From: Burkholderiaceae bacterium
GTDB taxonomy: Bacteria > Pseudomonadota > Gammaproteobacteria > Burkholderiales > Burkholderiaceae_C
Length of the DNA: 64,000 nucleotides
Direction: 5' to 3'
NCBI GenBank assembly: GCA_004323695.1
Contig: SCRU01000059.1
Location: forward strand, 1 to 64,000
Under the pieces are notes generated by a model. The model made no database searches and had not been told where the DNA came from. It worked only from the letters and a program-made list of their open reading frames with translations. Of the stretch, positions 1-64,000 are shown in pieces. The position numbers and the translations under genes were made by a program. How positions within the stretch are numbered: the first letter of the stretch is position 1; every line of letters starts with the position of its first letter.

Positions 1-2
1 CA

Positions 3-158
3 ATGAAGTGCATGGTGCCGATCCTCGGCACCATTTCAACAGACCGGGCCAACCCTCGCTTGCTTCGTCTGCTGGACAAGGCTGCTCAGCAACACGATGA
101 CCAGGTAATTGGAATCAATGAAACAGGTTATTCGCACTCCAGCTGCCGTCCCACCTGA
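3..158 (+). CDS. Possible short or 5'-truncated ORF at window edge
   Basis: An open frame not listed in the track runs from an ATG at base 3 to a TGA ending at 158. It may continue upstream of the window, so this could be only a gene's 3' end. The codons are GC-rich at third positions and the translation (VPILGTISTDRANPRL onward) looks protein-like. It overlaps the next gene by 41 bases. I do not recognise a family. Confidence 0.35.
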   Translation: MKCMVPILGTISTDRANPRLLRLLDKAAQQHDDQVIGINETGYSHSSCRPT

Positions 159-411
159 ACTCGTCATGAAAGCAGGACTGGCCAGACAACGCGCGCCAGG
201 CGCCGGCGTAAAGCCAATGGACGGCGTCGGGCAAGTGGCGCGCCGCAACGTCATGATCGACCCTGCGGGTCTGGAGATCCTGGAGAAGATCGGTGGCGGC
301 AATCTGTCGCTGGGCGTGCGCGAGGCCGCGCGACGGCTGCAAGAGAGCGGAGACACAGCCAAGTTCACGAAGAAGCGGCACGAGGCCCGCAAAAACAACG
401 TGAAAGGTTGA
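118..411 (+). CDS. Small ribbon-helix-helix-like protein
   Basis: This 97-residue basic protein holds the segment IDPAGLEIL...GGGNLSLGVREAARRL. That pattern is common in small plasmid and phage proteins of Burkholderiales thought to form ribbon-helix-helix DNA-binding dimers. I chose the ATG at 118 over the in-frame TTG at 109; no strong ribosome site precedes either. It ends just before the opposite-strand tRNA-Pro. A DNA-binding or regulatory role is inference from the pattern only; antisense ORFs in the track are shadows. Confidence 0.55.
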   Translation: MKQVIRTPAAVPPELVMKAGLARQRAPGAGVKPMDGVGQVARRNVMIDPAGLEILEKIGGGNLSLGVREAARRLQESGDTAKFTKKRHEARKNNVKG

Positions 412-416
412 ATTGG

Positions 417-493
417 TGGTCGGCGTGAAAGGATTCGAACCTTCGACCCCTTGCACCCCATGCAAGTGCGCTACCAGGCTGCGCTACACGCCG
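417..493 (-). tRNA. tRNA-Pro(GGG)
   Basis: This is a 77-nt cloverleaf with encoded CCA. The acceptor stem starts CGGCGTG, the anticodon stem is CTTGC/GCAAG with loop ATGGGGT (anticodon GGG), and the T loop is TTCGAAT. It lies 37 kb from the main tRNA array and looks canonical. The array itself carries tRNA-Pro(TGG), so the element has two proline acceptors. Confidence 0.93.
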
Positions 494-582
494 AGAGGCT
501 TTGAATTGTAGCGATGTCGGCCAGGTGTGTAAGCCGGTGCGAGTCGCCGCCTGTTCCGGTCGGCCGAACCATCAACCGATGC

Positions 583-1245
583 CTATCCCCGTACCCTGGT
601 CGTGTCGGTAGGCAAGACAATTTCGACATCCCCTTCGCGCGACAGATTCTCGGTGATTACACGAGCCCACTCGTTTACGCTCTGGTACGCCTTTACAAGC
701 CGGCCCTCGGTTGCGCGAAAAAGCAGTTTGGGCTCCCGGCCGTCCACTGAATTGTCATAGACGTATGAACGATCAGCCAACGTAGCGGCGATTATGCAGT
801 TGGCAATTGACTTGGAATACCGCGAGATAATCTTTGGAATCGGCACGTCATGGCCACCCTCCATCACTCGGCGGGCAACGCGAGCTGCATTGATGGATGG
901 GTTGTCGGTACCGACGAAAAACAACCGCACGAAGTAACCGGAGACCTTGGCCCTCTCGATGAAATCGAGCTTGTCGGGGGCTGACAGGACGGTCTCGAAG
1001 GCTATGCTCTCTTGGTGAGCCAGTGCATGTTCCCGCATCTGCACTGCCTTGTTTGCTGCAGCAAGGACAGCTTCGTTTGAGTTCCAGTCTCCATAAACAT
1101 CCCGAGCGATGTTGTCGGGATTGATGTAGGTGCAGCCGTCAATCCAGCGGTGCTGCAATACCTTGGTTGTCAAGGAAGTCTTGCCAGAGCCGTTAGGCCC
1201 AGCGACGACGATCAGGACCGGCCGCCGAGATGCCACGCTTGGCAC
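583..1245 (-). CDS. Zeta-toxin-like P-loop kinase
   Basis: The 220-residue product begins with a Walker A motif (AGPNGSGKT) followed by YINPDNIARD and an AFETVLS segment, the arrangement of zeta-type toxins and related kinases. Zeta toxins phosphorylate UDP-N-acetylglucosamine and block cell-wall synthesis; the substrate of this one is not shown by sequence. The track starts at 1299, but a GTG at 1245 has AAGG at good distance and follows the upstream stop by 14 bases, so I prefer it. The upstream small gene is a candidate antitoxin. The protein ends in VRG, which may be chance. Confidence 0.75.
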   Translation of the reverse strand: MPSVASRRPVLIVVAGPNGSGKTSLTTKVLQHRWIDGCTYINPDNIARDVYGDWNSNEAVLAAANKAVQMREHALAHQESIAFETVLSAPDKLDFIERAKVSGYFVRLFFVGTDNPSINAARVARRVMEGGHDVPIPKIISRYSKSIANCIIAATLADRSYVYDNSVDGREPKLLFRATEGRLVKAYQSVNEWARVITENLSREGDVEIVLPTDTTRVRG

Positions 1246-1259
1246 ATCATCCTTGGAAA

Positions 1260-1472
1260 TCAGGCGAAGGCTGGCGCATCGCGAAAGCGGCCATGGCATC
1301 CGAGGCGCTCCTCGATCAACTCGGCCGCCTGGGCGCGCAGGCCGCGCATCAGCGCAGCATCTGAGACTGAAGCCTTGGCATTGGCTTCGGCGGCCACGCT
1401 GCCCATCAACTCCTCAAGCTGCTCGTCGGAAGGTTCCTGCGAGCAGTCCAGTAAATCGATCACTCCATTCAT
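1260..1472 (-). CDS. Small acidic protein, candidate antitoxin
   Basis: A 70-residue, mostly helical acidic protein lies immediately upstream of the zeta-like kinase on the same strand, 14 bases before its likely start. The ATG at 1472 has AAGGAG seven bases upstream, so I chose it over the track start at 1514. It does not resemble the classic epsilon antitoxin to my eye. The antitoxin role is inferred from size and position. Confidence 0.6.
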   Translation of the reverse strand: MNGVIDLLDCSQEPSDEQLEELMGSVAAEANAKASVSDAALMRGLRAQAAELIEERLGCHGRFRDAPAFA

Positions 1473-1574
1473 GATGCCACTCCTTGGCTTGTATGGTTCG
1501 ATTTTAAGGCACATTGAAGATTTCGGCGTGCTCTTATTTCTTTGGTGCTTCGCCGGGCCTGCTGGTTCTGCGAT

Positions 1575-2354
1575 TCAAGGGTGCATTCCACGCTCCCCTG
1601 TGGGCCATACCTCTGCGGTTGCTTCGAACGGAACCAGCATCTCTTCGGCTTCGAGCTCTCGGCTCTCGCTGTTGTGAATTGCGACATGCTCGATGGCGGC
1701 CATGGCGCTTTCTCGCGTAACGAAGTCGGTTGTCTCAGAACCGTCGGAGGTTGTATTGATTGTAGCGGCGCGAGGCTCGGCCTGAGCCTCAGTTTCAAGT
1801 TGGATCAGCGCACCACGCACTGCATCGCAAATTCGGTTCAGGCAGTCGTACTCAGGGTTGGACTCGCGTGCCTTTTCGTCCACAATGTGCCACCACTCCT
1901 CACAGAATATCTCTGACAGTAGATTGCCGTGATCCCAGCAGGAGATTGGAGATTCACAATGCCGAAGTTCATCAAGCGAATCGAAGAGTTGGCGCGCTTC
2001 GTCTTTGCCAAGAGACCCAAACTCGAGTGCAGATCCAGTTTGACCGCCACGACGTCGTTCGCGAATGGTTTCCCTTGCGAGCTTCTCCAGCGCCTCGGCA
2101 CTGAATCGAGTTGGCTCAAGGTTTTTCCCTGAGGCCAGGTTCTGAATGAGATAGTCGTTATCGCACTTGCAAAAAAACTGTGCGAGGGTATTGTTCCCCA
2201 TAGCACCCCAATAGGATGCCCAGGCCCTCCCCCAGCACTCGATATTGATGCGCCCTTTCCCAGGGTCAAGGTCGTCGAGCGTGACGCGGATTGGATCGAG
2301 TCTAGGCACAGCGGTGATGCGCACAATGCGGACCATGCCAGATTCGACCTTCAT
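1575..2354 (-). CDS. Phage-type conserved hypothetical protein
   Basis: The 259-residue product has an N-terminal half with CWGRAWASYWGAMG and a CDNDYLIQNL segment, a combination I associate with orphan proteins of temperate phages. The C-terminal half is acidic and of low complexity. No catalytic motif is evident. It sits between the toxin module and gyrB on the same strand, but 230 bases downstream of zeta's promoter side, so operon membership is uncertain. Confidence 0.6.
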   Translation of the reverse strand: MKVESGMVRIVRITAVPRLDPIRVTLDDLDPGKGRINIECWGRAWASYWGAMGNNTLAQFFCKCDNDYLIQNLASGKNLEPTRFSAEALEKLARETIRERRRGGQTGSALEFGSLGKDEARQLFDSLDELRHCESPISCWDHGNLLSEIFCEEWWHIVDEKARESNPEYDCLNRICDAVRGALIQLETEAQAEPRAATINTTSDGSETTDFVTRESAMAAIEHVAIHNSESRELEAEEMLVPFEATAEVWPTGERGMHP

Positions 2355-2404
2355 AGCGCACCACCTTCAGAGTTCGTAACTTGATTCATACGCTGGATGA
2401 CACC

Positions 2405-4531
<2,127 letters not shown>

Positions 4532-4621
4532 TCAACACGGATTAATTACGTCTAGGTTAATTCCAACATCATTCAGAAATTGCGGGCATGACGCTTCGCC
4601 ATCAACTTTCGCCAAATTCAA

Positions 4622-4786
4622 ATGAACATTTCACACATGATCGTCTCATCGCTCATTCATGGGCTTGTCTATTCATCGATCTGGAAGGTGATGCGCGGCC
4701 TGCCCATACCGGTTGCTATTGCCGTGGCGGTTGTGGGCGTCGGCGCAACCTATGCGGTCACGCGCATCTTGTCCAAGCGCCGGTAG
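4622..4786 (+). CDS. 54-residue predicted membrane peptide
   Basis: This ORF is absent from the track because of its size. It encodes a 54-residue peptide with a hydrophobic stretch (PIPVAIAVAVVGVGATYAV) followed by a positively charged end (LSKRR), which predicts a single inner-membrane helix. The overlapping track ORF at 4588 has an unlikely composition and is a shadow. The ribosome site is weak. It could be a holin-like or regulatory small membrane protein; nothing in the neighbourhood decides this. Confidence 0.5.
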   Translation: MNISHMIVSSLIHGLVYSSIWKVMRGLPIPVAIAVAVVGVGATYAVTRILSKRR

Positions 4787-4826
4787 CGAGAATCACCTGA
4801 CTCAACCGAAGGAACAGGAGTTTCAG

Positions 4827-5180
4827 ATGGAACAAACCACCCACACCAAAGGTCCGTTGGAGTTTCAAGTCCTTGGAACAGATGGCTCTCAGGCTTTGAT
4901 AGTCGAAGAAGACGGAACCACGGTTGCCTATCTCTCGGCAAGCCAGAACAGCACCGCCCACGCCTCTCTCGAAGCGAATGTCCGCCTTTTTGCGATGGCA
5001 AACGTCTTGCTGGATGAACTGACGTCGCTTGAGAAGGCCATTCGCGAGGCAAAACTCAGCGATGCCGCCGACTTGCTGGTCCATGCAAAAAAAGCAAGGG
5101 CGGCAATTGGCAGAGCGTTGGGGCCACAGAAATCCGAAGCGACTCCGACTCAAGACGAATTGCTCCGCAACTCGATGTGA
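4827..5180 (+). CDS. Hypothetical protein, 117 residues
   Basis: The product starts with a predicted beta-rich part (GPLEFQVLGTDGSQALIVEE...TVAYLSAS) followed by a helical part (NVLLDELTSLEKAIREAKL) and a second helix with a lysine-rich turn. The ATG at 4827 has an AGGAG upstream and is preferred to the track start at 4713. It opens a plus-strand run that continues with the nuclease and helicase. I do not recognise a family. Confidence 0.75.
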   Translation: MEQTTHTKGPLEFQVLGTDGSQALIVEEDGTTVAYLSASQNSTAHASLEANVRLFAMANVLLDELTSLEKAIREAKLSDAADLLVHAKKARAAIGRALGPQKSEATPTQDELLRNSM

Positions 5181-5222
5181 TGAAGTTGATTGGAAAAAAT
5201 GAACCACGCGCAGTAATTCGTC

Positions 5223-5621
5223 ATGATCGATTCCCCCCTTTTCGAACAACACGTGGAACCCACAGCCGTCCTTCGGGACGCCGCCGATATCCTGGCTGGC
5301 TTCAGGTTCCGCTTTGCCAGTGAAGTAGACCTTCAAGATGGAATTAACCAGGCTCTTTTCCTGCGTGGAATCGGGTTCACTCGTGAGAAGGCGTTAACCC
5401 AGCGGGACCGCCCCGACTTCTTGTTGTCCACTGGCGTGGCCATTGAAGTCAAAGTGGCCGGCTCACTCTCCGATTTGATCCGCCAATGTAGCCGGTACGC
5501 CGAGCACCCTGACGTGACAGCGGTGCTTGCCGTTGGGACGCCGAGTTGGCTCAATCGAGTGCCGCAGCAGCTGGCCAGCAAGCCATTGCTCGGCCTGCGC
5601 ATCACGGCCAGCCTGTTCTGA
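5223..5621 (+). CDS. PD-(D/E)XK-type nuclease-like protein
   Basis: The 132-residue protein carries PDFLL (Asp65), IEVKV (Glu75, Lys77) and an upstream Glu in FASEVDLQDGI, which together fit a minimal PD-(D/E)XK active site. Enzymes of this fold cut or resolve DNA using divalent metal. Its stop is two bases before the ATG of the SNF2-like helicase, so the two are almost certainly co-translated and may act together on DNA. The fold is inferred from motif spacing; a small restriction or recombination nuclease is the likeliest type. Confidence 0.65.
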   Translation: MIDSPLFEQHVEPTAVLRDAADILAGFRFRFASEVDLQDGINQALFLRGIGFTREKALTQRDRPDFLLSTGVAIEVKVAGSLSDLIRQCSRYAEHPDVTAVLAVGTPSWLNRVPQQLASKPLLGLRITASLF

Positions 5622-5623
5622 TC

Positions 5624-7408
5624 ATGGCCAAGCAGGCGCAAAGACTGTTCGGGGCCATCACGCTGGAAGGTGGATTCTGGCGCATCGAGTGCGAGGCCCA
5701 TGTGCGCTCGCGGCTCAAGAGGATGTTCCCCCAAGTGAATCAGCGTGCCGGCGATGTAGTGATGCTGTCCGACAGCGACGAAAATTCCAGGGAGTTGCTT
5801 TGGTTCACCGAGCGTTTCCCGATGAAGGTGACGCCACTGAAGTGGATGCGCCAGCGCGCCGCAGGTCATATCGAGTCTGAGAACAGGGTAATCGAGCTGC
5901 TGGCGCACCGGCGCCTGCTTGAGGATTTCGAACTAGCCAAACCGCCCCGCGACTACCAGCGCGAGGCCATCATGCTGGCCATGCTCAAAGGAGGCCTGCT
6001 CCTGGCGGACGATCCGGGAATCGGCAAGACCGTGACCGCCATTTGCGGTATGTCGCGACAGCAGCATCTTCCCGCCCTGGTCGTAACCTTATCCCATCTG
6101 ACCAATCAGTGGCGGAAAAAAATCAGCGAATTCGCGCCTGGCCTGAATGTGCATACCCTCAAGAGCGGCCGGCCCTACGACCTGTTGCCCAAGGCAAAAT
6201 GCCGCCGCAAGCAACAGCCTGAACTCTTCGCTGATGACCCCACCACAAGCCCCAAGCTCCCAGACGTCATCATCAGCAACTACCACAAGCTCCATGGCTG
6301 GTCGGATGTGCTCGCCGGCCTGGTGCGCTTCGTTGCGTTCGATGAAGTGCAGGAACTGCGCCATACCGACTCGAACAAATACGCCGCTGCCCGCCATATC
6401 GCGAGCAAGGCCGATTTGCGCTTGGGGCTGTCAGCCACTCCCATCTACAACATGGGTGAGGAATTTCACAGCGTTATCGAAGTTCTTTTGCCGGGCGCGC
6501 TCGGCACACGGGAAGAATTCCTGCGCGAGTGGTGCGTTGACGATCAGCGTATCAAGGACCCCAAGGCGTTCGGCGCGCATCTGCGCCGCGAAGGGATCAT
6601 GCTGCGGCGCACTCGCAAGGATGTCGGGCGCGAGTTGCCACCTTGCCAGATCGTTCCGCACACGATCAACAGCGACCGCCGCGAACTGGAGAAAATCCGG
6701 AGCACAGCGGCCGAACTGGCTCGCGTGATCCTGGCAAGCCAACAAGCGTTCCAAGGACAGAAATTCAGGGCCAGCCAGGAGTTCGACGCGCTCATGCGCC
6801 AGGCCACAGGGATCGCCAAAGCACCCTTCGTGGCCGAGTTCGTGAAAATGCTCATGGCCTCCGAAGAGAAGGTGATCGTGTACGCCTGGCACCGGGAGGT
6901 CTACACGATCCTGCAAGAGCAGTTGCGTGAATTCAACCCCCTGATGTTCACCGGCAGCGAGTCCGCAAAGCAAAAGGAAGAAGCCAAGCAGGCTTTCATC
7001 CATGGCGATTGCCGGATCTTGCTGATGTCGCTTCGCGCCGGTGCCGGCACCGACGGCCTGCAAAGCGTCTGCAAGGTCGGTGTGTTTGCCGAACTCGACT
7101 GGAGCCCGAGCGTGCATCATCAGTGCATCACCCGCTTTTGGCGCGACGAGCAAGATGAGCCATCAATGGCCTATTTCCTGTTGTCAGAGGATGGCTCGGA
7201 CCCGATCGTCTCGGAAATCGTCGGTGTCAAGAAGGGTCAAGTCGAAGGGGTCACCGACCCAGATGCGGCGCTGATCGAGTCACTTGAAACTGACCCAGGG
7301 AACATGAAAATGCTTGCCCGTGCTTACCTGGAAAAATTGGGTGAGCCTATCCCCGCCGAATCGAAAAACCAATCCGTAGCTCAGGAATCGGCAGCGGAAC
7401 TCGTTTAA
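5624..7408 (+). CDS. SNF2-like superfamily 2 DNA translocase/helicase
   Basis: The 594-residue product has helicase motif I ADDPGIGKT (residues 128-136), motif II DEVQ in FVAFDEVQEL, motif III LSATP, and late motifs including LLMSLRAGAGTDGLQ and QCITRFWRDEQ, the order seen in SNF2-type translocases. The N-terminal 100 residues are a small accessory domain. I chose the ATG at 5624 because it follows the nuclease stop by two bases; the track start lies inside the nuclease gene. It probably remodels DNA or protein-DNA complexes together with the upstream nuclease. Confidence 0.85.
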   Translation: MAKQAQRLFGAITLEGGFWRIECEAHVRSRLKRMFPQVNQRAGDVVMLSDSDENSRELLWFTERFPMKVTPLKWMRQRAAGHIESENRVIELLAHRRLLEDFELAKPPRDYQREAIMLAMLKGGLLLADDPGIGKTVTAICGMSRQQHLPALVVTLSHLTNQWRKKISEFAPGLNVHTLKSGRPYDLLPKAKCRRKQQPELFADDPTTSPKLPDVIISNYHKLHGWSDVLAGLVRFVAFDEVQELRHTDSNKYAAARHIASKADLRLGLSATPIYNMGEEFHSVIEVLLPGALGTREEFLREWCVDDQRIKDPKAFGAHLRREGIMLRRTRKDVGRELPPCQIVPHTINSDRRELEKIRSTAAELARVILASQQAFQGQKFRASQEFDALMRQATGIAKAPFVAEFVKMLMASEEKVIVYAWHREVYTILQEQLREFNPLMFTGSESAKQKEEAKQAFIHGDCRILLMSLRAGAGTDGLQSVCKVGVFAELDWSPSVHHQCITRFWRDEQDEPSMAYFLLSEDGSDPIVSEIVGVKKGQVEGVTDPDAALIESLETDPGNMKMLARAYLEKLGEPIPAESKNQSVAQESAAELV

Positions 7409-7431
7409 GTGGCAATAACAGGAAAAGATCC

Positions 7432-7983
7432 ATGACTTCAACTGCCGCAACACCTCTCCAAACAGGCCAAATTGTCGAACTGCGATTTCCAACCATGCTG
7501 CGCAAAATGTGGTCTGGCGGCGAAGTGCAGGCTTGGCTTGATGCGCTGCCTCCGATGTACCACTCGCCTTTTGCAGCTGGCGTCCAGCAAACCAAGACTG
7601 CGAACGCCCCTGAACTGCCCGAAGCGTTCCACCCGGACGCCTCTCATGTGCCACCTGAATATCGCGATGGCTGGAATGCCTGCCACAAGGTGTTCACGGC
7701 TGCAAAGACCCGCCGGGCTTTTGAAATCGCCGACGAGGCGATGTTCGAACTTCTGCTCTGCCATTGCCTCGCCGCACACGAACGCCATGCATTGCTTGGC
7801 CTAGTCGAAAAGTCGGTGCTAGGACTGGTTGATGAATCTGGCGTGGAAACGCGAACTCTTGCCCAGGCCGATCCTGCCATCGTCGAATCTTTCAACTGGC
7901 TATGTGCCCGTGGCTATGTCGAGATTGGTCGCGACAACCACGGCGAACACATTGTGGTCCTGCACCGGCTTGGCGAAGAATGA
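7432..7983 (+). CDS. Hypothetical protein, 183 residues
   Basis: The product has a central VPPEYRDGWNACHKVF segment, a pattern that recurs in phage orphan proteins, and a C-terminal half predicted as a small winged-helix-like fold (SFNWLCARGYVEIGRDNHGEHIVVL). AGGAAAAG precedes the ATG. It follows the helicase by 23 bases and is probably in the same transcript. Function is unknown. Confidence 0.75.
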   Translation: MTSTAATPLQTGQIVELRFPTMLRKMWSGGEVQAWLDALPPMYHSPFAAGVQQTKTANAPELPEAFHPDASHVPPEYRDGWNACHKVFTAAKTRRAFEIADEAMFELLLCHCLAAHERHALLGLVEKSVLGLVDESGVETRTLAQADPAIVESFNWLCARGYVEIGRDNHGEHIVVLHRLGEE

Positions 7984-8028
7984 CCCTACACAAAACCTCA
8001 CCTCCAAAACGAGCAAGGAAAGAAACGT

Positions 8029-8346
8029 ATGAACTTCGACATGGAAAAAGATATTTTTGCAGAGCAACCCTATGGCAAGTTGGCCTTAAAGAAATTGGCT
8101 CCTGTTCCAGCGAACTTTCGATTGTATGAAGCTGGGTGGCTAGGCAAACGCCATGAAGATTGGAATGTGATGGAAGTCACAGGAGCAGAGTTTCGTGTGG
8201 CGAAAACTGGTCCGAACAAAGGCAAGTTGTCGATCAAGGTCAAGGGAACGCAACGTAGCACACACGTCACTCGGGAAGAGATTGCTGTTGCAGCCACTGC
8301 CCAGACAGAAAAGGTGCCTGCAATCGGTTTCGGCTCGTTGCTGTAA
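8029..8346 (+). CDS. Hypothetical protein, 105 residues
   Basis: A small basic protein with a predicted beta-strand core (WNVMEVTGAEFRVAKTGPNKGKLSIKVKG), reminiscent of small single-domain nucleic-acid-associated proteins but with no diagnostic motif. AAGGAAAGAAACGT precedes the ATG. Its TAA overlaps the ATG of the next gene by one base, so translation is probably coupled. Confidence 0.75.
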   Translation: MNFDMEKDIFAEQPYGKLALKKLAPVPANFRLYEAGWLGKRHEDWNVMEVTGAEFRVAKTGPNKGKLSIKVKGTQRSTHVTREEIAVAATAQTEKVPAIGFGSLL

Positions 8347-9110
8347 TGTCGAGCGACCTTTATCACGGTGGTGGTCGAGTGGTTGGCGCACTTGCCTTAT
8401 CAGTTTTGTTCGCATTCACTGGTGCCCAGGCCTGCGCAGACTCGGTTCCCCCGCCCCCTACCAACGCTGAAGCCCAGGCAGCCTATGCCAGGTTCGCTGT
8501 GTCCTTTGTTACCCGACTGATCAAAACAGGGTTGCCGTACAAGATGACCAGCGAGCACCTGGCCGAGATCAACGCCTGGGCTCACAGCATGACGCTGGGC
8601 GACTGCGGCCCGCTCAACGATACGGACTCGGACCCTTTCGCGCCCGAAGGCACTCCCCCTCCTCCCCTGGTCTACAACTGCACGTGGGAAAACGGCGCGG
8701 GGGTGAGCTTCACCAGGGTTGCGAACACCGGGGCGTGGAGGATCAGCGACGACGCGACGGCAGCGCAAGGCGCCGGGGCAGTGCTGGACGGCAAGCCGCG
8801 CGAGGAAGAGAAAGTCGTGTCGGTACCAATTTTGCCGTCATCGACCGATGACGACTCCAACGGTTCCTCTTCCGGGTCAAAGCCAATACAGTCATCACAA
8901 CCTGAGGCGGCATCGCCACCAGCCCCCACCTACCTGACCGCAAGCAGATTCAATTCATTGCACTCGTTCTCGCCAGCGGAATTGATGGCCATGCCAAGCC
9001 CATACATCCCGCCAAGTGCTGCGCCGGCGGCGACGTCGCGGTTGCCTGGAGCGAATAGTCAGGGCAACGCAGGTCAGATGCCAACTCCATTCGCCCGCAG
9101 AGCGAAATAG
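8346..9110 (+). CDS. Predicted secreted protein with proline/serine-rich tail
   Basis: The 254-residue product has a signal peptide (VVGALALSVLFAFTGAQACA, cleavage near ACA/DS) after a short basic start. The mature N-terminal part holds a cysteine pair region around GDCGPL and NCTWENG, suggesting a disulfide in the periplasm. The second half is a serine, proline and glutamine-rich low-complexity tail with no motif. Start and stop overlap the previous gene as TAATG. Function is unknown; a periplasmic or surface role is inferred. Confidence 0.7.
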   Translation: MSSDLYHGGGRVVGALALSVLFAFTGAQACADSVPPPPTNAEAQAAYARFAVSFVTRLIKTGLPYKMTSEHLAEINAWAHSMTLGDCGPLNDTDSDPFAPEGTPPPPLVYNCTWENGAGVSFTRVANTGAWRISDDATAAQGAGAVLDGKPREEEKVVSVPILPSSTDDDSNGSSSGSKPIQSSQPEAASPPAPTYLTASRFNSLHSFSPAELMAMPSPYIPPSAAPAATSRLPGANSQGNAGQMPTPFARRAK

Positions 9111-9211
9111 TCGCCGAGCCCCAGATATTCATGGTTTGAGAAAAATTAAGGTTTCGGTTCGTGTCAAAGTATCATCGCGGAATCATTTTGTAGATCAACT
9201 ACTATTCCATT

Positions 9212-9799
9212 GTGAGCTTGATAAGCGTCAAAACCTTGGATTTGGTCGATGCAGCCCTTGACTGGGCGGTCATCGTCGCCGAGCACGGGAGTTACGACCC
9301 GAACAAGCCAGAGCACGTTGCGCATTTCCTTGAATGTCGCAGTGGGCATCCGATGCACCAGCAGGCTCGGTATTCCGAGCGGTGGGACCACGCCGGCCCG
9401 ATCATCGCACGTGAAGGCATTGACTTCCATCAGATCAAGCACCACCCCTACGGAATCTATGAGTACCGAGCAGACAGAGCGGCGCTACCAGGCGCTGTGG
9501 TAGTGGCACGGCCAATGTTGCAGGGCCCTGGGCGCTGGGTACGGGTTCCAAAGCCGCCAGGTCCCAACGAAGGTAAATGGCTGGCACGAATGGCTGTCGA
9601 CCATCACCCCTTCGGTTGGTCAAAAAACGACTTCATGAGCCCAACCCCGCTCATCGCGGCCATGCGTTGCTATGTCGCGTCGAAATTTGGGGAATCAGTA
9701 CAAGTGCCAGAGGAGCTATTGAATGATGCCAGATCAATTCAGTTGTCTGATGAAGTAGTTTCAGAGAATGCGGAATCGCCCGCCGCGCCACGGCCGTAA
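9212..9799 (+). CDS. NinX-like (DUF2591) phage protein
   Basis: The 195-residue product has the NinX layout: an N-terminal LDLVDAALDWAVIVAEHG, then SERWDHAGPIIAREGIDF, and a C-terminal LIAAMRCYVASKFG followed by a VPEEL segment. NinX-type proteins are encoded in the nin region of lambdoid phages and have no settled function. The GTG at 9212 starts it; no clear ribosome site precedes. The protein ends in APRP, close to the PRG tails found elsewhere in this window. Confidence 0.75.
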   Translation: MSLISVKTLDLVDAALDWAVIVAEHGSYDPNKPEHVAHFLECRSGHPMHQQARYSERWDHAGPIIAREGIDFHQIKHHPYGIYEYRADRAALPGAVVVARPMLQGPGRWVRVPKPPGPNEGKWLARMAVDHHPFGWSKNDFMSPTPLIAAMRCYVASKFGESVQVPEELLNDARSIQLSDEVVSENAESPAAPRP

Positions 9800-9828
9800 C
9801 GAATTAGCACCTTACAAGGAGCAAGAAA

Positions 9829-10245
9829 ATGGATGCCCCACACGCCCCACAAGAAGACTTCAAATACATGAACGCCGAGGAGGCGACAAAGGCGGTTGAA
9901 GGCGTTCTGTTGTCATCAATGAAAAAATCGTGGCCGCAGGCACATACTTGCTGCGTCGTTCTTTGGGGCGAGCGCCCAGGAGTCGGAGTCCGGGTGGCCG
10001 AAGTATCTTTCGTTTCGGAAGACGGGAAAGCCGGGATCTCCAGCATGGACTGCGACAGTTCAACACTTCTGTTGTGCGCTCTTGCTGAGCGGTCTATCCT
10101 CGCTCGCATGGTCTGCACTGGCTACAACGACAGTGAGCAAGCGCTGGAGGTGGAAGACGCCGACGCGGCCATGCTTGAAGAATTGAACAAGGATGCTCCG
10201 GCGAGCCCGGTTGCAGCGACTGCCGAAAGTGCCCCAACCAATTGA
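9829..10245 (+). CDS. Hypothetical protein, 138 residues
   Basis: An acidic protein with a mixed alpha/beta N-terminal domain (THCCVVLWGERPGVGVRVAEV) and an acidic, alanine-rich tail. AAGGAG lies seven bases before the ATG. It lies 29 bases after the NinX-like gene and eight bases before the next start, so the three form an operon. No family recognised. Confidence 0.7.
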   Translation: MDAPHAPQEDFKYMNAEEATKAVEGVLLSSMKKSWPQAHTCCVVLWGERPGVGVRVAEVSFVSEDGKAGISSMDCDSSTLLLCALAERSILARMVCTGYNDSEQALEVEDADAAMLEELNKDAPASPVAATAESAPTN

Positions 10246-10253
10246 GAGAGCCC

Positions 10254-10859
10254 ATGGCGAATGACAAGCCGCGCGGCCCTGGCTATGAGCGCATCCACCT
10301 CATTCAAGATGATGTGCTGGAGAGGCTGGTCAGCCAATTCATGAATCGATCACCATTGGCATGGCCAGTGGTTTCTGCTCGCAAAGTACACCAGATCTGG
10401 AGTCAGTTCATCGACACCGGGCGTGTGAGTGACGAAATGCGGCTGCAGGAAGTTTTGGATACCATGCTGCAAAGTCTGGCTCACCTGCGCATTGCAAACA
10501 TCGTTTCCGGCCACGAACAGCAGAGTCCTGAATCGTTACTGGAGGATCGACTTCCAGCAGATCGGATCGAGGAATTTTGTGACTGGCTCATTGACGAAGA
10601 CTCAGGGCACTGGCGGATCAGCGACTACGGTGTTGGGCCATTGACCGACGCGATAGCGCTTGCCTTCGAAACTCGCACTCCAGAGGAGAGGCTGAAATAC
10701 ATGGATCGTGCGCTTCACGTCACGCACATGCGCGGAGACCTGTCGAGTCTCTTCATCGAGGGTGGCAGAGTAGCCATGATCGAGATCGACTGTTTGGTGC
10801 CGGGCGACGATGCGACCGATGAGTGTTCTGGCCGCGGTATCACCAGCGACAAACCTTGA
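10254..10859 (+). CDS. Hypothetical protein, 201 residues
   Basis: The product is helical and acidic, with no catalytic motif. I chose the ATG at 10254, which follows a GAGAG sequence, over the track's TTG at 10242 inside the previous gene's end. It closes the plus-strand run and converges on the HipA-like gene. Function unknown. Confidence 0.7.
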   Translation: MANDKPRGPGYERIHLIQDDVLERLVSQFMNRSPLAWPVVSARKVHQIWSQFIDTGRVSDEMRLQEVLDTMLQSLAHLRIANIVSGHEQQSPESLLEDRLPADRIEEFCDWLIDEDSGHWRISDYGVGPLTDAIALAFETRTPEERLKYMDRALHVTHMRGDLSSLFIEGGRVAMIEIDCLVPGDDATDECSGRGITSDKP

Positions 10860-10882
10860 CTTGACGACGCTGGCAGTTGCCA

Positions 10883-12283
10883 TCATCCGCCTTGACGCTC
10901 TGCGTGCGAGCCATCATCCTCGGGCGGTTCGGATAAGAGTGGTGCAACAACCTGGCTGATGTGCGCCATGTTCTCTGAAGATGCGCGGCGCATGGGTGCC
11001 GATAGGCGATCATCCTTGCTGGCTCGCTCCCAGAAATCGTGAGCCGCCAGAAATGCTTGGTCCCAGATGTCGCCCCTCGCCCCAAGCGTCTGGAACGACG
11101 GATTCACGAGGTTAAGTTCTGGATCGATACCGCCGCCCATCTGAGCGTACATCATGGGCAGCATGTCGTACGCCGGCGCGAGATGCGTTGGGTGGCCGAG
11201 CTCATCGGTCATCAGCGACAAGTTCTCGAAGTGACGATCGTTATTGCCGATGAGCTCGGAAAATGCAGTAAGAACAAAAATGGTTCTCACCGCGCTGTCT
11301 TCAAGGATCCTGGACTGCTCACAGCGCTGCGCGAATGCCGGCCAGTTGTCCCTCCTACCAAACAACTCATCGTCAATGGCTCCAGCGGAGATCATCCCGC
11401 GTCGGCCAAATCGTCCAATGCGATCGAATCGACCCACCTCGAGGTATCCAAAGCCGGTGCTTTCGACATAGCGCGCTACGGCAGCAGGGACGCCCGTGTC
11501 TCTGAGTGCTCGAAGGGCCAACTCCTCCAGCACCAGCAACTCGGCAGATCTCGTCCCAGCTCTGGCGAACTTCACGATCAGGTGGCCTCGCTCCTGCGTC
11601 TCGCATGTGAATTTCGGCTGCTCGCCGCCGCTGCTACCGGAGCCGACCCTGGTGCGCGTCGTCTCGTTGGCCAGTTCCCAATAGGCTTGCTCGACCTTGC
11701 CGGGTGGAATTGGCACGCCTTGGCGCGAAGTCATGTGGGCTGCGAACGAATCTTGCCCCCAGATCAGAGATCCGGGCGTATCGGCTCCAAAGGCGCAAAG
11801 AAATTTGATCCGGTGATCGTCTGACCAGTCCCGCAGCGACGCCGGGACATCGATCTCGTTGGCCACGATCCTGGCCAACTTGGCACCAAGGTATCCGCTG
11901 GGGGCCGCGAAAGCCATTGCCGGCGGCAATCCCTCGTACAGGCGGTTTCCTGTATGACCAGATTCGACCCACGTTCCACCACCACGTAGGAAACTTGCCG
12001 CTCCAACCTGGGCCACATGGCCGTCTTCGCCTACGCGGTAAATCGGCTGGGGGGAGAAAACCACCTCCTGTCGCAGCAAGGCGTACCGCGGCGTGCGCAC
12101 GCCCGGCTCACGAAACCGGATGATGTTTGGGATTTTCTGAATAGTTCGTGAAAGAGTGGGCTGACTCGAATCCAGGAGCCGAAGCAATTCACCGCTTGAG
12201 CGAGGACCACGCCAAAGAGCTTCGCGAATCGCCGTGGCGCGCTCAGTCTCTTGTTCCCTTGCCAAGGTCTGTGAGGAATTCAT
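10883..12283 (-). CDS. HipA-family kinase, YjjJ type
   Basis: The 466-residue protein has an N-terminal winged-helix part (SSGELLRLLDSSQPTLSRTIQKI) followed by a HipA-like kinase with SGGEQPKF, VGRFDRIG and the catalytic NNDRHFENLSL and PAYDMLPMMY motifs. HipA kinases phosphorylate proteins such as glutamyl-tRNA synthetase and arrest growth; YjjJ-type members carry their own DNA-binding domain instead of a separate HipB. No HipB is adjacent, consistent with that. A palindrome immediately upstream of the start suggests self-regulation. Confidence 0.85.
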   Translation of the reverse strand: MNSSQTLAREQETERATAIREALWRGPRSSGELLRLLDSSQPTLSRTIQKIPNIIRFREPGVRTPRYALLRQEVVFSPQPIYRVGEDGHVAQVGAASFLRGGGTWVESGHTGNRLYEGLPPAMAFAAPSGYLGAKLARIVANEIDVPASLRDWSDDHRIKFLCAFGADTPGSLIWGQDSFAAHMTSRQGVPIPPGKVEQAYWELANETTRTRVGSGSSGGEQPKFTCETQERGHLIVKFARAGTRSAELLVLEELALRALRDTGVPAAVARYVESTGFGYLEVGRFDRIGRFGRRGMISAGAIDDELFGRRDNWPAFAQRCEQSRILEDSAVRTIFVLTAFSELIGNNDRHFENLSLMTDELGHPTHLAPAYDMLPMMYAQMGGGIDPELNLVNPSFQTLGARGDIWDQAFLAAHDFWERASKDDRLSAPMRRASSENMAHISQVVAPLLSEPPEDDGSHAERQGG

Positions 12284-12292
12284 TTTGCGTAA

Positions 12293-12307
12293 ATCGAATC
12301 GTTCGAT
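12293..12307. promoter_or_regulatory. Palindrome upstream of the HipA-like gene
   Basis: The sequence ATCGAA-TCG-TTCGAT is a perfect 6-bp inverted repeat centred about 17 bases before the start codon of the HipA-like gene. Its position in the leader and the kinase's own HTH domain suggest an autoregulatory operator. It shares TTCG/CGAA half-sites with other repeats in the window. Confidence 0.5.
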
Positions 12308-12386
12308 GAATAGTTGAAAGTATAGTTGACCCCAAATAAGCTACCAAGTTCACGGAAGCGCCACACCAGCGGGCGTGTGATTTATA

Positions 12387-12402
12387 CTGGATGGATGACC
12401 AG
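12387..12402. promoter_or_regulatory. LexA-type box on the umuD start
   Basis: CTG-N10-CAG, extended to ACTGG-N8-CCAGT, matches the outline of a gammaproteobacterial or plasmid-borne LexA box although the centre is GC-richer than usual. It covers the umuD ATG at 12395. A TATACT sequence at 12383-12388 could be the -10. If transcription starts here, the mRNA would be nearly leaderless; otherwise umuD may start elsewhere. Confidence 0.6.
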
Positions 12403-12844
12403 TGTCAGTTTCATCTCCATCCCAGCCGCCCTAGCGCCGCCCCCGCTTCGTCTGCCGATGGTGGAGGGCCGGCTGCCCGCGGGCTTCCCGTCGCCCGCCG
12501 ACGACTTCGCCATGAAGCGGCTGGACCTGAACGATCTGCTCATCACGCACCCGCTGGCCACCTTCTACTGGCAGGTCAGCGGCAAGTCCATGGTCGAAGC
12601 CGGCATCGACGATGGAGACATCTTGGTCGTGAACCGGGCGCTGCGGCCCGCCCACCGCAGCATCGTGGTGGCCCAAGTCGATGGCGGCTTCACCGTGAAG
12701 TACCTGCACAAGCGGGCTGATCGCGTCAAGCTCGTGCCAGCGAACCCGACCTACCCGGAAATCGTGCTCAAGGAAGGCCAGGAACTGGTGATCTGCGGCG
12801 TGGTGACCAGCGCGATCAAGCGGTTTGTCGGTCACGAGAAATAA
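12395..12844 (+). CDS. umuD: UmuD-like protein, subunit of DNA polymerase V
   Basis: The 149-residue product matches UmuD: cleavage region PAGFPSPADDF, catalytic serine in SGKSMVEAGI, and catalytic lysine in FTVKYLHK. RecA-stimulated self-cleavage gives UmuD', which joins UmuC for translesion synthesis. The cleavage site reads Ala-Gly instead of the Cys-Gly of E. coli UmuD. The ATG at 12395 fits the family length; it lies in the LexA-type box. Its TAA overlaps the ATG of an XRE gene, so umuD is separated from umuC by two genes. Confidence 0.9.
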   Translation: MTSVSFISIPAALAPPPLRLPMVEGRLPAGFPSPADDFAMKRLDLNDLLITHPLATFYWQVSGKSMVEAGIDDGDILVVNRALRPAHRSIVVAQVDGGFTVKYLHKRADRVKLVPANPTYPEIVLKEGQELVICGVVTSAIKRFVGHEK

Positions 12845-13377
12845 TGCTTAGACTTCTGACCATGGATTCATTTGTGAGTATTGGGAACAGTGTGAGGTCA
12901 TTGCGCAAGGCCAAGAGCCTGTCGCAAGGACAACTCGCGAGCGATGCCAACGTCAGTCGCACGACTCTCGTTCAGATCGAGCAAGGGAAGAGTGCACAAC
13001 TCTCAAGCCTGGGATCTGTTCTTCGGGTTGTAGGCGGCCACTTGAACATATCGAACGATTCGCCCGAAGTCTCTAAGCGGCGGCAAGCGCGTGCAGCGAA
13101 TGAGCTCAAGCTCGCAGCGTCCAGAGAAAAGCACTTGAAAATTGCACTCAAGTTCGCCCTTGGAGACGCGGATTCCGTGGCCTTGAAGGAGGACGCTTTG
13201 CGTCTGGTCGACATGTGGCAGCAGCAGGAGCTTTGCAGCCTGGTCTACATTGAAAAGTGGCGGCAGATCCTGAATGCTGAGCCAAGTCAGATTGCTCGGA
13301 ACCTTGCATCGTCGATGGACGATGAGTGGGGCCCTGCGCTGCGGCAAAACACGCCATTTGCGATGTCGGCCGCGTGA
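12844..13377 (+). CDS. XRE-family HTH regulator inside the umuDC operon
   Basis: The 177-residue product has an N-terminal Cro/CI-type HTH (SLRKAKSLSQGQLASDANVS) and a helical C-terminal domain of unknown type. Its ATG overlaps the umuD stop as TAATG, so it is translationally coupled; an alternative ATG is at 12862. Base composition is lower in GC than the flanking umuD and SRAP genes, which suggests separate acquisition. It may regulate the operon or act as an antitoxin-like factor. Confidence 0.75.
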   Translation: MLRLLTMDSFVSIGNSVRSLRKAKSLSQGQLASDANVSRTTLVQIEQGKSAQLSSLGSVLRVVGGHLNISNDSPEVSKRRQARAANELKLAASREKHLKIALKFALGDADSVALKEDALRLVDMWQQQELCSLVYIEKWRQILNAEPSQIARNLASSMDDEWGPALRQNTPFAMSAA

Positions 13378-13378
13378 A

Positions 13379-14068
13379 ATGTGCAACCTCTACGAATCTC
13401 CCACACCCGAGCAGATCGCCGTTGAGTTTGGCGTGTCCGCCCCAGTGCAGGGCGATCTGTGGGCCAAGACCATCGCCCCCCTCAAGCCCGGCCCGTTCAT
13501 CCCGGCGAATGGCGTCATGCGAGTCGGCCAGTGGGGCATGATCCCGCCCGGTTCTGCCACGCGCCGGCCTGTGAACCCCAGAACCGTCCGCCCGCTCTCC
13601 ACCAACAATGCCCGCCGCGAGGGCATGGCTACCGCGATGACCTATCGCGGGCCGTGGAAGGCGGGACAGCGCTGCCTGATCCCCGCGGTGTCCTTTGACG
13701 AACCCTACTGGGGCACCGGCAAGAACATCTGGTGGCGCTTCTGGCGCGCCGACGGCAAGCCCTGGGCGCTTGCCGGCCTGTGGTCCGAGTGGACTGATCC
13801 GGCCACCGGCGAGGTCGTGCCCAGCTACACCATGATCACGCAAAACTGCGACGCGCACCCGCTCTTGCGTCTCATGCACCGGCCTGACCCGCAGCTGGCG
13901 CACGACCAGCAGGACAAACGCGCCGTGGTGCCCATCGAGCGCGATCACTGGGACCAGTGGCTGGGTGGCACCCAAGCGCAGGCCGAGCAGCTGATCCGCC
14001 TGCCGGCCATCGAGTTGTTTCGGCACGGCGCGGCAGACCCTGAGAAGCAGGTAGCGCTGCCAGTTTGA
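13379..14068 (+). CDS. SRAP (HMCES/YedK) family abasic-site protein
   Basis: The 229-residue protein begins MCNLYE, placing the catalytic cysteine at residue 2 after Met removal, as in HMCES/YedK proteins that crosslink to abasic sites in single-stranded DNA. The RPLSTNNARREG and CLIPAVSFDEPYWG segments and the late LMHRPD fit the family. The track start is 35 codons too early. It sits between umuD and umuC, so abasic-site protection and translesion synthesis are probably co-induced. Confidence 0.92.
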   Translation: MCNLYESPTPEQIAVEFGVSAPVQGDLWAKTIAPLKPGPFIPANGVMRVGQWGMIPPGSATRRPVNPRTVRPLSTNNARREGMATAMTYRGPWKAGQRCLIPAVSFDEPYWGTGKNIWWRFWRADGKPWALAGLWSEWTDPATGEVVPSYTMITQNCDAHPLLRLMHRPDPQLAHDQQDKRAVVPIERDHWDQWLGGTQAQAEQLIRLPAIELFRHGAADPEKQVALPV

Positions 14069-14082
14069 GGGCGGGCCGCGCC

Positions 14083-15378
14083 ATGTACGCTCTCGTCGAT
14101 GGGAACAACTTCTATTCCAGTTGCGAAATCGTGTTTCGCCCCAGCCTGCTGGGCGTCCCGCTGATCGTTGCGAGCAACAATGACGGCTGCGCGATCTCGC
14201 GCAGCGACGAGGCCAAGTCCTTGGGCATCAAGATGGGCCAGCCCTTGTTCGAGGTCCGGCGCCAGTTCCCGGACGCCGGCGTGGTCATCGTCTCGGCGAA
14301 CTTCGCGCTGTACGGCGACATCTCCAACCGCATGATGGGCATCGCGGCGGGGCTGGGCCCGCAGCAGGAAATTTACTCAATAGATGAGTGTTTCTCCAGC
14401 TTGGCCGGCATGAGCGGCGATCTGAGCCAGCGCGCGCGGCGCATGCGTGAACGGATCTTGCAATGGATCGGGATCCCAACGGGCATCGGCATCGGCCCGA
14501 CGAAGACCCTGGCAAAACTCGCGAACCACGTCGCCAAGTCCGCGGCGCGCAAGCCCGGCAGCTACCCGGGCGAGTTCGCCCACGTGTGCAACCTGGCCGC
14601 CCTGCCATCGTCCGACTTCGAGGCCTTGCTGGACGCGACCGACCTGGGCGAGATCTGGGGCATCGGCCCGCGCATCGGGGCGCAGCTGCGCGGCGAGGGC
14701 CTGAACACCGCCCTGGACGTGGTCCGCATGGATCCAGCCATGGTGCGCCGGCGCTGGTCCGTGGTGCTGGAGCGCACGGTGCGCGAGCTGCAGGGCCAGC
14801 CATGCATCGCGCTGGAGGATGCGCCGCCACCTAAACGCGAGATCGCCTGCACGCGCAGCTTTGGGCACCCGGTCACAGCCCTGGAGCCCATGCTGCAGGC
14901 GGTGAGCGAGTTCGCGGCCCTCGCCGGCAAGAAGCTGCGCTCGCAGGGGAGCAGGGCCGGCCAGATGCTGGTGTTCGCCCACACCAGTCCATTCCGGCCT
15001 GGCAGGAGCTATTCCAAGGCCGTGACGCTAGCGCTGCGCCGGCCCAGCAGCAGCACGCTGGACCTGGTGGCCACCGCCGCGCGCGGCATGCGCACGATCT
15101 ACCGGCCTGGCGTGCAGTTCATGAAAGCCGGCATCATGCTGCTCGATCTGGTGCCAGAGGGCTGCCAGCAAGGCGAGCTGGCGCTGGACAGCGACGCCCA
15201 GGCGTCAGGACGATTGATGAGCGCCGTCGACGCGATCAACGACCGCTACGGCCGCGGTGCGATCCGGGTGGCCAGTGCTGGCGTGCAGGCGCGGGTGCGC
15301 GAGTGGGAGATGCGCCAGGAGATGCGCACGCCGGACTACACCACCAGGTGGAAGGATCTGCCGGTGGCGCGGGCGTGA
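14083..15378 (+). CDS. umuC: UmuC-like DNA polymerase V catalytic subunit
   Basis: The 431-residue Y-family polymerase has YALVDGNNFYSSCE with the first catalytic aspartate (Asp6) and YSIDECF with the second acidic pair near residue 100. The fingers/thumb helix-hairpin-helix region (LGEIWGIGPRIGAQL) and little-finger domain follow. The start at 14083 is 6 codons inside the track ORF and 14 bases after the SRAP stop. Length matches the family, so it appears intact. Confidence 0.93.
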   Translation: MYALVDGNNFYSSCEIVFRPSLLGVPLIVASNNDGCAISRSDEAKSLGIKMGQPLFEVRRQFPDAGVVIVSANFALYGDISNRMMGIAAGLGPQQEIYSIDECFSSLAGMSGDLSQRARRMRERILQWIGIPTGIGIGPTKTLAKLANHVAKSAARKPGSYPGEFAHVCNLAALPSSDFEALLDATDLGEIWGIGPRIGAQLRGEGLNTALDVVRMDPAMVRRRWSVVLERTVRELQGQPCIALEDAPPPKREIACTRSFGHPVTALEPMLQAVSEFAALAGKKLRSQGSRAGQMLVFAHTSPFRPGRSYSKAVTLALRRPSSSTLDLVATAARGMRTIYRPGVQFMKAGIMLLDLVPEGCQQGELALDSDAQASGRLMSAVDAINDRYGRGAIRVASAGVQARVREWEMRQEMRTPDYTTRWKDLPVARA

Positions 15379-15408
15379 TGGTCCAAACACCGAGTGGCTA
15401 ACCTCGCG

Positions 15409-15642
15409 TCATGGCCGAGGCATTGGAGCTCGGTCAGAAGCATCATGTGCTTCGGCATCGCCGTCCAGCGGCAGAATCAGGATCCCCGCCGCATCGGCGG
15501 CGATGCGCAGGTCGGCGCGCAGGCTCTCGGCGCTGGCCTCGGACCAGCCGGGCATGACGTACCGGTACATCACGGACTCGATGCGCGTTGCCGTGGGCAG
15601 GTCGCAGTTCAGCAGACCGGCAATGACTTTGGGTGTGCTCAT
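15409..15642 (-). CDS. Hypothetical protein, 77 residues
   Basis: A small protein with a strong ribosome site (GAGGAG, six bases before ATG) on the minus strand. It starts 18 bases after the stop of the DUF262 gene and is probably the last member of that operon. It ends in APMPRP, resembling the PRG-type tails. Opposite-strand ORFs here are shadows. Confidence 0.65.
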   Translation of the reverse strand: MSTPKVIAGLLNCDLPTATRIESVMYRYVMPGWSEASAESLRADLRIAADAAGILILPLDGDAEAHDASDRAPMPRP

Positions 15643-15660
15643 GTTTCTCCTCGTCGATAG

Positions 15661-16593
15661 TCATGCCCCGGAATAGGTGGGGCGCAGTGATGGCTCGTTC
15701 TGCGTCTCTTCCGGGCCTGTGGCTCTTGCTGCAGGCAAGGCGTATTCAGCTGCAATTGCAACACAGTGCTGATTCGCTTGCTCGACCAATTCCGGCTGAT
15801 TTCGAATCCGATTGTGGAATGCAGTCGCCTCGTTCTCAATGAACGCAAAGAACATTGGATGCACACTTTCGCCACCAAGAATCTTCTTGGCGAGGGTTGC
15901 ATTTTCCATCTGAAACCCCAAGCGCTCGCCGGCCAGTACCATGACTGCTTGCGATTGTCCGTAGTTCATGTTTTCACTCCTTCTTGTTTGATCGCGCAGC
16001 CGCCGCACCCGATCCAATTCATCGGAACCATGGACGGTTCCTCCAGAGTTGAGGTCGATATAGAACTGCAAGAGGTCGGCCCGATTTTCGAATTCGTACA
16101 CGGATATTTTTAGCGTGTAGCGCGACGGATCGAAAGGCGAGCCTTTTAGGTTCGAGGCACACAAATCGCCAAACACTTGGGAATTCCCATTCATGAACTT
16201 ACGGACGGCAGTTAATCGCTGAAGTCCATCGACGCATTGAAATGTATTCGGGGGAATGTCACCAGACTTTGTATCGCGGCTCCACCCTGGGCAGTTGAAA
16301 ATGATGGAGCGCGGCGCAATGCCTCGCAGGAGAGATTCGACGTACCTGACTTGCTGCTCATCTGTCCAAACGTGCCCACGCTGGAAATCAGGCTCCAATT
16401 CCAGGGTGCCGCCCATTTCTGCCATATCCGAGCTTTGACGGGTTATGAACTCTTCGACATGGCTTAACTGGACATCGACCTCGTAGGTAGCCTTGGCCAA
16501 TGGCCGCACGAGAGCGTACAGGGCTTTATGCGCATCGCTCAGTGAGAGCCAATGCTTATCAGACAGGTGATGTGGTTTGTTCGGGCGGGTCAT
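15661..16593 (-). CDS. DUF262 (GmrSD N-terminal-like) protein
   Basis: The 310-residue product has the DUF262 hallmarks PDFQRGHVWTDEQQVRYVES, FQCVDGLQRLTAVRKF and DLNSGGTVHGSDELDR. DUF262 is found in type IV restriction enzymes such as GmrSD and in other defence or NTP-sensing proteins, where the DGQR-like motif binds or hydrolyses nucleotides; here it reads DGLQR. No C-terminal HNH (DUF1524) domain is fused. The start is 13 bases after the AAA ATPase stop, so both are in one operon and may act as a pair. Confidence 0.85.
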   Translation of the reverse strand: MTRPNKPHHLSDKHWLSLSDAHKALYALVRPLAKATYEVDVQLSHVEEFITRQSSDMAEMGGTLELEPDFQRGHVWTDEQQVRYVESLLRGIAPRSIIFNCPGWSRDTKSGDIPPNTFQCVDGLQRLTAVRKFMNGNSQVFGDLCASNLKGSPFDPSRYTLKISVYEFENRADLLQFYIDLNSGGTVHGSDELDRVRRLRDQTRRSENMNYGQSQAVMVLAGERLGFQMENATLAKKILGGESVHPMFFAFIENEATAFHNRIRNQPELVEQANQHCVAIAAEYALPAARATGPEETQNEPSLRPTYSGA

Positions 16594-16606
16594 TGTGCTG
16601 TCCTTT

Positions 16607-17884
16607 CTAACCCCTTGGCGCCCCAACAGGCTCATCCTCTGGAACATCATCGCGCAGCGTGGAAACGCCCTGCCCCGGCTCTTGGGCTTGAATGGTTGCA
16701 CGGCTGTCCCAATTCACGAGCTCCTCCTGAAGCCAGTCCAGGTAAAACGGATCCTCTATCTCATACTCGCCTCGGCCCTTGGAGACAACCAGCTGAATGT
16801 CGTTGCTCATCAGGCGGCGCAACGATCCCTGGATCTGCGCTGGCGTGGGAGTCATACCGATCTCGGCCTTGAATTTGGCGCGCGAAGGTGCGGAAAAGAG
16901 CTGAAGAACCTTGGGATTGCGGCCGTCACGATGCTCGATCGCATCGACCACAATCTCGCGTAGCACAGCCAGGTCCAGCACGGAGAGCTCCGCAAGGCGC
17001 TGACGCATACCCGAGTTTTCCCCCGTCGCCTGCGCAGCCTTTTGGGCAAACGCGACAATGTCGGTGGCGTTGGTCTGGATCATGTCCATCACGGCGGTCC
17101 AGAAGATTCGCGGGTTCCGATCGGTCAGCGCAAAAGCCTCACGCATGTGCTTGAGGCTCAGCTTAGGGACGCCTCCCATGATGCGGTCGATGTTGAGCCG
17201 CCAGTGTTCCAGGAAGGCATCTCCAAGGGGCGGGAATTCCTGCTGCTGGGCGAAGTTGTAAAGCGGTGACTTGATGCGGCTGAAGATCTCGGTCAGGCGC
17301 GATTGAGATGACCCCGTGAATACCGAGCAGACCTTGTCTCGGCGCTCGTCCAGCAGCGTGCGCAGCGATCGGATGAAGGTCTCGTGTTCAGGCTTGAGCG
17401 CCAGTGTCTGTACTTCGTCGAAAACGAAGAGAATCTTTTTCCCGCCATGCTTGCACACGGCATCCGTGAGCTGGCGCAGATTGAACAGGATCGATTCCTC
17501 GGCCTGGGGCTTGTCCAGTGAGCCTTTGACGTCGAGCTTGGCGACGCCTATGTTCACCCCGAAAGTCACGTCTGCCTTGCCGCGTGACATCGCCTCACGC
17601 ATCTTTGCAAGCAAGTTGGACTCTCCTGCCGCACGCAGGATCGCATAGCGCATGCTCAGAGCGGGCGACTCGTTGTTGTCCCAGAAGTTGACATAGATGG
17701 GGAACAGCCCGGCCGCATCCGCAGCAGGCAGGACGTCCTTTGTCATGAACTCCGTCTTGCCTTTGCCGCGCGGGGCAAACAGCACCATGGAGTGCGCACC
17801 TACGACCTCGAACATCCGGATGTAATGCTGGGCCAGGTCGGTGCGCGGCCAGTGCCAATCGACGGGTTTGCGGGCGGTCGCCAT
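16607..17884 (-). CDS. AAA+ / ORC-like ATPase with PRG tail
   Basis: The 425-residue protein has Walker A FAPRGKGKT (about residue 36) and Walker B ILFVFDEVQ followed by a sensor-1 segment VFTGSSQSRL, then a C-terminal winged-helix region (TPAQIQGSLRRLMSNDIQLVVSKG). This resembles STAND/ORC-like ATPases that load or signal on DNA or sense phage. It is second in a minus-strand operon leading to the DUF262 gene. The last residues are VGAPRG, the C-terminal peptide seen on many proteins at 43.8-52.4 kb. Confidence 0.8.
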   Translation of the reverse strand: MATARKPVDWHWPRTDLAQHYIRMFEVVGAHSMVLFAPRGKGKTEFMTKDVLPAADAAGLFPIYVNFWDNNESPALSMRYAILRAAGESNLLAKMREAMSRGKADVTFGVNIGVAKLDVKGSLDKPQAEESILFNLRQLTDAVCKHGGKKILFVFDEVQTLALKPEHETFIRSLRTLLDERRDKVCSVFTGSSQSRLTEIFSRIKSPLYNFAQQQEFPPLGDAFLEHWRLNIDRIMGGVPKLSLKHMREAFALTDRNPRIFWTAVMDMIQTNATDIVAFAQKAAQATGENSGMRQRLAELSVLDLAVLREIVVDAIEHRDGRNPKVLQLFSAPSRAKFKAEIGMTPTPAQIQGSLRRLMSNDIQLVVSKGRGEYEIEDPFYLDWLQEELVNWDSRATIQAQEPGQGVSTLRDDVPEDEPVGAPRG

Positions 17885-17946
17885 GTTCTATGCCATCACC
17901 TGCGCTAACGCCGGCGTGCTGGATTCAGAAGGAGCCTGCATTGCTT

Positions 17947-18300
17947 TCAACTCCTTCGGGCCTCCGAGGTCGGATTGTCTGCCCCAACCTGCTCCTGGGC
18001 CTTGTGAACTTGATCCCAAATCTTTGCGGGAATGACGTTCCAGCCGCCGTAGATTTGCGCCCAGGAGGCGCTTTGAGGTTGCAGCTTGAGCAATGCCTCG
18101 AAGCAGTCGTTGTAGGTGCCACGAGCCCTTTCCTGCCACGCGCAATCCTGAGCGACCACATACTCTTCGTACCCCGGGACAGGCGCACCCTCCTTCCAGC
18201 CGCAATCCCGCAGTGCCTCGGCCAGCCCGGCTGGGGCGGCCAGCACGCGGTACCCGGTATCCGTAGTGAAACTGCGTTTCATGTCTCTGAGTGAACTCAT
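17947..18300 (-). CDS. Hypothetical protein, 117 residues
   Basis: The product is rich in tryptophan and aromatic residues (GWKEGAPVPGYEEYVVAQDCAW) and ends in EARRS. AGGAG lies nine bases before the ATG at 18300; the longer track ORF begins in AT-rich promoter sequence and is unlikely. It is the first gene of the operon that continues with the ATPase and DUF262 genes. Function unknown. Confidence 0.65.
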   Translation of the reverse strand: MSSLRDMKRSFTTDTGYRVLAAPAGLAEALRDCGWKEGAPVPGYEEYVVAQDCAWQERARGTYNDCFEALLKLQPQSASWAQIYGGWNVIPAKIWDQVHKAQEQVGADNPTSEARRS

Positions 18301-18490
18301 GGTCGGAATCTCCTGGTTGCTCGTCCTCAGCGGAATCCGCTGATTAGGATGAATTATTCCACGGAAACTAATTAGCAGAACGAAAATAATTCCCAATAAA
18401 GCTGGGCCACAAACATGGCTTGCGCTGCCTCGGTTGATCGTCTTGTATTGGACTAATTTTCCCGGATGGGAAAGTAAATTCTTCACGGGC

Positions 18491-18520
18491 CTTGACGTAA
18501 ACGAGTCAAAATTGCAATAA
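18491..18520 (+). promoter_or_regulatory. Promoter with overlapping inverted repeat for the ParB-like gene
   Basis: TTGACG (18491-18496), an 18-bp spacer and AATAAT (18515-18520) make a plausible sigma-70 promoter about 75 bases before the ParB-like gene. The -35 lies inside TTGAC-N8-GTCAA (18491-18508), a perfect inverted repeat that could be an operator for autorepression. Confidence 0.6.
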
Positions 18521-18594
18521 TCCTTATGTTTCGTATCATAACCTCATCACGAAGCATATTTCTTGATCAAACTCGACGAGAACAAGGACACCAA

Positions 18595-19554
18595 ATGAAA
18601 AATGACAGCACAGAATGCACCGACATCGATCGGCAATTCCAGGGTGTCCTGGAATTCCAGACCGAGATCGTCCCCGCCTCGCACAAGACGCTCATGAACT
18701 CCATCGTGGCCGTGAAGGCAGAGATGTTGATGGTGGATGTGAACGATCTACGAGTGCTGGATGGTTTCAATCCCCGCATCCAGGACGAGCGGTACCACGC
18801 TCACGTTCGGACCATTGCCGACTCCATCAAGGAAAACGGCTACTACCCGGACAAGCCCTTGGCCGGGTACGGTGGGCTGGACGGCCGCAAACCGGTGATC
18901 TACGTCACCGATGGTTTTTGTCGCACGGCAGCCCTGAAGTTGGCAATCTCCGAGGGCGCCCCCATCAGCGAAGTGCCTTTGGTTCTCAAGGATAAGTCCA
19001 CCACCATGGAGGACCTGACGGTCGCCTTCGTGGTGAGCAACAAGGGCAAAAACCTCACACCGATGGAACTGGCCATCGTGTGCAAGCGACTGGTTGGCTT
19101 CGGCTGGACGGTTCAACGCATCGCCGAGAAGGTCCAGATCACTGTCGAATACGTGAGCCAGCTGCTCACGCTCGCCGGCGCACCGCGGCACATCCGTGAA
19201 ATGGTGCAAAGCGGCGAAGTAACCGCCGCGCTGGCGATCGAGACCATGCGCAAGCATGGCGCCGATGCTGGCGAGGCCCTCAACGCCGGTCTGGCAGCGG
19301 CCAAGGCTACGGGCAAGACGCGGCTGACCAAGAAGTTCATGCCAGCACAAGTCCAGCGCAAGTTCTTCATCAAGAATGCGCCACAGATGTTCAGTGTGAT
19401 GGAGCGCATTCGCGCCCTGGCGTCCTACGGCGCCATGCCACCCGACATTCGATCTGCTATCGATGACCTGGTGAAGGGCGCCGCGATTGCGGCTGAACCC
19501 AAGAGCGAGCCCGGTGTCAAGGGCAACACTTCCGGCTCGGAAGCCAACCCGTGA
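18595..19554 (+). CDS. ParB/KorB-like DNA-binding protein
   Basis: The 319-residue product has a ParB N-terminal domain (LRVLDGFNPRIQDERY, then DGFCRTAALKLAI in place of the GERR box) and a central HTH (QRIAEKVQITVEYVSQLLTLA). Such proteins bind centromere-like sites for partition or repress operons, as KorB does. No ParA is adjacent, so a global-regulator role is as likely as partition. AAGGA lies before the ATG at 18595; the track's earlier start is in the promoter region. Confidence 0.85.
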   Translation: MKNDSTECTDIDRQFQGVLEFQTEIVPASHKTLMNSIVAVKAEMLMVDVNDLRVLDGFNPRIQDERYHAHVRTIADSIKENGYYPDKPLAGYGGLDGRKPVIYVTDGFCRTAALKLAISEGAPISEVPLVLKDKSTTMEDLTVAFVVSNKGKNLTPMELAIVCKRLVGFGWTVQRIAEKVQITVEYVSQLLTLAGAPRHIREMVQSGEVTAALAIETMRKHGADAGEALNAGLAAAKATGKTRLTKKFMPAQVQRKFFIKNAPQMFSVMERIRALASYGAMPPDIRSAIDDLVKGAAIAAEPKSEPGVKGNTSGSEANP

Positions 19555-19560
19555 CATATC

Positions 19561-19848
19561 ATGGAGCGCGGCCATAACTGGGGTGCAGGATGCACTGTAG
19601 GCGCTGTAGTCGTCAGCGGGTCCTACATAGGCAAGATTGTCGCCGTTCGTCCCCGTTCATTCGACGCTGAGTTCGAGCACACGCAGCCATTGACGACCTC
19701 TGTGCCAAAAATCACTGGCGGAGAGATTGTTGTGACCATTACGCACTTCAAACGTCGCTTCCGCCGGCGCGACGGCCGCAGCATGGGCGGCAAAATTTGC
19801 TACTGGGCCAACCCTCCTGCACCAGGTATTCAAGGAGAGCCCAAATGA
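19561..19848 (+). CDS. Hypothetical basic protein, 95 residues
   Basis: A small arginine-rich protein with a predicted beta-barrel-like N-terminal half (GAVVVSGSYIGKIVAVRPRSF). It begins six bases after the ParB-like stop, so it is probably co-transcribed. The basic stretch FKRRFRRRDGR suggests nucleic acid contact. No family recognised. Confidence 0.6.
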   Translation: MERGHNWGAGCTVGAVVVSGSYIGKIVAVRPRSFDAEFEHTQPLTTSVPKITGGEIVVTITHFKRRFRRRDGRSMGGKICYWANPPAPGIQGEPK

Positions 19849-19866
19849 GCATCGCTTACTGAACCC

Positions 19867-20337
19867 TTACGCCGCGAGGGCCAGCTCGAGTTCAGCAAAC
19901 TCCTTGGCCCCGACTGTGGCCCGCACCTGTCCTATCAGTCCTTCAAGCTGCTGGACGTCGCAGGTGGCCTCAACCGCCAGGTTGAGTCTGAAGCCAGACA
20001 AGCCAAGACGGGCCGTCAATCGCACAGCAACTGGATACGCAGTGTTGAAGCGCTGCCACTCGGTGGCCGGCGATCTGGTTCTTTGGGGCCCTTCACCAGA
20101 CCCCGCATAAACCGTTTCGTGCAGCGACGCCAGAATCGGCTCGGCTACTTGGGAAATCAAGCCAAGCTCGAGAAGACGGTCAATGTCGCCCTGCGGAACA
20201 TCAAAGCCGCAGCCACGCAGATCTTCAATGGTCCGGGTGCCATCGAGCACGATGAAGATTGAACGCTGACGCACGCTGAGCGCGAGCGACCGATCCTTCA
20301 GTGCAGTTTGTGCTGCAGCCGCTTTTGTGTACCTCAT
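19867..20337 (-). CDS. Hypothetical protein with winged-helix-like N-terminus
   Basis: The 156-residue product contains ALSVRQRSIFIVLDGTRTIEDL followed by DIDRLLELGLISQV, a layout shared by Burkholderiales orphan proteins with a small winged-helix fold. The C-terminal half is helical and alanine-rich. It converges on the previous gene. No ribosome site of note precedes the ATG. Confidence 0.65.
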   Translation of the reverse strand: MRYTKAAAAQTALKDRSLALSVRQRSIFIVLDGTRTIEDLRGCGFDVPQGDIDRLLELGLISQVAEPILASLHETVYAGSGEGPQRTRSPATEWQRFNTAYPVAVRLTARLGLSGFRLNLAVEATCDVQQLEGLIGQVRATVGAKEFAELELALAA

Positions 20338-20500
20338 GCAGATCCCCCACTAGAACTTTTAGGCTCCTTGCTTGATATAGATATTCCTGTTACAACCGAA
20401 AGGTAGTTGTATGTTTCGTTTTGACAGTATGGCACGAACCATTGAATTTGAAAACCATGACACCAGCCTATGACATAGCGGGTGTTCGAAAGACGACAAC

Positions 20501-21202
20501 ATGAGTTTTGGTTTTACATTGAGTTCTAGCGCAGGCCAACAGGAATACCGGGTTGTAAACCGCAACGGCTGCAAGCTCATTTACGGAGCAATCTCGATTG
20601 ACGATTTCAATGCTTTGGCGAAATCAAAATCACTTCCACCAGGCGCCATTCTTTCTCACGACCTCGCACGCGCATGTGGCGCCAATATCGCCATGGGGTC
20701 GAAGTCGGATGTGAACGCCTTGATTCAACTGGAGACACCTGCCGCAATCGTGACTGCCAGGTACAAATACTTCGGCTTCGGCCGTGATCTTCGAGAAGAA
20801 GACCTTGGTGTGGAGGCTGTCCGCTGGCTCGCTGTTGGGCAAATCGGCCAAAGCTCGTTGGCCTTGTTCGCCATGCTCAGCGGGTGGCGCAGACCATTCG
20901 ATGAAGATCTCAAAATCGTCTTGCCATGCGACCCAAGCGACTTTGGTCGTTGCCGGCTCCTGATCGAGGAAGTTCCGGTCATGGCGACACGCCTGAAGGG
21001 GCTGGCCGATGATCCGCGGGCTATGCAAAGCGGCTGGTCAATTCTGATCGGCGAATGGGACGATCTGTGTGCCCTGCACGATGCGGAGGCGCCCAACTGG
21101 CGCAGCGACGATGGACGTGCGCCAAAGCTTTACAAGCGGCTGCAGCTGCTGGCGCATCCTAAAGATGACGAGAGAGAATTTGGCAAAGAAGGAATGAGAT
21201 GA
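20501..21202 (+). CDS. Hypothetical protein, 233 residues
   Basis: A mixed alpha/beta protein with no motif I recognise. The N-terminal part is beta-rich (QQEYRVVNRNGCKLIYGAISI), the middle holds AVGQIGQSSLALFAMLSGW and the end is charged. Preceding intergenic sequence is AT-rich and contains TTTCGTTTTGACAG near 20418, which could be a promoter -35. Function unknown. Confidence 0.65.
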   Translation: MSFGFTLSSSAGQQEYRVVNRNGCKLIYGAISIDDFNALAKSKSLPPGAILSHDLARACGANIAMGSKSDVNALIQLETPAAIVTARYKYFGFGRDLREEDLGVEAVRWLAVGQIGQSSLALFAMLSGWRRPFDEDLKIVLPCDPSDFGRCRLLIEEVPVMATRLKGLADDPRAMQSGWSILIGEWDDLCALHDAEAPNWRSDDGRAPKLYKRLQLLAHPKDDEREFGKEGMR

Positions 21203-21277
21203 CCTCTCGCACCCTGGAGAAGCCATCTGACCGCTTTTCGACAAACCGCAGGCCACCCTTTCTGGCAGCCTGGTCGT

Positions 21278-21520
21278 TCAGGCCTTGAGCGGCGCGAACC
21301 TGAAATCCTTGGCCACCAGCACGATGCTCTGTCCGTAGTTGATGAGCATCGAGAGTTTACGAAGATCGCTGGCCAGGTTCTCCTTGAAAGTCTCCTTGAT
21401 GCGTTCGCGCTCGGCGACATCGTAAAACTCTGCCCAGGAGAATGTCACGACATCCTTGGACCCCTTGTGCATCAGTGCCTGGATCTTTTCTGCGATGACC
21501 CGTCGATGGATTGTTGCCAT
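21278..21520 (-). CDS. Hypothetical small protein, 80 residues
   Basis: A strong AAAAGGAG precedes the ATG at 21520. The peptide is mostly helical (SDLRKLSMLINYGQSIVLVAK) with charged ends. It stands alone on the minus strand between two plus-strand genes. Function unknown. Confidence 0.65.
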   Translation of the reverse strand: MATIHRRVIAEKIQALMHKGSKDVVTFSWAEFYDVAERERIKETFKENLASDLRKLSMLINYGQSIVLVAKDFRFAPLKA

Positions 21521-21705
21521 TTCTAAGCTCCTTTTATGGTGGTGTAAGCATATTGTAAGGCCTTTCTAAGGAAGTTAGAAATTTCTTTCAAGTCCCGTTT
21601 TCAGTACAAATCCGGACGGTTAACTCATCCGACTGGTCGTTGGCTCGTACCTGAAAATATCTATTCAACATCTGTTCAGCATTGCTTATACTTCCTACAG
21701 CAGGT

Positions 21706-22740
21706 ATGTTGCGAACCATTGGACTTCACACCATGACACCACTCGATTTCCCATCGCTTCGCGCCTCGGTAAGGAACGTCGAACGCTTCGACCTGACAAT
21801 TGCCGCGATAGCAAAAGGCGTTGAAGATGGGGCCATCAGGAACACGGTACTGATCGAGGCAAAATTCGATTTAGGCCGTGCGCTTGAACAGGCCTGGAAT
21901 CGACTCGTAGACAAAACTTTCATGCAGCCGGGTGCGCAGCACGACAAGCCGACCATGGATTTCTATTTCGATGTAAGCGTTGGGAATCTGCATGAGGTCC
22001 ACGCAGCTGCCAAAAAGGTCTTGGCAACAAAGCTAAAAGTGCCGATGGTTGAGGCCGCCAAGGCCTTGATTCTGGAAGCTCTGCCTCTGGCGCAGGCTGT
22101 ATCGAGTCTGAAGGACAAGGTAGTCAAGGGCCGAGCACCATCACCACAGACAGTACCAGTCAACCCCAACAAGCTCGTCATGAGCTGTGGCTGCTGTTTG
22201 CGCCCCATTGCGGTCCTTGGCGGGACCCCACGCGGGCACATGGCGCTGCACGGCTATCGCCGCCCAGGCACTGGTTGGCAAACCGCCAGTTGCCCGGGCG
22301 CCAGGTTCATGCCGCTGGAGACATCTATCGACGGGCAGGCCTATCTGCTTAACGCACTGAAAGCTGAAATCAACATGACCAAGGCCGCGTTGAATGCAGC
22401 TCCAGATCTGAAATCGCTCAACGAGATTGTGCGCGGCCCGCTTGGGACCAAATCGCTGAGGGCAATTACGCCTGACATGCCGGAGTGGAAATCGCATTAC
22501 CGACGGCATGTTGGCAAACTCGAAAGTGACCTGGCTTCCTTTACTCGCGAATTTCGTGATTGCAAGGACAGGATAACCAAATGGCGCCCGCTCACTGACG
22601 CGGCCAAGGAGGTGTTGATCGAGAGGCATGGTTGCATACCACAGCATCTGCTCGATCCCGTAACAGGGCCTGGCATTGATGCTTACACCGAACAATGCCC
22701 TGAAGACCAGGAACGTTCCGCCGAGCGTTCAGGCCAATGA
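21706..22740 (+). CDS. Hypothetical protein with CxCC zinc-binding-like segment
   Basis: The 344-residue product has a helical N-terminal half and a central MSCGCCLRPIAV...LHGYRRPG...CPGARF segment whose cysteines and histidine could bind zinc, as in phage orphan proteins. The C-terminal third is a coiled-coil-like helix (YRRHVGKLESDLASFTREFRD). The start is uncertain: ATG at 21706 has AGCAGGT upstream, ATG at 21733 is an alternative, and the track begins at 21682. Confidence 0.65.
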   Translation: MLRTIGLHTMTPLDFPSLRASVRNVERFDLTIAAIAKGVEDGAIRNTVLIEAKFDLGRALEQAWNRLVDKTFMQPGAQHDKPTMDFYFDVSVGNLHEVHAAAKKVLATKLKVPMVEAAKALILEALPLAQAVSSLKDKVVKGRAPSPQTVPVNPNKLVMSCGCCLRPIAVLGGTPRGHMALHGYRRPGTGWQTASCPGARFMPLETSIDGQAYLLNALKAEINMTKAALNAAPDLKSLNEIVRGPLGTKSLRAITPDMPEWKSHYRRHVGKLESDLASFTREFRDCKDRITKWRPLTDAAKEVLIERHGCIPQHLLDPVTGPGIDAYTEQCPEDQERSAERSGQ

Positions 22741-22755
22741 CTAAAGGCCGTCAAC

Positions 22756-23109
22756 ATGACGCAAGCTACCGTGTTCCATCGCTTCTGGCTGCCTTTCAGC
22801 TATCTGCAGCGCATCGGCTGCGACGATCCTGACCAGGTCAGGCGCGCCAAGGTCCGCCACAACAGTAGATGGTTGTCCAAGTGGCTACCAAAGTACATCA
22901 TCCGCTGGGTCATCGCCTGGGTGGCATTCCAGTGGGTTGCCGCACTGGGCGTGGACCTTGGGTTTCAGCCGCTCGTCGCACTATCGATGACCGCCTATGT
23001 AATTTGTTCTGTAGTCGTCGTCTACTTCTTCATCATGCTTTACTTCGCAAGGCGAAATATGTCATCCATGGGGAGTCGACCACCAACGAATGGCTCCAGT
23101 GAGAATTGA
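22756..23109 (+). CDS. Predicted inner-membrane protein with two helices
   Basis: The 117-residue product has two hydrophobic segments (YIIRWVIAWVAFQWVAALG and LVALSMTAYVICSVVVVYFF) separated by a short turn, predicting two membrane spans with both ends in the cytoplasm. It starts 15 bases after the previous stop and 26 bases before the GHKL gene start, so it probably belongs to that transcript. Function unknown. Confidence 0.7.
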   Translation: MTQATVFHRFWLPFSYLQRIGCDDPDQVRRAKVRHNSRWLSKWLPKYIIRWVIAWVAFQWVAALGVDLGFQPLVALSMTAYVICSVVVVYFFIMLYFARRNMSSMGSRPPTNGSSEN

Positions 23110-23135
23110 GTTGGAAGCAAGAGGGTGGAAGTCAA

Positions 23136-24656
23136 ATGAACTGGTTTGACGTTGACAAGAAGGGCCTCGCCCAACTGCTCGAGCGCAAGGGCAAGGAGTT
23201 CGTTTTGCTTGAGCTACTACAAAACGCCTGGGACGAAAACTGTACCAAGGTGACTGTGAGCCTTACCAGAATCCCGAATTCCGTCTACGCTCGTCTCACT
23301 GTCGAGGACGACAACCCCGACGGCTTCGCCGACCTGACTCACGCTTTCACGCTTTTCGCAGCTTCCGCGAAAAAGGCAGATGCGCAAAAGCGCGGGCGAT
23401 TCAATCTTGGTGAAAAGCTGGTGCTGGCGCTATGTGAAGAGGCGTCAATCGTGTCAACCCGGGGCACTGTTGATTTTGACGATGGGGGCAGGAAGATCCA
23501 TCGCACGCAAGGATCACGGCGTGAATCCGGTTCGGCGTTCAATGGCATCCTGCGCATGACAACCGAGGAAATGCAGCGCTGCCTGGAAGTGGCCAGGACG
23601 CTGCTCGTGCCTCCATCCATTGAAACAACCATCAACGGTGAGCAATTGCAGGCCCGCTCTCCTGTCACGAGCATCTCGGCCTCTTTGCCCACCGAGATTG
23701 CAAACGCTGAAGGGTACATGGTGCGCACGAGGCGCACATCCAGCATCGAGGTGTTTGAAACCCTGCCCGGTGAAGTGGCCCAACTCTATGAACTTGGAAT
23801 TCCGGTCGTCGAAACCGGCGATCGCTGGCACCTGAACATCTGCCAGAAGATCCCCCTGAACTTCAATCGTGACAATGTGCCTCCGTCCTACCTCGCCCAA
23901 GTGCGTGCCTTGACCGTGGACCACATGGCCCAGAAACTGTCCACAGACGATGCCAATTCGGCCTGGGTTCGCGAGGCCGTGCAAAAGCACGGCGCTGCGA
24001 TGGCCAACGACACCATAGATCGGCTGACAACGCTGCGCTTCGGCGCCGATCGCGTCGCCTTTGATCCCTCCGACCCCGAGGCGAACCTGCGCGCCGCCGC
24101 GCACGGGTATACCGTGGTGCACGGCTCGCAACTGTCCAGGTCCGAGTGGGATGCCGTGAAACGTGCTGGCGCGATACTGCCTGCCGGGCGGGTCACCCCC
24201 AGCGCGAAGCCCTATGGAGAGGGCGGCGCGCAACTGAAGGTCATACCGAATGGCGACTGGACCCTCGAGATGCGCAAGGTTGTCGAATACATCGGGCGAG
24301 TGGCGCCGGCGCTGACCGGACGTCAGAACATCCCGGTGAACATCGTTCGTGAGATTGGATGGCCCTTTGCGGCCACATACGGTCCTCAGAGCCCCTTGGT
24401 GCTCAATCTTGGTCGGCTGGGCCATAAATGGTTTGCCGGGCCTCTGGAGCCGATCAACAACCTGCTACTGCATGAGCTCGGCCATCACTTCAGTGGAAAT
24501 CATTTGTCCGAGGAATACCACGATGCGCTAACTTCACTTGGCGCCAGGCTTGCCAATCTCGCGCTGAGTCAGCCTGAGATCTTTGCGCCTATGTTGTCCT
24601 GTGCAGACGCCGATCAAGGCGATGAGCCGCCCGTACATAGTCCGGTACACACCTGA
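23136..24656 (+). CDS. GHKL ATPase fused to an HELGHH metalloprotease-like motif
   Basis: The 506-residue protein starts with a GHKL ATPase module: N-box LLELLQNAWDEN (about 25-36), G1-like VEDDNPDGF, and RGRFNLGEKLVLAL in place of the ATP lid. Near the C-terminus (residues 446-451) NNLLLHELGHHFSGNHLSEEY carries a gluzincin-type HExxH with a downstream acidic residue that could be the third zinc ligand. GHKL domains occur in MutL, Hsp90 and MORC proteins. Combining one with a zinc protease is unusual; similar orphans may exist in phages. The ATG at 23136 has GGTGGAAG upstream. Confidence 0.75.
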   Translation: MNWFDVDKKGLAQLLERKGKEFVLLELLQNAWDENCTKVTVSLTRIPNSVYARLTVEDDNPDGFADLTHAFTLFAASAKKADAQKRGRFNLGEKLVLALCEEASIVSTRGTVDFDDGGRKIHRTQGSRRESGSAFNGILRMTTEEMQRCLEVARTLLVPPSIETTINGEQLQARSPVTSISASLPTEIANAEGYMVRTRRTSSIEVFETLPGEVAQLYELGIPVVETGDRWHLNICQKIPLNFNRDNVPPSYLAQVRALTVDHMAQKLSTDDANSAWVREAVQKHGAAMANDTIDRLTTLRFGADRVAFDPSDPEANLRAAAHGYTVVHGSQLSRSEWDAVKRAGAILPAGRVTPSAKPYGEGGAQLKVIPNGDWTLEMRKVVEYIGRVAPALTGRQNIPVNIVREIGWPFAATYGPQSPLVLNLGRLGHKWFAGPLEPINNLLLHELGHHFSGNHLSEEYHDALTSLGARLANLALSQPEIFAPMLSCADADQGDEPPVHSPVHT

Positions 24657-25398
24657 CACCAACGAGCAAACGCGTACAAAGGCCATGCGCCACATCCAGT
24701 TAATCCGCAAAGCAGAAGGTTTCATCATCGCTGGCACAGAAGCCTGGGCTCAAGCATCAACGCCTCGCATGGTGCTTCACGATGTGTTCCACCATGCCAG
24801 CGAAGACGATGGGTCAATGGCATGCGAGATCATGAGCTACGGCACCCAAGCCTGGATAGAGCATCACACAGATGAACTCCATCTTGGGGTATCCTATGAT
24901 GAGCTATCGGCCGTGATTGAAAGCACAGCTGAGAGCAGGGCCGCGGCCGAGGCCATAGCAATCTTCAAGCTGGCCCCGCCTCCAATCCATCCCTCCATCG
25001 AGGAACGATTTCTTTCCAGGTTCAAGGAAATTGTCACTCAGGCCTTCCAAGAATCTGCCCTCACAGAGTCTCTGGCCAAGATCCCCGACATCGAGATGTC
25101 GTCGATTTGCGACGAACCCAACCTTGACCGGTGCGCAGCATGGATGAGCTTCGGTTTTACTCGAGCTCAAGAACGTTTCCCGGATCCAGAGGCCACGCGC
25201 GAGCTCTTCAATAGACTACACACAGCCATGAAGAAGTGGTCGAAGCTGGACAAGACCGACTTGCTGATCATTCTTGATGAAAGACGCTCGACAGTCACGA
25301 GCCCAGATATCGACTTTGTCGACATCCTTCTTGGCTGCTGCCCCGATGAGAATTTGAGCCATGAGGCGCAGGAGCAGCCATTCTCTCCCAGCGCTTAA
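24622..25398 (+). CDS. Hypothetical protein, 258 residues
   Basis: The product starts MSRPYIVRYTPDTNE inside the end of the GHKL gene (35-base overlap), so translation is probably coupled. It is acidic and mixed alpha/beta, with a VLHDVFHHASEDDGSMACEIM segment near residue 60. The track start 13 codons earlier also overlaps. Its stop overlaps the stop of the opposite-strand SLOG gene by four bases. No family recognised, but pairing with the GHKL-protease suggests a shared job. Confidence 0.7.
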   Translation: MSRPYIVRYTPDTNEQTRTKAMRHIQLIRKAEGFIIAGTEAWAQASTPRMVLHDVFHHASEDDGSMACEIMSYGTQAWIEHHTDELHLGVSYDELSAVIESTAESRAAAEAIAIFKLAPPPIHPSIEERFLSRFKEIVTQAFQESALTESLAKIPDIEMSSICDEPNLDRCAAWMSFGFTRAQERFPDPEATRELFNRLHTAMKKWSKLDKTDLLIILDERRSTVTSPDIDFVDILLGCCPDENLSHEAQEQPFSPSA

Positions 25399-26048
25399 AA
25401 GTGCAGGCGCGGGAGCTGGCCAGCTCGGGCACTCTCAGCAGCGCGATCTTCTGGCTCATCCTGAGCCAACTGGCGCCTGTACCGCATGCCAAGCGCCCCA
25501 AGATCGACATGCACGCGGTCGGTAGACTGCACTTGCCGCCACGTGTCCAGGGTGCCGCCGTCAGCCGGCTCATCGCCAGAATTGAACGTGTAGGCAAGTA
25601 TTGCATTGCAGGCATTAGCCACCTTCCGGTTGCGGGCAAACATTGCCTTGAACCCCGCGCTCGCAGGCTCGGCGTTGATTACGGCGCCATATTTCGCTGC
25701 CTCGGCGATCTGCGCCCTGGTGTCCTGTCTAAGTGCAGCCGAGAACCTCTCGTGGTAGTAGTTGGCCGCGCCTCCCGAACTCCTGGGGCCAAGTTCCTGG
25801 AATCGCCATCCCTTCTCTGTTTTGACCAATGGGGCCGGCAGATACAAGCGAATGCCTTGACACCGGAGGATCAAGAACGCCTGGACGGCAAGATGGTCGG
25901 CCCAGGCAGCGCCACCAGAAACAAGCGTGTCGTCGCTCCTTACGCGGTCGATAAAGTCTTCGAACATCGCATTCCAAAGCGACCTGTCCATGATCTTTGT
26001 CTTATCACGACCGGCTGTGCCGATCACGGCCAGAGTGCGAAGGCTCAT
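25395..26048 (-). CDS. SLOG-superfamily (DprA/YpsA-like) protein
   Basis: The 217-residue product has a Rossmann-like N-terminal TLAVIGTAGRDK, then LVSGGAAWADHLAVQAFL, and a late NRKVANACNAILAYTFN, the pattern of SLOG proteins that bind nucleotides or nucleotide-derived signals. Members include DprA, LOG and sensors of defence systems. Its ATG overlaps the stop of the GNAT gene (ATGA), so it is the last gene of a four-gene minus-strand operon. Ligand is unknown. Confidence 0.7.
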   Translation of the reverse strand: MSLRTLAVIGTAGRDKTKIMDRSLWNAMFEDFIDRVRSDDTLVSGGAAWADHLAVQAFLILRCQGIRLYLPAPLVKTEKGWRFQELGPRSSGGAANYYHERFSAALRQDTRAQIAEAAKYGAVINAEPASAGFKAMFARNRKVANACNAILAYTFNSGDEPADGGTLDTWRQVQSTDRVHVDLGALGMRYRRQLAQDEPEDRAAESARAGQLPRLHF

Positions 26049-26488
26049 ACTCCATGCCTTTCAGTATTGAGTTGTGGCGATTCCCCTGTATCGCTCGGCA
26101 TCTGGCGAGCACGGCGCGTGACCGGGGCACCTGGGTGGCGTCGCATGAGGAGTTCATCACCTTCGGCGCTGATGAATCCAAACTCGCGATACCAATTGAG
26201 GAGTCGCCCCTCTTCTTCGCAAGGACGCACGCGAAGTGTGATCGACCATCCAGCCTCGTCTGCTGCGGCCACAACCTCTTGCATGGCCAGCGTTCCGGCG
26301 CCGGCGCCACAACTGGCAACATCATTCACGGAAATCCATTCGAGATAAAGTTCTCGCATCGAGAAAGTAGGGTGTGAACTTATCCGCACGTCATGTTTTT
26401 CCATGATGCGAGCCAACTGAGCATTCAAACACGTCCACTCATCCAGTGCATGCGAGTCAAGCCCGACTGACTTTGCGAAATCGGTCAT
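26045..26488 (-). CDS. GNAT-like acetyltransferase
   Basis: The 147-residue protein has GAGAGTLAMQEVVAAADEAG followed by LLNWYREFGFI, resembling the acetyl-CoA pyrophosphate loop and final strand of GNAT enzymes, though the Q/RxxGxG/A signature is imperfect (CGAGAG). It sits between the SLOG gene (4-base overlap) and a 426-residue orphan three bases upstream. Substrate is unknown. Confidence 0.6.
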   Translation of the reverse strand: MTDFAKSVGLDSHALDEWTCLNAQLARIMEKHDVRISSHPTFSMRELYLEWISVNDVASCGAGAGTLAMQEVVAAADEAGWSITLRVRPCEEEGRLLNWYREFGFISAEGDELLMRRHPGAPVTRRARQMPSDTGESPQLNTERHGV

Positions 26489-26491
26489 GGC

Positions 26492-27772
26492 TTACGGAGC
26501 CTCACTTTGATTGATGGTCGGTTGTGTGGGGTCGCTATCGACAAGCCAGCTGCGCGGGCGCGGATGCTCGCCGGCCACGCTTCGAGCCTTGTCCCATAGA
26601 TGAATGACCGCCAGCTCATCAATGTCCTCAAGCGAGGATGCGGCCATCTTCACGGCGGTGCCCATTTGAACTTGCGATCCGCCATCGATGGGCTTGACGC
26701 CGTCAACTACCGCCCAGGCAACAACGAAAGGCTCTGGCTGGATTTTTTCACCGAAATTGCCATGACGATCAATTGCATAATGAGGGGCATCCTCTTCCTC
26801 TTCCAATACGCGGTGATCGATTGAATCTACGACGTCAATCACAAAATCATCCAGCATCGAGATCGCGATGGTCGAGTGAAAGGTGTCAAGGGCCACGCTT
26901 GCATGAACCTTCATGGAAACGGCTTGATCGACGTAAACGGTGTAAACCCCTGCGACATTTTCATCTTCAAGGTCCAATTCGTTCGCGTCGACAAGTGGGC
27001 TGACATTCACAAGCAGCTCTCTCATCCCAGGGTGTGTATCCAGCTTCTCGTTTTGAATTTGAAGCGGCTCGTTCGCGTCTGCCAAGGCCTCTTCGATCAG
27101 CAGCCGCGGCCAGCGCTCTCCGGGTTGATCGTGCCTGAGGACATACGGGTACAGCTCACGCAGAGCATCAGCCATTCCAGTTGCCTTTGTGTGGCTACCA
27201 ACCCCATTGTCATAGCCCTTTTGCTCAGCATCTTCCTGAGTCACGAGTTCTGGCCACACGTCACGGGCATGATGAATGAATGTAGCGAAATGCCACGAAG
27301 CAGAATGCCCACGAACTGAAAACTGCAATGACGCATTGCTATCACGCGCACCGGCCTTATCCAGCTTGCTGAAGCACAGCGTTGCACCGCCTACAATCGG
27401 CCCATCCTCACCGTCGTAAATTGCACAGTCATCGCGGTGATCAGCGCGTTCACCATCGGGGTCGATATTCTTGAGATCCTCAGATGCCCAAACGTCGGCA
27501 CCTTCCGGCATCCAGTCCAGGCCTGTCTCTCCATCTTTGACGGATGCCAGGTTCCCATCGGATAAAAATCCCACCATCCCGATCCAGCGCATTTCTTGCG
27601 GCCGGATCTGGATTTCCATACTCTCGAAATCATCGCTACGCATGAGCTCGAGAGAACGGCGGACACGTGAATAAAGAGAGTCATCGACACGCAAGATGAC
27701 AGCGGCGGGAGGATCTACCTCGTAGTTCTCATCGCCGGCGATCTCCATCGCCATGTATTTCACTTTTCCCAT
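26492..27772 (-). CDS. Acidic hypothetical protein, 426 residues
   Basis: The protein is acidic throughout and shows no P-loop, HTH or metal motif. Two stretches, ISMLDDFVIDVVDSIDH and the flanking VLEEEEDAPHY, are strongly acidic. It is separated from GNAT by three bases and from the upstream gene by 14 bases, so it is in the same operon. Highly acidic plasmid and phage proteins often mimic DNA or block host proteins, but that is only a possibility here. Confidence 0.65.
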   Translation of the reverse strand: MGKVKYMAMEIAGDENYEVDPPAAVILRVDDSLYSRVRRSLELMRSDDFESMEIQIRPQEMRWIGMVGFLSDGNLASVKDGETGLDWMPEGADVWASEDLKNIDPDGERADHRDDCAIYDGEDGPIVGGATLCFSKLDKAGARDSNASLQFSVRGHSASWHFATFIHHARDVWPELVTQEDAEQKGYDNGVGSHTKATGMADALRELYPYVLRHDQPGERWPRLLIEEALADANEPLQIQNEKLDTHPGMRELLVNVSPLVDANELDLEDENVAGVYTVYVDQAVSMKVHASVALDTFHSTIAISMLDDFVIDVVDSIDHRVLEEEEDAPHYAIDRHGNFGEKIQPEPFVVAWAVVDGVKPIDGGSQVQMGTAVKMAASSLEDIDELAVIHLWDKARSVAGEHPRPRSWLVDSDPTQPTINQSEAP

Positions 27773-27786
27773 TTCAAATTTTCCTT

Positions 27787-28500
27787 TTACGACGGCCGAT
27801 TCAGCTTGGCATTGCTTCTAGCGTTCTCATCTCGAGCCTCGTCGATTTCTTGAAACAGACGAGTGACACGATCAGGATCGTGGCTCACTATCCGTGAGAT
27901 TTCTGCCGGGACGGCCCCAAGGCCGTCAGGTTGCGACAGTGACAAGATCAGATTGCCGGGCCCAGCCTCATCTGGCTCAGATGCGTCGTAATCCGCTGTT
28001 ATGACGTCCAGTTCCACCCCAGACGGAACAGCACTGGAAACAGATTGAACGACACCCCCACTCACCTCAACGAGGACGCGCACCACGGCGGGGGTGGAGC
28101 TGAAGGACGGGCGCTCGGGTTGGAGCACGCCGAGAGCGCGAATTTCAGTCTGCCTGGAGTATTCGCGTGCCTCCGTTTCGGAACAGTCGCACCACCGCCC
28201 AGAAATCTTGACTTGCCAGGCCACGGCCTTGCCAACTTGCTGCTCAGACTGCCTCTGTTGCTCCAGTTTTCGCGCGATCACTGCGGCCCCCAATGCCAAA
28301 CTTGGTGGAATCTTGGCGAAAAGGTCGCCACAACCGGCACCCAACTCTTGCGATTTAGTCGAGCTTCCAAGAGCCGTCTTCAACTCCTTGATCTGAGCCT
28401 CAAGCTGGATGATTTCATTGCATACCCATGGCGCGGCCTCGACGTCAGGGCGAATTCGCTTCGACAGAGGGGGGTTTTCGGGAGAGGTTTGTGTGCCCAT
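27787..28500 (-). CDS. Hypothetical coiled-coil protein, 237 residues
   Basis: The N-terminal part is helical with coiled-coil character (NEIIQLEAQIKELKTAL), the middle holds the segment AWQVKISGRWCDCSETEARE, and the C-terminus is acidic and helical. It is the first gene of the operon that ends with SLOG, with an inverted repeat upstream. Function unknown. Confidence 0.65.
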   Translation of the reverse strand: MGTQTSPENPPLSKRIRPDVEAAPWVCNEIIQLEAQIKELKTALGSSTKSQELGAGCGDLFAKIPPSLALGAAVIARKLEQQRQSEQQVGKAVAWQVKISGRWCDCSETEAREYSRQTEIRALGVLQPERPSFSSTPAVVRVLVEVSGGVVQSVSSAVPSGVELDVITADYDASEPDEAGPGNLILSLSQPDGLGAVPAEISRIVSHDPDRVTRLFQEIDEARDENARSNAKLNRPS

Positions 28501-28513
28501 TGAGTAGCTCCGA

Positions 28514-28536
28514 TTCGAAGCGAATATTACTTCGAA
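28514..28536. promoter_or_regulatory. TTCGAA-N11-TTCGAA operator-like repeat
   Basis: Two TTCGAA palindromes flank a GCGAATATTAC core, 14 bases upstream of the coiled-coil gene's start. The core resembles GCGAA-n-ATTA-n-TTC sequences at 33680 and 48474. It could be the operator for the SLOG/GNAT operon. Confidence 0.5.
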
Positions 28537-28572
28537 ATAGAGTCACGGCACGGATTATTTAACAAACTATAT

Positions 28573-29319
28573 TCATGACGTCAGGGCCCAGGACCTCTGC
28601 GCTTTTTTCTTCGATTTCAGGTAATTCGCATAGGCCCAGCGGTTTCTGATCTTTGGCTTGCGTCCACGCCCGGCTGAAGACTTTCGCGACGTACCTGGCG
28701 CGCTCCCTGCACGCCCCTTGCCGCAAGCCCTGGCCGCCCTTGGCGAGCCAGGGCTTGCGGACAAGCCGGCCTTCGCCCCTGTCCAGCGCAGGCTTCCCTC
28801 GGCCGGTGTGAGGCCCAGCAGTTCAGCCCTCAAAACCGCAGGGGTCAACCAGTCAAAGCGATCGGCCACGGCTTTCGCCGCGGACGCGATACGCTCATGC
28901 AGGGACCGCGGTTGAGCGATCAACCAGGTCAAGTCGGCAACACAGTCCGCATTTGGCACTGTTATCCCGAGACCCCTTGCCAGCTCGAACTCAGCCCGCA
29001 GATCCGGCCCTGAACGCATGGCGTCGAGCAGCTCGTAAGGCATGCGATTTTCGCTCGCGCTGCACCTGGCGATCACATCCTGCATCGGAATGCCGGATAG
29101 CGCCATGGACATGACCTCCACCCATTCCTCACTTCCATCTTCATACTCGAACAACCCCAATTCACTGGCGCGCGCCACCACCAGCATCGGCTCGCGCTGC
29201 AAGACGCCAGCCGTGTCAAGCGCGGATTCCCCCGCTTCAATGGCTTTCAAAAGGGCTTTGTCATCTGATTTGGTCCAGACGTTCAAGGACCTTGGGTACC
29301 GAATGAATGCATGCTCCAT
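28573..29319 (-). CDS. Hypothetical protein with basic C-terminal tail
   Basis: The 248-residue product starts MEHAFIRYPRSLNVWTKSDD, where WTKSDDKALLKAI resembles a Myb/SANT-like helix. The C-terminal 70 residues are rich in Lys, Arg, Ser and Gly and would bind nucleic acid nonspecifically. I use the ATG at 29319; the track start 12 codons earlier is also possible. The gene is divergent from 29394. A DNA-associated role is inferred. Confidence 0.6.
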   Translation of the reverse strand: MEHAFIRYPRSLNVWTKSDDKALLKAIEAGESALDTAGVLQREPMLVVARASELGLFEYEDGSEEWVEVMSMALSGIPMQDVIARCSASENRMPYELLDAMRSGPDLRAEFELARGLGITVPNADCVADLTWLIAQPRSLHERIASAAKAVADRFDWLTPAVLRAELLGLTPAEGSLRWTGAKAGLSASPGSPRAARACGKGRAGSAPGTSRKSSAGRGRKPKIRNRWAYANYLKSKKKAQRSWALTS

Positions 29320-29393
29320 GAGACTCAGTATCCGCACTTGATTTGATTTCGTCAAGGTATACTGTCACGAACGATTTAACACCCCCGTGAATC

Positions 29394-29744
29394 ATGACCA
29401 CCCCCAATATACCCAACAAACGGTACAACTCCCAGGAACATAAGGCCTGCTGCAATTGGGGAACATTTTCCGAAGGCTTCACCGATCATTTCAAGAAACT
29501 GTTTGGTAGCCCGGCAAGCGAAGAGAACTGGAAGATGGCAATCCGTGATTGGCGAGCAGGAAATACAGGCTATGAAGCGGCCCATAACGCCCGGGCACGA
29601 GAAAAGGATGCGGCTGAAAAGGCCTCAGCGCCCGCCTGGGTCTGGATTGGCGGAAGGAACTACGCCCTGGAGGGCTCTGACCTGGCGAAGCGGTTTGGCA
29701 GGCCTAAGCCACAAAATTCGCATTTATCGCCATCGTCGCCATAA
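29394..29744 (+). CDS. Hypothetical protein, 116 residues
   Basis: A polar helical protein with CCNWGTFSEGF near the start and a central RDWRAGNTGYEAAHNARARE. No motif recognised. It starts 42 bases after the previous-frame inverted promoter region that serves the divergent 28573 gene. Function unknown. Confidence 0.6.
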   Translation: MTTPNIPNKRYNSQEHKACCNWGTFSEGFTDHFKKLFGSPASEENWKMAIRDWRAGNTGYEAAHNARAREKDAAEKASAPAWVWIGGRNYALEGSDLAKRFGRPKPQNSHLSPSSP

Positions 29745-29750
29745 AATTGA

Positions 29751-29774
29751 TTCGTACCAAAATTCAGTTACGAA
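29751..29774. promoter_or_regulatory. TTCGTA-N12-TACGAA inverted repeat
   Basis: A 6-bp inverted repeat lies 12 bases before the ATG at 29786, overlapping where the ribosome site would be. It has the same TTCG/CGAA half-site logic as other repeats in the window and could be an operator. Confidence 0.4.
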
Positions 29775-29785
29775 ACAGGATTTCC

Positions 29786-30625
29786 ATGTCTTGCCAACTC
29801 TCTTCCCACGCAACGGTCGATGTTGTCGCCAGTGAACTGGAGCGCCAGGGAATGGGCAACGCCGCAGAACTTGGGCTCGCTCTACGCGTGGCAAATTTGC
29901 AAGCGGTCCATGCTCGATACTCGGCCTCGAAAACCCTCCCCTCCCTCGGTGAGGATGTATACAGCTTTCGCCCTCTTCAACCCCTTTCTCCAGAGACTAC
30001 GCTCAAGCAAATTCGTCATTTTGAGTATCAGGTCTCCAGTCTTCGGGACTACGAGAAATCGGATCTTGCCCCAATGTTGGCCAAAGCAAAGCTCAACCTG
30101 AGCAGGGAGATCATTTCGCAGTATTTCACCAAGGAAGAGTTGCAGGCAATCGAATCGAAAGGTAAGAGGGGCGCTGTGATTCGAGCAGTATTCTTGCTGA
30201 TGACTCACCCGCATGCCTCAAATGGCTCGATGGCTGTTCGTGCTGGGGCACGTTGGCTGGATCTACACAATCGCAGCCAGGCCGGAGATTGCGCCCGAAT
30301 CGCCAGCGGCGACCATTCAGCAAGGCTTAGTGGATTCACGCTGACATCCTCGGCCTATCCCAAGGCTCTGGAGCAGGCAGCACTGATGTTGTCCATGGCA
30401 GATCGACCAACTTACGAGCATATCGACAATGACTTTTCAAGGGAAATCGCCAAGGCATGCTTTGACGATCTTTTACAAAAGGTGATGGCAGAAGCCGTCG
30501 CAATTTCACCGAGCAGTGCCGAGTTCGAACTAGCTCCGTGGGGGCTTCATGAGGCCGATGTTGAGCGTGTCTACGAGTCACCCATTCAGGCTCCCAGCCC
30601 GATGGGTTCGGCGTGTAATTTCTGA
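29786..30625 (+). CDS. Hypothetical protein, 279 residues
   Basis: A mostly helical protein without recognised motifs; segments such as EEVQVSSL-like helices and GRGAVIRAVFLLM suggest a compact all-alpha fold. I use the ATG at 29786 because the repeat at 29751-29774 is upstream, rather than the track start at 29747. It is followed by the response regulator after 90 bases. Function unknown. Confidence 0.6.
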   Translation: MSCQLSSHATVDVVASELERQGMGNAAELGLALRVANLQAVHARYSASKTLPSLGEDVYSFRPLQPLSPETTLKQIRHFEYQVSSLRDYEKSDLAPMLAKAKLNLSREIISQYFTKEELQAIESKGKRGAVIRAVFLLMTHPHASNGSMAVRAGARWLDLHNRSQAGDCARIASGDHSARLSGFTLTSSAYPKALEQAALMLSMADRPTYEHIDNDFSREIAKACFDDLLQKVMAEAVAISPSSAEFELAPWGLHEADVERVYESPIQAPSPMGSACNF

Positions 30626-30714
30626 TTCGGGCGCAACATCACCAACTTGCCTGCCCGCCGCCGAAACTGTTACGCTGCCAAATCCTCGCCCAATAAATCG
30701 CCGAATACAGAACC

Positions 30715-31353
30715 ATGATCTTTTATGTCATCGACGATCACCCCATGATGCGCGACGCCATCGTGATGTCACTTCGGCGCATGCGTCCGGGCGCTACTAT
30801 CCTGGAATTCGATCGAATCGATGCACTTGAAAAGGCAAACTCAAAAGGCCAGTCAACTCAGCCGCCCGATCTGATTTCCATCGACATCAACCTCCCGGAC
30901 AATGACTCTTCCTCAGGGGTACAGCGAATCCGCTCTTTGTACCCTTCATCGCCCATCGCCGTCTTCTCCAACCTCCCGGCGGCCGAGATGGAGGATGATT
31001 GTGTTGCGTCTGGAGCTGACATCTACATCGAAAAGTCGGCGGGTGCGGGTCACTACCGCGAGGCCCTGGAGGCATTGCTGACGGCAGATACGACGGAATC
31101 GGAATTACTACCCGGCGAAATCAATGCGCAGGAGGTGCAGGCTACCGGAGTGGCCGGCGCCAAACTATCCAAACGACAAAAGCAGCTGATAACTATGATC
31201 GACCGCGGCCTGACGAATCGTCAGATGTCGGTGGAGCTCGGCCTGTCGGAACAAACGGTGAAAGTGCATTTGTGGCGCATGTTTCGCCGCATTGGTGTGA
31301 ACAACCGGACTCAGGCCCTGCACTTCGCCCGGGAACACGGACTCTACATCTGA
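30715..31353 (+). CDS. NarL/FixJ-type response regulator
   Basis: The 212-residue protein has a receiver domain with acidic pair DD (residues 7-8), phosphoacceptor Asp57 in ISIDINLPD and a conserved lysine in YIEKS, then a LuxR-type HTH (LSKRQKQLITMIDRGLTNRQMS) to the C-terminus. Such proteins activate or repress promoters after phosphorylation by a histidine kinase. No kinase is in the window, so it may take its signal from the host or a distant gene. Confidence 0.92.
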   Translation: MIFYVIDDHPMMRDAIVMSLRRMRPGATILEFDRIDALEKANSKGQSTQPPDLISIDINLPDNDSSSGVQRIRSLYPSSPIAVFSNLPAAEMEDDCVASGADIYIEKSAGAGHYREALEALLTADTTESELLPGEINAQEVQATGVAGAKLSKRQKQLITMIDRGLTNRQMSVELGLSEQTVKVHLWRMFRRIGVNNRTQALHFAREHGLYI

Positions 31354-31421
31354 TCCGCTTCAGGATGGGCCAACGTAAAACTGGCCATGATTTTGCGCCC
31401 AATATGCCTTGAGCCCAACTG

Positions 31422-31453
31422 TACGAATTTTTACTTTGCGTAAAAATCTCGTA
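31422..31453. promoter_or_regulatory. Inverted repeat upstream of the 647-residue HTH protein
   Basis: TACGA-n-TTTTTAC-TTTGC-GTAAAAA-nn-TCGTA forms a near-perfect two-tier inverted repeat that ends 11 bases before the ATG at 31465. It would mask translation or transcription start and is likely an operator, plausibly for the encoded HTH protein itself. Confidence 0.6.
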
Positions 31454-31464
31454 TCCTCTGGGCG

Positions 31465-33408
31465 ATGCAACACAAGCTACTCCCATTGGCCCCTGGCATT
31501 GCCTACGGACTGCCTTGGCGGTTCAACTTTCGCTCCGGGCGTCGTCCGGAGAGCCTATCGAGGTTCTCTGATCCGGTATTCATTGCAAGCTTGACGGCCG
31601 AGGAGCTCAGGCAATGCGAAGCATCTATCGAGGGACTTCTTGAAAAGTTACTCGAACGCAAGTTGCTTCCTGCCAGGATAACGCGCCACGTAGTCTCCGA
31701 CAAGGTAGCCGAGAAGATCGTTGCTGAGCAAACGGGGGCCGGCGTCAGGGTTGGCAGGGGTTCGAGCCATTTCACTGTCGCTGAAGCGTCCGAATGGATA
31801 GGTCGAAGCGTCAACCGGTTGATCAAAGCTCTGGAGCCAGCGCCGGGCGCTCAGCGCGGGTACATGGGCTTTCGGGAAAGTGACCTGGAGGACATCGGGC
31901 GACACGGGATGGTCCCAAGCCTTTTGGGCAACAAAGCCCAAATCAAAAGAACTGATTCAAGAGGACGCAGGGCCCAATCGACATTTGTCGTTGATCTCTG
32001 CGATCCCGTGACCGAGGCCCAAAGACGATCCAGGATCAATCGCTCACTGCGCCTGATAAGTCCAGATGGCATTATTGCCGGCGATGATTTCAGGTTGGGC
32101 TGGCTCTTGTTTGAGGCACACCGTTTCATTGCGCTCGATCAAAAACCAGCCAGAAGTTCTGAGCAAGTCGTCAAGGCACTTCTGGAAAATAAATCAAGGC
32201 CGGCCCAGGCTCTTGGGAACTTGCTGCGCTCAAGGCTGGAGGAGATTTCCAATAGCAAGGTCTCGGACGAAATCCGGTGGATATTGGCCGTGACGACAAA
32301 AATGTCATCGAGGCCTTTGGCGCTACCAGATGACATGCTGCAAGAGATCTACGGCCTTGGCGGCATTGCCCACGGGCTCGATTCGCTGCGTTGGGCCAGC
32401 GAGCAAACAGGCCTTGGCTACCAGAGAGTTCAATCGAGCCTGCAATTGCTGATCAAGAGAACGTTGGGCATGTCCATTTACTCTCCTGCGTTGCACTGGA
32501 TGAGAGATGAGTTGAAAGTAGCTCAATTCATGGCTGCCAGCGGACTTCAGCACAAATTGGCTCCAAGAATTGGCAAGGTGCATGTAGTCGGGGCGTGCAA
32601 ATTCATAAATGAATTCCTTGGATGGAGACTCCCTGGGCAGGTGATCGGTTTGATCCCTTCAGTTGCCGACGATCCAAAGGAGCCGCTGTTTTTCTGGAGC
32701 AAGGCGATTCCAACGGAGGCTGTCTTGGACGTTTGCAGGAAAGCACTGGACCAAACCATTTTCTCTGGCGCATTCAGCCTGGAGGCGATATCCATTCCCA
32801 ACAGACTGAAGCGAACGTCCTTGACCCGGGAACAGTGTGCTTGTGTCATCGATGCGTGGCCAGCCGCGAGATGGGTTGGAAAGTCTGAGCACGAGTGGGG
32901 AGTCATCCAGACACGAAAATCCGGAAATTTCAGAGAACTACGTCGCGCTCAAGAAGTCCTTGAACAAATACTTCATGTGGCTTGGCCGAAGGCACTTTCC
33001 ATATCAAGTGTCAGGTCTGTTTTACAGAAACCGCTTACCAATGGTCAAGGGAAGGTGCGGCAATTAGCGCCAGACACCGTCCTATTGCAGGCTTGGGGAT
33101 CAGAAGAAGGGATCAAACGAGAGGGAATAAGCCTGAAGCTGGCAAAAGCACCGCCAAATAGCTATTGGCGCGATCGCCAGATGGAGCGGGCCACACTTAA
33201 ATTTCTCCGCAATCGCGGAGGCCAGGCTACCCGCAGCGACCTGATCAAGCATCTACGTTCTGTCGGGAATCCCCAATTTTCATTACACAGAGATCTGCTT
33301 GCACGGGTACGCAATCTTCCATACGTGCTCGAGCCTGACAAGAGCAACTTTGCCTTGCCATCATGGGCGCTTGCTACCGCAAAAGAGGCGGCCCAAACAA
33401 CCGCCTGA
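31465..33408 (+). CDS. Large protein with MerR/excisionase-like and C-terminal winged HTH
   Basis: The 647-residue protein has an N-terminal-third segment FTVAEASEWIGRSVNRLIKAL...GFRESDLEDI that fits a MerR/excisionase-type winged HTH, and a C-terminal segment TLKFLRNRGGQATRSDLIKHLR that looks like a second winged helix. The middle is helical with no catalytic motif. I do not recognise the family. Candidates are a replication initiator, a transposition or recombination accessory protein, or a large regulator. Confidence 0.7.
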   Translation: MQHKLLPLAPGIAYGLPWRFNFRSGRRPESLSRFSDPVFIASLTAEELRQCEASIEGLLEKLLERKLLPARITRHVVSDKVAEKIVAEQTGAGVRVGRGSSHFTVAEASEWIGRSVNRLIKALEPAPGAQRGYMGFRESDLEDIGRHGMVPSLLGNKAQIKRTDSRGRRAQSTFVVDLCDPVTEAQRRSRINRSLRLISPDGIIAGDDFRLGWLLFEAHRFIALDQKPARSSEQVVKALLENKSRPAQALGNLLRSRLEEISNSKVSDEIRWILAVTTKMSSRPLALPDDMLQEIYGLGGIAHGLDSLRWASEQTGLGYQRVQSSLQLLIKRTLGMSIYSPALHWMRDELKVAQFMAASGLQHKLAPRIGKVHVVGACKFINEFLGWRLPGQVIGLIPSVADDPKEPLFFWSKAIPTEAVLDVCRKALDQTIFSGAFSLEAISIPNRLKRTSLTREQCACVIDAWPAARWVGKSEHEWGVIQTRKSGNFRELRRAQEVLEQILHVAWPKALSISSVRSVLQKPLTNGQGKVRQLAPDTVLLQAWGSEEGIKREGISLKLAKAPPNSYWRDRQMERATLKFLRNRGGQATRSDLIKHLRSVGNPQFSLHRDLLARVRNLPYVLEPDKSNFALPSWALATAKEAAQTTA

Positions 33409-33437
33409 GCTGAAATCGTTTTGCGCCTGCAGTTTCG

Positions 33438-33572
33438 ATGGAAAAGGTGGCGGCCGGGCGCACCTGCCCATGCTGCCGTCGAGGCAACGCGATGGACCTC
33501 TCGGTCCAATCCCCTGGTGGATTGGCAAAAAAGTGCCGCTACTGCGGGCATGAGAAAAGCAGTGGAGTCTAG
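33438..33572 (+). CDS. 44-residue zinc-ribbon protein, paralog of 61152
   Basis: This ORF is too short for the track. It encodes MEKVAAGRTCPCCRRGNAM, then KKCRYCGHEKSSGV, with two CxxC pairs that should bind one zinc. About 70 percent of its residues match the C-terminal two thirds of the minus-strand 66-residue protein at 61152-61352, so the two are paralogs 28 kb apart. An in-frame TGA upstream rules out a longer start. No good ribosome site is visible, so it could be a relic. Confidence 0.65.
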   Translation: MEKVAAGRTCPCCRRGNAMDLSVQSPGGLAKKCRYCGHEKSSGV

Positions 33573-33663
33573 TCGTTGCAGGTGCACCCGCAACATCGGA
33601 AAACCATGCTGAATCGCCACTAACACTGAACACAGTACCGAAAACATTTCAACCGATTGATTC

Positions 33664-33711
33664 TTGGCGTATTACCATTGCGAAACATTATTCGCGCTAG
33701 TAATACGCCAA
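33664..33711. promoter_or_regulatory. 12-bp inverted repeat abutting the methyltransferase start
   Basis: TTGGCGTATTAC (33664-33675) and GTAATACGCCAA (33700-33711) are perfect inverted copies separated by 24 bases; the spacer contains its own repeat GCGAA-acatta-TTCGC. The right arm ends one base before the ATG at 33713. This nested arrangement strongly suggests a repressor site that controls the methyltransferase operon. Confidence 0.7.
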
Positions 33712-33712
33712 A

Positions 33713-35089
33713 ATGAACCAATCCAAACATGCAACCAACTCGAATCCACCCCAGTTCGGCGGATTTTCCAACGCGGCAACTCTAACGGCGGCGGAAACCC
33801 TGTGCTCAGACAGGGACACATGGGACGTCATCCGCGATCGCTGGCTGACCGATAGCACCTTCAGCCTTGCGGTTGGGCGGTCAGTGATTTTCGCCAGCGA
33901 AATTCTCTTGAAGTGCGAAGAGGCGACCGTTGTCCGAAAGATCCAACGGGTATGCAAGTCAGGTGATGCATACGAATTTCAATGGGAGGTGCTCGCCTCC
34001 GATAGAACTCTGCACCTGGCCAAAGACAGCGAATTGAGCCAGCCGCCGTACGTGCCATGGGCGATATTCAAGTCCCTCTTCAAGACCAAGCTCCAAGGTT
34101 TTGGCATCAACGTCGATGAAGTCGATTGGCAGGAGGTAGCCGAGCAGTTCAGCAAGTCGAACGATCCTGGCCCGCGCCAGGCTCAAACGACCAAACAAGA
34201 TGACACTCAGGTCGATGTAGGCGAAGAAATCGATTCGAACGCCCGCGCCATCGATCCTGATGTGCTTGCTGTGCTCAGGGAAGGCAACTGTAACGGCACG
34301 AACTACTTTTTGCCACCCAGGCAGCTTGATCGCAAGCTCTATGAACGCACAAATGCGGTTTTGACCGAGCTGGGTGGAAAATGGAAATCCGGCAAGACCA
34401 AGGCGCATGTCTTCGACATACCTGCCGAAGAGGCTCTATATGCAGCACTTGCGACTGGTCATTACGTCAACTCGAAGGATTTCGGCTTCTTTCCGACTCC
34501 TGAAAACCTGGCCAGGCAAGCGGTCAAACTCGCTTGCCTTATGCCAGGCATGATCGTTCTGGAGCCAAGCGCCGGCCGCGGCGCACTTGCACTGGAGGCA
34601 GCCAAGATCGTCGGCCAGGACAATGTTTATTGCTACGATCTGCTAACGAGCCATGCCGAAACCCTTCGCGAGGCCGGATTCAAAAACACGACGCAAGGGG
34701 ATTTTCTCAAGGCTGAGCCCGTACGCCGGTTCGATGCCGTGGTCATGAATCCGCCATTCGGGCGGCTTCAGGATATAGCTCACGTCGAGCGCGCCGCTCG
34801 ACTACTCGAGCCAGACGGCGTGCTTGTCGCAATCATGGGGCCAGGCTTCAAGTACCGAAGCACGGCTGCAGCGACGAGGTTCCGTGAATTCGCTCAAGAC
34901 TGCGGTGCACGTATCGACGACATCGAAGCGGGGGCATTCAAGAGCGCTGGTACCAATGTTGCAAGTGTCATGGTCCGCATGGAGGCAAAGAATTTCCCCT
35001 GGAATAAAGACGCGCAGGCACAGGCAGACGACCTTACCGATATGTCCGATTCGAACGATCTGCTGCCGATTGAGCGCATGCGCGCATAA
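33713..35089 (+). CDS. N6-adenine DNA methyltransferase-like protein
   Basis: The 458-residue product has SAM-binding motif I in VLEPSAGRGALALEAA and motif IV NPPF in AVVMNPPFGRLQDIAHV, preceded by FGFFPTPENLARQAVKL, which is the usual entry of phage and plasmid N6-adenine methyltransferases. The N-terminal 200 residues hold no known motif and may recognise DNA. No partner nuclease is adjacent, so it may protect the element's DNA or act as an orphan regulator. Its operon is preceded by the nested inverted repeat. Confidence 0.85.
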   Translation: MNQSKHATNSNPPQFGGFSNAATLTAAETLCSDRDTWDVIRDRWLTDSTFSLAVGRSVIFASEILLKCEEATVVRKIQRVCKSGDAYEFQWEVLASDRTLHLAKDSELSQPPYVPWAIFKSLFKTKLQGFGINVDEVDWQEVAEQFSKSNDPGPRQAQTTKQDDTQVDVGEEIDSNARAIDPDVLAVLREGNCNGTNYFLPPRQLDRKLYERTNAVLTELGGKWKSGKTKAHVFDIPAEEALYAALATGHYVNSKDFGFFPTPENLARQAVKLACLMPGMIVLEPSAGRGALALEAAKIVGQDNVYCYDLLTSHAETLREAGFKNTTQGDFLKAEPVRRFDAVVMNPPFGRLQDIAHVERAARLLEPDGVLVAIMGPGFKYRSTAAATRFREFAQDCGARIDDIEAGAFKSAGTNVASVMVRMEAKNFPWNKDAQAQADDLTDMSDSNDLLPIERMRA

Positions 35090-35102
35090 CCCGGAACTCA
35101 AT

Positions 35103-35585
35103 ATGGCTAACGTTGACCAAGGCAAGAAGGCGCTCATTGCGGCCGCACTCAAACAGGTCGTCCCTGCTGGGTGGAAGTATTCCCTCTCCGTAGACCGCCA
35201 CAGTACGATCGTCATGACGATTTCGGCCGCCCCCGTGGACTTTTTCGAGGTTGTGCACACCAAACGGAAGGCCCGCAACCCCGAGTCCAATCGCGCATCG
35301 GGCAATATGTCGCTCAACCACTTCCACCTGGGTCAGGTGTTTGATGGCGAGCTCCTGGAAGTTTTCAAGCGAATCACGGCTGCCCTCAACACCGGGAACC
35401 ATGACAGGAGCGACCCCATGACCGATTACTTTGACGTTGGACATTACGTCGAAATCAACGTAGGACGCTGGAACAAACCGTTCGTGTGCACGGCTCCCCC
35501 GCATACAGCAGAGACGGTCGAATCTGCAACTGAGTATTTCCGCGATGAGGATGGGCAGTCTTCATCCGAGACCCCGCGCGGATGA
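35103..35585 (+). CDS. LPD29-like small protein with PRG tail
   Basis: The 160-residue product has DYFDVGHYVEINVGRWNKPF near its C-terminus, which resembles a domain associated with large polyvalent proteins of mobile elements (LPD29-like; moderate confidence). The ATG at 35103 lies 13 bases after the methyltransferase stop. The last residues are SETPRG, matching the C-terminal peptide shared with the 43.8-52.4 kb cluster. Confidence 0.7.
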   Translation: MANVDQGKKALIAAALKQVVPAGWKYSLSVDRHSTIVMTISAAPVDFFEVVHTKRKARNPESNRASGNMSLNHFHLGQVFDGELLEVFKRITAALNTGNHDRSDPMTDYFDVGHYVEINVGRWNKPFVCTAPPHTAETVESATEYFRDEDGQSSSETPRG

Positions 35586-35631
35586 TGCGACCTTAGGCGA
35601 CTTTCCATTTCACCAGAGAGGAGATCCCAGA

Positions 35632-36318
35632 ATGTCATACGACGCCCGAGTCACATTTGAAGCTTGCATTCGCGATGACGTCACCCGCGAGCAAGTCGCA
35701 GCGGCGGTTCGCCCGCTACTGGACTATTCCGGCACGGAGCTTCGTGTCACAGAAGACCCCATGGCAAGCAAGATGGTCGCTCTCGAAGGGGGGCTGCTCA
35801 TCGTGTCGATTGATGATGCTGTTGGTTACTCGTTTCAACAAGAAATTTTCCAGCCAGTTGTTCAAGCTGTCGGGCTTCTGGTCAGCGAGCCATTCGAGGC
35901 TTGCCTGGAGAACCAAGACACCGGCGACGCTGACGAACGGTATATGACCCTGATTGGCGGGCCCAAGGGAATGATCCCTGAATACCTTTCAAAGTGTACC
36001 AAGGAGGAGATCGACGGCATGCTCTCTCGGATCGTCTTGCCGCCGGGGACCGGTGGCATTTCCATTGACGAGATGGCACACACCAATTACGTTCGCCTCT
36101 CCACCATCGCGAGTGGTTCAGGAGATCAGGAGCCGGTCGACCGGTTTGTCGTGAACCTGGACGGGCTCGTTCTTGACGAGCACAAGCGTGGTCGGATCGC
36201 AAGGCTCACAGCCTTGCTGGCACGAGAAATAGCAAGCGAGGAACACTCCATCAACTTGGCCAGTGCTGTCGACCAGGAAAGACCAGTCGATGAAACAGCG
36301 CAATACCCAATGGGGTAA
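35632..36318 (+). CDS. Hypothetical protein, 228 residues
   Basis: The ATG at 35632 has GAGGAGATCC upstream, so I prefer it to the track start. The protein is acidic, mixed alpha/beta, with LEGGLLIVSIDDAVGYSF in the first third. It ends in QYPMG, a possible distant variant of the PRG-type tails. It lies 46 bases after the previous gene, in the same run. Confidence 0.65.
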   Translation: MSYDARVTFEACIRDDVTREQVAAAVRPLLDYSGTELRVTEDPMASKMVALEGGLLIVSIDDAVGYSFQQEIFQPVVQAVGLLVSEPFEACLENQDTGDADERYMTLIGGPKGMIPEYLSKCTKEEIDGMLSRIVLPPGTGGISIDEMAHTNYVRLSTIASGSGDQEPVDRFVVNLDGLVLDEHKRGRIARLTALLAREIASEEHSINLASAVDQERPVDETAQYPMG

Positions 36319-36381
36319 TTCCTCGAGCTCGTCTAGTCCATCCCCACAAGCATTCAAGAGCAATTTCCGAAAGAGCACAAA

Positions 36382-36750
36382 ATGTCCACAAAGAACCTAC
36401 CCTCCATGTCTCCCACAATCCTGCCCCAGATCCAGGATGTTCACGACCTCATTGATGCGGCGCGCGAGGCGAGTTCCGTGATTGTCGATCCGGCATTGAA
36501 GGCAAAATTGGACAGCGCCATCAACGCTTTCACAATGACGAGAACTACTCAGGCATGGGCCATCGAAGACGTCATAAACCAGGCTGAAAATTGGGCAGAG
36601 GTAGATCTGACCGAAGATCAGGCCAGGGCAATTCTTTTCAAAATGGGAGGTTTCGATGAGCTCTTCGATCAAGAACTCGAGTCGTTCCGCAGCGAAGTAA
36701 CTTCAGCCATCGAATCAGGAGCCGACGAAACCAGTCCAGAAAAGTTATGA
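36382..36750 (+). CDS. Hypothetical helical protein, 122 residues
   Basis: An acidic, all-helical protein (IQDVHDLIDAAREASSVIV, EDQARAILFKMGGFDELF). The start is ATG at 36382. It follows the previous gene by 63 bases and converges on the repressor-like gene. Function unknown. Confidence 0.65.
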   Translation: MSTKNLPSMSPTILPQIQDVHDLIDAAREASSVIVDPALKAKLDSAINAFTMTRTTQAWAIEDVINQAENWAEVDLTEDQARAILFKMGGFDELFDQELESFRSEVTSAIESGADETSPEKL

Positions 36751-36775
36751 GGACCGGCGGCTTCTGAGTACAGCC

Positions 36776-37186
36776 TTAGTCGTCGGCACGCTCTTGCACC
36801 AACTCAATTTCCATAAGATGCGTTCGAAGGGCCCTCTTCCCCTTTGAGTTGCTCGCGCGCCAGACGCGGGCCGCAAGTTCAAGGAAGCGCTGCTCGGCTG
36901 CATCGGCGGCCGTCTTCTCCTGTTCATCGCGCTCGTAGTCGAGCCATCCCACGGGCCGGCGACAATGTTTCTCGATCTGTCGCGCGAGCTTGTCGTTGAT
37001 AATCCTCACGCCCTTGATCTGACTCCACATGGTGGGGTGCACCTGGATGTGAGCGGCAAACGCCTTCTCAATGCCGTTGGGCGGAGTGTCCGCGGCGATC
37101 GCTGCTCGAGCGAACTCCTTGAATAAAAACTGCACATTGTTCTTGCGGTGCAGGACAATATCTTGATCTGAGGTGGTCGTGTTCAC
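36776..37186 (-). CDS. Cro/CI-type repressor-like protein upstream of the tRNA array
   Basis: The 136-residue product (GTG start at 37186) has a central HTH-like segment FAAHIQVHPTMWSQIKGVRIINDKLARQIEK, followed by a charged C-terminal helix. The track's longer form from 37255 would translate AT-rich promoter sequence, so I prefer the GTG, although its ribosome site is weak. It is divergent from the leader of the tRNA array, with two inverted repeats between, so it is a good candidate regulator of the array. Confidence 0.6.
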   Translation of the reverse strand: MNTTTSDQDIVLHRKNNVQFLFKEFARAAIAADTPPNGIEKAFAAHIQVHPTMWSQIKGVRIINDKLARQIEKHCRRPVGWLDYERDEQEKTAADAAEQRFLELAARVWRASNSKGKRALRTHLMEIELVQERADD

Positions 37187-37268
37187 TGGAGTCGTGTGAT
37201 TCAGTCTGTGATGAAATTGCAACGCGAAAATTATTTTCAAAAAAGATTGTCTCAAACCTTGCGCACTG

Positions 37269-37314
37269 AGTAAAGAACGTTTACTATTCCCCGTATCGAC
37301 GAAATAGCTTCGTC
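37269..37314. promoter_or_regulatory. Two inverted repeats in the divergent region before the tRNA array
   Basis: AGTAAA-N5-TTTACT (37269-37285) and GACGAA-N5-TTCGTC (37298-37314) are two 6-bp inverted repeats with the same 5-bp spacer, 12 bases apart. They lie between the repressor-like gene and the leader ORF, fitting two operator sites for a dimeric HTH protein. Confidence 0.6.
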
Positions 37315-37355
37315 AAATTTTTCAACCAACACAAACTGACCCAACAGGAACCATC

Positions 37356-37547
37356 GTGAAAACCAGACTGACCGCAACAAGCATTCGACCCGCATCGGGC
37401 CGGGCGTTGGCGCACGTCACGATGTGTGGCGGCTTTGGGCGGTCCAGTTCAAACCTGAATCAGCACCCGAGGTCCCAATCCATGCCAGCCACGTTGTGGC
37501 TCCAAGGTTATGAGGATCAGGTGCAGCCGGGCGGAGGCAGCGCATAA
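37356..37547 (+). CDS. Possible leader ORF of the tRNA array
   Basis: A 63-codon ORF starting with GTG has AGGA six bases upstream. Its composition is odd (Ser, Arg and Gly-rich, no predicted fold). It ends just before a strong terminator, so it may be a leader peptide gene or an untranslated RNA. Treat as uncertain. Confidence 0.35.
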   Translation: MKTRLTATSIRPASGRALAHVTMCGGFGRSSSNLNQHPRSQSMPATLWLQGYEDQVQPGGGSA

Positions 37548-37575
37548 GCGCAACCCTTCAAAACTCTCTCAAAAG

Positions 37576-37615
37576 AGGCCCGGGCACCGAAAGGTTCCGG
37601 GCCTCTTTGTTTTGT
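37576..37615 (+). terminator. Rho-independent terminator before the tRNA array
   Basis: GAGGCCCGG and CCGGGCCTC form a 9-bp GC-rich hairpin followed by TTTGTTTT. It should end transcripts from the leader ORF or, as an attenuator, regulate entry into the array. The first tRNA gene begins 185 bases later. Confidence 0.85.
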
Positions 37616-37616
37616 T

Positions 37617-37799
37617 CAACCCGAGTCGTGCCAGTCACGACTCACCAACCGCAGGACAGTGTGATACGTCGCCGCCCTGCCCTCGCAGTGATCGCGCTGC
37701 GTTGTACTCACCCGCCGTGTGGCGCCGGTGGGTGATCGTTAAAAATTCGCAGCGGCTTCGAGCCCCTCACTGGTGGGGCCAACGAGGCCGCAAAAACAA
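37617..37799 (+). other. Structured leader of the tRNA array
   Basis: The stretch between terminator and first tRNA holds several inverted repeats: GAGTCGTG-N5-CACGACTC (37623-37643), TCACCC...GGGTGA around 37707-37735, and GCCCC...GGGGC near 37762-37779. I see no convincing -35/-10 pair. It may carry the array promoter plus processing or regulatory hairpins, or be the relic of another tRNA-like unit. Confidence 0.4.
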
Positions 37800-37874
37800 G
37801 CAGATGTAGCTCAGTGGTAGAGCGGGACGTTGCCAACGTCCAGGCCGCGAGTCCGATCCTCGCCATCTGCTCCA
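37800..37874 (+). tRNA. tRNA-Gly(GCC)
   Basis: 75 nt with encoded CCA. Acceptor GCAGATG/CATCTGC, anticodon stem GGACG/CGTCC, loop TTGCCAA. First gene of the array. The next 170 bases contain no recognisable tRNA or gene. Confidence 0.93.
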
Positions 37875-38044
37875 TTTCGGGTGTGCCTACGCAACACCGC
37901 CGATCAAGCCTGGCTGATGGCTCGTCGGGATGTGCGTGCCTGAAGCCCGTGCAGCGAGATCTCCAGTGCGTTCGTGGGACTTGACCCTTGTGGTTTAGCG
38001 GGCGCTGCTCTCGCGTGTGGACACAACCGAAATGGACATTTTTT

Positions 38045-38121
38045 GCCCCGGTGGCGGAATTGGTAGACGCACTGGTCTTAGGTATCAGCAGCTGAGAGTT
38101 CGAGTCTCTCTTGGGGCACCA
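38045..38121 (+). tRNA. tRNA-Leu(TAG) with shortened variable region
   Basis: 77 nt with encoded CCA. The D-arm GTGGCGGAATTGGTAGACGC is typical of leucine tRNAs and the loop CTTAGGT gives TAG. Only five bases (CAGCT) separate the anticodon and T stems, where leucine tRNAs normally have a long arm of ten or more bases, so this is a class II tRNA reduced to class I size. Confidence 0.85.
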
Positions 38122-38140
38122 GCTTCATCGTGAATTCAAT

Positions 38141-38216
<76 letters not shown>

Positions 38217-38255
38217 CTCATTTAATTTGTGTCGTAATATCTACACGTCCTTTTC

Positions 38256-38332
38256 GCCCCTGTAACTCAATTGGCAGAGTAACTCCCCTGTAAGGAGTAG
38301 GTTGACCGTTCGAAGCGTGTCCGGGGGCACCA
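38256..38332 (+). tRNA. tRNA-Thr(TGT) with C33
   Basis: 77 nt with encoded CCA. Acceptor GCCCCTG/CGGGGGC, anticodon stem ACTCC/GGAGT and loop CCTGTAA, so position 33 is C rather than T. The T stem is poorly paired and the T loop seems expanded. It is clearly tRNA-derived but may be degenerate or unusual in function. Confidence 0.85.
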
Positions 38333-38343
38333 ATTTTTAGTTT

Positions 38344-38420
38344 GTCGCGTTCGTCTAGCGGCTCAGGACACGAGGTTTTCATCCTCGTAGACGCGGGTTC
38401 GAATCCCGGACGCGACTCCA
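38344..38420 (+). tRNA. tRNA-Glu(TTC)
   Basis: 77 nt with encoded CCA. Acceptor GTCGCGT/ACGCGAC, anticodon stem CGAGG/CCTCG, loop TTTTCAT. Looks canonical. Confidence 0.93.
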
Positions 38421-38431
38421 GTACAAGTTAG

Positions 38432-38507
38432 CGCAGGGAGTCTGTTGGTTGGCCGCGTGGTTTCATACGCCACTGCGACGCGAGTTCGATTCTCGCCCCT
38501 GCAACCA
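38432..38507 (+). tRNA. tRNA-Met(CAT), initiator-like acceptor
   Basis: 76 nt with encoded CCA. The acceptor CGCAGGG/CCCTGCA has a C1-A72 mismatch, the hallmark of bacterial initiator tRNA. The anticodon stem GTGGT/GCCAC lacks the three consecutive G-C pairs of initiators, and the D-arm pairs poorly. Loop TTCATAC. A second, regular Met tRNA lies at 41197. Confidence 0.8.
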
Positions 38508-38514
38508 AATTTTT

Positions 38515-38591
38515 TGGCCTTTAGCCAAGTGGTCTACGGCACCGGGTTTTGATCCCGGCATTCCAAGGTTCGAATCCTTGAAGGCCTGCCA
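38515..38591 (+). tRNA. tRNA-Gln(TTG)
   Basis: 77 nt with encoded CCA. Anticodon stem CCGGG/CCCGG, loop TTTTGAT. The first base pair is T1-T72, a weak end typical of glutamine tRNAs. Confidence 0.92.
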
Positions 38592-38596
38592 GTTTT

Positions 38597-38673
<77 letters not shown>

Positions 38674-38781
38674 ATATCAAAGAGACCCAAGCGGGACAGG
38701 GCGATTTCGATCGTTCTCCCGTGGAAACCGGACGCAAAGATTGGGCGTCGCCGGAACTCGTAACCGGACACTATATTTTCA

Positions 38782-38870
38782 GGAGCATTGGCCGAGAGGT
38801 CCAAGGCAATGGATTGCTAATCCATGGTCGCGCAAGCGGCCCGCTGGTTCGAATCCAGCATGCTCCGCCA
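38782..38870 (+). tRNA. tRNA-Ser(GCT)
   Basis: 89 nt with encoded CCA and a long variable arm (GGTCGCGCAAGCGGCC). Anticodon stem ATGGA/TCCAT, loop TTGCTAA. Canonical class II form. Confidence 0.93.
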
Positions 38871-38877
38871 TTTTTTT

Positions 38878-38954
38878 GGGGATGTAGCTCATTTGGGTAG
38901 AGCGGCCGCCCTGCAAGCGGCAGGTAGTCGGTTCGAAGCCGACCTTCTCCACCA
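38878..38954 (+). tRNA. tRNA-Ala(TGC) with C33
   Basis: 77 nt with encoded CCA. Anticodon stem GCCGC/GCGGC and loop CCTGCAA, so position 33 is C. The acceptor has a T-T mismatch at 6-67. The G3-U70-type pair of alanine identity is present as G3-T70. Confidence 0.88.
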
Positions 38955-38959
38955 GTTTT

Positions 38960-39036
38960 TCCCTTGTAGCTCAGTTTGGTAGAGCGCCGCACTGTTAATG
39001 CGGATGTCACATGTTCAAGTCATGTCTGGGGAGCCA
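38960..39036 (+). tRNA. tRNA-Asn(GTT)
   Basis: 77 nt with encoded CCA. Anticodon stem CCGCA/TGCGG, loop CTGTTAA. Looks like a normal asparagine tRNA, with T loop TTCAAGT. Confidence 0.92.
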
Positions 39037-39049
39037 GTTTTGAGGTTGT

Positions 39050-39127
39050 TGGGGCGTGGTGCGAGTGGTCCAAGCCGTTGCGTTCTGAGCGCAAATTTCG
39101 TCGGTTCGAATCCGACCGCCCTTACCA
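39050..39127 (+). tRNA. tRNA-Gln(CTG)
   Basis: 78 nt with encoded CCA. Anticodon stem TTGCG/CGCAA, loop TTCTGAG. The T1-T72 mismatch fits glutamine identity; the D-arm is one base longer than in the TTG isoacceptor. Confidence 0.88.
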
Positions 39128-39134
39128 AATTTTT

Positions 39135-39210
39135 GTTCCGCTAACTCAGTGGCCAGAGTGCCTCCCTGTCTAGGAGGAAGCCAGGGGTCCGACTCCCCTG
39201 CGGAACGCCA
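39135..39210 (+). tRNA. tRNA-Asp(GTC)
   Basis: 76 nt with encoded CCA and G discriminator. Acceptor GTTCCGC/GCGGAAC, anticodon stem CCTCC/GGAGG, loop CTGTCTA. The T loop reads TCCGACT instead of TTC. Confidence 0.9.
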
Positions 39211-39216
39211 GATCAT

Positions 39217-39292
39217 GCCGTGATAGCTCAGTTGGTAGAGCGCTGCGTTGAAGGCGCAGGCGTCGATGGTTCGAATCCATCTTGCGGCACCA
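39217..39292 (+). tRNA. tRNA-Phe(GAA)
   Basis: 76 nt with encoded CCA. Acceptor GCCGTGA/TTGCGGC, anticodon stem CTGCG/CGCAG, loop TTGAAGG. Canonical apart from G38. Confidence 0.93.
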
Positions 39293-39315
39293 GTTGTGCA
39301 ATCTTATGCGGTTAT

Positions 39316-39403
39316 GGAAGGTTGGGCGAGTGGCCAAAGCCGGCTGCCCTGAAAGCAGCAGTCCTTCGGGGCGCGCGAGTTCGAATCTACGCACCTTCCG
39401 CCA
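39316..39403 (+). tRNA. tRNA-Ser(TGA) with C33
   Basis: 88 nt with encoded CCA and a long variable arm (AGTCCTTCGGGGCG). Anticodon stem GCTGC/GCAGC and loop CCTGAAA give C33. The T stem has mismatches. Confidence 0.88.
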
Positions 39404-39410
39404 GATACAT

Positions 39411-39502
39411 GGAGAAGTGCCAGAGAGGCCAAATGGCGCACGTTGGAAACGTGATGGTCGCAGCGATGCGGCACAGGAGTTCGATTCTCCTCTTCTCCGC
39501 CA
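39411..39502 (+). tRNA. tRNA-Ser(GGA)
   Basis: 92 nt with encoded CCA and long variable arm. Acceptor GGAGAAG/CTTCTCC, anticodon stem CACG/CGTG plus one open pair, loop TTGGAAA. Confidence 0.92.
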
Positions 39503-39515
39503 ATAAATTGAACAT

Positions 39516-39605
39516 GGATGCGTGCCGGAGAGGCCTATCGGCGCTGTTTCGAAAACAGATGGTCGCGCAAGCGGCACGAGCGTTCGATTCGCTCCGCATC
39601 CGCCA
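39516..39605 (+). tRNA. tRNA-Ser(CGA)
   Basis: 90 nt with encoded CCA and long variable arm. Acceptor GGATGCG/CGCATCC, loop TTCGAAA. With GCT, TGA and GGA versions, the element covers all serine codons. Confidence 0.92.
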
Positions 39606-39626
39606 GTCATTCAATTCAATGAATTC

Positions 39627-39703
39627 CCCGCGTTGGCTCAACTGGATAGAGCATTTGCCTACGAAGCAAAAGTGTGCACGTTCGAATCGTGTGCGCGGGG
39701 CCA
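39627..39703 (+). tRNA. tRNA-Arg(ACG)
   Basis: 77 nt with encoded CCA. Acceptor CCCGCGT/GCGCGGG, anticodon stem TTTGC/GCAAA, loop CTACGAA. A34 would normally be edited to inosine. Confidence 0.93.
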
Positions 39704-39732
39704 AGTTTGAGACTGGAGCATAACCCTGCAAG

Positions 39733-39868
39733 GCTGCGCTCCAGGCGCCGGGAGTGTGTTGGTCAGCACTCCGTCCCAGCGCAGCGGTGAACGGGCTTGC
39801 AGGCCCTTGTATCCGCCAGCAGGGAGGGCAGCCACGGTTCGAATCCGTGACGGCTTGCTCAATTCAAT
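39733..39868 (+). other. tRNA-like relic or structured element in the array
   Basis: The 3' part holds a perfect T-arm (CACGG-TTCGAAT-CCGTG) but no normal acceptor or CCA follows. The 5' part forms a large hairpin with outer stem GCTGCGCT/AGCGCAGC (39733-39785) and inner GGAGTG/CACTCC. It could be a degenerate tRNA, an intron-bearing tRNA or another small RNA. Confidence 0.4.
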
Positions 39869-39872
39869 ACCA

Positions 39873-39961
39873 GGATCGTGAGAAGCACTGGCGACTTCAG
39901 GTGGCTGTAACCCACCCCTCCTTCGGGATACCACTTCGTTCGACTCGAAGACGATCCACCA
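39873..39961 (+). tRNA. tRNA-Tyr(GTA)
   Basis: 89 nt with encoded CCA. Acceptor GGATCGT/ACGATCC, anticodon stem GGTGG/CCACC, loop CTGTAAC, and the medium-long variable arm expected for bacterial tyrosine tRNA. Confidence 0.92.
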
Positions 39962-39968
39962 CTATTTT

Positions 39969-40042
39969 GCGGCCTTGGCCTATCGGTTGGGCTTCTGCCT
40001 TCCAAGCAGATGAGGCGAGTTCGATTCTCGCAGGCCGCTCCA
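39969..40042 (+). tRNA. tRNA-Gly(TCC)
   Basis: 74 nt with encoded CCA and T discriminator. Acceptor GCGGCCT/AGGCCGC, anticodon stem TCTGC/GCAGA, loop CTTCCAA with normal T33. Confidence 0.92.
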
Positions 40043-40060
40043 CATTTTATAGCATCAGAT

Positions 40061-40137
40061 GCCGCGTTAGCTCAGTGGACAGAGCCACCCCCTCCTAGCG
40101 GGTTAGGTCGGCGGTTCGAATCCGTCACGCGGCTCCA
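40061..40137 (+). tRNA. tRNA-Arg(CCT)
   Basis: 77 nt with encoded CCA. Acceptor GCCGCGT/ACGCGGC. The anticodon loop CTCCTAG gives CCT; the pair next to the loop is C31-C39, a mismatch. Confidence 0.88.
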
Positions 40138-40145
40138 ATTCATTT

Positions 40146-40233
40146 CAAGCAGTAGCCAAGAGGCCGAAGGCGATGGTCTGCAAAACCGTCGAGCGCATGC
40201 TCCGCGCGAGTTCGAATCTCGCCTGCTTGTCCA
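40146..40233 (+). tRNA. tRNA-Cys(GCA) with a long variable arm
   Basis: 88 nt with encoded CCA. Acceptor CAAGCAG/CTGCTTG is a perfect 7-bp stem, discriminator T73 and anticodon loop CTGCAAA (GCA) are cysteine identity elements. The variable region is 16 bases and forms GAGC-GCAT-GCTC, a class II arm like that of serine tRNA; the D-arm GCCAAGAGGCCGAAGGC is serine-like too. Bacterial tRNA-Cys is normally class I. Confidence 0.88.
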
Positions 40234-40239
40234 GATTTC

Positions 40240-40315
40240 GCCTCTTTAGTTCAGGGGATAGAACGGCGGATTTCTACATCGCGCGTCGGCGGTTCGAATC
40301 CGTCAAGAGGCTCCA
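40240..40315 (+). tRNA. tRNA-Arg(TCT)
   Basis: 76 nt with encoded CCA. Acceptor GCCTCTT/AAGAGGC, loop TTTCTAC; the pair beside the loop is A31-A39, a mismatch. Confidence 0.88.
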
Positions 40316-40402
40316 CACCAATGGCGTTTCGCTCACGCAAGAAATCGTCATCACCTTGTCGCGAATCAGCGCCAACATCAACTCAACTGAAAGGAGACCG
40401 CC

Positions 40403-40613
40403 ATGCGACTACGTGCCTATGATCGGCCCGCCCGCCCCATCACGCTGGCGGCCACCAAACCGCGCAACCCCGTCATCCAGGCCGCAATCAAGGGCTATGG
40501 CACGCTCTACGGGCAACGCCACGAGGACAAGCGCGCGCGCAGGCTGTCGTTGAACGTGAGCGATTCGAACGGCTCGACTACGACCAGCAGATCCGTGAGG
40601 TCGGCGAGTGGTA
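40403..40613 (+). pseudogene. Frameshifted small gene inside the tRNA array
   Basis: A strong AAAGGAG precedes ATG at 40403 and the N-terminal translation (MRLRAYDRPARPITLAATKP) looks real. After a CGCGCGC run near 40530 the same frame turns serine-rich and runs into tRNA-Ile, while the next frame continues naturally as VVERERFERLDYDQQIREVGEW and stops at 40613. I read this as one protein of about 70 residues split by a frameshift, by sequencing error or by slippage. Confidence 0.5.
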
Positions 40614-40675
40614 GAACTTTGCCAAGTTCAACACCAATCAGGCGCAGCTGCAGTGTGCACGGCGCCATCCAATCC

Positions 40676-40751
40676 AGCCCTTTAGCTCAGTCGGTAGAGC
40701 ACACGCTCGATAAGCGTGGGGTCGGCAATTCGAATTTGCCAAGGGCTACCA
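40676..40751 (+). tRNA. tRNA-Ile(GAT) with C33
   Basis: 76 nt with encoded CCA. Acceptor AGCCCTT/AAGGGCT, anticodon stem CACGC/GCGTG, loop TCGATAA, so position 33 is C and 32 is T where CTGATAA is usual. Confidence 0.9.
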
Positions 40752-40760
40752 GTTGATCGT

Positions 40761-40835
40761 GGTGCGCGTAGTTCAATGGTAGAGCAGCGGGTTGTGATCC
40801 CGCCCACATCGGTTCGATTCCGGTCGTGCACCCCA
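40761..40835 (+). tRNA. tRNA-His(GTG)
   Basis: 75 nt including the extra 5' G (G-1) that pairs with C73, the histidine identity element; CCA is encoded. Anticodon stem GCGGG/CCCGC, loop TTGTGAT. Confidence 0.93.
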
Positions 40836-40856
40836 ACCACAATAAATTACTGATAG

Positions 40857-41069
40857 GTACAGCGTGCGATTGATGAATTTGCACCAGCCTTGTACCCGTC
40901 TGGCAAGGTGTTGGCTCACAGGCTGCAGCAGCACGTCAACAGCATTGCCGACAAGAGCGCCGCGCGTTTCGTCGGCAATGCACCAGCCGATCCGTACGAA
41001 CTCAACAACCCACACCTGGACGATCTGCTGAACGAGCCCGTGCCAAGGCCCGCTTCGCCCACGGGCTGA
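40857..41069 (+). pseudogene. 5'-truncated coding remnant in the tRNA array
   Basis: A 70-codon open frame between two stops reads IDEFAPALYPSGKVLAHRLQ and then on to a TGA at 41069, with strongly GC-biased third positions, but has no usable start codon or ribosome site. It looks like the 3' end of a protein gene left behind when tRNA genes were inserted or rearranged. Confidence 0.45.
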
Positions 41070-41102
41070 CGCGACGCACAAGATCGCGCCCCAATACTTT
41101 TT

Positions 41103-41190
41103 CTCTCCGTGGCGGAATCGGTAGACGCGCCAGACTCAAACCCTGGAGTTCGCGAGAACATTGTCCGTTCGAATCGGACTGGAGAGACCA
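41103..41190 (+). tRNA. tRNA-Leu(CAA)
   Basis: 88 nt with encoded CCA and a proper long variable arm (GAGTTCGCGAGAACATT). D-arm GTGGCGGAATCGGTAGACGC is leucine type; loop CTCAAAC. The pair next to the loop is an A-C mismatch. Confidence 0.9.
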
Positions 41191-41196
41191 CTAATT

Positions 41197-41273
41197 CGTC
41201 GTGTAGCTTAGTTGGTTTGAGCGCTCGCCTCATAAGCGAGAGGACGGTGGTTCGATACCACCCACGACGACCA
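41197..41273 (+). tRNA. tRNA-Met(CAT), elongator type
   Basis: 77 nt with encoded CCA. Acceptor CGTCGTG/CACGACG fully paired, anticodon stem CTCGC/GCGAG, loop CTCATAA. A lysidine-modified tRNA-Ile2 cannot be excluded from sequence alone. Confidence 0.9.
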
Positions 41274-41278
41274 TTTCT

Positions 41279-41354
41279 GCGCGTGTAGCTCAGCGGCGAG
41301 AGCATCCGACTTTTAATCGGAGGGTCGAGATTTCGAATATCTCCGCGCGCACCA
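41279..41354 (+). tRNA. tRNA-Lys(TTT)
   Basis: 76 nt with encoded CCA. Acceptor GCGCGTG/CGCGCGC, anticodon stem TCCGA/TCGGA, loop CTTTTAA. Confidence 0.93.
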
Positions 41355-41368
41355 CTTCCAAATTTCCC

Positions 41369-41444
41369 TGGTCGTTAGCTCAGCCGGTAGAGCGCTTTCC
41401 CTACAAGAAAGATGTCGGCGGTTCGAACCCGTCACGACCAACCA
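41369..41444 (+). tRNA. tRNA-Val(TAC) with C33
   Basis: 76 nt with encoded CCA. Acceptor TGGTCGT/ACGACCA, anticodon stem CTTTC/GAAAG, loop CCTACAA, so position 33 is C. Otherwise well formed. Confidence 0.9.
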
Positions 41445-41471
41445 TTCGCTCGCACTCGAGGCGCAAAACAA

Positions 41472-41549
41472 GCGACCGAAGCTCAGCCCGGATTGAGCGC
41501 TGCCCTCCGAAGGCAGAGGCCAGAGGTTCAAATCCTCTCGGTCGCACCA
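41472..41549 (+). tRNA. tRNA-Arg(CCG)
   Basis: 78 nt with encoded CCA. Acceptor GCGACCG/CGGTCGC, anticodon stem CTGCC/GGCAG, loop CTCCGAA, T loop TTCAAAT. Last gene of the array, 36 bases before the HNH gene. Confidence 0.93.
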
Positions 41550-41584
41550 TCTTCTTAACACAGTAGCCACGAAAGGAGGCAGTC

Positions 41585-42148
41585 ATGAACCCCCAAGTTC
41601 TGCAACTCGACATCCAGGGAACGCCGCAGGCCTGGATCTCGGTCGAGCAGGCTGTATCGCATTACGCCACCGGTTCCGTCGCCTGGGAAGACGGCTCGGG
41701 CCCGCTGGTGACCATGCGTGGGGGATTCAACGTGGCCCGCGGCGTTCAGTCGCGCATCGACGTCTCGCCGATCATCGCGCTGCACGGCTGCGCCAGGCTC
41801 AACCTGTTCGACGTTACACCGTCGTTCAGCAAGGCCAAGCTGCTGCGCCGTGACCGCTTCACCTGTGCGTACTGTGCGCAGCAGTTTCGTGAGCAGGATC
41901 TGACGTGTGAGCACATCCTGCCGGAGTCGCGCGGCGGCCTGTGGGTTTGGACGAACCTTGTGGCGGCATGCCGCGAGTGCAATCACGTAAAGGGAGCACG
42001 CACGCCAGAAGAAGCCGGCATGCCTCTGGTGTACCTGCCCTACGTGCCAAGCCGTTGGGAGGACTTCCTGCTCGAAGGCAGGAACATCCGCGCCGACGTA
42101 CACGACTGGCTGGCAAGCCGGCTGCCGAAAGGCTCCAGACTAAACTGA
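41585..42148 (+). CDS. HNH endonuclease
   Basis: The 187-residue protein has CAYCAQQF, then CEHILPESRGGLWVWTNLVAACRECNHVKGART, the zinc-supported HNH nuclease core (two CxxC pairs, His in EHI, Asn in WTNLV, His in NHVK). AAAGGAGG lies six bases before the ATG. It directly follows the last tRNA and precedes a terminator, so it is probably the final cistron of the array transcript; free-standing HNH enzymes of this type help homing or defend phage and plasmid genomes. Confidence 0.9.
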   Translation: MNPQVLQLDIQGTPQAWISVEQAVSHYATGSVAWEDGSGPLVTMRGGFNVARGVQSRIDVSPIIALHGCARLNLFDVTPSFSKAKLLRRDRFTCAYCAQQFREQDLTCEHILPESRGGLWVWTNLVAACRECNHVKGARTPEEAGMPLVYLPYVPSRWEDFLLEGRNIRADVHDWLASRLPKGSRLN

Positions 42149-42152
42149 AAAT

Positions 42153-42181
42153 GGCGACTCGAAAGGGTCGCCGTTTTTTTT
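42153..42181 (+). terminator. Rho-independent terminator after the HNH gene
   Basis: GGCGAC and GTCGCC form a 6-bp hairpin with loop TCGAAAGG followed by eight T residues. It lies five bases after the HNH stop codon and closes the tRNA-array transcription unit. Confidence 0.85.
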
Positions 42182-42284
42182 GGGCAACTGAGGAGATATG
42201 CGGCGAGCGTGATGCTCATCCCGGAGACCTCACCCACAGATCGATCTGGTGCCGGTCCGCTTCTGGCAAGTGAAATGAAACGCT

Positions 42285-43796
42285 TCAGGGCCTCACAGCC
42301 GGTGCTTGCGCCGGTGAACCGCCATGCAATTCATCATGGTCGCCGCTCAGTCCGCTCATAGCCACAGCCGCTTCGATGACATCCTCGCGCTTAGCGTATT
42401 CGGTACATAGACGGCCGGGCTCCGGCCTGACACCGACCCGCCCTAGATCGAGGCGGTCGGCATCCCAGCAAGCCTTTACCAGCGCATCCCCTTCGGTCTG
42501 GCCGTTGCTGTGCAACTCACAGGCCTTGGCCAGGGTCTCGATGTCGCCTTCAGACAGGAAGCCAAAAAGATCGCCGCGGTGCTCAAGCACAAAGGCGCCG
42601 GCCCTTGGGCCATGATCCGGATCCACCCCGTCATCCTGCCGCTGGCTGTCGTGCACCAAAGCAAAGATGTACGGCACCAACGGATCGATACCCAGGTAGC
42701 GAGAAACAGCCAGCGAATGCTTTGAAACCCGGTCCCAGTGATCCGGGCCGTGGAAGGTGCCACAAGCTTCGTGGTCGTAGTTTGCCTGCACGTGCTCTTG
42801 AATCGCCGCGATGGCCTCCTGGTGCTGACGAATGCTGGACATCTCCCCGTCACACAGCATTCGAAGCCGATCGGCGCTGAGAGCCTTGAGGTATTGCTCT
42901 GCACTGTCTGAAGGCCGGCGCCACGCCGCCGGCGCGTAGAAAAACTCGCTCTCATCGGTTCCCGCCCAGTAAACATCGGATGGGTGCACCATGGTCAGAG
43001 ACTTCACCTCGAATGGGCCGTCCGCGTGATTTAGCCTGACGTGCATCTTCGCGTATTCACCGCGAAGCGCTACCCAGTCGCCTGGTAAGACCTCGAACTT
43101 CTCGGGCATGCCGCGGTAGATCGACTGCGAGGCGCCGGTGACGCCCATCTTCTTGAAGTTTTCAGCGGGGACGACCTGGTGCACACGATCGAGCCTGAAT
43201 TCATCATCCAGGCTTCTCAGGCGGTTTATCCGCTCCAGCACGCTCGGTTGCTTGCGCTCCAGCCATCGCCTCACAGCCTCCCAAGGCTGCTGCGCGACTC
43301 GGGCGGCCAGTTCCTCGCCCAGGGTCGCCAGACGAATGACCTTGCGCTCCGAAGTGACCCACACTGGCACCCGCTGGTGATTCGTGCCGTCCGTGCAGTC
43401 GAGCACGCGCACTGCGTCGCACTGGTCCAGAGCGATGCGAAACAGTGTTTTCCAGCGATCCCCACTACCGGTGCCCTCATAGTCGTACAGATCTCCGCAC
43501 TCAAGGTAGCTCCAGGCATCACGCGGCTCGCCGCTGTACCGGCAGGTCCAGTCGTCGAATTCGGCCGTCAGCTCTTCGACAACCGCCTTGTGCCTCGGGT
43601 CATGCGGGTCGGGCTGCGTCAAATCGAGCACTTGCTCGCCCTGCAATACATAGGCGACCGGATCGCGACCAGACGCATAGAGTTTGGCCTGGCCAAAGTC
43701 CTCGGCAAAGTACCATGGGCGGGTCCACCCACCAGCTTCACGCAGCTGATCGTAGTTATCCTCGCCTCGGAAAATAACAGGGGAGATATCGCGCAT
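42285..43796 (-). CDS. HD phosphohydrolase-like protein with ART-like segments
   Basis: The 503-residue product (start M at 43796) has a C-terminal HD domain: HGPDHW (349-354), LVHD (381-383) and a later Asp in ACWDADRLDLGRVG. The N-terminal part holds two segments resembling ADP-ribosyltransferase-fold modules, VIFRGEDN...WYFAEDFGQAKLYA (residues 7-40) and SIYRGM...GDWVALRGEYAKMH (225-252); these are weaker calls. It is the last gene of the minus-strand cluster and ends in APAVRP. A nucleotide or tRNA-modifying enzyme is a guess from domain content. Confidence 0.7.
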   Translation of the reverse strand: MRDISPVIFRGEDNYDQLREAGGWTRPWYFAEDFGQAKLYASGRDPVAYVLQGEQVLDLTQPDPHDPRHKAVVEELTAEFDDWTCRYSGEPRDAWSYLECGDLYDYEGTGSGDRWKTLFRIALDQCDAVRVLDCTDGTNHQRVPVWVTSERKVIRLATLGEELAARVAQQPWEAVRRWLERKQPSVLERINRLRSLDDEFRLDRVHQVVPAENFKKMGVTGASQSIYRGMPEKFEVLPGDWVALRGEYAKMHVRLNHADGPFEVKSLTMVHPSDVYWAGTDESEFFYAPAAWRRPSDSAEQYLKALSADRLRMLCDGEMSSIRQHQEAIAAIQEHVQANYDHEACGTFHGPDHWDRVSKHSLAVSRYLGIDPLVPYIFALVHDSQRQDDGVDPDHGPRAGAFVLEHRGDLFGFLSEGDIETLAKACELHSNGQTEGDALVKACWDADRLDLGRVGVRPEPGRLCTEYAKREDVIEAAVAMSGLSGDHDELHGGSPAQAPAVRP

Positions 43797-43806
43797 AGAT
43801 CGCCAG

Positions 43807-44628
43807 TCAGCCGCGGGGGGCACTTTGGGTATGGGTTGCTTCGCCCTGATCATCCCCGACATTCTTGAAGTCGCGGACGTATCCGGCAGCGATCGAAGCC
43901 TGGCGCCAAGCTTCCATCTCGGCGGCTCGCTCCCGTACGGCCGGAGCAACAAACTCCTCACAGCCTTCCTCGATCCTGAGCAGCTCGTATGGGCTGAAAT
44001 GCTCGAGGGAAATATCGGCCTTGGCGCGCGCCATCATGGCAACGCCAACTGCCACCGGATTCAGACATTGCTCCATGAGGAGTTGTCCTCGATCGCCAAA
44101 GAGAAGCCATCCGTGGGTAACCACTGGTGGGCGCCCATTAGGGGCTGGCTTGTCTCTTACGTGCATGACGCGAACCAAGGTGGTCTTCTCGTCAAATCCA
44201 TCCCTTGTCAGGTGATCGAGATAATCCCGAATACCGTTGAGTACAAACAGGTCCTCGGAGGAGTTGTACTTGCTCTCATAGACCTTGTTTAGATCGAACG
44301 CCCGCAAGTCACCAGGCTTGGCAACGACCAGCCCGTTGTTGCCCACATCCGAGTGAGCCCGGATAAAAGATGAGCTTTGGATGTCGGACATGACGTCGCC
44401 CGGCATAAAGCCACCCACCCTGTCAACCATGGCGTCGATGCGTTTGTTGCCGATTGGCTCACGCCGGGCAACTTTGCAGGCCTGCACAACAACATCCTTG
44501 TGCTTGTTGCGCCCAGAGCGAATGTCGCAGAGCCACTTGGCGGCCGTATCCACGGCTGGCTCGGACTTGTCAAGAAATCGCACAATCGGCGAAGAAAGCT
44601 GCACGTACGCGGCGTTAATCAGATCCAT
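43807..44628 (-). CDS. Orphan protein of the PRG-tail cluster, paralog of the upstream gene
   Basis: The 273-residue product shares TTLVRVMHVRDK...THGWLLFGDRGQ with TTLVRVMHLREK...THGWFLIGERGQ of the gene just upstream, so the two are tandem paralogs. AGAGG precedes the ATG at 44628. It ends HTQSAPRG. No catalytic motif is evident. The common domain with a beta-rich core is unknown to me. Confidence 0.75.
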   Translation of the reverse strand: MDLINAAYVQLSSPIVRFLDKSEPAVDTAAKWLCDIRSGRNKHKDVVVQACKVARREPIGNKRIDAMVDRVGGFMPGDVMSDIQSSSFIRAHSDVGNNGLVVAKPGDLRAFDLNKVYESKYNSSEDLFVLNGIRDYLDHLTRDGFDEKTTLVRVMHVRDKPAPNGRPPVVTHGWLLFGDRGQLLMEQCLNPVAVGVAMMARAKADISLEHFSPYELLRIEEGCEEFVAPAVRERAAEMEAWRQASIAAGYVRDFKNVGDDQGEATHTQSAPRG

Positions 44629-44648
44629 AAATACCTCTGAAAAACCAA

Positions 44649-45416
44649 TCACCCGCGCGGCGCAGCCATGACCGTATCAGGCATGCGGTTCTGCCTGACA
44701 CGATCTTCTACTGCGCTATCCACGAACACCTCCACTCCATCCTCGATTTTAAGCAAGTCCCGACAATCGAAGCGCTCGAAGGAGAGATCGGCCCTTGCCC
44801 TGTCCATCATCGCGAGGCATATGCGAGAGTGGCCAATCATGACCTCATGACGGATCTGCCCGCGCTCGCCGATCAAAAACCATCCATGAGTGAAAACAGG
44901 GGACGGATGAGCATGCCTTGTATCCTTCTCGCGTAGATGCATCACGCGAACAAGTGTGGTCCCTTCATCGAGCCCACTCGCGTTACGAGTGGTGGTGGCG
45001 TAGCGTTCAAGGCGTTCCTGGATCTTGTCCAGGGCAAACAGGTCATCGACACTATTCCAGATGCTCTCCATCGCAGGCTTTAGATCGGATTGGCGTAGGC
45101 GGCCCGGCTCGAAGAGACGGCCATTGCACTCGGTCTGCCAGTAGGGTCGAATCATTTGTGAGACTTGAATATTGGTTGACCAGTTGCCACTGTGAAATCC
45201 ATTTTCCTTTTGTAGCATAGCGTCGACACGCCGGACTCCAACACTTGGCCGCTCTTGAACCTGGCAGGATTGCACAAGAACTTCTCTGTGCTTGAGTTCA
45301 CCATTGCGCGTGCCATCAAGCCAGCTCGCCGCTTCGTCAAGAGCAAGTCGATCTGTCATGATGGATTGCCCAAACTGGGGCGCCAGTTGGGTAAATACGG
45401 CATCTATGCGGCCCAT
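44649..45416 (-). CDS. Orphan protein of the PRG-tail cluster, paralog of the downstream gene
   Basis: The 255-residue product is a paralog of the gene at 43807 (similar RVDAM, EDLF/DDLFAL and FERFDCRDLLKIEDG segments). Its ATG starts two bases after the stop of 45419 and is likely coupled. It ends TVMAAPRG. Confidence 0.75.
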   Translation of the reverse strand: MGRIDAVFTQLAPQFGQSIMTDRLALDEAASWLDGTRNGELKHREVLVQSCQVQERPSVGVRRVDAMLQKENGFHSGNWSTNIQVSQMIRPYWQTECNGRLFEPGRLRQSDLKPAMESIWNSVDDLFALDKIQERLERYATTTRNASGLDEGTTLVRVMHLREKDTRHAHPSPVFTHGWFLIGERGQIRHEVMIGHSRICLAMMDRARADLSFERFDCRDLLKIEDGVEVFVDSAVEDRVRQNRMPDTVMAAPRG

Positions 45417-45418
45417 GG

Positions 45419-46420
45419 CTATCCCCCGGTAGGCGCAGGCTGCGCAGACATCTCTTCAAGCAACGGGCCAAATGGATCTACCAACTCATGAGCCACGTAG
45501 CGCGCAGACAATGCCCGGAGATTGTCGATGACATTTTCGTTCTCAAGATCAGACCAGAGAACGGTTCGTGCTGTTGCCACCCGTTCGGGTGCCGACATGA
45601 CTTTCAGGAATTCCTCCTCGAAAGGATGTAGCCACTCGCCATCGCTGCCGGTCAAGTTGAAGACGGTGGCCATCTCCAGAACACGCTCGAGCAAAGCCTC
45701 GTCGGATTCATCGGCAATACCAGTGTGGCCGAACTTCGCAACCTCAATCCGCCATTCCTTGCTGTGCGCGTCCGCATCGTCTTCACTGTAGACATAGGCG
45801 TCCAGCAGTTTCCCGCGAAGACCATCACTGAACAAAATATGACGATCAATGCGCGTCGCATTCACAGCCGACATCAGCCGGCCTTCCAGCTCTTCAAAAA
45901 GCTTTGATCCTTTCGGCGGAGAGGCAAGCCCCATTTCGCGCACCACCGCGGCTAAAATCCGATCGCGGAACTGCTTTTCTTCCTGCTGATCCAGAATGCG
46001 CTTGGCCTGCACAGGATCGCCACCAGCTTGCGACAGCGCCTCGCCAGCTCGTTTGCGTTCGGCGTGCTTGTCCTCGATGGCGCCGATCAGACCCTGAATC
46101 TTCTGCACTTGCTCCTGCGCATAGTCCACGCCGTCAACGACGCGGACATCCATCTCTGGATAGAGCGCTTGGACGACCTTGCTCGCGCTATCGTGTCGCA
46201 TGAACAGGGCAACTTCCAGATCATGACCGAACTGCTCCAGTTCGTAACGGTCATCATTGGCCATCGTCAAGACACGATCCACGTTGTCGACGACGATAAA
46301 CCGCTCGCCCGACAGAGACAATTTCCCACGTAGAGCCAAATTCCCCCATTGATAGGCAGCCCGTTTGAGAATGTCGACTTCCTTTTGGTGATCAGGATCC
46401 AGCTTGTAATCGTTGCTCAT
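45419..46420 (-). CDS. Orphan protein of the PRG-tail cluster, APTGG variant tail
   Basis: The 333-residue product has a helical N-terminal half and a C-terminal half whose NATRIDRHILFSDGL segment resembles ESTRLDRLVIFDVEQ of the gene at 46471, suggesting a shared domain. AAAAGGAC precedes the ATG. The end QPAPTGG departs from PRG but keeps Ala-Pro and terminal Gly. Function unknown. Confidence 0.7.
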   Translation of the reverse strand: MSNDYKLDPDHQKEVDILKRAAYQWGNLALRGKLSLSGERFIVVDNVDRVLTMANDDRYELEQFGHDLEVALFMRHDSASKVVQALYPEMDVRVVDGVDYAQEQVQKIQGLIGAIEDKHAERKRAGEALSQAGGDPVQAKRILDQQEEKQFRDRILAAVVREMGLASPPKGSKLFEELEGRLMSAVNATRIDRHILFSDGLRGKLLDAYVYSEDDADAHSKEWRIEVAKFGHTGIADESDEALLERVLEMATVFNLTGSDGEWLHPFEEEFLKVMSAPERVATARTVLWSDLENENVIDNLRALSARYVAHELVDPFGPLLEEMSAQPAPTGG

Positions 46421-46470
46421 GTTCAGTCCTTTTCCTCTGGAGTGTTTTGGTCGAATGGTTCAAGCGGGCC

Positions 46471-47502
46471 TCAGCCGCGGGGCGGCTCGGCCGATTGAGT
46501 TGTTTCCTCGTCGGCCATCAGGTCCGAAAATGGGCTCTCCTTGCCGTGGGACAACAAGTGCCGATGGATGGCACGGAGCATCGCGCTTTGGCACTCTTTT
46601 GGCGTCGATCCGATAGCGGTCCTGATGGCCGTGATGCCGGCTGCGCTGGTCAAAGATGCCATCAGCTTCTGGACGGGATCCGTGCCCCAATCCATGCTGT
46701 TGAAAATGAAGCCCGGATCGCTTCTCATCAGCATGTCGCAGATCTCTTCGTCGGTTTCACCGCCATCGACTTCAAAGCCGTTATCGATGAGGAGCGACTG
46801 AATGTCGCGCCGCTGCTCCACATCGAAGATGACCAGCCTGTCCAAGCGAGTCGATTCGATCGCCTCGCCCAGTTTTAGACGAAAAGCAGCACTATCAGCC
46901 GATCCCCATTGCGGCGCACACTCGGGGCCCATTGCTACCAAAGCGGCCGTATAAACGCGTTGGAGCAGATCCTCCTTCTCAGCCGCCCTGTCCACACTCA
47001 ATTCCTTTGCTTCGACCCACGACACCCAGCGGCCGCGAGCGCTCGGGTTTTCCGTCATGAAATGTTCCGTTTCCGAATCGTGGTAAAGCGCGGCCTTTGC
47101 CGGGTCCGTTGTGTGTGGCGATCCTGCAGTCAACCTCTGATCGGCGAGATACCCTTTGCCCGGCACATTGAAGGCGCGCAGCTCAAAGATCACACCATCA
47201 ATGGGGATCTTTCGGTTGCCACGAACCTCTTGGGCATACGCAAGCGCTGCCTCTTTCGACGGAAGATCGGCAATGCATTGCGCCAGGCCATCGTCATGGC
47301 GGAGATACACCGAGCACATGGCCAAGGGCCCGTCAAGCGGGGAAGTGACAATGCGCGTCAGAAAATACTTCCCGTCCATCTCTTCTTCGATGGCGATGGC
47401 TTCGACCTCAATGGCCCTGAAGCCCTTCTTCGGGACATCGCCGATATCGGCATATAGCTTCCATGGAACCTGGGGCGCCGTTTTGGTAACTGCTGCTGGC
47501 AT
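46471..47502 (-). CDS. Orphan protein of the PRG-tail cluster
   Basis: The 343-residue product has a beta-rich N-terminal half (KGFRAIEVEAIAIEEE, CSVYLRHDDGLAQCIADL) and a helical C-terminal half related to that of the 45419 protein. AAGGACTGAA precedes the ATG, nearly the same leader as for 45419. It ends QSAEPPRG. Confidence 0.75.
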   Translation of the reverse strand: MPAAVTKTAPQVPWKLYADIGDVPKKGFRAIEVEAIAIEEEMDGKYFLTRIVTSPLDGPLAMCSVYLRHDDGLAQCIADLPSKEAALAYAQEVRGNRKIPIDGVIFELRAFNVPGKGYLADQRLTAGSPHTTDPAKAALYHDSETEHFMTENPSARGRWVSWVEAKELSVDRAAEKEDLLQRVYTAALVAMGPECAPQWGSADSAAFRLKLGEAIESTRLDRLVIFDVEQRRDIQSLLIDNGFEVDGGETDEEICDMLMRSDPGFIFNSMDWGTDPVQKLMASLTSAAGITAIRTAIGSTPKECQSAMLRAIHRHLLSHGKESPFSDLMADEETTQSAEPPRG

Positions 47503-47516
47503 GATTCAGTCCTTGT

Positions 47517-48008
47517 TCAAGCACGCGGGGCGCGGCCTTGTGCCTGTTCGGCTTCCCACTGAAAAATTTTGTCTCGAACCGACGTTGCGATGGCGGCGTG
47601 GTCCATCAAATGCACACGCCTGACAATCTCCTCGGGCATGCATGTTCCAACCTGTCCCGTGAAGTTGTAAGGAGACCACTGTCCAAGGAAAGAACCACCA
47701 GGCCCTGTCACTGTCATGAGCAGGCCGCATGCAGGCTTGTGTTCATCTCCCTCTTTCTCTTCGAGAGCAGTGAAGCCACGTTCATCACCATCCGTGAGCA
47801 GGAGCTCGATCGCAAAGGGTGTTTCAGCGCCGGCGCGATGGATCAGGATGCAGACTCCGCGCTCGACGTCGAGGTCGAGCTGCTCGACATCTTCGATGTC
47901 TTCGCCTTCGATGCCAAGTCGGCGCAGTTCCTTGTAGACGCCAATCATGGCGATCTTCATCGCCGGTACTGCCACGCGTTCAAACTTTTCGTACTTCTCG
48001 TTATTCAT
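47517..48008 (-). CDS. Orphan protein of the PRG-tail cluster, APRA tail
   Basis: The 163-residue product is mixed alpha/beta with an acidic middle (DIEDVEQLDLDVERGVCILI) and GPGGSFLGQWSPYNFTG in the second half. Ends AQGRAPRA. The ATG at 48008 has no strong ribosome site; a TTG at 48032 just after the previous stop is an alternative. Confidence 0.7.
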   Translation of the reverse strand: MNNEKYEKFERVAVPAMKIAMIGVYKELRRLGIEGEDIEDVEQLDLDVERGVCILIHRAGAETPFAIELLLTDGDERGFTALEEKEGDEHKPACGLLMTVTGPGGSFLGQWSPYNFTGQVGTCMPEEIVRRVHLMDHAAIATSVRDKIFQWEAEQAQGRAPRA

Positions 48009-48028
48009 GGTCAAGTCGCCAGCGGTGG

Positions 48029-48454
48029 TCAAACGTGCGGGGCATTCATGGCCGCTTCTTCGTAGTCTTGCCGCGGTTGATTCGACATGCCGAGATCAAG
48101 CTTCGTGAAGCCACAGCGATCTACCAGCAATACGGCCCCATCGTCGCCGACCATGTAGTCGCCAACCGATGTGCTGCGCCGCGGGTTGCTAGTCAACAAG
48201 TGCACCCCCCTGTTTCGCCCCCAATCCCACTCGATGTGGTTCGTTTTTGCATAGGCTTCTTCCGGGTCATCGCAGTAGTTCACATCGGCTACGGCCTGAT
48301 AGCTCAGGCCAAGTTCAGTCCACTCATGCGGCGCCGCAAGAACCTGCTCGACACTGGAACGATCGGCACGAGTCAAGCGGAAATACATGTCACGTGTCAG
48401 CTCGTTTTCTGCGCCGGCCGGGCTCATGCAAAGGTGATATACGCGGATAGTCAT
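48029..48454 (-). CDS. Orphan protein of the PRG-tail cluster, APHV tail
   Basis: The 141-residue product starts MTIRVYHLCMSPAG; the track ORF extends another 61 codons into promoter sequence and I do not follow it. It has a DADVNYCDDPEEAYAKTNHIEW-like acidic middle. It ends AMNAPHV, sharing Ala-Pro with its neighbours but not Arg-Gly. A palindrome lies upstream. Confidence 0.65.
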   Translation of the reverse strand: MTIRVYHLCMSPAGAENELTRDMYFRLTRADRSSVEQVLAAPHEWTELGLSYQAVADVNYCDDPEEAYAKTNHIEWDWGRNRGVHLLTSNPRRSTSVGDYMVGDDGAVLLVDRCGFTKLDLGMSNQPRQDYEEAAMNAPHV

Positions 48455-48481
48455 GATTCGCACCGTAGTATTGTTGCGAAC

Positions 48482-48498
48482 ATTATTCCGCGAATAAT
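48482..48498. promoter_or_regulatory. Perfect palindrome ATTATTC-CGC-GAATAAT
   Basis: A 7-bp inverted repeat with 3-bp centre lies 28 bases upstream of the gene starting at 48454, in the only sizeable gap (188 bases) of the PRG cluster. A GCGAA precedes it, giving the same GCGAA-ATTA-TTC layout as at 28520 and 33680. Likely an operator for the downstream half of the cluster. Confidence 0.6.
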
Positions 48499-48642
48499 CA
48501 AGTTTTCGGAATTTTTTTGTGCCTAAATCGTGCAATGCTGTGGTCAATTGGCACCCTCTTGCCTGAAACAAGGGTTCGCCACTGCGTCCTTGAAGCGGAA
48601 TCCAGGTCTTCGCCGGCAGATGACGGCAGCCCGGCACGCATC

Positions 48643-49881
48643 TCAGCCTCTCGGCGCCGACGCGGCCTCCTCTTGCACGTCCAGTCCCTGCAGTGGAAAT
48701 CCGACGCCGAAGTCATTGACAACCACCATCCCGTGGTCCTGCAGTGCGTCATTGACCAGGGCATAAGAGCGGCCGACCTTGTCCGCCAGCGGGTCGTTCA
48801 CACGAATGATGCGCTGGCGGCTGCCTTCGCCTGCGTCATTCTTGAAGTCGTATGTCGACTCCTGCATCCACACTTCCCGTAATTTGTACGAGAACATGAG
48901 CAAATCGGCACCAGCTTCGGCCCCAGTCTTGGGGCTCTCGTAAGTGATCTCGAAAAATGGATTTTCTTTTGGAAACAGCGCCCTGAGTTCGAATGGCGCC
49001 GAGCGGCGCATCTGCTCCTGAACTGGACGATCGTTGTAGACCTTTACAGTTGAGGCTCTGATCTTGCTCAGAAATTCCAGGGGCGTCTCGAAAGGCCTGG
49101 CACAAAATACTGCTGCGCCAGCCAATCCAGGCTTACGCAAAACACACTCCTTGACCTCATCGGCGCTGAGGCCCGCAGGCAGGCGAACAGACGTCAGGTT
49201 TCTTTCTCCATACGTCAACCAGTAGGTGACTGGCTCAGCCTCCGCAAGGTCGGGCCCTGCAGGAGCGGTCCTGGGGCTCGCCGCCGGCAGCCCGTTCCCC
49301 TGTTGAGCCTTCTGTAACATCTCTTCGATTTGCGCCTGGGCGGCTTCCTTGGTTGCGTAGAACATGTCCTGTGTTCCACGGCACAACTTACCGTCCTCGT
49401 CCTTGAACAAGACGGAGATCTTGTCGCAGCCCAAGCCCCTGGAGATGTTCACCTCCTGCAATTGCACAGGCCTTGTGAGAGCCTCCAAAATAGCACCATC
49501 ACCATCCCTTTTGAGAGTTATCTCGAAGGCCTGGATTGGCAGCTTCATGGTGACCAGTTCCACATTGGTCATGTGACCTACTTTAGTTTTTATTGACTCA
49601 GCCATCTCACCCCCTGGAGCAGACGCGGCAGCTTGCCCCAAATACTCCAGAACACCTTGTTCCTGCAATTGCCTGGCTATTTCCTCGTATGCGTATCTGG
49701 TTTGCACGTCCAGTTCATCCCCATACAAAGCGGCTTTTTCGACTGCATCGCGATCGATCCAGTACAAAATCTCTGCCGCCAAAGATTCGAACGACTTTCC
49801 TTTGCTGTTGGCCACTCGAAGGCTGTGCTGACGCAAGACCGCTTCGACATCTTCCTCGTTGATTTCAAATGCTCGTCCCAT
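48643..49881 (-). CDS. Orphan protein of the PRG-tail cluster, 412 residues
   Basis: The protein has an N-terminal helical part, a beta-rich middle (VELVTMKLPIQAFEITLKRDG) and an AP-rich linker, then a C-terminal domain with YWLTYGERNLTSVRLPAGLS. GGAGG precedes the ATG. It ends EAASAPRG. An internal AASAPGG near residue 87 resembles the tail. Function unknown. Confidence 0.75.
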   Translation of the reverse strand: MGRAFEINEEDVEAVLRQHSLRVANSKGKSFESLAAEILYWIDRDAVEKAALYGDELDVQTRYAYEEIARQLQEQGVLEYLGQAAASAPGGEMAESIKTKVGHMTNVELVTMKLPIQAFEITLKRDGDGAILEALTRPVQLQEVNISRGLGCDKISVLFKDEDGKLCRGTQDMFYATKEAAQAQIEEMLQKAQQGNGLPAASPRTAPAGPDLAEAEPVTYWLTYGERNLTSVRLPAGLSADEVKECVLRKPGLAGAAVFCARPFETPLEFLSKIRASTVKVYNDRPVQEQMRRSAPFELRALFPKENPFFEITYESPKTGAEAGADLLMFSYKLREVWMQESTYDFKNDAGEGSRQRIIRVNDPLADKVGRSYALVNDALQDHGMVVVNDFGVGFPLQGLDVQEEAASAPRG

Positions 49882-49919
49882 AAATTCCCTCCAACTTGTA
49901 GAAACAGTACCGCTGCGAC

Positions 49920-50588
49920 TCAGCCGCGTGGAGAATCCATCAACTGAAGATTTGGCGCTTCCGATTGCCCCCCTAACTCCCGGTTGAGAAGCTGCGAGGC
50001 CAAGTCAATTCGCCGAGTCTGAGTCCGCACCCCCACGGAGCCGTGGCGGTGATGGATTCGATCGGTCTTCATGTCCCATAAAATGTGGTTCTCGGACTGA
50101 AAGTCGGGCGTTCCTGATTCTTTGAGCACATCCCAGGTTTGCTGCGCGATATATATCACCGCGCGTTCGAGCATGCCAATGAGTCGGCCTTCGATGCCGC
50201 TTGCCTGCCAATCAATTTCTGGATCGGCTTGGTCATCAAACATCCCGATGGAGCCGATGCTGGGGTTACCGTCGGCGTCGCGATCGATGCGAACGCTCAC
50301 CCTGAGAACTTCTTCACGCAAAAAGTCGGCCGGCAATACCGAATAGTCGTCGAGCATTCCGGGCTCCAGAATCTGGATCATCTCGGAGCTCGCCATCAAA
50401 TCTGATCTCTGCTGTGCACTCATGCACCCCCAGGCCGCCCGTAGGGCGTCTTGTAGGTCACCGACCTCGTGATCAGGATCCTCGTCTTCGCCGTGCTTTT
50501 GCGCGGACCGGATGACCGTCTCTATGCGTTCATCCGGGGTGCAATCCAAAGTGACCAGGGTCTTGGAATCCGTGGGATTGATATTCAT
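49920..50588 (-). CDS. Orphan protein of the PRG-tail cluster
   Basis: The 222-residue product (ATG at 50588 with GAGGA upstream) is acidic with EEVLRVSVRIDRDADGNPS in the middle and a positively charged end section (KTDRIHHRHGSVGVRTQTRR) followed by LQLMDSPRG. The track ORF is 34 codons longer without support. Confidence 0.75.
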   Translation of the reverse strand: MNINPTDSKTLVTLDCTPDERIETVIRSAQKHGEDEDPDHEVGDLQDALRAAWGCMSAQQRSDLMASSEMIQILEPGMLDDYSVLPADFLREEVLRVSVRIDRDADGNPSIGSIGMFDDQADPEIDWQASGIEGRLIGMLERAVIYIAQQTWDVLKESGTPDFQSENHILWDMKTDRIHHRHGSVGVRTQTRRIDLASQLLNRELGGQSEAPNLQLMDSPRG

Positions 50589-50601
50589 TTTGTGTCCTCG
50601 T

Positions 50602-51321
50602 TCAGCAACGTGGGCTCGTTGTTTCTGACTCGTCAAGTCCCATGCGTTCCGCGAATTCCGCGCGCATCTCGGTCGGATCGGACAGGGCATAGCGAGCCAT
50701 CAACCGCGGGATTTCCTCAAGCTTGATGTTTCCGCTTTGGATCAAGTTGTCAATGAAGTCGGCGATTTGCTTTTCATCGAGCTCCGCGCCAGATGCATCA
50801 GCAAGTTTTTGACTCTCTTGAAGCAGCGGCCCCAATGAAAGGACCCGGTGCTCATCATTGAGACGAGTAGGCAGTTCAGGCATGATGACGAAGAAGGCCG
50901 TAGCATCCTCAAGATCACCCCACTGCTGGTCAGCTTCGTTCCAGTAGGCGCCTTCGGTCAGGGAATACAGCACCTTGGCCTGAAACGGCAAATCGGGCAG
51001 ATCCATCGCCGACTGGTTGCCCCGCAGCCACGCGCCGAACTCATCCACCAGGTCGGCGCCGTTGACATCTTCGTCTGTTTGGCCAGCCAAATCGCCAAAA
51101 CGGCTGTAGAAATCATCAAGAACAGCGAGAGGCTCCCCTTGTCGTGTAGAGACGACGGGCAGATTCCTTTTGATCTCACTTTTTCGACCTCGTATCCATT
51201 CACTCAGGTCATCGACCAGGTCCGCGGCGTCAATACCGCGGTCAGGGAACTGGAAGTCTCGAAACCTCTCGTAAAGAGAAACCAGGATCGTACGGGCGAT
51301 CGCATTCTTTGATCTGGACAT
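50602..51321 (-). CDS. Orphan protein of the PRG-tail cluster with internal repeat
   Basis: The 239-residue product repeats a motif: GIDAADLVDDLSEWIRGRKS (about residues 29-48) and NGADLVDEFGAWLRGNQS (about 87-104), each preceded by F-x-D-x segments. This suggests two copies of one helical unit. It ends ETTSPRC, a variant of the tail. Its stop is 14 bases before the next start. Confidence 0.75.
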   Translation of the reverse strand: MSRSKNAIARTILVSLYERFRDFQFPDRGIDAADLVDDLSEWIRGRKSEIKRNLPVVSTRQGEPLAVLDDFYSRFGDLAGQTDEDVNGADLVDEFGAWLRGNQSAMDLPDLPFQAKVLYSLTEGAYWNEADQQWGDLEDATAFFVIMPELPTRLNDEHRVLSLGPLLQESQKLADASGAELDEKQIADFIDNLIQSGNIKLEEIPRLMARYALSDPTEMRAEFAERMGLDESETTSPRC

Positions 51322-51354
51322 GGTGTTCCCTTCCTATTGTTGAGTGTTGCTTCC

Positions 51355-52359
51355 TCAGCCGCGCGGCGCTTCTGCAGCAATTTGCCCTGGCTCTTGCTCA
51401 TCCTGTTCCAAAGCCACGCCACTCGAGTCCGGCCCAACCCCCTTGACGGCGATCTCCGCACGCTTGCGAAATTCGTAAACACCAGCTCGAGCACCGGAAA
51501 TGGCCTCGGTCAGTGCCTCCTGAGCTCGGTCCAACTCTTGAGCGCAGACCGCTTCCCCACCCTCTTCTTCGATCTTCACGAGTAACTCATCTCTTGCGTT
51601 GAGGCATTCAAGAAGTCGGCCTACATCCTGTGCCATGTATTCACCAAATTCGACCGCCCGGCGAAGGCCGCCTTGGTTTTGAACGGGCTGCGTAGCAGGA
51701 GCGGGGGGTAGCGGCGGGGCCTCTTGGGCGCCTTGCGCAGCGGCCCTGGAGTCGACACTGTCTCGTATGGATCCGATCAGGTCATCACACAACCCGTTGA
51801 GCTGTGCGCTGGACATGGCGATTCGGACAAGGCCCACGGAGGAGTTTGCCGAGGTATTTTCCGGTTCGACGCGGCCGATCGCGATTAGCGGATTTCCATT
51901 CTCTGCCGTCAGGCAGTATTCCCGCAGCTGCATCCAATCGAATTTTCGAAGCTCAATGGCTGTCTTGCCGCCTCCCGCATCATTTGATCCGTCTTCAAGC
52001 GGCCAATTTCTCGCCTTTACCAGGATCGACGCCGCTTTTGCGGCAAGCCGTTCGTGAAAGCGTCGCATCGATTCCTCGAAATAAATTTCGAATGGCCCGC
52101 TCCACTCCCGAATCCACGGCGGAGCGTGAGTGACGTGGCGCAGATCGTCAGCCCCATAAGAGGCATCCTCAAGGCCCCCCTTCGCGCGCGCTTCGACGAC
52201 TGCATGGGTGACAAAAAACTCAGTGGGGCCCTCTGGATCTACCTCGATGGCGTGATCGTTCTGCCAACCCTGCGGAACAAAGGTCGCAACAATGCCGAGC
52301 GCTGGCAAGTCAGCAGGGCGAAAGTTTTGAACTGGGACTCGATCAGAAAAGGTTGCCAT
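51355..52359 (-). CDS. Orphan protein of the PRG-tail cluster, first gene
   Basis: The 334-residue product is mixed alpha/beta with an alanine/proline-rich linker (EAPPLPPAPATQPVQ) before a helical C-terminal part, then AAEAPRG. It lies divergent from the RecD-like helicase, with an 11-bp inverted repeat between. It opens the eleven-gene minus-strand run. Confidence 0.75.
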   Translation of the reverse strand: MATFSDRVPVQNFRPADLPALGIVATFVPQGWQNDHAIEVDPEGPTEFFVTHAVVEARAKGGLEDASYGADDLRHVTHAPPWIREWSGPFEIYFEESMRRFHERLAAKAASILVKARNWPLEDGSNDAGGGKTAIELRKFDWMQLREYCLTAENGNPLIAIGRVEPENTSANSSVGLVRIAMSSAQLNGLCDDLIGSIRDSVDSRAAAQGAQEAPPLPPAPATQPVQNQGGLRRAVEFGEYMAQDVGRLLECLNARDELLVKIEEEGGEAVCAQELDRAQEALTEAISGARAGVYEFRKRAEIAVKGVGPDSSGVALEQDEQEPGQIAAEAPRG

Positions 52360-52397
52360 CGCATCTGCTCCAAATTGTTGCCGATATTATTTCTCAT

Positions 52398-52453
52398 TTG
52401 ATTCGCATCATAGCTACAATAAAAAACATTGAGCGTTTTTTTATGCGAATCAA
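52398..52453. promoter_or_regulatory. 11-bp inverted repeat between the PRG cluster and recD-like gene
   Basis: TTGATTCGCAT (52398-52408) and ATGCGAATCAA (52443-52453) are perfect inverted copies 34 bases apart in a 96-bp divergent region that also has AT-rich sequence. They could be two operator arms or the ends of a looped regulatory site controlling both directions. Confidence 0.65.
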
Positions 52454-52455
52454 TC

Positions 52456-55131
52456 ATGGCAATCCAAAACGATCTTGACGCTGAGCAATCCGAGAACAGG
52501 CCACGTCAACCCCTGCGTGGATTCACGCGAACTGCGACGCCAGTCCCCGGTGCAGCCGCCACCCCTCGCGCTTTCGGGTTCGGATTTCAGCGCCCTGAGC
52601 CCAAACCGGTGAAGCCGGCTGGTTTCGGTTTCAACATCTCCTCACTCCCAACGCTTCCAAAGGACTCGGACGCCGGCGTCGCCGAGCTGATGGAGGGTTT
52701 GTTTCCGGATGATGGCGAGCGCCCCGCCGCAAAAACACCCACTGTTTCGGCCGACGTGACTCACGTTGGCGTCATCGAGCGTGTTTCCATCTACTCAGAC
52801 TGGGCGGTTGGCTCCATGAACACCCAGGAGCGCGAGTCGTTGAAGATCACGGGCACAGCCGTGGCGCACCTGAAGGAGGGCTGCGAATACGTTCTGACGG
52901 GCCGCATGAAGACCCACCGGGAATATGGCGAGCAACTCGAAGTGATCAGCTTCGAGCCGCACATCAGGCCGGATGAAGCCTCCATTTTGAAATTCATCGT
53001 GAGCAACTTCACCAATGTCGGCAAGAAAACGGCTGAGCGCTTCGTCGCTCAAACGAAAGAGTCTGGCGGACAAGAAGGCCTGGAAGCCCTGCGCCTCAAA
53101 TTGATCTCTCAACCTTGGGAAGTGACCTTCGAGTCCGTATCGACGCGCTCGACGTCCTTCGCCCCAACCGGGGGCGCCCAGCCCGACCCCGATGGGTACA
53201 CCAATCCAGCTGCCACCTCCGAACCTCCTGAGCTACCCTATGTGCAGCGCATGCTGGCCACCAAATTCGGAGCCCTCAGAGACCTCAAGGCGTCGGTACT
53301 CAAATTGCTTGCTACCAGCCTTTTTGCCAAGGTTCGAGCTGCCGGCAAAAGCGATGTACCGGTCACAGATGCAGCTGCGGCTTTGCTTGCGCAAGACCCC
53401 TATAGCCCAATGCGAACAATTCCAGGGTATGGCTTTCGCAGCGCAGATGCCATCGGCACTGCGATGAATATCCCGCGGGATGCCCCTGTGCGCCTGAGTG
53501 CCCTAGCCTCGTTCCTCGTCAACGACGAGTGCGAGTCAAGCGGCCATGTATACCTCAGCGAGGCTCAACTTCGGATCAGCCTATCGCGTGCCGAGCCTAC
53601 GCTGGAGCTGCAAGCACTGCTTAAATATGGCGAAGAGTCAGGAGACCTGATCCTGGTGGAAGGCAAGCCGGGCGGGCGGCGCATCTACCCAGCCGCGTTA
53701 CATGCGACCGAGCAGCGTCTGGCACACGATCTGCATGACATGCTCACCGACGGCAAGCCGTTGCTTGTGCGCCGGACCTTTGCGCAATTCAAGGCCAAAG
53801 CCATCGAAGTCAGCAAGAAACTTCTTGGCTACGAACTCGATGAGGATCAGATCAAGGCCCTCCACGGCATAGCCACCAGCGAATCCAGACTACACGTCAT
53901 CTCCGCCGGCCCGGGCTGTGGCAAGACGGCCATCATGGAGGTCTTTTCCGCCATGATGAGGAGCAAGAAATTCGAATTCACTGCTCCGACGGGGATGGCG
54001 TCAAAAGTGCTCACCAGCCGTGTGCAGCGCCAAGGCTACCACGCCAGCACCATGCATTCGCTGCTCAAGGGCAGTCCCGATGGCGGATTCAATGTGAATC
54101 GCGAGGCTCCCTTGTCATGCGACATCCTGGTAGTCGATGAAGGCACCATGCCGACCCTGCAGCTGTTCGAGGCCGCGACGGCCGCGTTGCCGCCACGCGC
54201 GCACATGATCATCCTGGGCGACCCCGGCGTCGGGCCCTTGGCCGGACAGCTCCCCTCCATAGGGCCGGGTCGAGTCATGAGCGACCTCTTGCGCCTGCCC
54301 GGCGTCGACCACCACCATCTGACGGCCGTGAAGCGCAACTCCGGCGGCATTCTCGAGGTCGTCAACGAGATCCGCGCCGGCGCGCTCAATTGCGAGGATC
54401 GAGATGGTGTGACCTTTTCCAACACACTTCCAGACGCGACAACATATTTCCCCACGGTGGCAGCGAGATACATGGACTTGATCGCCAAAAAAGGCATTGA
54501 GAACGTGGTACTGCTCATATCGCGCCGCGCCGGCGAGCAGGATGTCCCGAGCTGGTGCTCCGACTATGCCAACACCCGCTTGCGCGACTTGGTGAACCCA
54601 GGTGGGCCAAAAATCCCAGGCACGCAGCTACACATCGGCGACCGCATCATCATTCGGGACAACATGGTGCTCGGCAAGGATAAAGATGGTGAAGATATCC
54701 GCGTGGTCAACGGCGACAAGGGCACCATCGCGGAATATCACCCCTTTGGCGATCCCAAGAAGAAGGGGGCGCAAGCACTGACCCTGATACTCGATGACGA
54801 ACGGACCATCATGTTTCCTGGGGATTCAGTCAATGAGCTTCAGCTGTCATACGCGACAACGGTTCACATGAGCCAGGGCAGCGAATACAAGGACGTCATG
54901 CTGGTCATGACCCCGGGTAGGCCCTCCTTCATGAACCAGAACATGTTCCTCACCGGCGCCAGCCGCCCGCGCGAGCACCTTTGGGTCTACGGCAATGACG
55001 CCGATCTCAAACGCATCGCCGCCACCCCGCTGCCGGCACGCAATACTTCTCTTGTCGAGTTCACGACCGAGATGCTGCAAGAGACGCTGCGCCAGATCGA
55101 ATCCCACGCCGATGAAACGCCAAAGGTCTGA
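52456..55131 (+). CDS. RecD-like superfamily 1 helicase
   Basis: The 891-residue protein has a glycine/proline-rich N-terminus, a RecD2-type N-terminal domain with helix-hairpin-helix-like FTNVGKKTAERF, motif I SAGPGCGKTAIM (about residue 482), motif II VVDEGTMP, motif III MIILGDPGVGPLAGQLPSIG and a C-terminal VHMSQGSEYKDVMLVM. RecD2 helicases unwind 5' to 3' and help recombination or replication. The ATG at 52456 follows the inverted repeat; the track start lies in the repeat region. It ends DETPKV. Confidence 0.9.
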   Translation: MAIQNDLDAEQSENRPRQPLRGFTRTATPVPGAAATPRAFGFGFQRPEPKPVKPAGFGFNISSLPTLPKDSDAGVAELMEGLFPDDGERPAAKTPTVSADVTHVGVIERVSIYSDWAVGSMNTQERESLKITGTAVAHLKEGCEYVLTGRMKTHREYGEQLEVISFEPHIRPDEASILKFIVSNFTNVGKKTAERFVAQTKESGGQEGLEALRLKLISQPWEVTFESVSTRSTSFAPTGGAQPDPDGYTNPAATSEPPELPYVQRMLATKFGALRDLKASVLKLLATSLFAKVRAAGKSDVPVTDAAAALLAQDPYSPMRTIPGYGFRSADAIGTAMNIPRDAPVRLSALASFLVNDECESSGHVYLSEAQLRISLSRAEPTLELQALLKYGEESGDLILVEGKPGGRRIYPAALHATEQRLAHDLHDMLTDGKPLLVRRTFAQFKAKAIEVSKKLLGYELDEDQIKALHGIATSESRLHVISAGPGCGKTAIMEVFSAMMRSKKFEFTAPTGMASKVLTSRVQRQGYHASTMHSLLKGSPDGGFNVNREAPLSCDILVVDEGTMPTLQLFEAATAALPPRAHMIILGDPGVGPLAGQLPSIGPGRVMSDLLRLPGVDHHHLTAVKRNSGGILEVVNEIRAGALNCEDRDGVTFSNTLPDATTYFPTVAARYMDLIAKKGIENVVLLISRRAGEQDVPSWCSDYANTRLRDLVNPGGPKIPGTQLHIGDRIIIRDNMVLGKDKDGEDIRVVNGDKGTIAEYHPFGDPKKKGAQALTLILDDERTIMFPGDSVNELQLSYATTVHMSQGSEYKDVMLVMTPGRPSFMNQNMFLTGASRPREHLWVYGNDADLKRIAATPLPARNTSLVEFTTEMLQETLRQIESHADETPKV

Positions 55132-55133
55132 AC

Positions 55134-55820
55134 ATGATCATCGACAGCCCCACCGGCCTTGGCATTGAAATGGCGCGGTTTCCAACTTTCGCGGTCGAAT
55201 TTGCCCTGTCGGAATCGCCCCTGGACCGCAAAACCTATGACGATCTCTTCGGCCCTGAAATCGGGAAGGTGATGGGCCATGTAGGATGGCATTACAAAGG
55301 AATGCCGATAAGGATCGACGCGCTTCTCGACCAAAAGCCAGTCGCAAGCGCCTGGGCAGGAGCAATCAGGACTCGGGACAAGCTCGAAGGCGTGAACATC
55401 TCCTACGCTGTTGGGTCTGCATGGCGGGGCAAGGGGCTTGCCGCGCTCTTGTCATATTGCGCCGTGGCAGAGCTCGCCGCAAAGAGTGACTTCGAAGTTG
55501 GTGGCGACAACCAGGGCGGATTTGTCAACATCCAGGCGCGCGACAGCAATCGTGCCTCCCTGTTTGTGGCACAGACAATGGGCGTTCCCCGCTGCGAAGA
55601 CGCTTGTTTCCAAGTGGAATTGCAGTCAGGGTTGGTTCAATACTCAGGTTTTCGTGAACCCATGGACAGTTTTTTACATCGATGTGTCCCGCTGATCCAC
55701 CAGCGCATTCATGGCTATCGACCGGGTCAGCTGAAGAGCGAGCGCGATCTCGATGAGGGCTCTCAACAGCGCTACGATGAGCCCACCAATAACGCCAGCG
55801 CGGAAGCGTTCCGCGGCTAG
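55134..55820 (+). CDS. GNAT acetyltransferase-like protein with AFRG tail
   Basis: The 228-residue product has ISYAVGSAWRGKGLAALLSYCAVAEL, where RGKGLA fits the Q/RxxGxG/A acetyl-CoA motif, followed by a region with NIQARDSNRASLFVAQTMG as in GNAT enzymes. It starts two bases after the helicase stop and is co-transcribed. The end is ASAEAFRG, resembling the PRG tails. Substrate unknown. Confidence 0.7.
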   Translation: MIIDSPTGLGIEMARFPTFAVEFALSESPLDRKTYDDLFGPEIGKVMGHVGWHYKGMPIRIDALLDQKPVASAWAGAIRTRDKLEGVNISYAVGSAWRGKGLAALLSYCAVAELAAKSDFEVGGDNQGGFVNIQARDSNRASLFVAQTMGVPRCEDACFQVELQSGLVQYSGFREPMDSFLHRCVPLIHQRIHGYRPGQLKSERDLDEGSQQRYDEPTNNASAEAFRG

Positions 55821-55899
55821 GAACTAACTGCCTTTTTACATCGACACATTGACACATTCGCGCATGAATGCGTATGCTGGTCAACGAGGAACATTGCCC

Positions 55900-56322
55900 A
55901 TGACGTCCTACCCCATACCGCCCCAATCCAACCACCAAACCACGCCCGATCTGACAGCGGTCATTCAGGCGCGCAAGGAACGTCTCGCAATTGAACTTTT
56001 CGGGATTGACGACGTTTTGAGTCCTCGGGCCCGCATATTGCGCACCAGTCAATCCCTTCTGGAGAAAATCGAGTTGGCGCACCGGGACAATGCTACCTGG
56101 GTTGATTTGCAGTTCGAGGGGTATTTCGATCCTGTTGAAAACTCACTTTTCAGGTCCACAGCTTACGATCGTGATCTGGATTGCCACAACCGGGCACTGG
56201 AAACACTTGACGAATGCATTGCCTCGGCCCGCAATGCCGGAATCGATGTCCAAACCCAAGTAATTACACCCAATGACGATGAAGCACAAAAAATCCGCCA
56301 TGGCGAACGTCACGCGGGATGA
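55900..56322 (+). CDS. Hypothetical protein, 140 residues
   Basis: A helical polar protein (LTAVIQARKERLAIELFGID, LLEKIELAHRDNATW). I use the ATG at 55900, which has GAGGA eleven bases upstream; ATGs at 55849 and 55864 are alternatives. Its end overlaps the next gene. Function unknown. Confidence 0.6.
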   Translation: MTSYPIPPQSNHQTTPDLTAVIQARKERLAIELFGIDDVLSPRARILRTSQSLLEKIELAHRDNATWVDLQFEGYFDPVENSLFRSTAYDRDLDCHNRALETLDECIASARNAGIDVQTQVITPNDDEAQKIRHGERHAG

Positions 56323-56545
56323 TCTCCAAAGCCGAATGCAATCGGCCAACACGGTGTTCCAGGCCATGCGTTCGCGCCAGCCTGGCCCTCGAATCGGCAT
56401 GCTCAACAAGACGCCGATCTACGAATACATCCAGGGGGAAGACGGCGAGCGGTGGCATTTCGACGGCGGTATGTACCCTGGCCGCAAACTGGCTGACAGT
56501 GACATCCTGTTGAAGAACGCCGCCGTCTACGCATTGGCGGGCTGA
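56300..56545 (+). CDS. Hypothetical protein, 81 residues
   Basis: A small basic protein starting MANVTRDDLQSRM; the track's earlier ATG at 56273 lies deeper in the previous gene. A short PIYEYIQGEDGERWHFDGGM stretch suggests a beta-hairpin. It ends three bases before the primase start and is co-transcribed. Confidence 0.55.
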   Translation: MANVTRDDLQSRMQSANTVFQAMRSRQPGPRIGMLNKTPIYEYIQGEDGERWHFDGGMYPGRKLADSDILLKNAAVYALAG

Positions 56546-56548
56546 GAA

Positions 56549-58456
56549 ATGCAGCGACCAACTGGCGCCCAGCGTCATGGCTCCAGCGCATCTGGCACCA
56601 TCGACGCCGGTGTGATCGACCAAATCAAGCAGCGCGTCGATATCGTGGAGATCGTCGGGCGCCACGTCCAACTAAAAAAGGGCGGCCCTGACTTCAAGGG
56701 CCTGTGCCCATTCCATGGCGAGAAAACGGCATCTTTTTTGGTGTCGCCACAGCGTCAGACCTATCACTGCTTCGGCTGCGGGGTACATGGCGACGCGTTG
56801 CAATTCCTGATGGAGATGGAAGGCCTGTCCTTTCGGGAAACGGTTGAGGAATTGGCGCAGGCGGCCGGGATAGCAATTCCCCAGCCCGACCCATCGGCAA
56901 CTGCCGCCAAAAGACCTAAGGCAGACTCACGCGCAGCCATGTACGAGGCCATGGACGTTGCGGCGAGGTTTTATTCGTCCGAGCTGAGCCACGCCCTCAC
57001 CGCTTTGCACGATCACCCGGTATCCGAAGGGTTCGCCGCGCAAAGCGCGCGCTACGTGCGCGATACCCGCCGCCTGAGTGACGCCACTATCGAGCGCTTC
57101 CGGATCGGCCTGGCGCCGCCAGGCTGGGATTCCCTCAAATCCGTTGCCTGGCCTGCCCAGACTTATCTGCCCGGCACGAAGGATGCCGAGCAGACGCTGG
57201 TGGCGGTCGATCTGATTCGCCCACGAGAAGAGGACGGCGTAAAGTCTGCTTCTACGGCCACGGCTGGCATGTCCAAGGGCCAGAAGATCCAGCCACTAGG
57301 GTTCGCCCGCACGACCCTTCCTGCCCACCCCCTCGGCGTGCCTACTGCACCGGCAAAGTCTTACTACGACACCTTCCGCTCACGCCTGATCTTCCCGGTG
57401 AGGAATACCGCCGGGCACGTCGTAGCCTTCGGCGGGCGGCGCATGACGGATGACAAGAATTCGGCCAAATACCTCAACAGCGCCGAGACGGCGATCTTTC
57501 ACAAGGGCGAGGTGCTGTACGGTCTCTTTGAGGCTCGTGAGGCCATTCGCAAAGAGAAGCAGGCCCTGGTGGTCGAGGGCTACATGGATGTGGTCATGCT
57601 GGCCCAGAACGGCGTGGCCAACGCCGTGGCCGCCATGGGCACGGCAATGGGGGAGAGCCAGCTGCAAACGCTTCTGCGTTTCACCGAGAGTGTCGTGTTC
57701 GTGTTCGACGGGGATGCCGCGGGCCAGGCAGCTGCCCGCAAAAGCGCCGAAAAGATTCTGCCCCTGATCCGGACCGCACATGACATCCGTATCCTCACCC
57801 TGCCCGACGGCAAGGACCCCGACGAATTCGTACAGGAATTCGGGCGCGAGGCTTTTGCCGCCAAGGTACGCGAGGCCACTGCACTTTCATTCTTCCTTCG
57901 TGACCAGCTTCTGAATGAGTGTGGGGGCAACAAGACGCCCGAGCAGCGGGCCAAGTTCCAGCAGTGTTTTCAAGGCCTGCTCGCGCTCATGAGCGATGCC
58001 ACGCTCTCCAGGGAATACTGGAAGATGTTTCAGTCGGCTGTGAACGGCGTAGGCAGTGTTTCGTATGCCGGCGCCGGCTTCGGCTTTCGCAATGGAGCTA
58101 CCAGAGTGCCAGCCACCGGTGAATCCTCCATCATTGGGCGACTGCGTGAGGCAGCGAAGCTGGCCCCCGATGTGGCTCTCCAGGTCCGCAGTGCCATCAT
58201 CGATCTACTTGACGAGGAAGCGCCGGTGGAGCAGGAGCTTCAGATGGAATTGAGCTCGCTCAGCGAATCAGGCGCTACGCCCACGGCCGCAAACGACTCC
58301 ACGGAATACCTTTTCGCCAGGGATGCCTTGCTCGCCCATGCAGTATTGATTGAGCAGTATCGCAAGGAACAAGTTCGCGAGGAACTAAAGACGCAACGCG
58401 CCAAAGGCGAGATCTCGACATTTGAGTACATCCGCGAGCTCAGGGAAATTACCTGA
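56549..58456 (+). CDS. dnaG: DnaG-type primase
   Basis: The 635-residue protein has a CHC2 zinc-binding domain (Cys53, His56, Cys74, Cys77 in CPFHGEK and YHCFGCGVHG), the RNA-polymerase core with FRSRLIFPVRNTAGHVVAFGGR, a TOPRIM segment with VVEGYMDVVML and FDGDAAGQAAARK, and a C-terminal helicase-interaction-like part. It is full length. Plasmid and phage copies prime their own replication. No replicative helicase is in the window. Confidence 0.95.
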   Translation: MQRPTGAQRHGSSASGTIDAGVIDQIKQRVDIVEIVGRHVQLKKGGPDFKGLCPFHGEKTASFLVSPQRQTYHCFGCGVHGDALQFLMEMEGLSFRETVEELAQAAGIAIPQPDPSATAAKRPKADSRAAMYEAMDVAARFYSSELSHALTALHDHPVSEGFAAQSARYVRDTRRLSDATIERFRIGLAPPGWDSLKSVAWPAQTYLPGTKDAEQTLVAVDLIRPREEDGVKSASTATAGMSKGQKIQPLGFARTTLPAHPLGVPTAPAKSYYDTFRSRLIFPVRNTAGHVVAFGGRRMTDDKNSAKYLNSAETAIFHKGEVLYGLFEAREAIRKEKQALVVEGYMDVVMLAQNGVANAVAAMGTAMGESQLQTLLRFTESVVFVFDGDAAGQAAARKSAEKILPLIRTAHDIRILTLPDGKDPDEFVQEFGREAFAAKVREATALSFFLRDQLLNECGGNKTPEQRAKFQQCFQGLLALMSDATLSREYWKMFQSAVNGVGSVSYAGAGFGFRNGATRVPATGESSIIGRLREAAKLAPDVALQVRSAIIDLLDEEAPVEQELQMELSSLSESGATPTAANDSTEYLFARDALLAHAVLIEQYRKEQVREELKTQRAKGEISTFEYIRELREIT

Positions 58457-58499
58457 GCGAGGATGGGCGTTCTACGACACAAGCCCTTGTTGTCGATTT

Positions 58500-58864
58500 C
58501 TAGTGAGACCCTGGCGCACTGCTGCTGCGATCGTCCAGGCTGACACGCTCTGGCAGCATCTCGACCAGGTGCTCCACCAGGTGCTGAGGCAGGCGCCAAC
58601 CAATCAACCGGGGATGCACGAGCTCCTCGAAAATCGTAACCGCTGCCGCGGCCGTGGATTCCCGGCGCTGTAGCTTCTGCGGATACGGCTCGCCCAATGC
58701 GCCCCAGTGAGGCGTTGGTTGTTCTCTATCAAAAAGCCGAAATCCACAACGGCCATGCGCAGGGACTCAAGATCAGCGGCACTGGCATCGTGGTCTCCTT
58801 CGGCCCAGATGCCGCGGATCGGATCGCGATAAACCACCGGGGCGCTAGTAAACATGTTGTTCAT
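58500..58864 (-). pseudogene. Small gene apparently split by a frameshift
   Basis: The frame starting at 58864 (MNNMFTSAPVVYRDPIRG, then LRMAVVDFGFLIENNQRLTG) becomes arginine/serine-rich after about 57 residues and stops at 58604. The next frame continues with natural composition (AAAAVTIFEELVHPRLIGWR, then EHLVEMLPERVSL) to 58500. A GGGGCG run near 58700 marks the switch. I read one protein of about 120 residues with a frameshift, or a sequencing error. Confidence 0.45.
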
Positions 58865-58883
58865 AGCCTCACACCCACCTCAG

Positions 58884-60227
58884 CTATTGTGGCCTTGGTC
58901 GATCGATGTACGAATCGCCTGGATCGGTCTCTTCGCCCGTTGAACCTTCACCGATTCGATTGGCCGAAACGACACGCTGCTCACCGGCGCGGGACTGCTG
59001 CGCCTGCATCTCTTTCAACTCGAATTCGGCCCAGCGCGGCTTGAGAAACGCCGCCACCGATTGGGCATTGAACCCAGAGACGCCGCGAGCCCTCATGGCC
59101 AGCGCAGCGCCCGGGTTGCTGTCCAACTCTGAGCGCAGATACCTCAAGAAGCTTGACGTGTCCTGCTGTGCGCCGCTGCTCGAGCGCCATGCTTCGATAC
59201 CGCTCCACTGGCTGGGTCCGAGCCGCCCTTGAGCGGTCATCGCCAACATCGCAAAACCATCTGCGTACCGATCGTTGGCCATGACCTCTTCATCGCTCTC
59301 GCGCGAGACGAGTGACGGATCCGGTCGTTGACCGGAAAGAATCACTTGCTGAGTGCGCGCATCGACCAGACCGGAGAATGCAATTCGAGTTCTGGCACGA
59401 CCCAGGTTGCCGCCCCAGGCGTCCAGTTCCGCCGCCTTGGTCTCAGCTTGCTGCGCGCAGCTCGCGCCATCGCGCATTACAGCAAAGTCCATGGCCTGCC
59501 TGATCGAGAGACCGCTTTGACGGGCCATCATCTGCGCATCATCGGCGCGGCCAGGGTACATCACGATCAGGCAGGCTGCGGAATCACCTCGACGAGAGAC
59601 GTAGGCCACACCCTGGGGCCCACCTGGCTGCTGCGTGGCCAGGACGTCGTGTCGCACACCGGACGCACCGATCGCAGGGGCGACTTGCGCCGACGCCCTG
59701 GCCACGGCTGCATTGACCTGTGCCTGCCCCCAGCTTGGCGAGACCATCACGGGGAACGGAGTAGACCTGAGCGTTGGTGTCGTCGCAACGATATCAGCCA
59801 AATCATCGCGGCGAACCAGGTCCGCGAGCGCGAACTGGTTTTGCGGGATGTCGCCCATGCCAGGGGTAGCGGGCTCAACATACCGCACGGGCTGCGGATT
59901 GGCATGAATGTACTGCACAGGTTGCTGGTAGACGACTGGGCGAGTCGCGGGATGGGCCGCCTGCCTGGCCTCCTGGAACGCATGGTTGACACCCATGGTC
60001 ATTGCAGTGGCTGCCGCGCCGACCATGATGCCGGTGAAGATGCCGTTCATGCCTGCATGCGCCGGCGTAACCGGTGCAAACGTCAAAGCGGCAGCAGACA
60101 GCAGTGAGCCGATCAACGCCCCCTTCCATTGGCGGTCTTCTCCGTGAACTTCGATCCGCTCGGGGTTTTCGAAAAGGGCCTGGAGCTGCAACGTCTCCTG
60201 CGCCGTCAATGAATTCGACTTTGCCAT
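58884..60227 (-). CDS. Membrane-associated orphan, paralog of the downstream-transcribed neighbour
   Basis: The 447-residue product has two hydrophobic segments (GALIGSLLSAAALTFAPVTP and GIFTGIMVGAAATAMTMG) with a signal-like AHAG between, then a large likely periplasmic part. Its N-terminus (LQALFENPERIEVHGEDRQW) and NDRYADGFAMLAMTAQGR segment match the protein at 60234. Location near a possible secretion gene suggests a role in cell-envelope or transfer machinery. Ends DRPRPQ. Confidence 0.65.
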   Translation of the reverse strand: MAKSNSLTAQETLQLQALFENPERIEVHGEDRQWKGALIGSLLSAAALTFAPVTPAHAGMNGIFTGIMVGAAATAMTMGVNHAFQEARQAAHPATRPVVYQQPVQYIHANPQPVRYVEPATPGMGDIPQNQFALADLVRRDDLADIVATTPTLRSTPFPVMVSPSWGQAQVNAAVARASAQVAPAIGASGVRHDVLATQQPGGPQGVAYVSRRGDSAACLIVMYPGRADDAQMMARQSGLSIRQAMDFAVMRDGASCAQQAETKAAELDAWGGNLGRARTRIAFSGLVDARTQQVILSGQRPDPSLVSRESDEEVMANDRYADGFAMLAMTAQGRLGPSQWSGIEAWRSSSGAQQDTSSFLRYLRSELDSNPGAALAMRARGVSGFNAQSVAAFLKPRWAEFELKEMQAQQSRAGEQRVVSANRIGEGSTGEETDPGDSYIDRPRPQ

Positions 60228-60233
60228 ATCAAC

Positions 60234-61079
60234 CTACTCCGTTCTTGTGGAAGAATCCGGCTTCGCCGGGATCGCCGCGGCCGGCGCTGTCGCTTCGCGC
60301 AATTTGCGTCCCGCCGCCATCAGTGCATCGTGCAAGTCCTCTCCGTTGAGCCGACGATGCTGGCGCTGGGCCTTCGCAAAATCTTGCATGGAAGACAGGA
60401 CATGCGAGTGGACAGCATCAACGCCTAGTTGCCCATTCCCGGCCTCTTGCATGAGATGCATCAGAAAGCCCGCATCACCTGAGACGCTTTGTCGCCATGC
60501 GATGATGTCCTTTGCCTGCTGTTCGTCCGCGCGGCCTTGTGCCAGAAGTGCCAGCAACGCGCACCCATCGGCAAAACGCTCAGAGGCCAGAAGCGTTGGC
60601 GAATCTGCAGCGTGCCCGAGGCCGGAGTTCACTTGTTCCTGCTTATCGGACTGCCGAGCGATCACCTCGGCGCGATGCGCGAAGTACGCACTCTCGCGTG
60701 TCGAACAGAAATCACGAGCCAGGTCTGCCGGCACGCCGCCTGCCTGCGCAAGAGACAACATATCCGAATCGATCGGCATTTCAAGCTCAACCATGCAATC
60801 GCTCTGGCCTTCGCCGTTGTTGCCCTTCGCGGCGTAGCGCCAGGACGATGCGAGATCCTGCCTGCAGTCGATCGCCTTGAATTCAAGCGCTCTGAGGCGT
60901 GGGCCCACCAGGCTCTTGAAGAACCCGAAGCTCATCCTGGCAGAAGTCATAACGCTACTCAGAACACCAGCAATCCAATCCCGATCGGAGCCATGAATTT
61001 CCACACGATCAGGTCGGGCAAAGAGTTGCGACAGTTTTTCGCTTTCACTGGCGCTGAGACTGGAGATTCTTGAACTCAT
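60234..61079 (-). CDS. Orphan protein, tandem paralog of 58884
   Basis: The 281-residue product (ATG at 61079) shares LSQLFARPDRVEIHGSDRDW and SERFADGCALLALLAQGR with the 58884 protein but lacks its clear second membrane segment; a short hydrophobic stretch (MSFGFFKSLVGPRLRAL) follows the shared part. Six bases separate it from the paralog. Function unknown. Confidence 0.65.
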   Translation of the reverse strand: MSSRISSLSASESEKLSQLFARPDRVEIHGSDRDWIAGVLSSVMTSARMSFGFFKSLVGPRLRALEFKAIDCRQDLASSWRYAAKGNNGEGQSDCMVELEMPIDSDMLSLAQAGGVPADLARDFCSTRESAYFAHRAEVIARQSDKQEQVNSGLGHAADSPTLLASERFADGCALLALLAQGRADEQQAKDIIAWRQSVSGDAGFLMHLMQEAGNGQLGVDAVHSHVLSSMQDFAKAQRQHRRLNGEDLHDALMAAGRKLREATAPAAAIPAKPDSSTRTE

Positions 61080-61151
61080 GGCTCGATGATCGCCCAATAC
61101 ATGTGAATTTGCGCATTTTTTTTCCCGGTAGGGAATGCTCGCCGCGTTTGC

Positions 61152-61352
61152 TCACACCGAGGCGCCCTTTTCGTGTCCGCAGTACCTGCACTTTTTTGCC
61201 CATCCACCCGGGAAGTGGACCGTGCGGCCCATCGCGTTGCCACGATGGCACTCCGGGCAGGTGCGCCCGGCCGCTACCTTTTTCATCGAGACTGATATCT
61301 TGCGACGCCACCCGTTGATGGAGCCGGGGTCGGTTTGCTTGTAAAAGGCCAT
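61152..61352 (-). CDS. 66-residue zinc-ribbon protein, paralog of 33438
   Basis: The product ends with RTCPECHRGNAMG...KKCRYCGHEKGASV, two CxxC pairs that should bind zinc, after a basic helix (GWRRKISVSMKKV). A 44-residue paralog lies at 33438-33572. Similar small ribbons bind DNA, RNA or proteins. It sits between the 60234 orphan and the 61398 gene. Confidence 0.7.
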   Translation of the reverse strand: MAFYKQTDPGSINGWRRKISVSMKKVAAGRTCPECHRGNAMGRTVHFPGGWAKKCRYCGHEKGASV

Positions 61353-61397
61353 GGTGAATCCCTCCTACCCTTATAGTCGGGCGGTGGGACAGCAGCC

Positions 61398-61775
61398 TCA
61401 GCCCAGTTCGGAGCCGGCCCTTTCGATTACGACGGCCTCGACGTCGATCGTGTTCAAGTCGCCGGCAAGGCGGCTCAGGGCGTTTGCGTTCCCGCCAACG
61501 GCCTCATTCAAATCACGCAGATCGAACTTGCCCTGAACAAATCGGAGGTCGGCCGCCATCGTTTCACCGAGAGCGCCCATCGATGAGAACTTCTCCTTCG
61601 CGTTGACCAGCCACTTGTTCACCAGCTCGGGATCTCCATGCTTGTAGAGGATAAGACCGCCTTCACCATCACCGCCAACAGCCAGGCCGACTTCGTCTAG
61701 CGGACGCAAAACAGGCCGGCCGTCCCGATGCATGACGTACTGACCGCAATTCGTCTCGTAGCTGATGGTGGTCAT
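61398..61775 (-). CDS. Hypothetical protein, 125 residues
   Basis: An alpha/beta protein starting MTTISYETNCGQYVMHRDG, with a turn RLAGDLNTIDVEAVVIERAG at the end. Nine bases separate its start from the upstream gene's stop, so it is in an operon with 61785 onward. Function unknown. Confidence 0.65.
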   Translation of the reverse strand: MTTISYETNCGQYVMHRDGRPVLRPLDEVGLAVGGDGEGGLILYKHGDPELVNKWLVNAKEKFSSMGALGETMAADLRFVQGKFDLRDLNEAVGGNANALSRLAGDLNTIDVEAVVIERAGSELG

Positions 61776-61784
61776 GGCTGCCCT

Positions 61785-62333
61785 TTAACTCAAATCTGCG
61801 TAATCAGTCTGGCCCAGCAAAGCATCGGCCGGGCGAGGGACTGGCGCAGCAGGCCGCTTCATAAGCGCAGATTTCGACATGCGCCAGTAGACCGAAACCA
61901 CCTCCAGGCCGTAACGATTGCGCGCCAAATTCGCGATCATGATTTCAGACTCCAGCTGCTGCTCCTCGCCTCCTCTCGGAGGCTGCGAGATGTCAAGCAA
62001 AACGGAAAATCTGTTTTCCTCCAGGCCATGGCTCAGGACCTTGAACTTGTAGCTCCCTGAGAGCATTTCGGCAACGAGTAGAGAGTCCTTCACGACCTTG
62101 CCAATGAGCATGCGATTCTCGTGCATGGTCTGGGCAGCCATCGCGCGCCGTGCGCGTTCCTTTTCGCGCTCTACCTTGGAAGCGCTTTCCTTCGGGCTCT
62201 CTCCAGCCACAAGGCGTCGGAAAAGGGCCTTCAAACCGCCGCTGGCTTGCGACTTGACCATCGACCCTTCAAGCACACTCGTCGGCTGGAAAGCTCGCTT
62301 CAAAGAATTGTGCACTTGTGATAAATCCTTCAC
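61785..62333 (-). CDS. Hypothetical protein, 182 residues
   Basis: The product has a basic coiled-coil segment (KVEREKERARRAMAAQTMHEN) and a beta-rich second half (YKFKVLSHGLEENRFSVLLD). An internal QPPRGGEE recalls the tail peptide but is not at the end. No family recognised. Confidence 0.65.
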   Translation of the reverse strand: MKDLSQVHNSLKRAFQPTSVLEGSMVKSQASGGLKALFRRLVAGESPKESASKVEREKERARRAMAAQTMHENRMLIGKVVKDSLLVAEMLSGSYKFKVLSHGLEENRFSVLLDISQPPRGGEEQQLESEIMIANLARNRYGLEVVSVYWRMSKSALMKRPAAPVPRPADALLGQTDYADLS

Positions 62334-62376
62334 GTATCAGGTGTCTAGGCTCGCTGCACGAGCGCAGCATTCTTTC

Positions 62377-62721
62377 TCAGCTTCGCAGTGGAACGGCGAC
62401 CACATCCCCAGGTGAAACCTGCCCTTTTACGATTTCACCTGGACCACTAAACAGCGCGATGTAGACCTTCTCGGTCCACACCTTGCGGAAGCGATTCGAT
62501 ACGAAGAGCATGGAGCGTGCCGGTGGATTCTCAAACGTCAGCTCGATGGCTGTGGGCAGCCATCTGGCGCTGACAGGTGGCTTCTTGCCGCGTCCCGCCT
62601 TCACGATGAGAACCGCCATCTCGCCGCGCTCCATGGTCGCAAAATCCGTGACCACCAGCTTGTCGGCCACCCGCGGCTTCTGGGCGACTGACGGCCACCA
62701 GTTGGCTGTTACGGTGCTCAT
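62377..62721 (-). CDS. Hypothetical protein, 114 residues
   Basis: A beta-rich basic protein (MAVLIVKAGRGKKPPVSARW, SMLFVSNRFRKVWTEKVYIALF). Its ATG overlaps the stop of the 426-residue secretory gene as ATGA, so the two are coupled. Could be a small periplasmic or assembly factor; unsure. Confidence 0.65.
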   Translation of the reverse strand: MSTVTANWWPSVAQKPRVADKLVVTDFATMERGEMAVLIVKAGRGKKPPVSARWLPTAIELTFENPPARSMLFVSNRFRKVWTEKVYIALFSGPGEIVKGQVSPGDVVAVPLRS

Positions 62722-63998
62722 CGGTTGACCGCACGGGCGTGCGCCGCAATCAACTGGGGCATGAGCTCTGAACGGATTGTGGACTGAGCTGTCGAGGAGG
62801 CGATGACAGATTGCACGATCTGGCGTTCAAGGCCCAAACTCTTCAACCACGCATTCAAGGCCAGCATGCTCACGTTTTCACGCGCCAAGTCGGTGTCGCT
62901 CATGGTCAATAGCCGCAAATGCCACTGAGGGTTCATGTAGCGCCTCTGCACCTCCAACTCGATGAGGTCGGCCATGGATATCCCCTGGGTTGCCCAGTTG
63001 GGGACGTTGGAGCTCAGGTAGGTCTGAACAAACTGCGCATCATCGCTTTTGAGCATCTGCTGCACCAGCGGGATCAGTTCTGGTTTTGCTGCGAGCAAAT
63101 TGGCCTGCTCTTCCTGCGGGTACTGTGCCACGCTCATACGAGCCGTGTAGGAATCTTCAAGGGCCATAAACTGGCGCCCGGCGTCCGTTGCAAGCTGGGC
63201 CGGCGTCAGGGCCTTGAGCTCCAGCGGCGTATTCAGGTTACGTTCCAGAGCTCGGATTGCCGTGCCATCGACGCCAGCGAGGTCAACCGTCAGGCGGCGC
63301 TTCACCACGGTGCCGTCCGCCGAGGTTTGCGGTCCATCGAACAAAGTGGACGCCCGTGTGTCGGCATTCGGGAAACCCGATGTGTCCGACGGCGGGAAGC
63401 CAGCGGCGGTGCAATTTTGACCGCGCACGCCGCCATTGGCAAAGGTGGAACATGCCCCCTTGGCCGCCGTAGCCGCCTCGATCTCGGGGATTCCGGCCGG
63501 GATACGCCCTTCGGCCACGTTCAGCGCGTGGGCCATGCCGACGCCGGAACCTGGAGCACTGCGCGGAGCACCACCGCCACCGCCACCGCCGGCAGCCGTC
63601 ACCACCGACCTCGTGGCCGATGGAAGCCCAATCGTGGACACCAGGACGTTGCAGGGGTCCATCCCGCTGAAGCGCTGCTCGTTGCGAATGATCGCTTGCT
63701 CCGACGCGGTTCGCTGAGCCGACTCGCTCACCACCCGCGCGGCACCCGCCGACGCTGTACTTGTCGTCTGGGCGGCCCCCGCAATGGCGTTGGCCAGCCC
63801 GGCCTGCAGCGCGGTCAAGTTGCCAGTGAGCACCCCAGTCTGGGCGGTGATGGCCTGCGTAATTGCCGCTGAAGCCGAATTGACTGCGGCATACACACTC
63901 GGGTCAAAAACCCAGTCTGCCGACGCAGGAGCACAGGAAGTGATGGTCGCAAGAAAAGCGAGAACCTGAAGAATCCTGTTGTGTTTCATGAATTTCAC
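62718..63998 (-). CDS. Predicted secreted protein, possible conjugation/type IV secretion component
   Basis: The 426-residue product has a signal peptide (ILQVLAFLATITSCAPASAD) and a helical, Ala/Ser/Thr-rich N-terminal region (SAAITQAITAQTGVLTGNL) like those of VirB5/TrbJ-type or other conjugation proteins. The middle holds a glycine-rich run and a cysteine pair region (KGACSTFANGGVRGQNC). Start is GTG at 63998 or ATG at 63989; the window edge hides the ribosome site. The secretion role is low-confidence inference. Confidence 0.65.
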   Translation of the reverse strand: MKFMKHNRILQVLAFLATITSCAPASADWVFDPSVYAAVNSASAAITQAITAQTGVLTGNLTALQAGLANAIAGAAQTTSTASAGAARVVSESAQRTASEQAIIRNEQRFSGMDPCNVLVSTIGLPSATRSVVTAAGGGGGGGAPRSAPGSGVGMAHALNVAEGRIPAGIPEIEAATAAKGACSTFANGGVRGQNCTAAGFPPSDTSGFPNADTRASTLFDGPQTSADGTVVKRRLTVDLAGVDGTAIRALERNLNTPLELKALTPAQLATDAGRQFMALEDSYTARMSVAQYPQEEQANLLAAKPELIPLVQQMLKSDDAQFVQTYLSSNVPNWATQGISMADLIELEVQRRYMNPQWHLRLLTMSDTDLARENVSMLALNAWLKSLGLERQIVQSVIASSTAQSTIRSELMPQLIAAHARAVNR

Positions 63999-64000
63999 TT

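Follow-up and report, generated by a model that had tools for sequence, protein, structure and literature searches.

Which amino acid does a bacterial tRNA carry if its anticodon reads cysteine codons while its variable arm has the length expected of another tRNA class? Long variable arms in bacteria normally occur in the tRNAs for leucine, serine, tyrosine and selenocysteine only, and the arm class is usually treated as fixed for each amino acid. The window analysed here, a stretch of 64,000 nucleotides from a Burkholderiaceae bacterium (contig SCRU01000059.1), contains a tRNA gene with a GCA anticodon and a long arm. A sequence-only reading had assigned cysteine identity marks (GCA anticodon and T73), a 16-base variable arm and a serine-like D-arm to this gene, and had suggested that its product might be charged with serine, with cysteine or with both.

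The gene is confirmed as a real, intact tRNA(GCA) with a long variable arm (Table 1). ARAGORN calls tRNA-Cys(GCA) at exactly the limits given there, and the Rfam model RF00005 scores the same segment at 51.9 bits (E 3e-8). The cloverleaf is complete, with an encoded 3' CCA, and direct reading shows full pairing of the acceptor stem (CAAGCAG/CTGCTTG, 7/7), the anticodon stem (ATGGT/ACCGT, 5/5) and the T-stem (GCGAG/CTCGC, 5/5), the first base pairs being C1-G72 and A2-U71. The variable region, CGAGCGCATGCTCCGC, is composed of C44, the hairpin GAGC-GCAT-GCTC with its 4-bp stem, and CGC, and it cannot be read as an ordinary variable loop of 4-5 nt. The proposed arm and both cysteine marks are borne out. 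The serine-like D-arm holds in one part, as the 3' part of the D-loop (GGYCGAAGGC) resembles tRNASer, but fails in another, since U8-A9 and A13 have the tRNACys form. The minimum free energy structure from RNAfold contains the variable hairpin, and its energy z-score of -1.6 is unremarkable alone, such single-sequence z-scores being uninformative.

Table 1. Features of the tRNA gene and of the surrounding array (window positions)
Feature	Position	Strand	Remarks
Class II tRNA-Cys(GCA) gene	40146..40233	+	88 nt including encoded CCA; ARAGORN, Rfam RF00005, homologues
Positions 8-26 with D-arm TAGCCAAGAGGCCGAAGGCG	40153..40172	+	Cys-type A9/A13; long D-loop of Ser-like length
Anticodon loop CTGCAAA	40178..40184	+	Anticodon GCA at 40180-40182
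16-nt variable region	40190..40205	+	V-stem 40191-40194 with 40199-40202, loop GCAT; CGC (3 nt) before the T-stem
Discriminator U73	40230..40230	+	Direct reading; U73 in 24/24 class II tRNA-Cys
Mobile tRNA array	37800..41549	+	29 ARAGORN genes and one Rfam-only match at 38256-38329
HNH endonuclease gene (PF14279/PF01844)	41585..42148	+	At the array end

The variable arm is also retained among relatives. In an alignment of 17 homologues of the long-armed tRNA-Cys all five helices covary, with 94.4% of cells paired (64% in shuffles) and 114 two-sided changes (32 in shuffles; slid controls far lower). Such changes were observed in 20/24 pairs, and in the V-stem they affect 4/4 pairs, the innermost of which is formed in only some sequences. 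The stem of the variable arm is kept by compensatory changes, and a chance hairpin is excluded because its pairs covary over the 17 homologues. Three other readings of the gene were rejected: a misaligned class I tRNA, as 16 nt sit between fully paired stems; a pseudogene, as every stem is intact and covarying; and tRNASec or selC*, as the acceptor and T lengths are wrong.

Related tRNA clusters of plasmids, chromosomes and phages also contain the long-armed tRNA-Cys. A search pattern composed of a Cys-type D-arm, a long D-loop and the GCA loop matched 17 of the 401 genomes sampled from the window's family (9/141 genera; two of the 17 with intermediate arms) as well as 11 viral contigs, and the reversed pattern gave no match in the 401 family genomes. 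The long-armed form lies in 10 uncultivated phage contigs. Nearly all matches are tRNA-Cys inside tRNA clusters with variable regions of 14-20 nt, the exceptions being L082 (5 nt), L085 and L086 (8-9 nt), and L093 and L097, whose 3' ends are apparently altered. The intermediates with 5, 8 and 9 nt have the same D-loop as the long-armed forms. For instance, the megaplasmid arrays of Variovorax, Polaromonas and Methylibium have a layout common to all, and most of them possess an 87-nt tRNA-Cys of the same long-armed form. The rarity claimed for class II tRNA-Cys agrees with a sample of 399 genomes across the phylum, where the sole true match was the window's own genome; the other match, which is the one outside the family (L105), is not a tRNA. 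A looser pattern (TGCAR ... TCCA) was dropped after a run on 300 genomes, as it returned mostly chance matches and class I tRNA-Cys read from the D-arm. A BLAST search of phages and plasmids with class II tRNA-Cys sequences joined together gave no hit at E 1e-4, probably because the tRNAs diverge too far for BLAST.

Both marks of a mobile tRNA array are found around the gene, namely a dense cluster of tRNAs for most amino acids (29 in 3.75 kb according to ARAGORN, about 30 in total with the Rfam-only match) and an HNH endonuclease gene (Pfam PF14279) beside it. The Rfam-only match (44.4 bits), missed by ARAGORN, is a putative tRNA-like gene. In 16/17 genomes with the class II tRNA-Cys, the HNH gene is at most about 4.5 kb away from that tRNA. 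HNH relatives without an adjoining tRNA array are numerous in alphaproteobacteria, Bacteroidota and some actinobacteria, and a scan of the viral contigs for the HNH protein yielded no relative. Another contig (G000:C47:49740-50285) encodes a further HNH relative with about 52% identity, and such a second copy is present in most array-bearing genomes. The contig with the array is 235.3 kb long, and we infer that it is a large plasmid or similar element because the window encodes ParB-like, DnaG-like, RecD2-like, gyrase B-like, UmuC-like, HipA-like and Zeta-toxin-like proteins. Elsewhere the genome has a class I tRNA-Cys of the ordinary kind, and it has one clear full-length CysRS match and one SerRS, neither synthetase being on the array contig. 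A simple scan for a sigma-70-like promoter found none. Genes with a possible role in tRNA repair lie within other arrays, one for an RNA ligase family protein in Variovorax RA8 (L002 4070-5131) and two for HD-domain and AlkB proteins in Methylibium (L005 3465-4010 and 4269-4817).

A different long-armed tRNA(GCA) is present in plasmid arrays of Pseudarthrobacter and Paenarthrobacter (Micrococcaceae). Its D-arm is of the leucine type, its variable hairpin reads GCC-TTCG-GGC, and it has U73. This body, together with an Arthrobacter relative that has a short, class I variable loop, points to more than one origin of long-armed tRNA-Cys. A search of viral contigs for the leucine-bodied form gave no tRNA-Cys of that kind. 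Unusual arms are also seen in other isotypes. The window array itself includes a tRNA-Leu(UAG) with a class I-like variable loop of 5 nt (38045-38121), and among the loci examined 12/52 distinct array tRNA-Leu, from Burkholderiales, cyanobacterial, mycobacterial and phage arrays, have variable regions of at most 6 nt. Class II-like variable regions occur in arrays and phages with Asp, Thr, Gly, Lys and Pro anticodons (L072 11530 and L081 8575; L076 7306; L074 6213; L008 2186; L030 2723), the form with the Asp anticodon having a Leu-like body and G73. Moreover, in eight viral loci (L116, L117, L120, L121, L123, L126, L129 and L133) a 5' half resembling that of tRNA-Leu (GGTGGCGGAATTGGTAGACGC) is repeated, and after it comes a conserved stretch that is not called as tRNA; these repeats could be split, intron-bearing or tRNA-like elements.

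We consider it probable that the window gene encodes a cysteine tRNA, still charged with cysteine, to which a variable arm was added within a backup tRNA set that is inducible or serves against nucleases. Such a tRNA would read UGU/UGC, and the host's single CysRS would most likely recognise it by the GCA anticodon and U73. Comparison with its relatives shows that, in the window lineage, the D-loop of a tRNA-Cys body was lengthened and a variable arm of 3-5 bp was added, the outcome being a class II tRNA-Cys with the ordinary 7/5 acceptor/T configuration. The arm would not make it a serine tRNA, because arm geometry and acceptor stem are not of the serine type. It seems to belong to a horizontally moving backup set made up of the tRNA array and the HNH endonuclease gene, and these sets are thought to be induced by translation stress or to substitute for host tRNAs cut by tRNA-cutting defences. 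The Anabaena array, for instance, is silent until translational stress induces its expression, and aids survival (PMC10272220), and tRNAs encoded by phages can offset the action of tRNA-degrading defences (PMC11555353). A changed body that is tolerated by CysRS yet maybe unseen by tRNA-targeting enzymes would suit the backup role, and the arm may protect against nucleases.

The suggested serine charging, by SerRS alone or by both enzymes, would place serine at cysteine codons whenever the array is expressed, and it draws on the fact that recognition by SerRS depends chiefly on the variable arm and takes no account of the anticodon (PMC9976931), as well as on the tRNASer-like D-loop GGYCGAAGG. 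However, a comparison of 24 distinct long-armed tRNA-Cys with 42 array tRNASer points elsewhere. U73 is invariant in the former (24/24), whereas G73 dominates in the latter (34/42), although U73 also occurs there (8/42); A9/A13 characterise 22/24 class II tRNA-Cys and G9/G13 37/42 array tRNASer. G1-C72 and G2-C71, absolutely conserved in the tRNASer of E. coli and most bacteria (PMC9976931), are found in 41/42 array tRNASer but in 2/24 long-armed forms, and the window tRNA has neither. The long-armed forms have V-stems of 3-5 bp, most commonly with 1 nt before and 3 nt after, a geometry that matches array tRNATyr; in array tRNASer the stem is mostly 6-7 bp with 1-2 nt after, and in the window tRNA it is 4 bp with 3 unpaired nt on the 3' side. 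The tRNA alignment has too few columns for a tree to resolve origins, and only nearest-neighbour distances were used. By these, the body comes nearest to class I tRNA-Cys: for 19/23 long-armed forms the nearest relative outside the group is a class I or intermediate tRNA-Cys. U73 and GCA are major cysteine determinants, and U73 by itself suffices for minihelices (PMC9976931). The pair G15-G48, a strong CysRS determinant in E. coli, is present in the host's own tRNA-Cys, whereas the long-armed forms have C48 (24/24); it is not a general requirement of tRNA-Cys, because it is conserved in few bacterial species only (PMC9976931). The first pair is A1-U72 in some homologues (L001, L012 and L014); in selC* tRNA, standard CysRS is believed not to accept this pair (PMC7609411). 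Doubt over cysteine charging comes from C48, from the A1-U72 pair of some copies and from the 8/42 array tRNASer with U73; given the last of these, serine misincorporation at cysteine codons is conceivable but not favoured, and serine or dual charging appears quite improbable. As a separate observation, some array tRNASer have U73 directly before an encoded CCA, which is unusual for a serine tRNA, namely those of L001 (GGA), L002 (UGA and GGA) and L030 (UGA).

Two more explanations concern what the array tRNAs are for. They might be poor translation substrates that serve mainly as decoys occupying tRNA-cutting toxins or defence nucleases, with the reshaped body reflecting that selection for aminoacylation was lost; C48 and the occasional A1-U72 deviate from preferred CysRS features, and the arm changes in array tRNAs for leucine, Asp, Thr, Gly, Lys and Pro would fit. 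Yet the stems, T-loop, anticodon loop and U73 are all clearly constrained, unlike in a mere substrate mimic, and rescue from retron-Eco7 by phage tRNAs needs working tRNA function, as stem-loop and anticodon mutants fail (PMC11555353), and we therefore hold a decoy role to be unlikely. Neutral drift, in which redundant array tRNAs tolerate arm insertions because CysRS ignores the loop and the arm has no role, could explain why class I, 8-9 nt and long forms stand side by side in close relatives, but is very unlikely in view of the compensatory changes that maintain the V-stem and the predominance of long forms among array tRNA-Cys with the same D-arm.

Beyond the cysteine tRNA that gained an arm, a broader and rather doubtful idea is that mobile tRNA arrays systematically swap the variable-arm class, keeping anticodon and discriminator, and thereby retain host aminoacylation while evading those tRNA nucleases, of the host or of toxins, that identify a tRNA by its body. 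If true, long-armed Cys on at least two bodies and short-armed Leu would be parts of one nuclease-escape pattern. tRNA-Cys appears to cross the arm-class line on at least two bodies, and because close class I and intermediate relatives exist, the change from class I to class II is open to study as a natural series. The long-armed forms could also serve as test molecules for SerRS rejection, CysRS tolerance and the survival of array tRNAs under tRNA-cutting defences.

Long-armed tRNA-Cys is already known in the selC* form, whose original study is reportedly that of Mukai et al. in 2017. The selC* tRNA-Cys shares with the window tRNA the GCA (sometimes UCA) anticodon, U73, the long variable arm and cysteine identity, and shows that a CysRS variant can charge such a molecule (PMC7609411). 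However, the selC* branch has an 8/4 acceptor/T configuration with a bulge and tRNASec-like stems, and its genes lie near selB*/cysS* in some hosts, whereas the window tRNA is 7/5 without a bulge and sits inside a tRNA array without its own CysRS. The 7/5 form in mobile tRNA arrays is an apparent addition, as no description was found in the literature searched, which was mostly non-subscription, and an earlier report is possible.

The array resembles those of Anabaena (trn operon; PMC10272220) and Mycobacterium (PMC5966550, PMC12803027) in its dozens of redundant, diverged tRNA genes on plasmids or mobile elements, and an HNH endonuclease gene near the array is common to the window, Mycobacterium and Nostoc; unlike here, tRNA-Cys is class I in those Nostoc and Mycobacterium arrays that were examined. 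The Mycobacterium arrays, with their conserved HNH gene and duplicated chromosomal anticodons, are a putative antidefense system, and their tRNAs typically depart from the chromosomal ones in the anticodon domain, variable arm included (PMC12803027). Phage tRNA clusters likewise provide tRNAs able to replace those of the host, and related class II tRNA-Cys occur in viral contigs, but the window tRNA, unlike the phage tRNAs (PMC11555353), is not known to have a defence target. With bacterial tRNASer and tRNATyr, finally, the long-armed tRNA-Cys shares the long variable arm, the 3' part of the D-loop being as in tRNASer and the arm geometry as in tRNATyr, and it is set apart from both by U73 with GCA, by A9/A13 and, mostly, by the lack of G1-C72/G2-C71.
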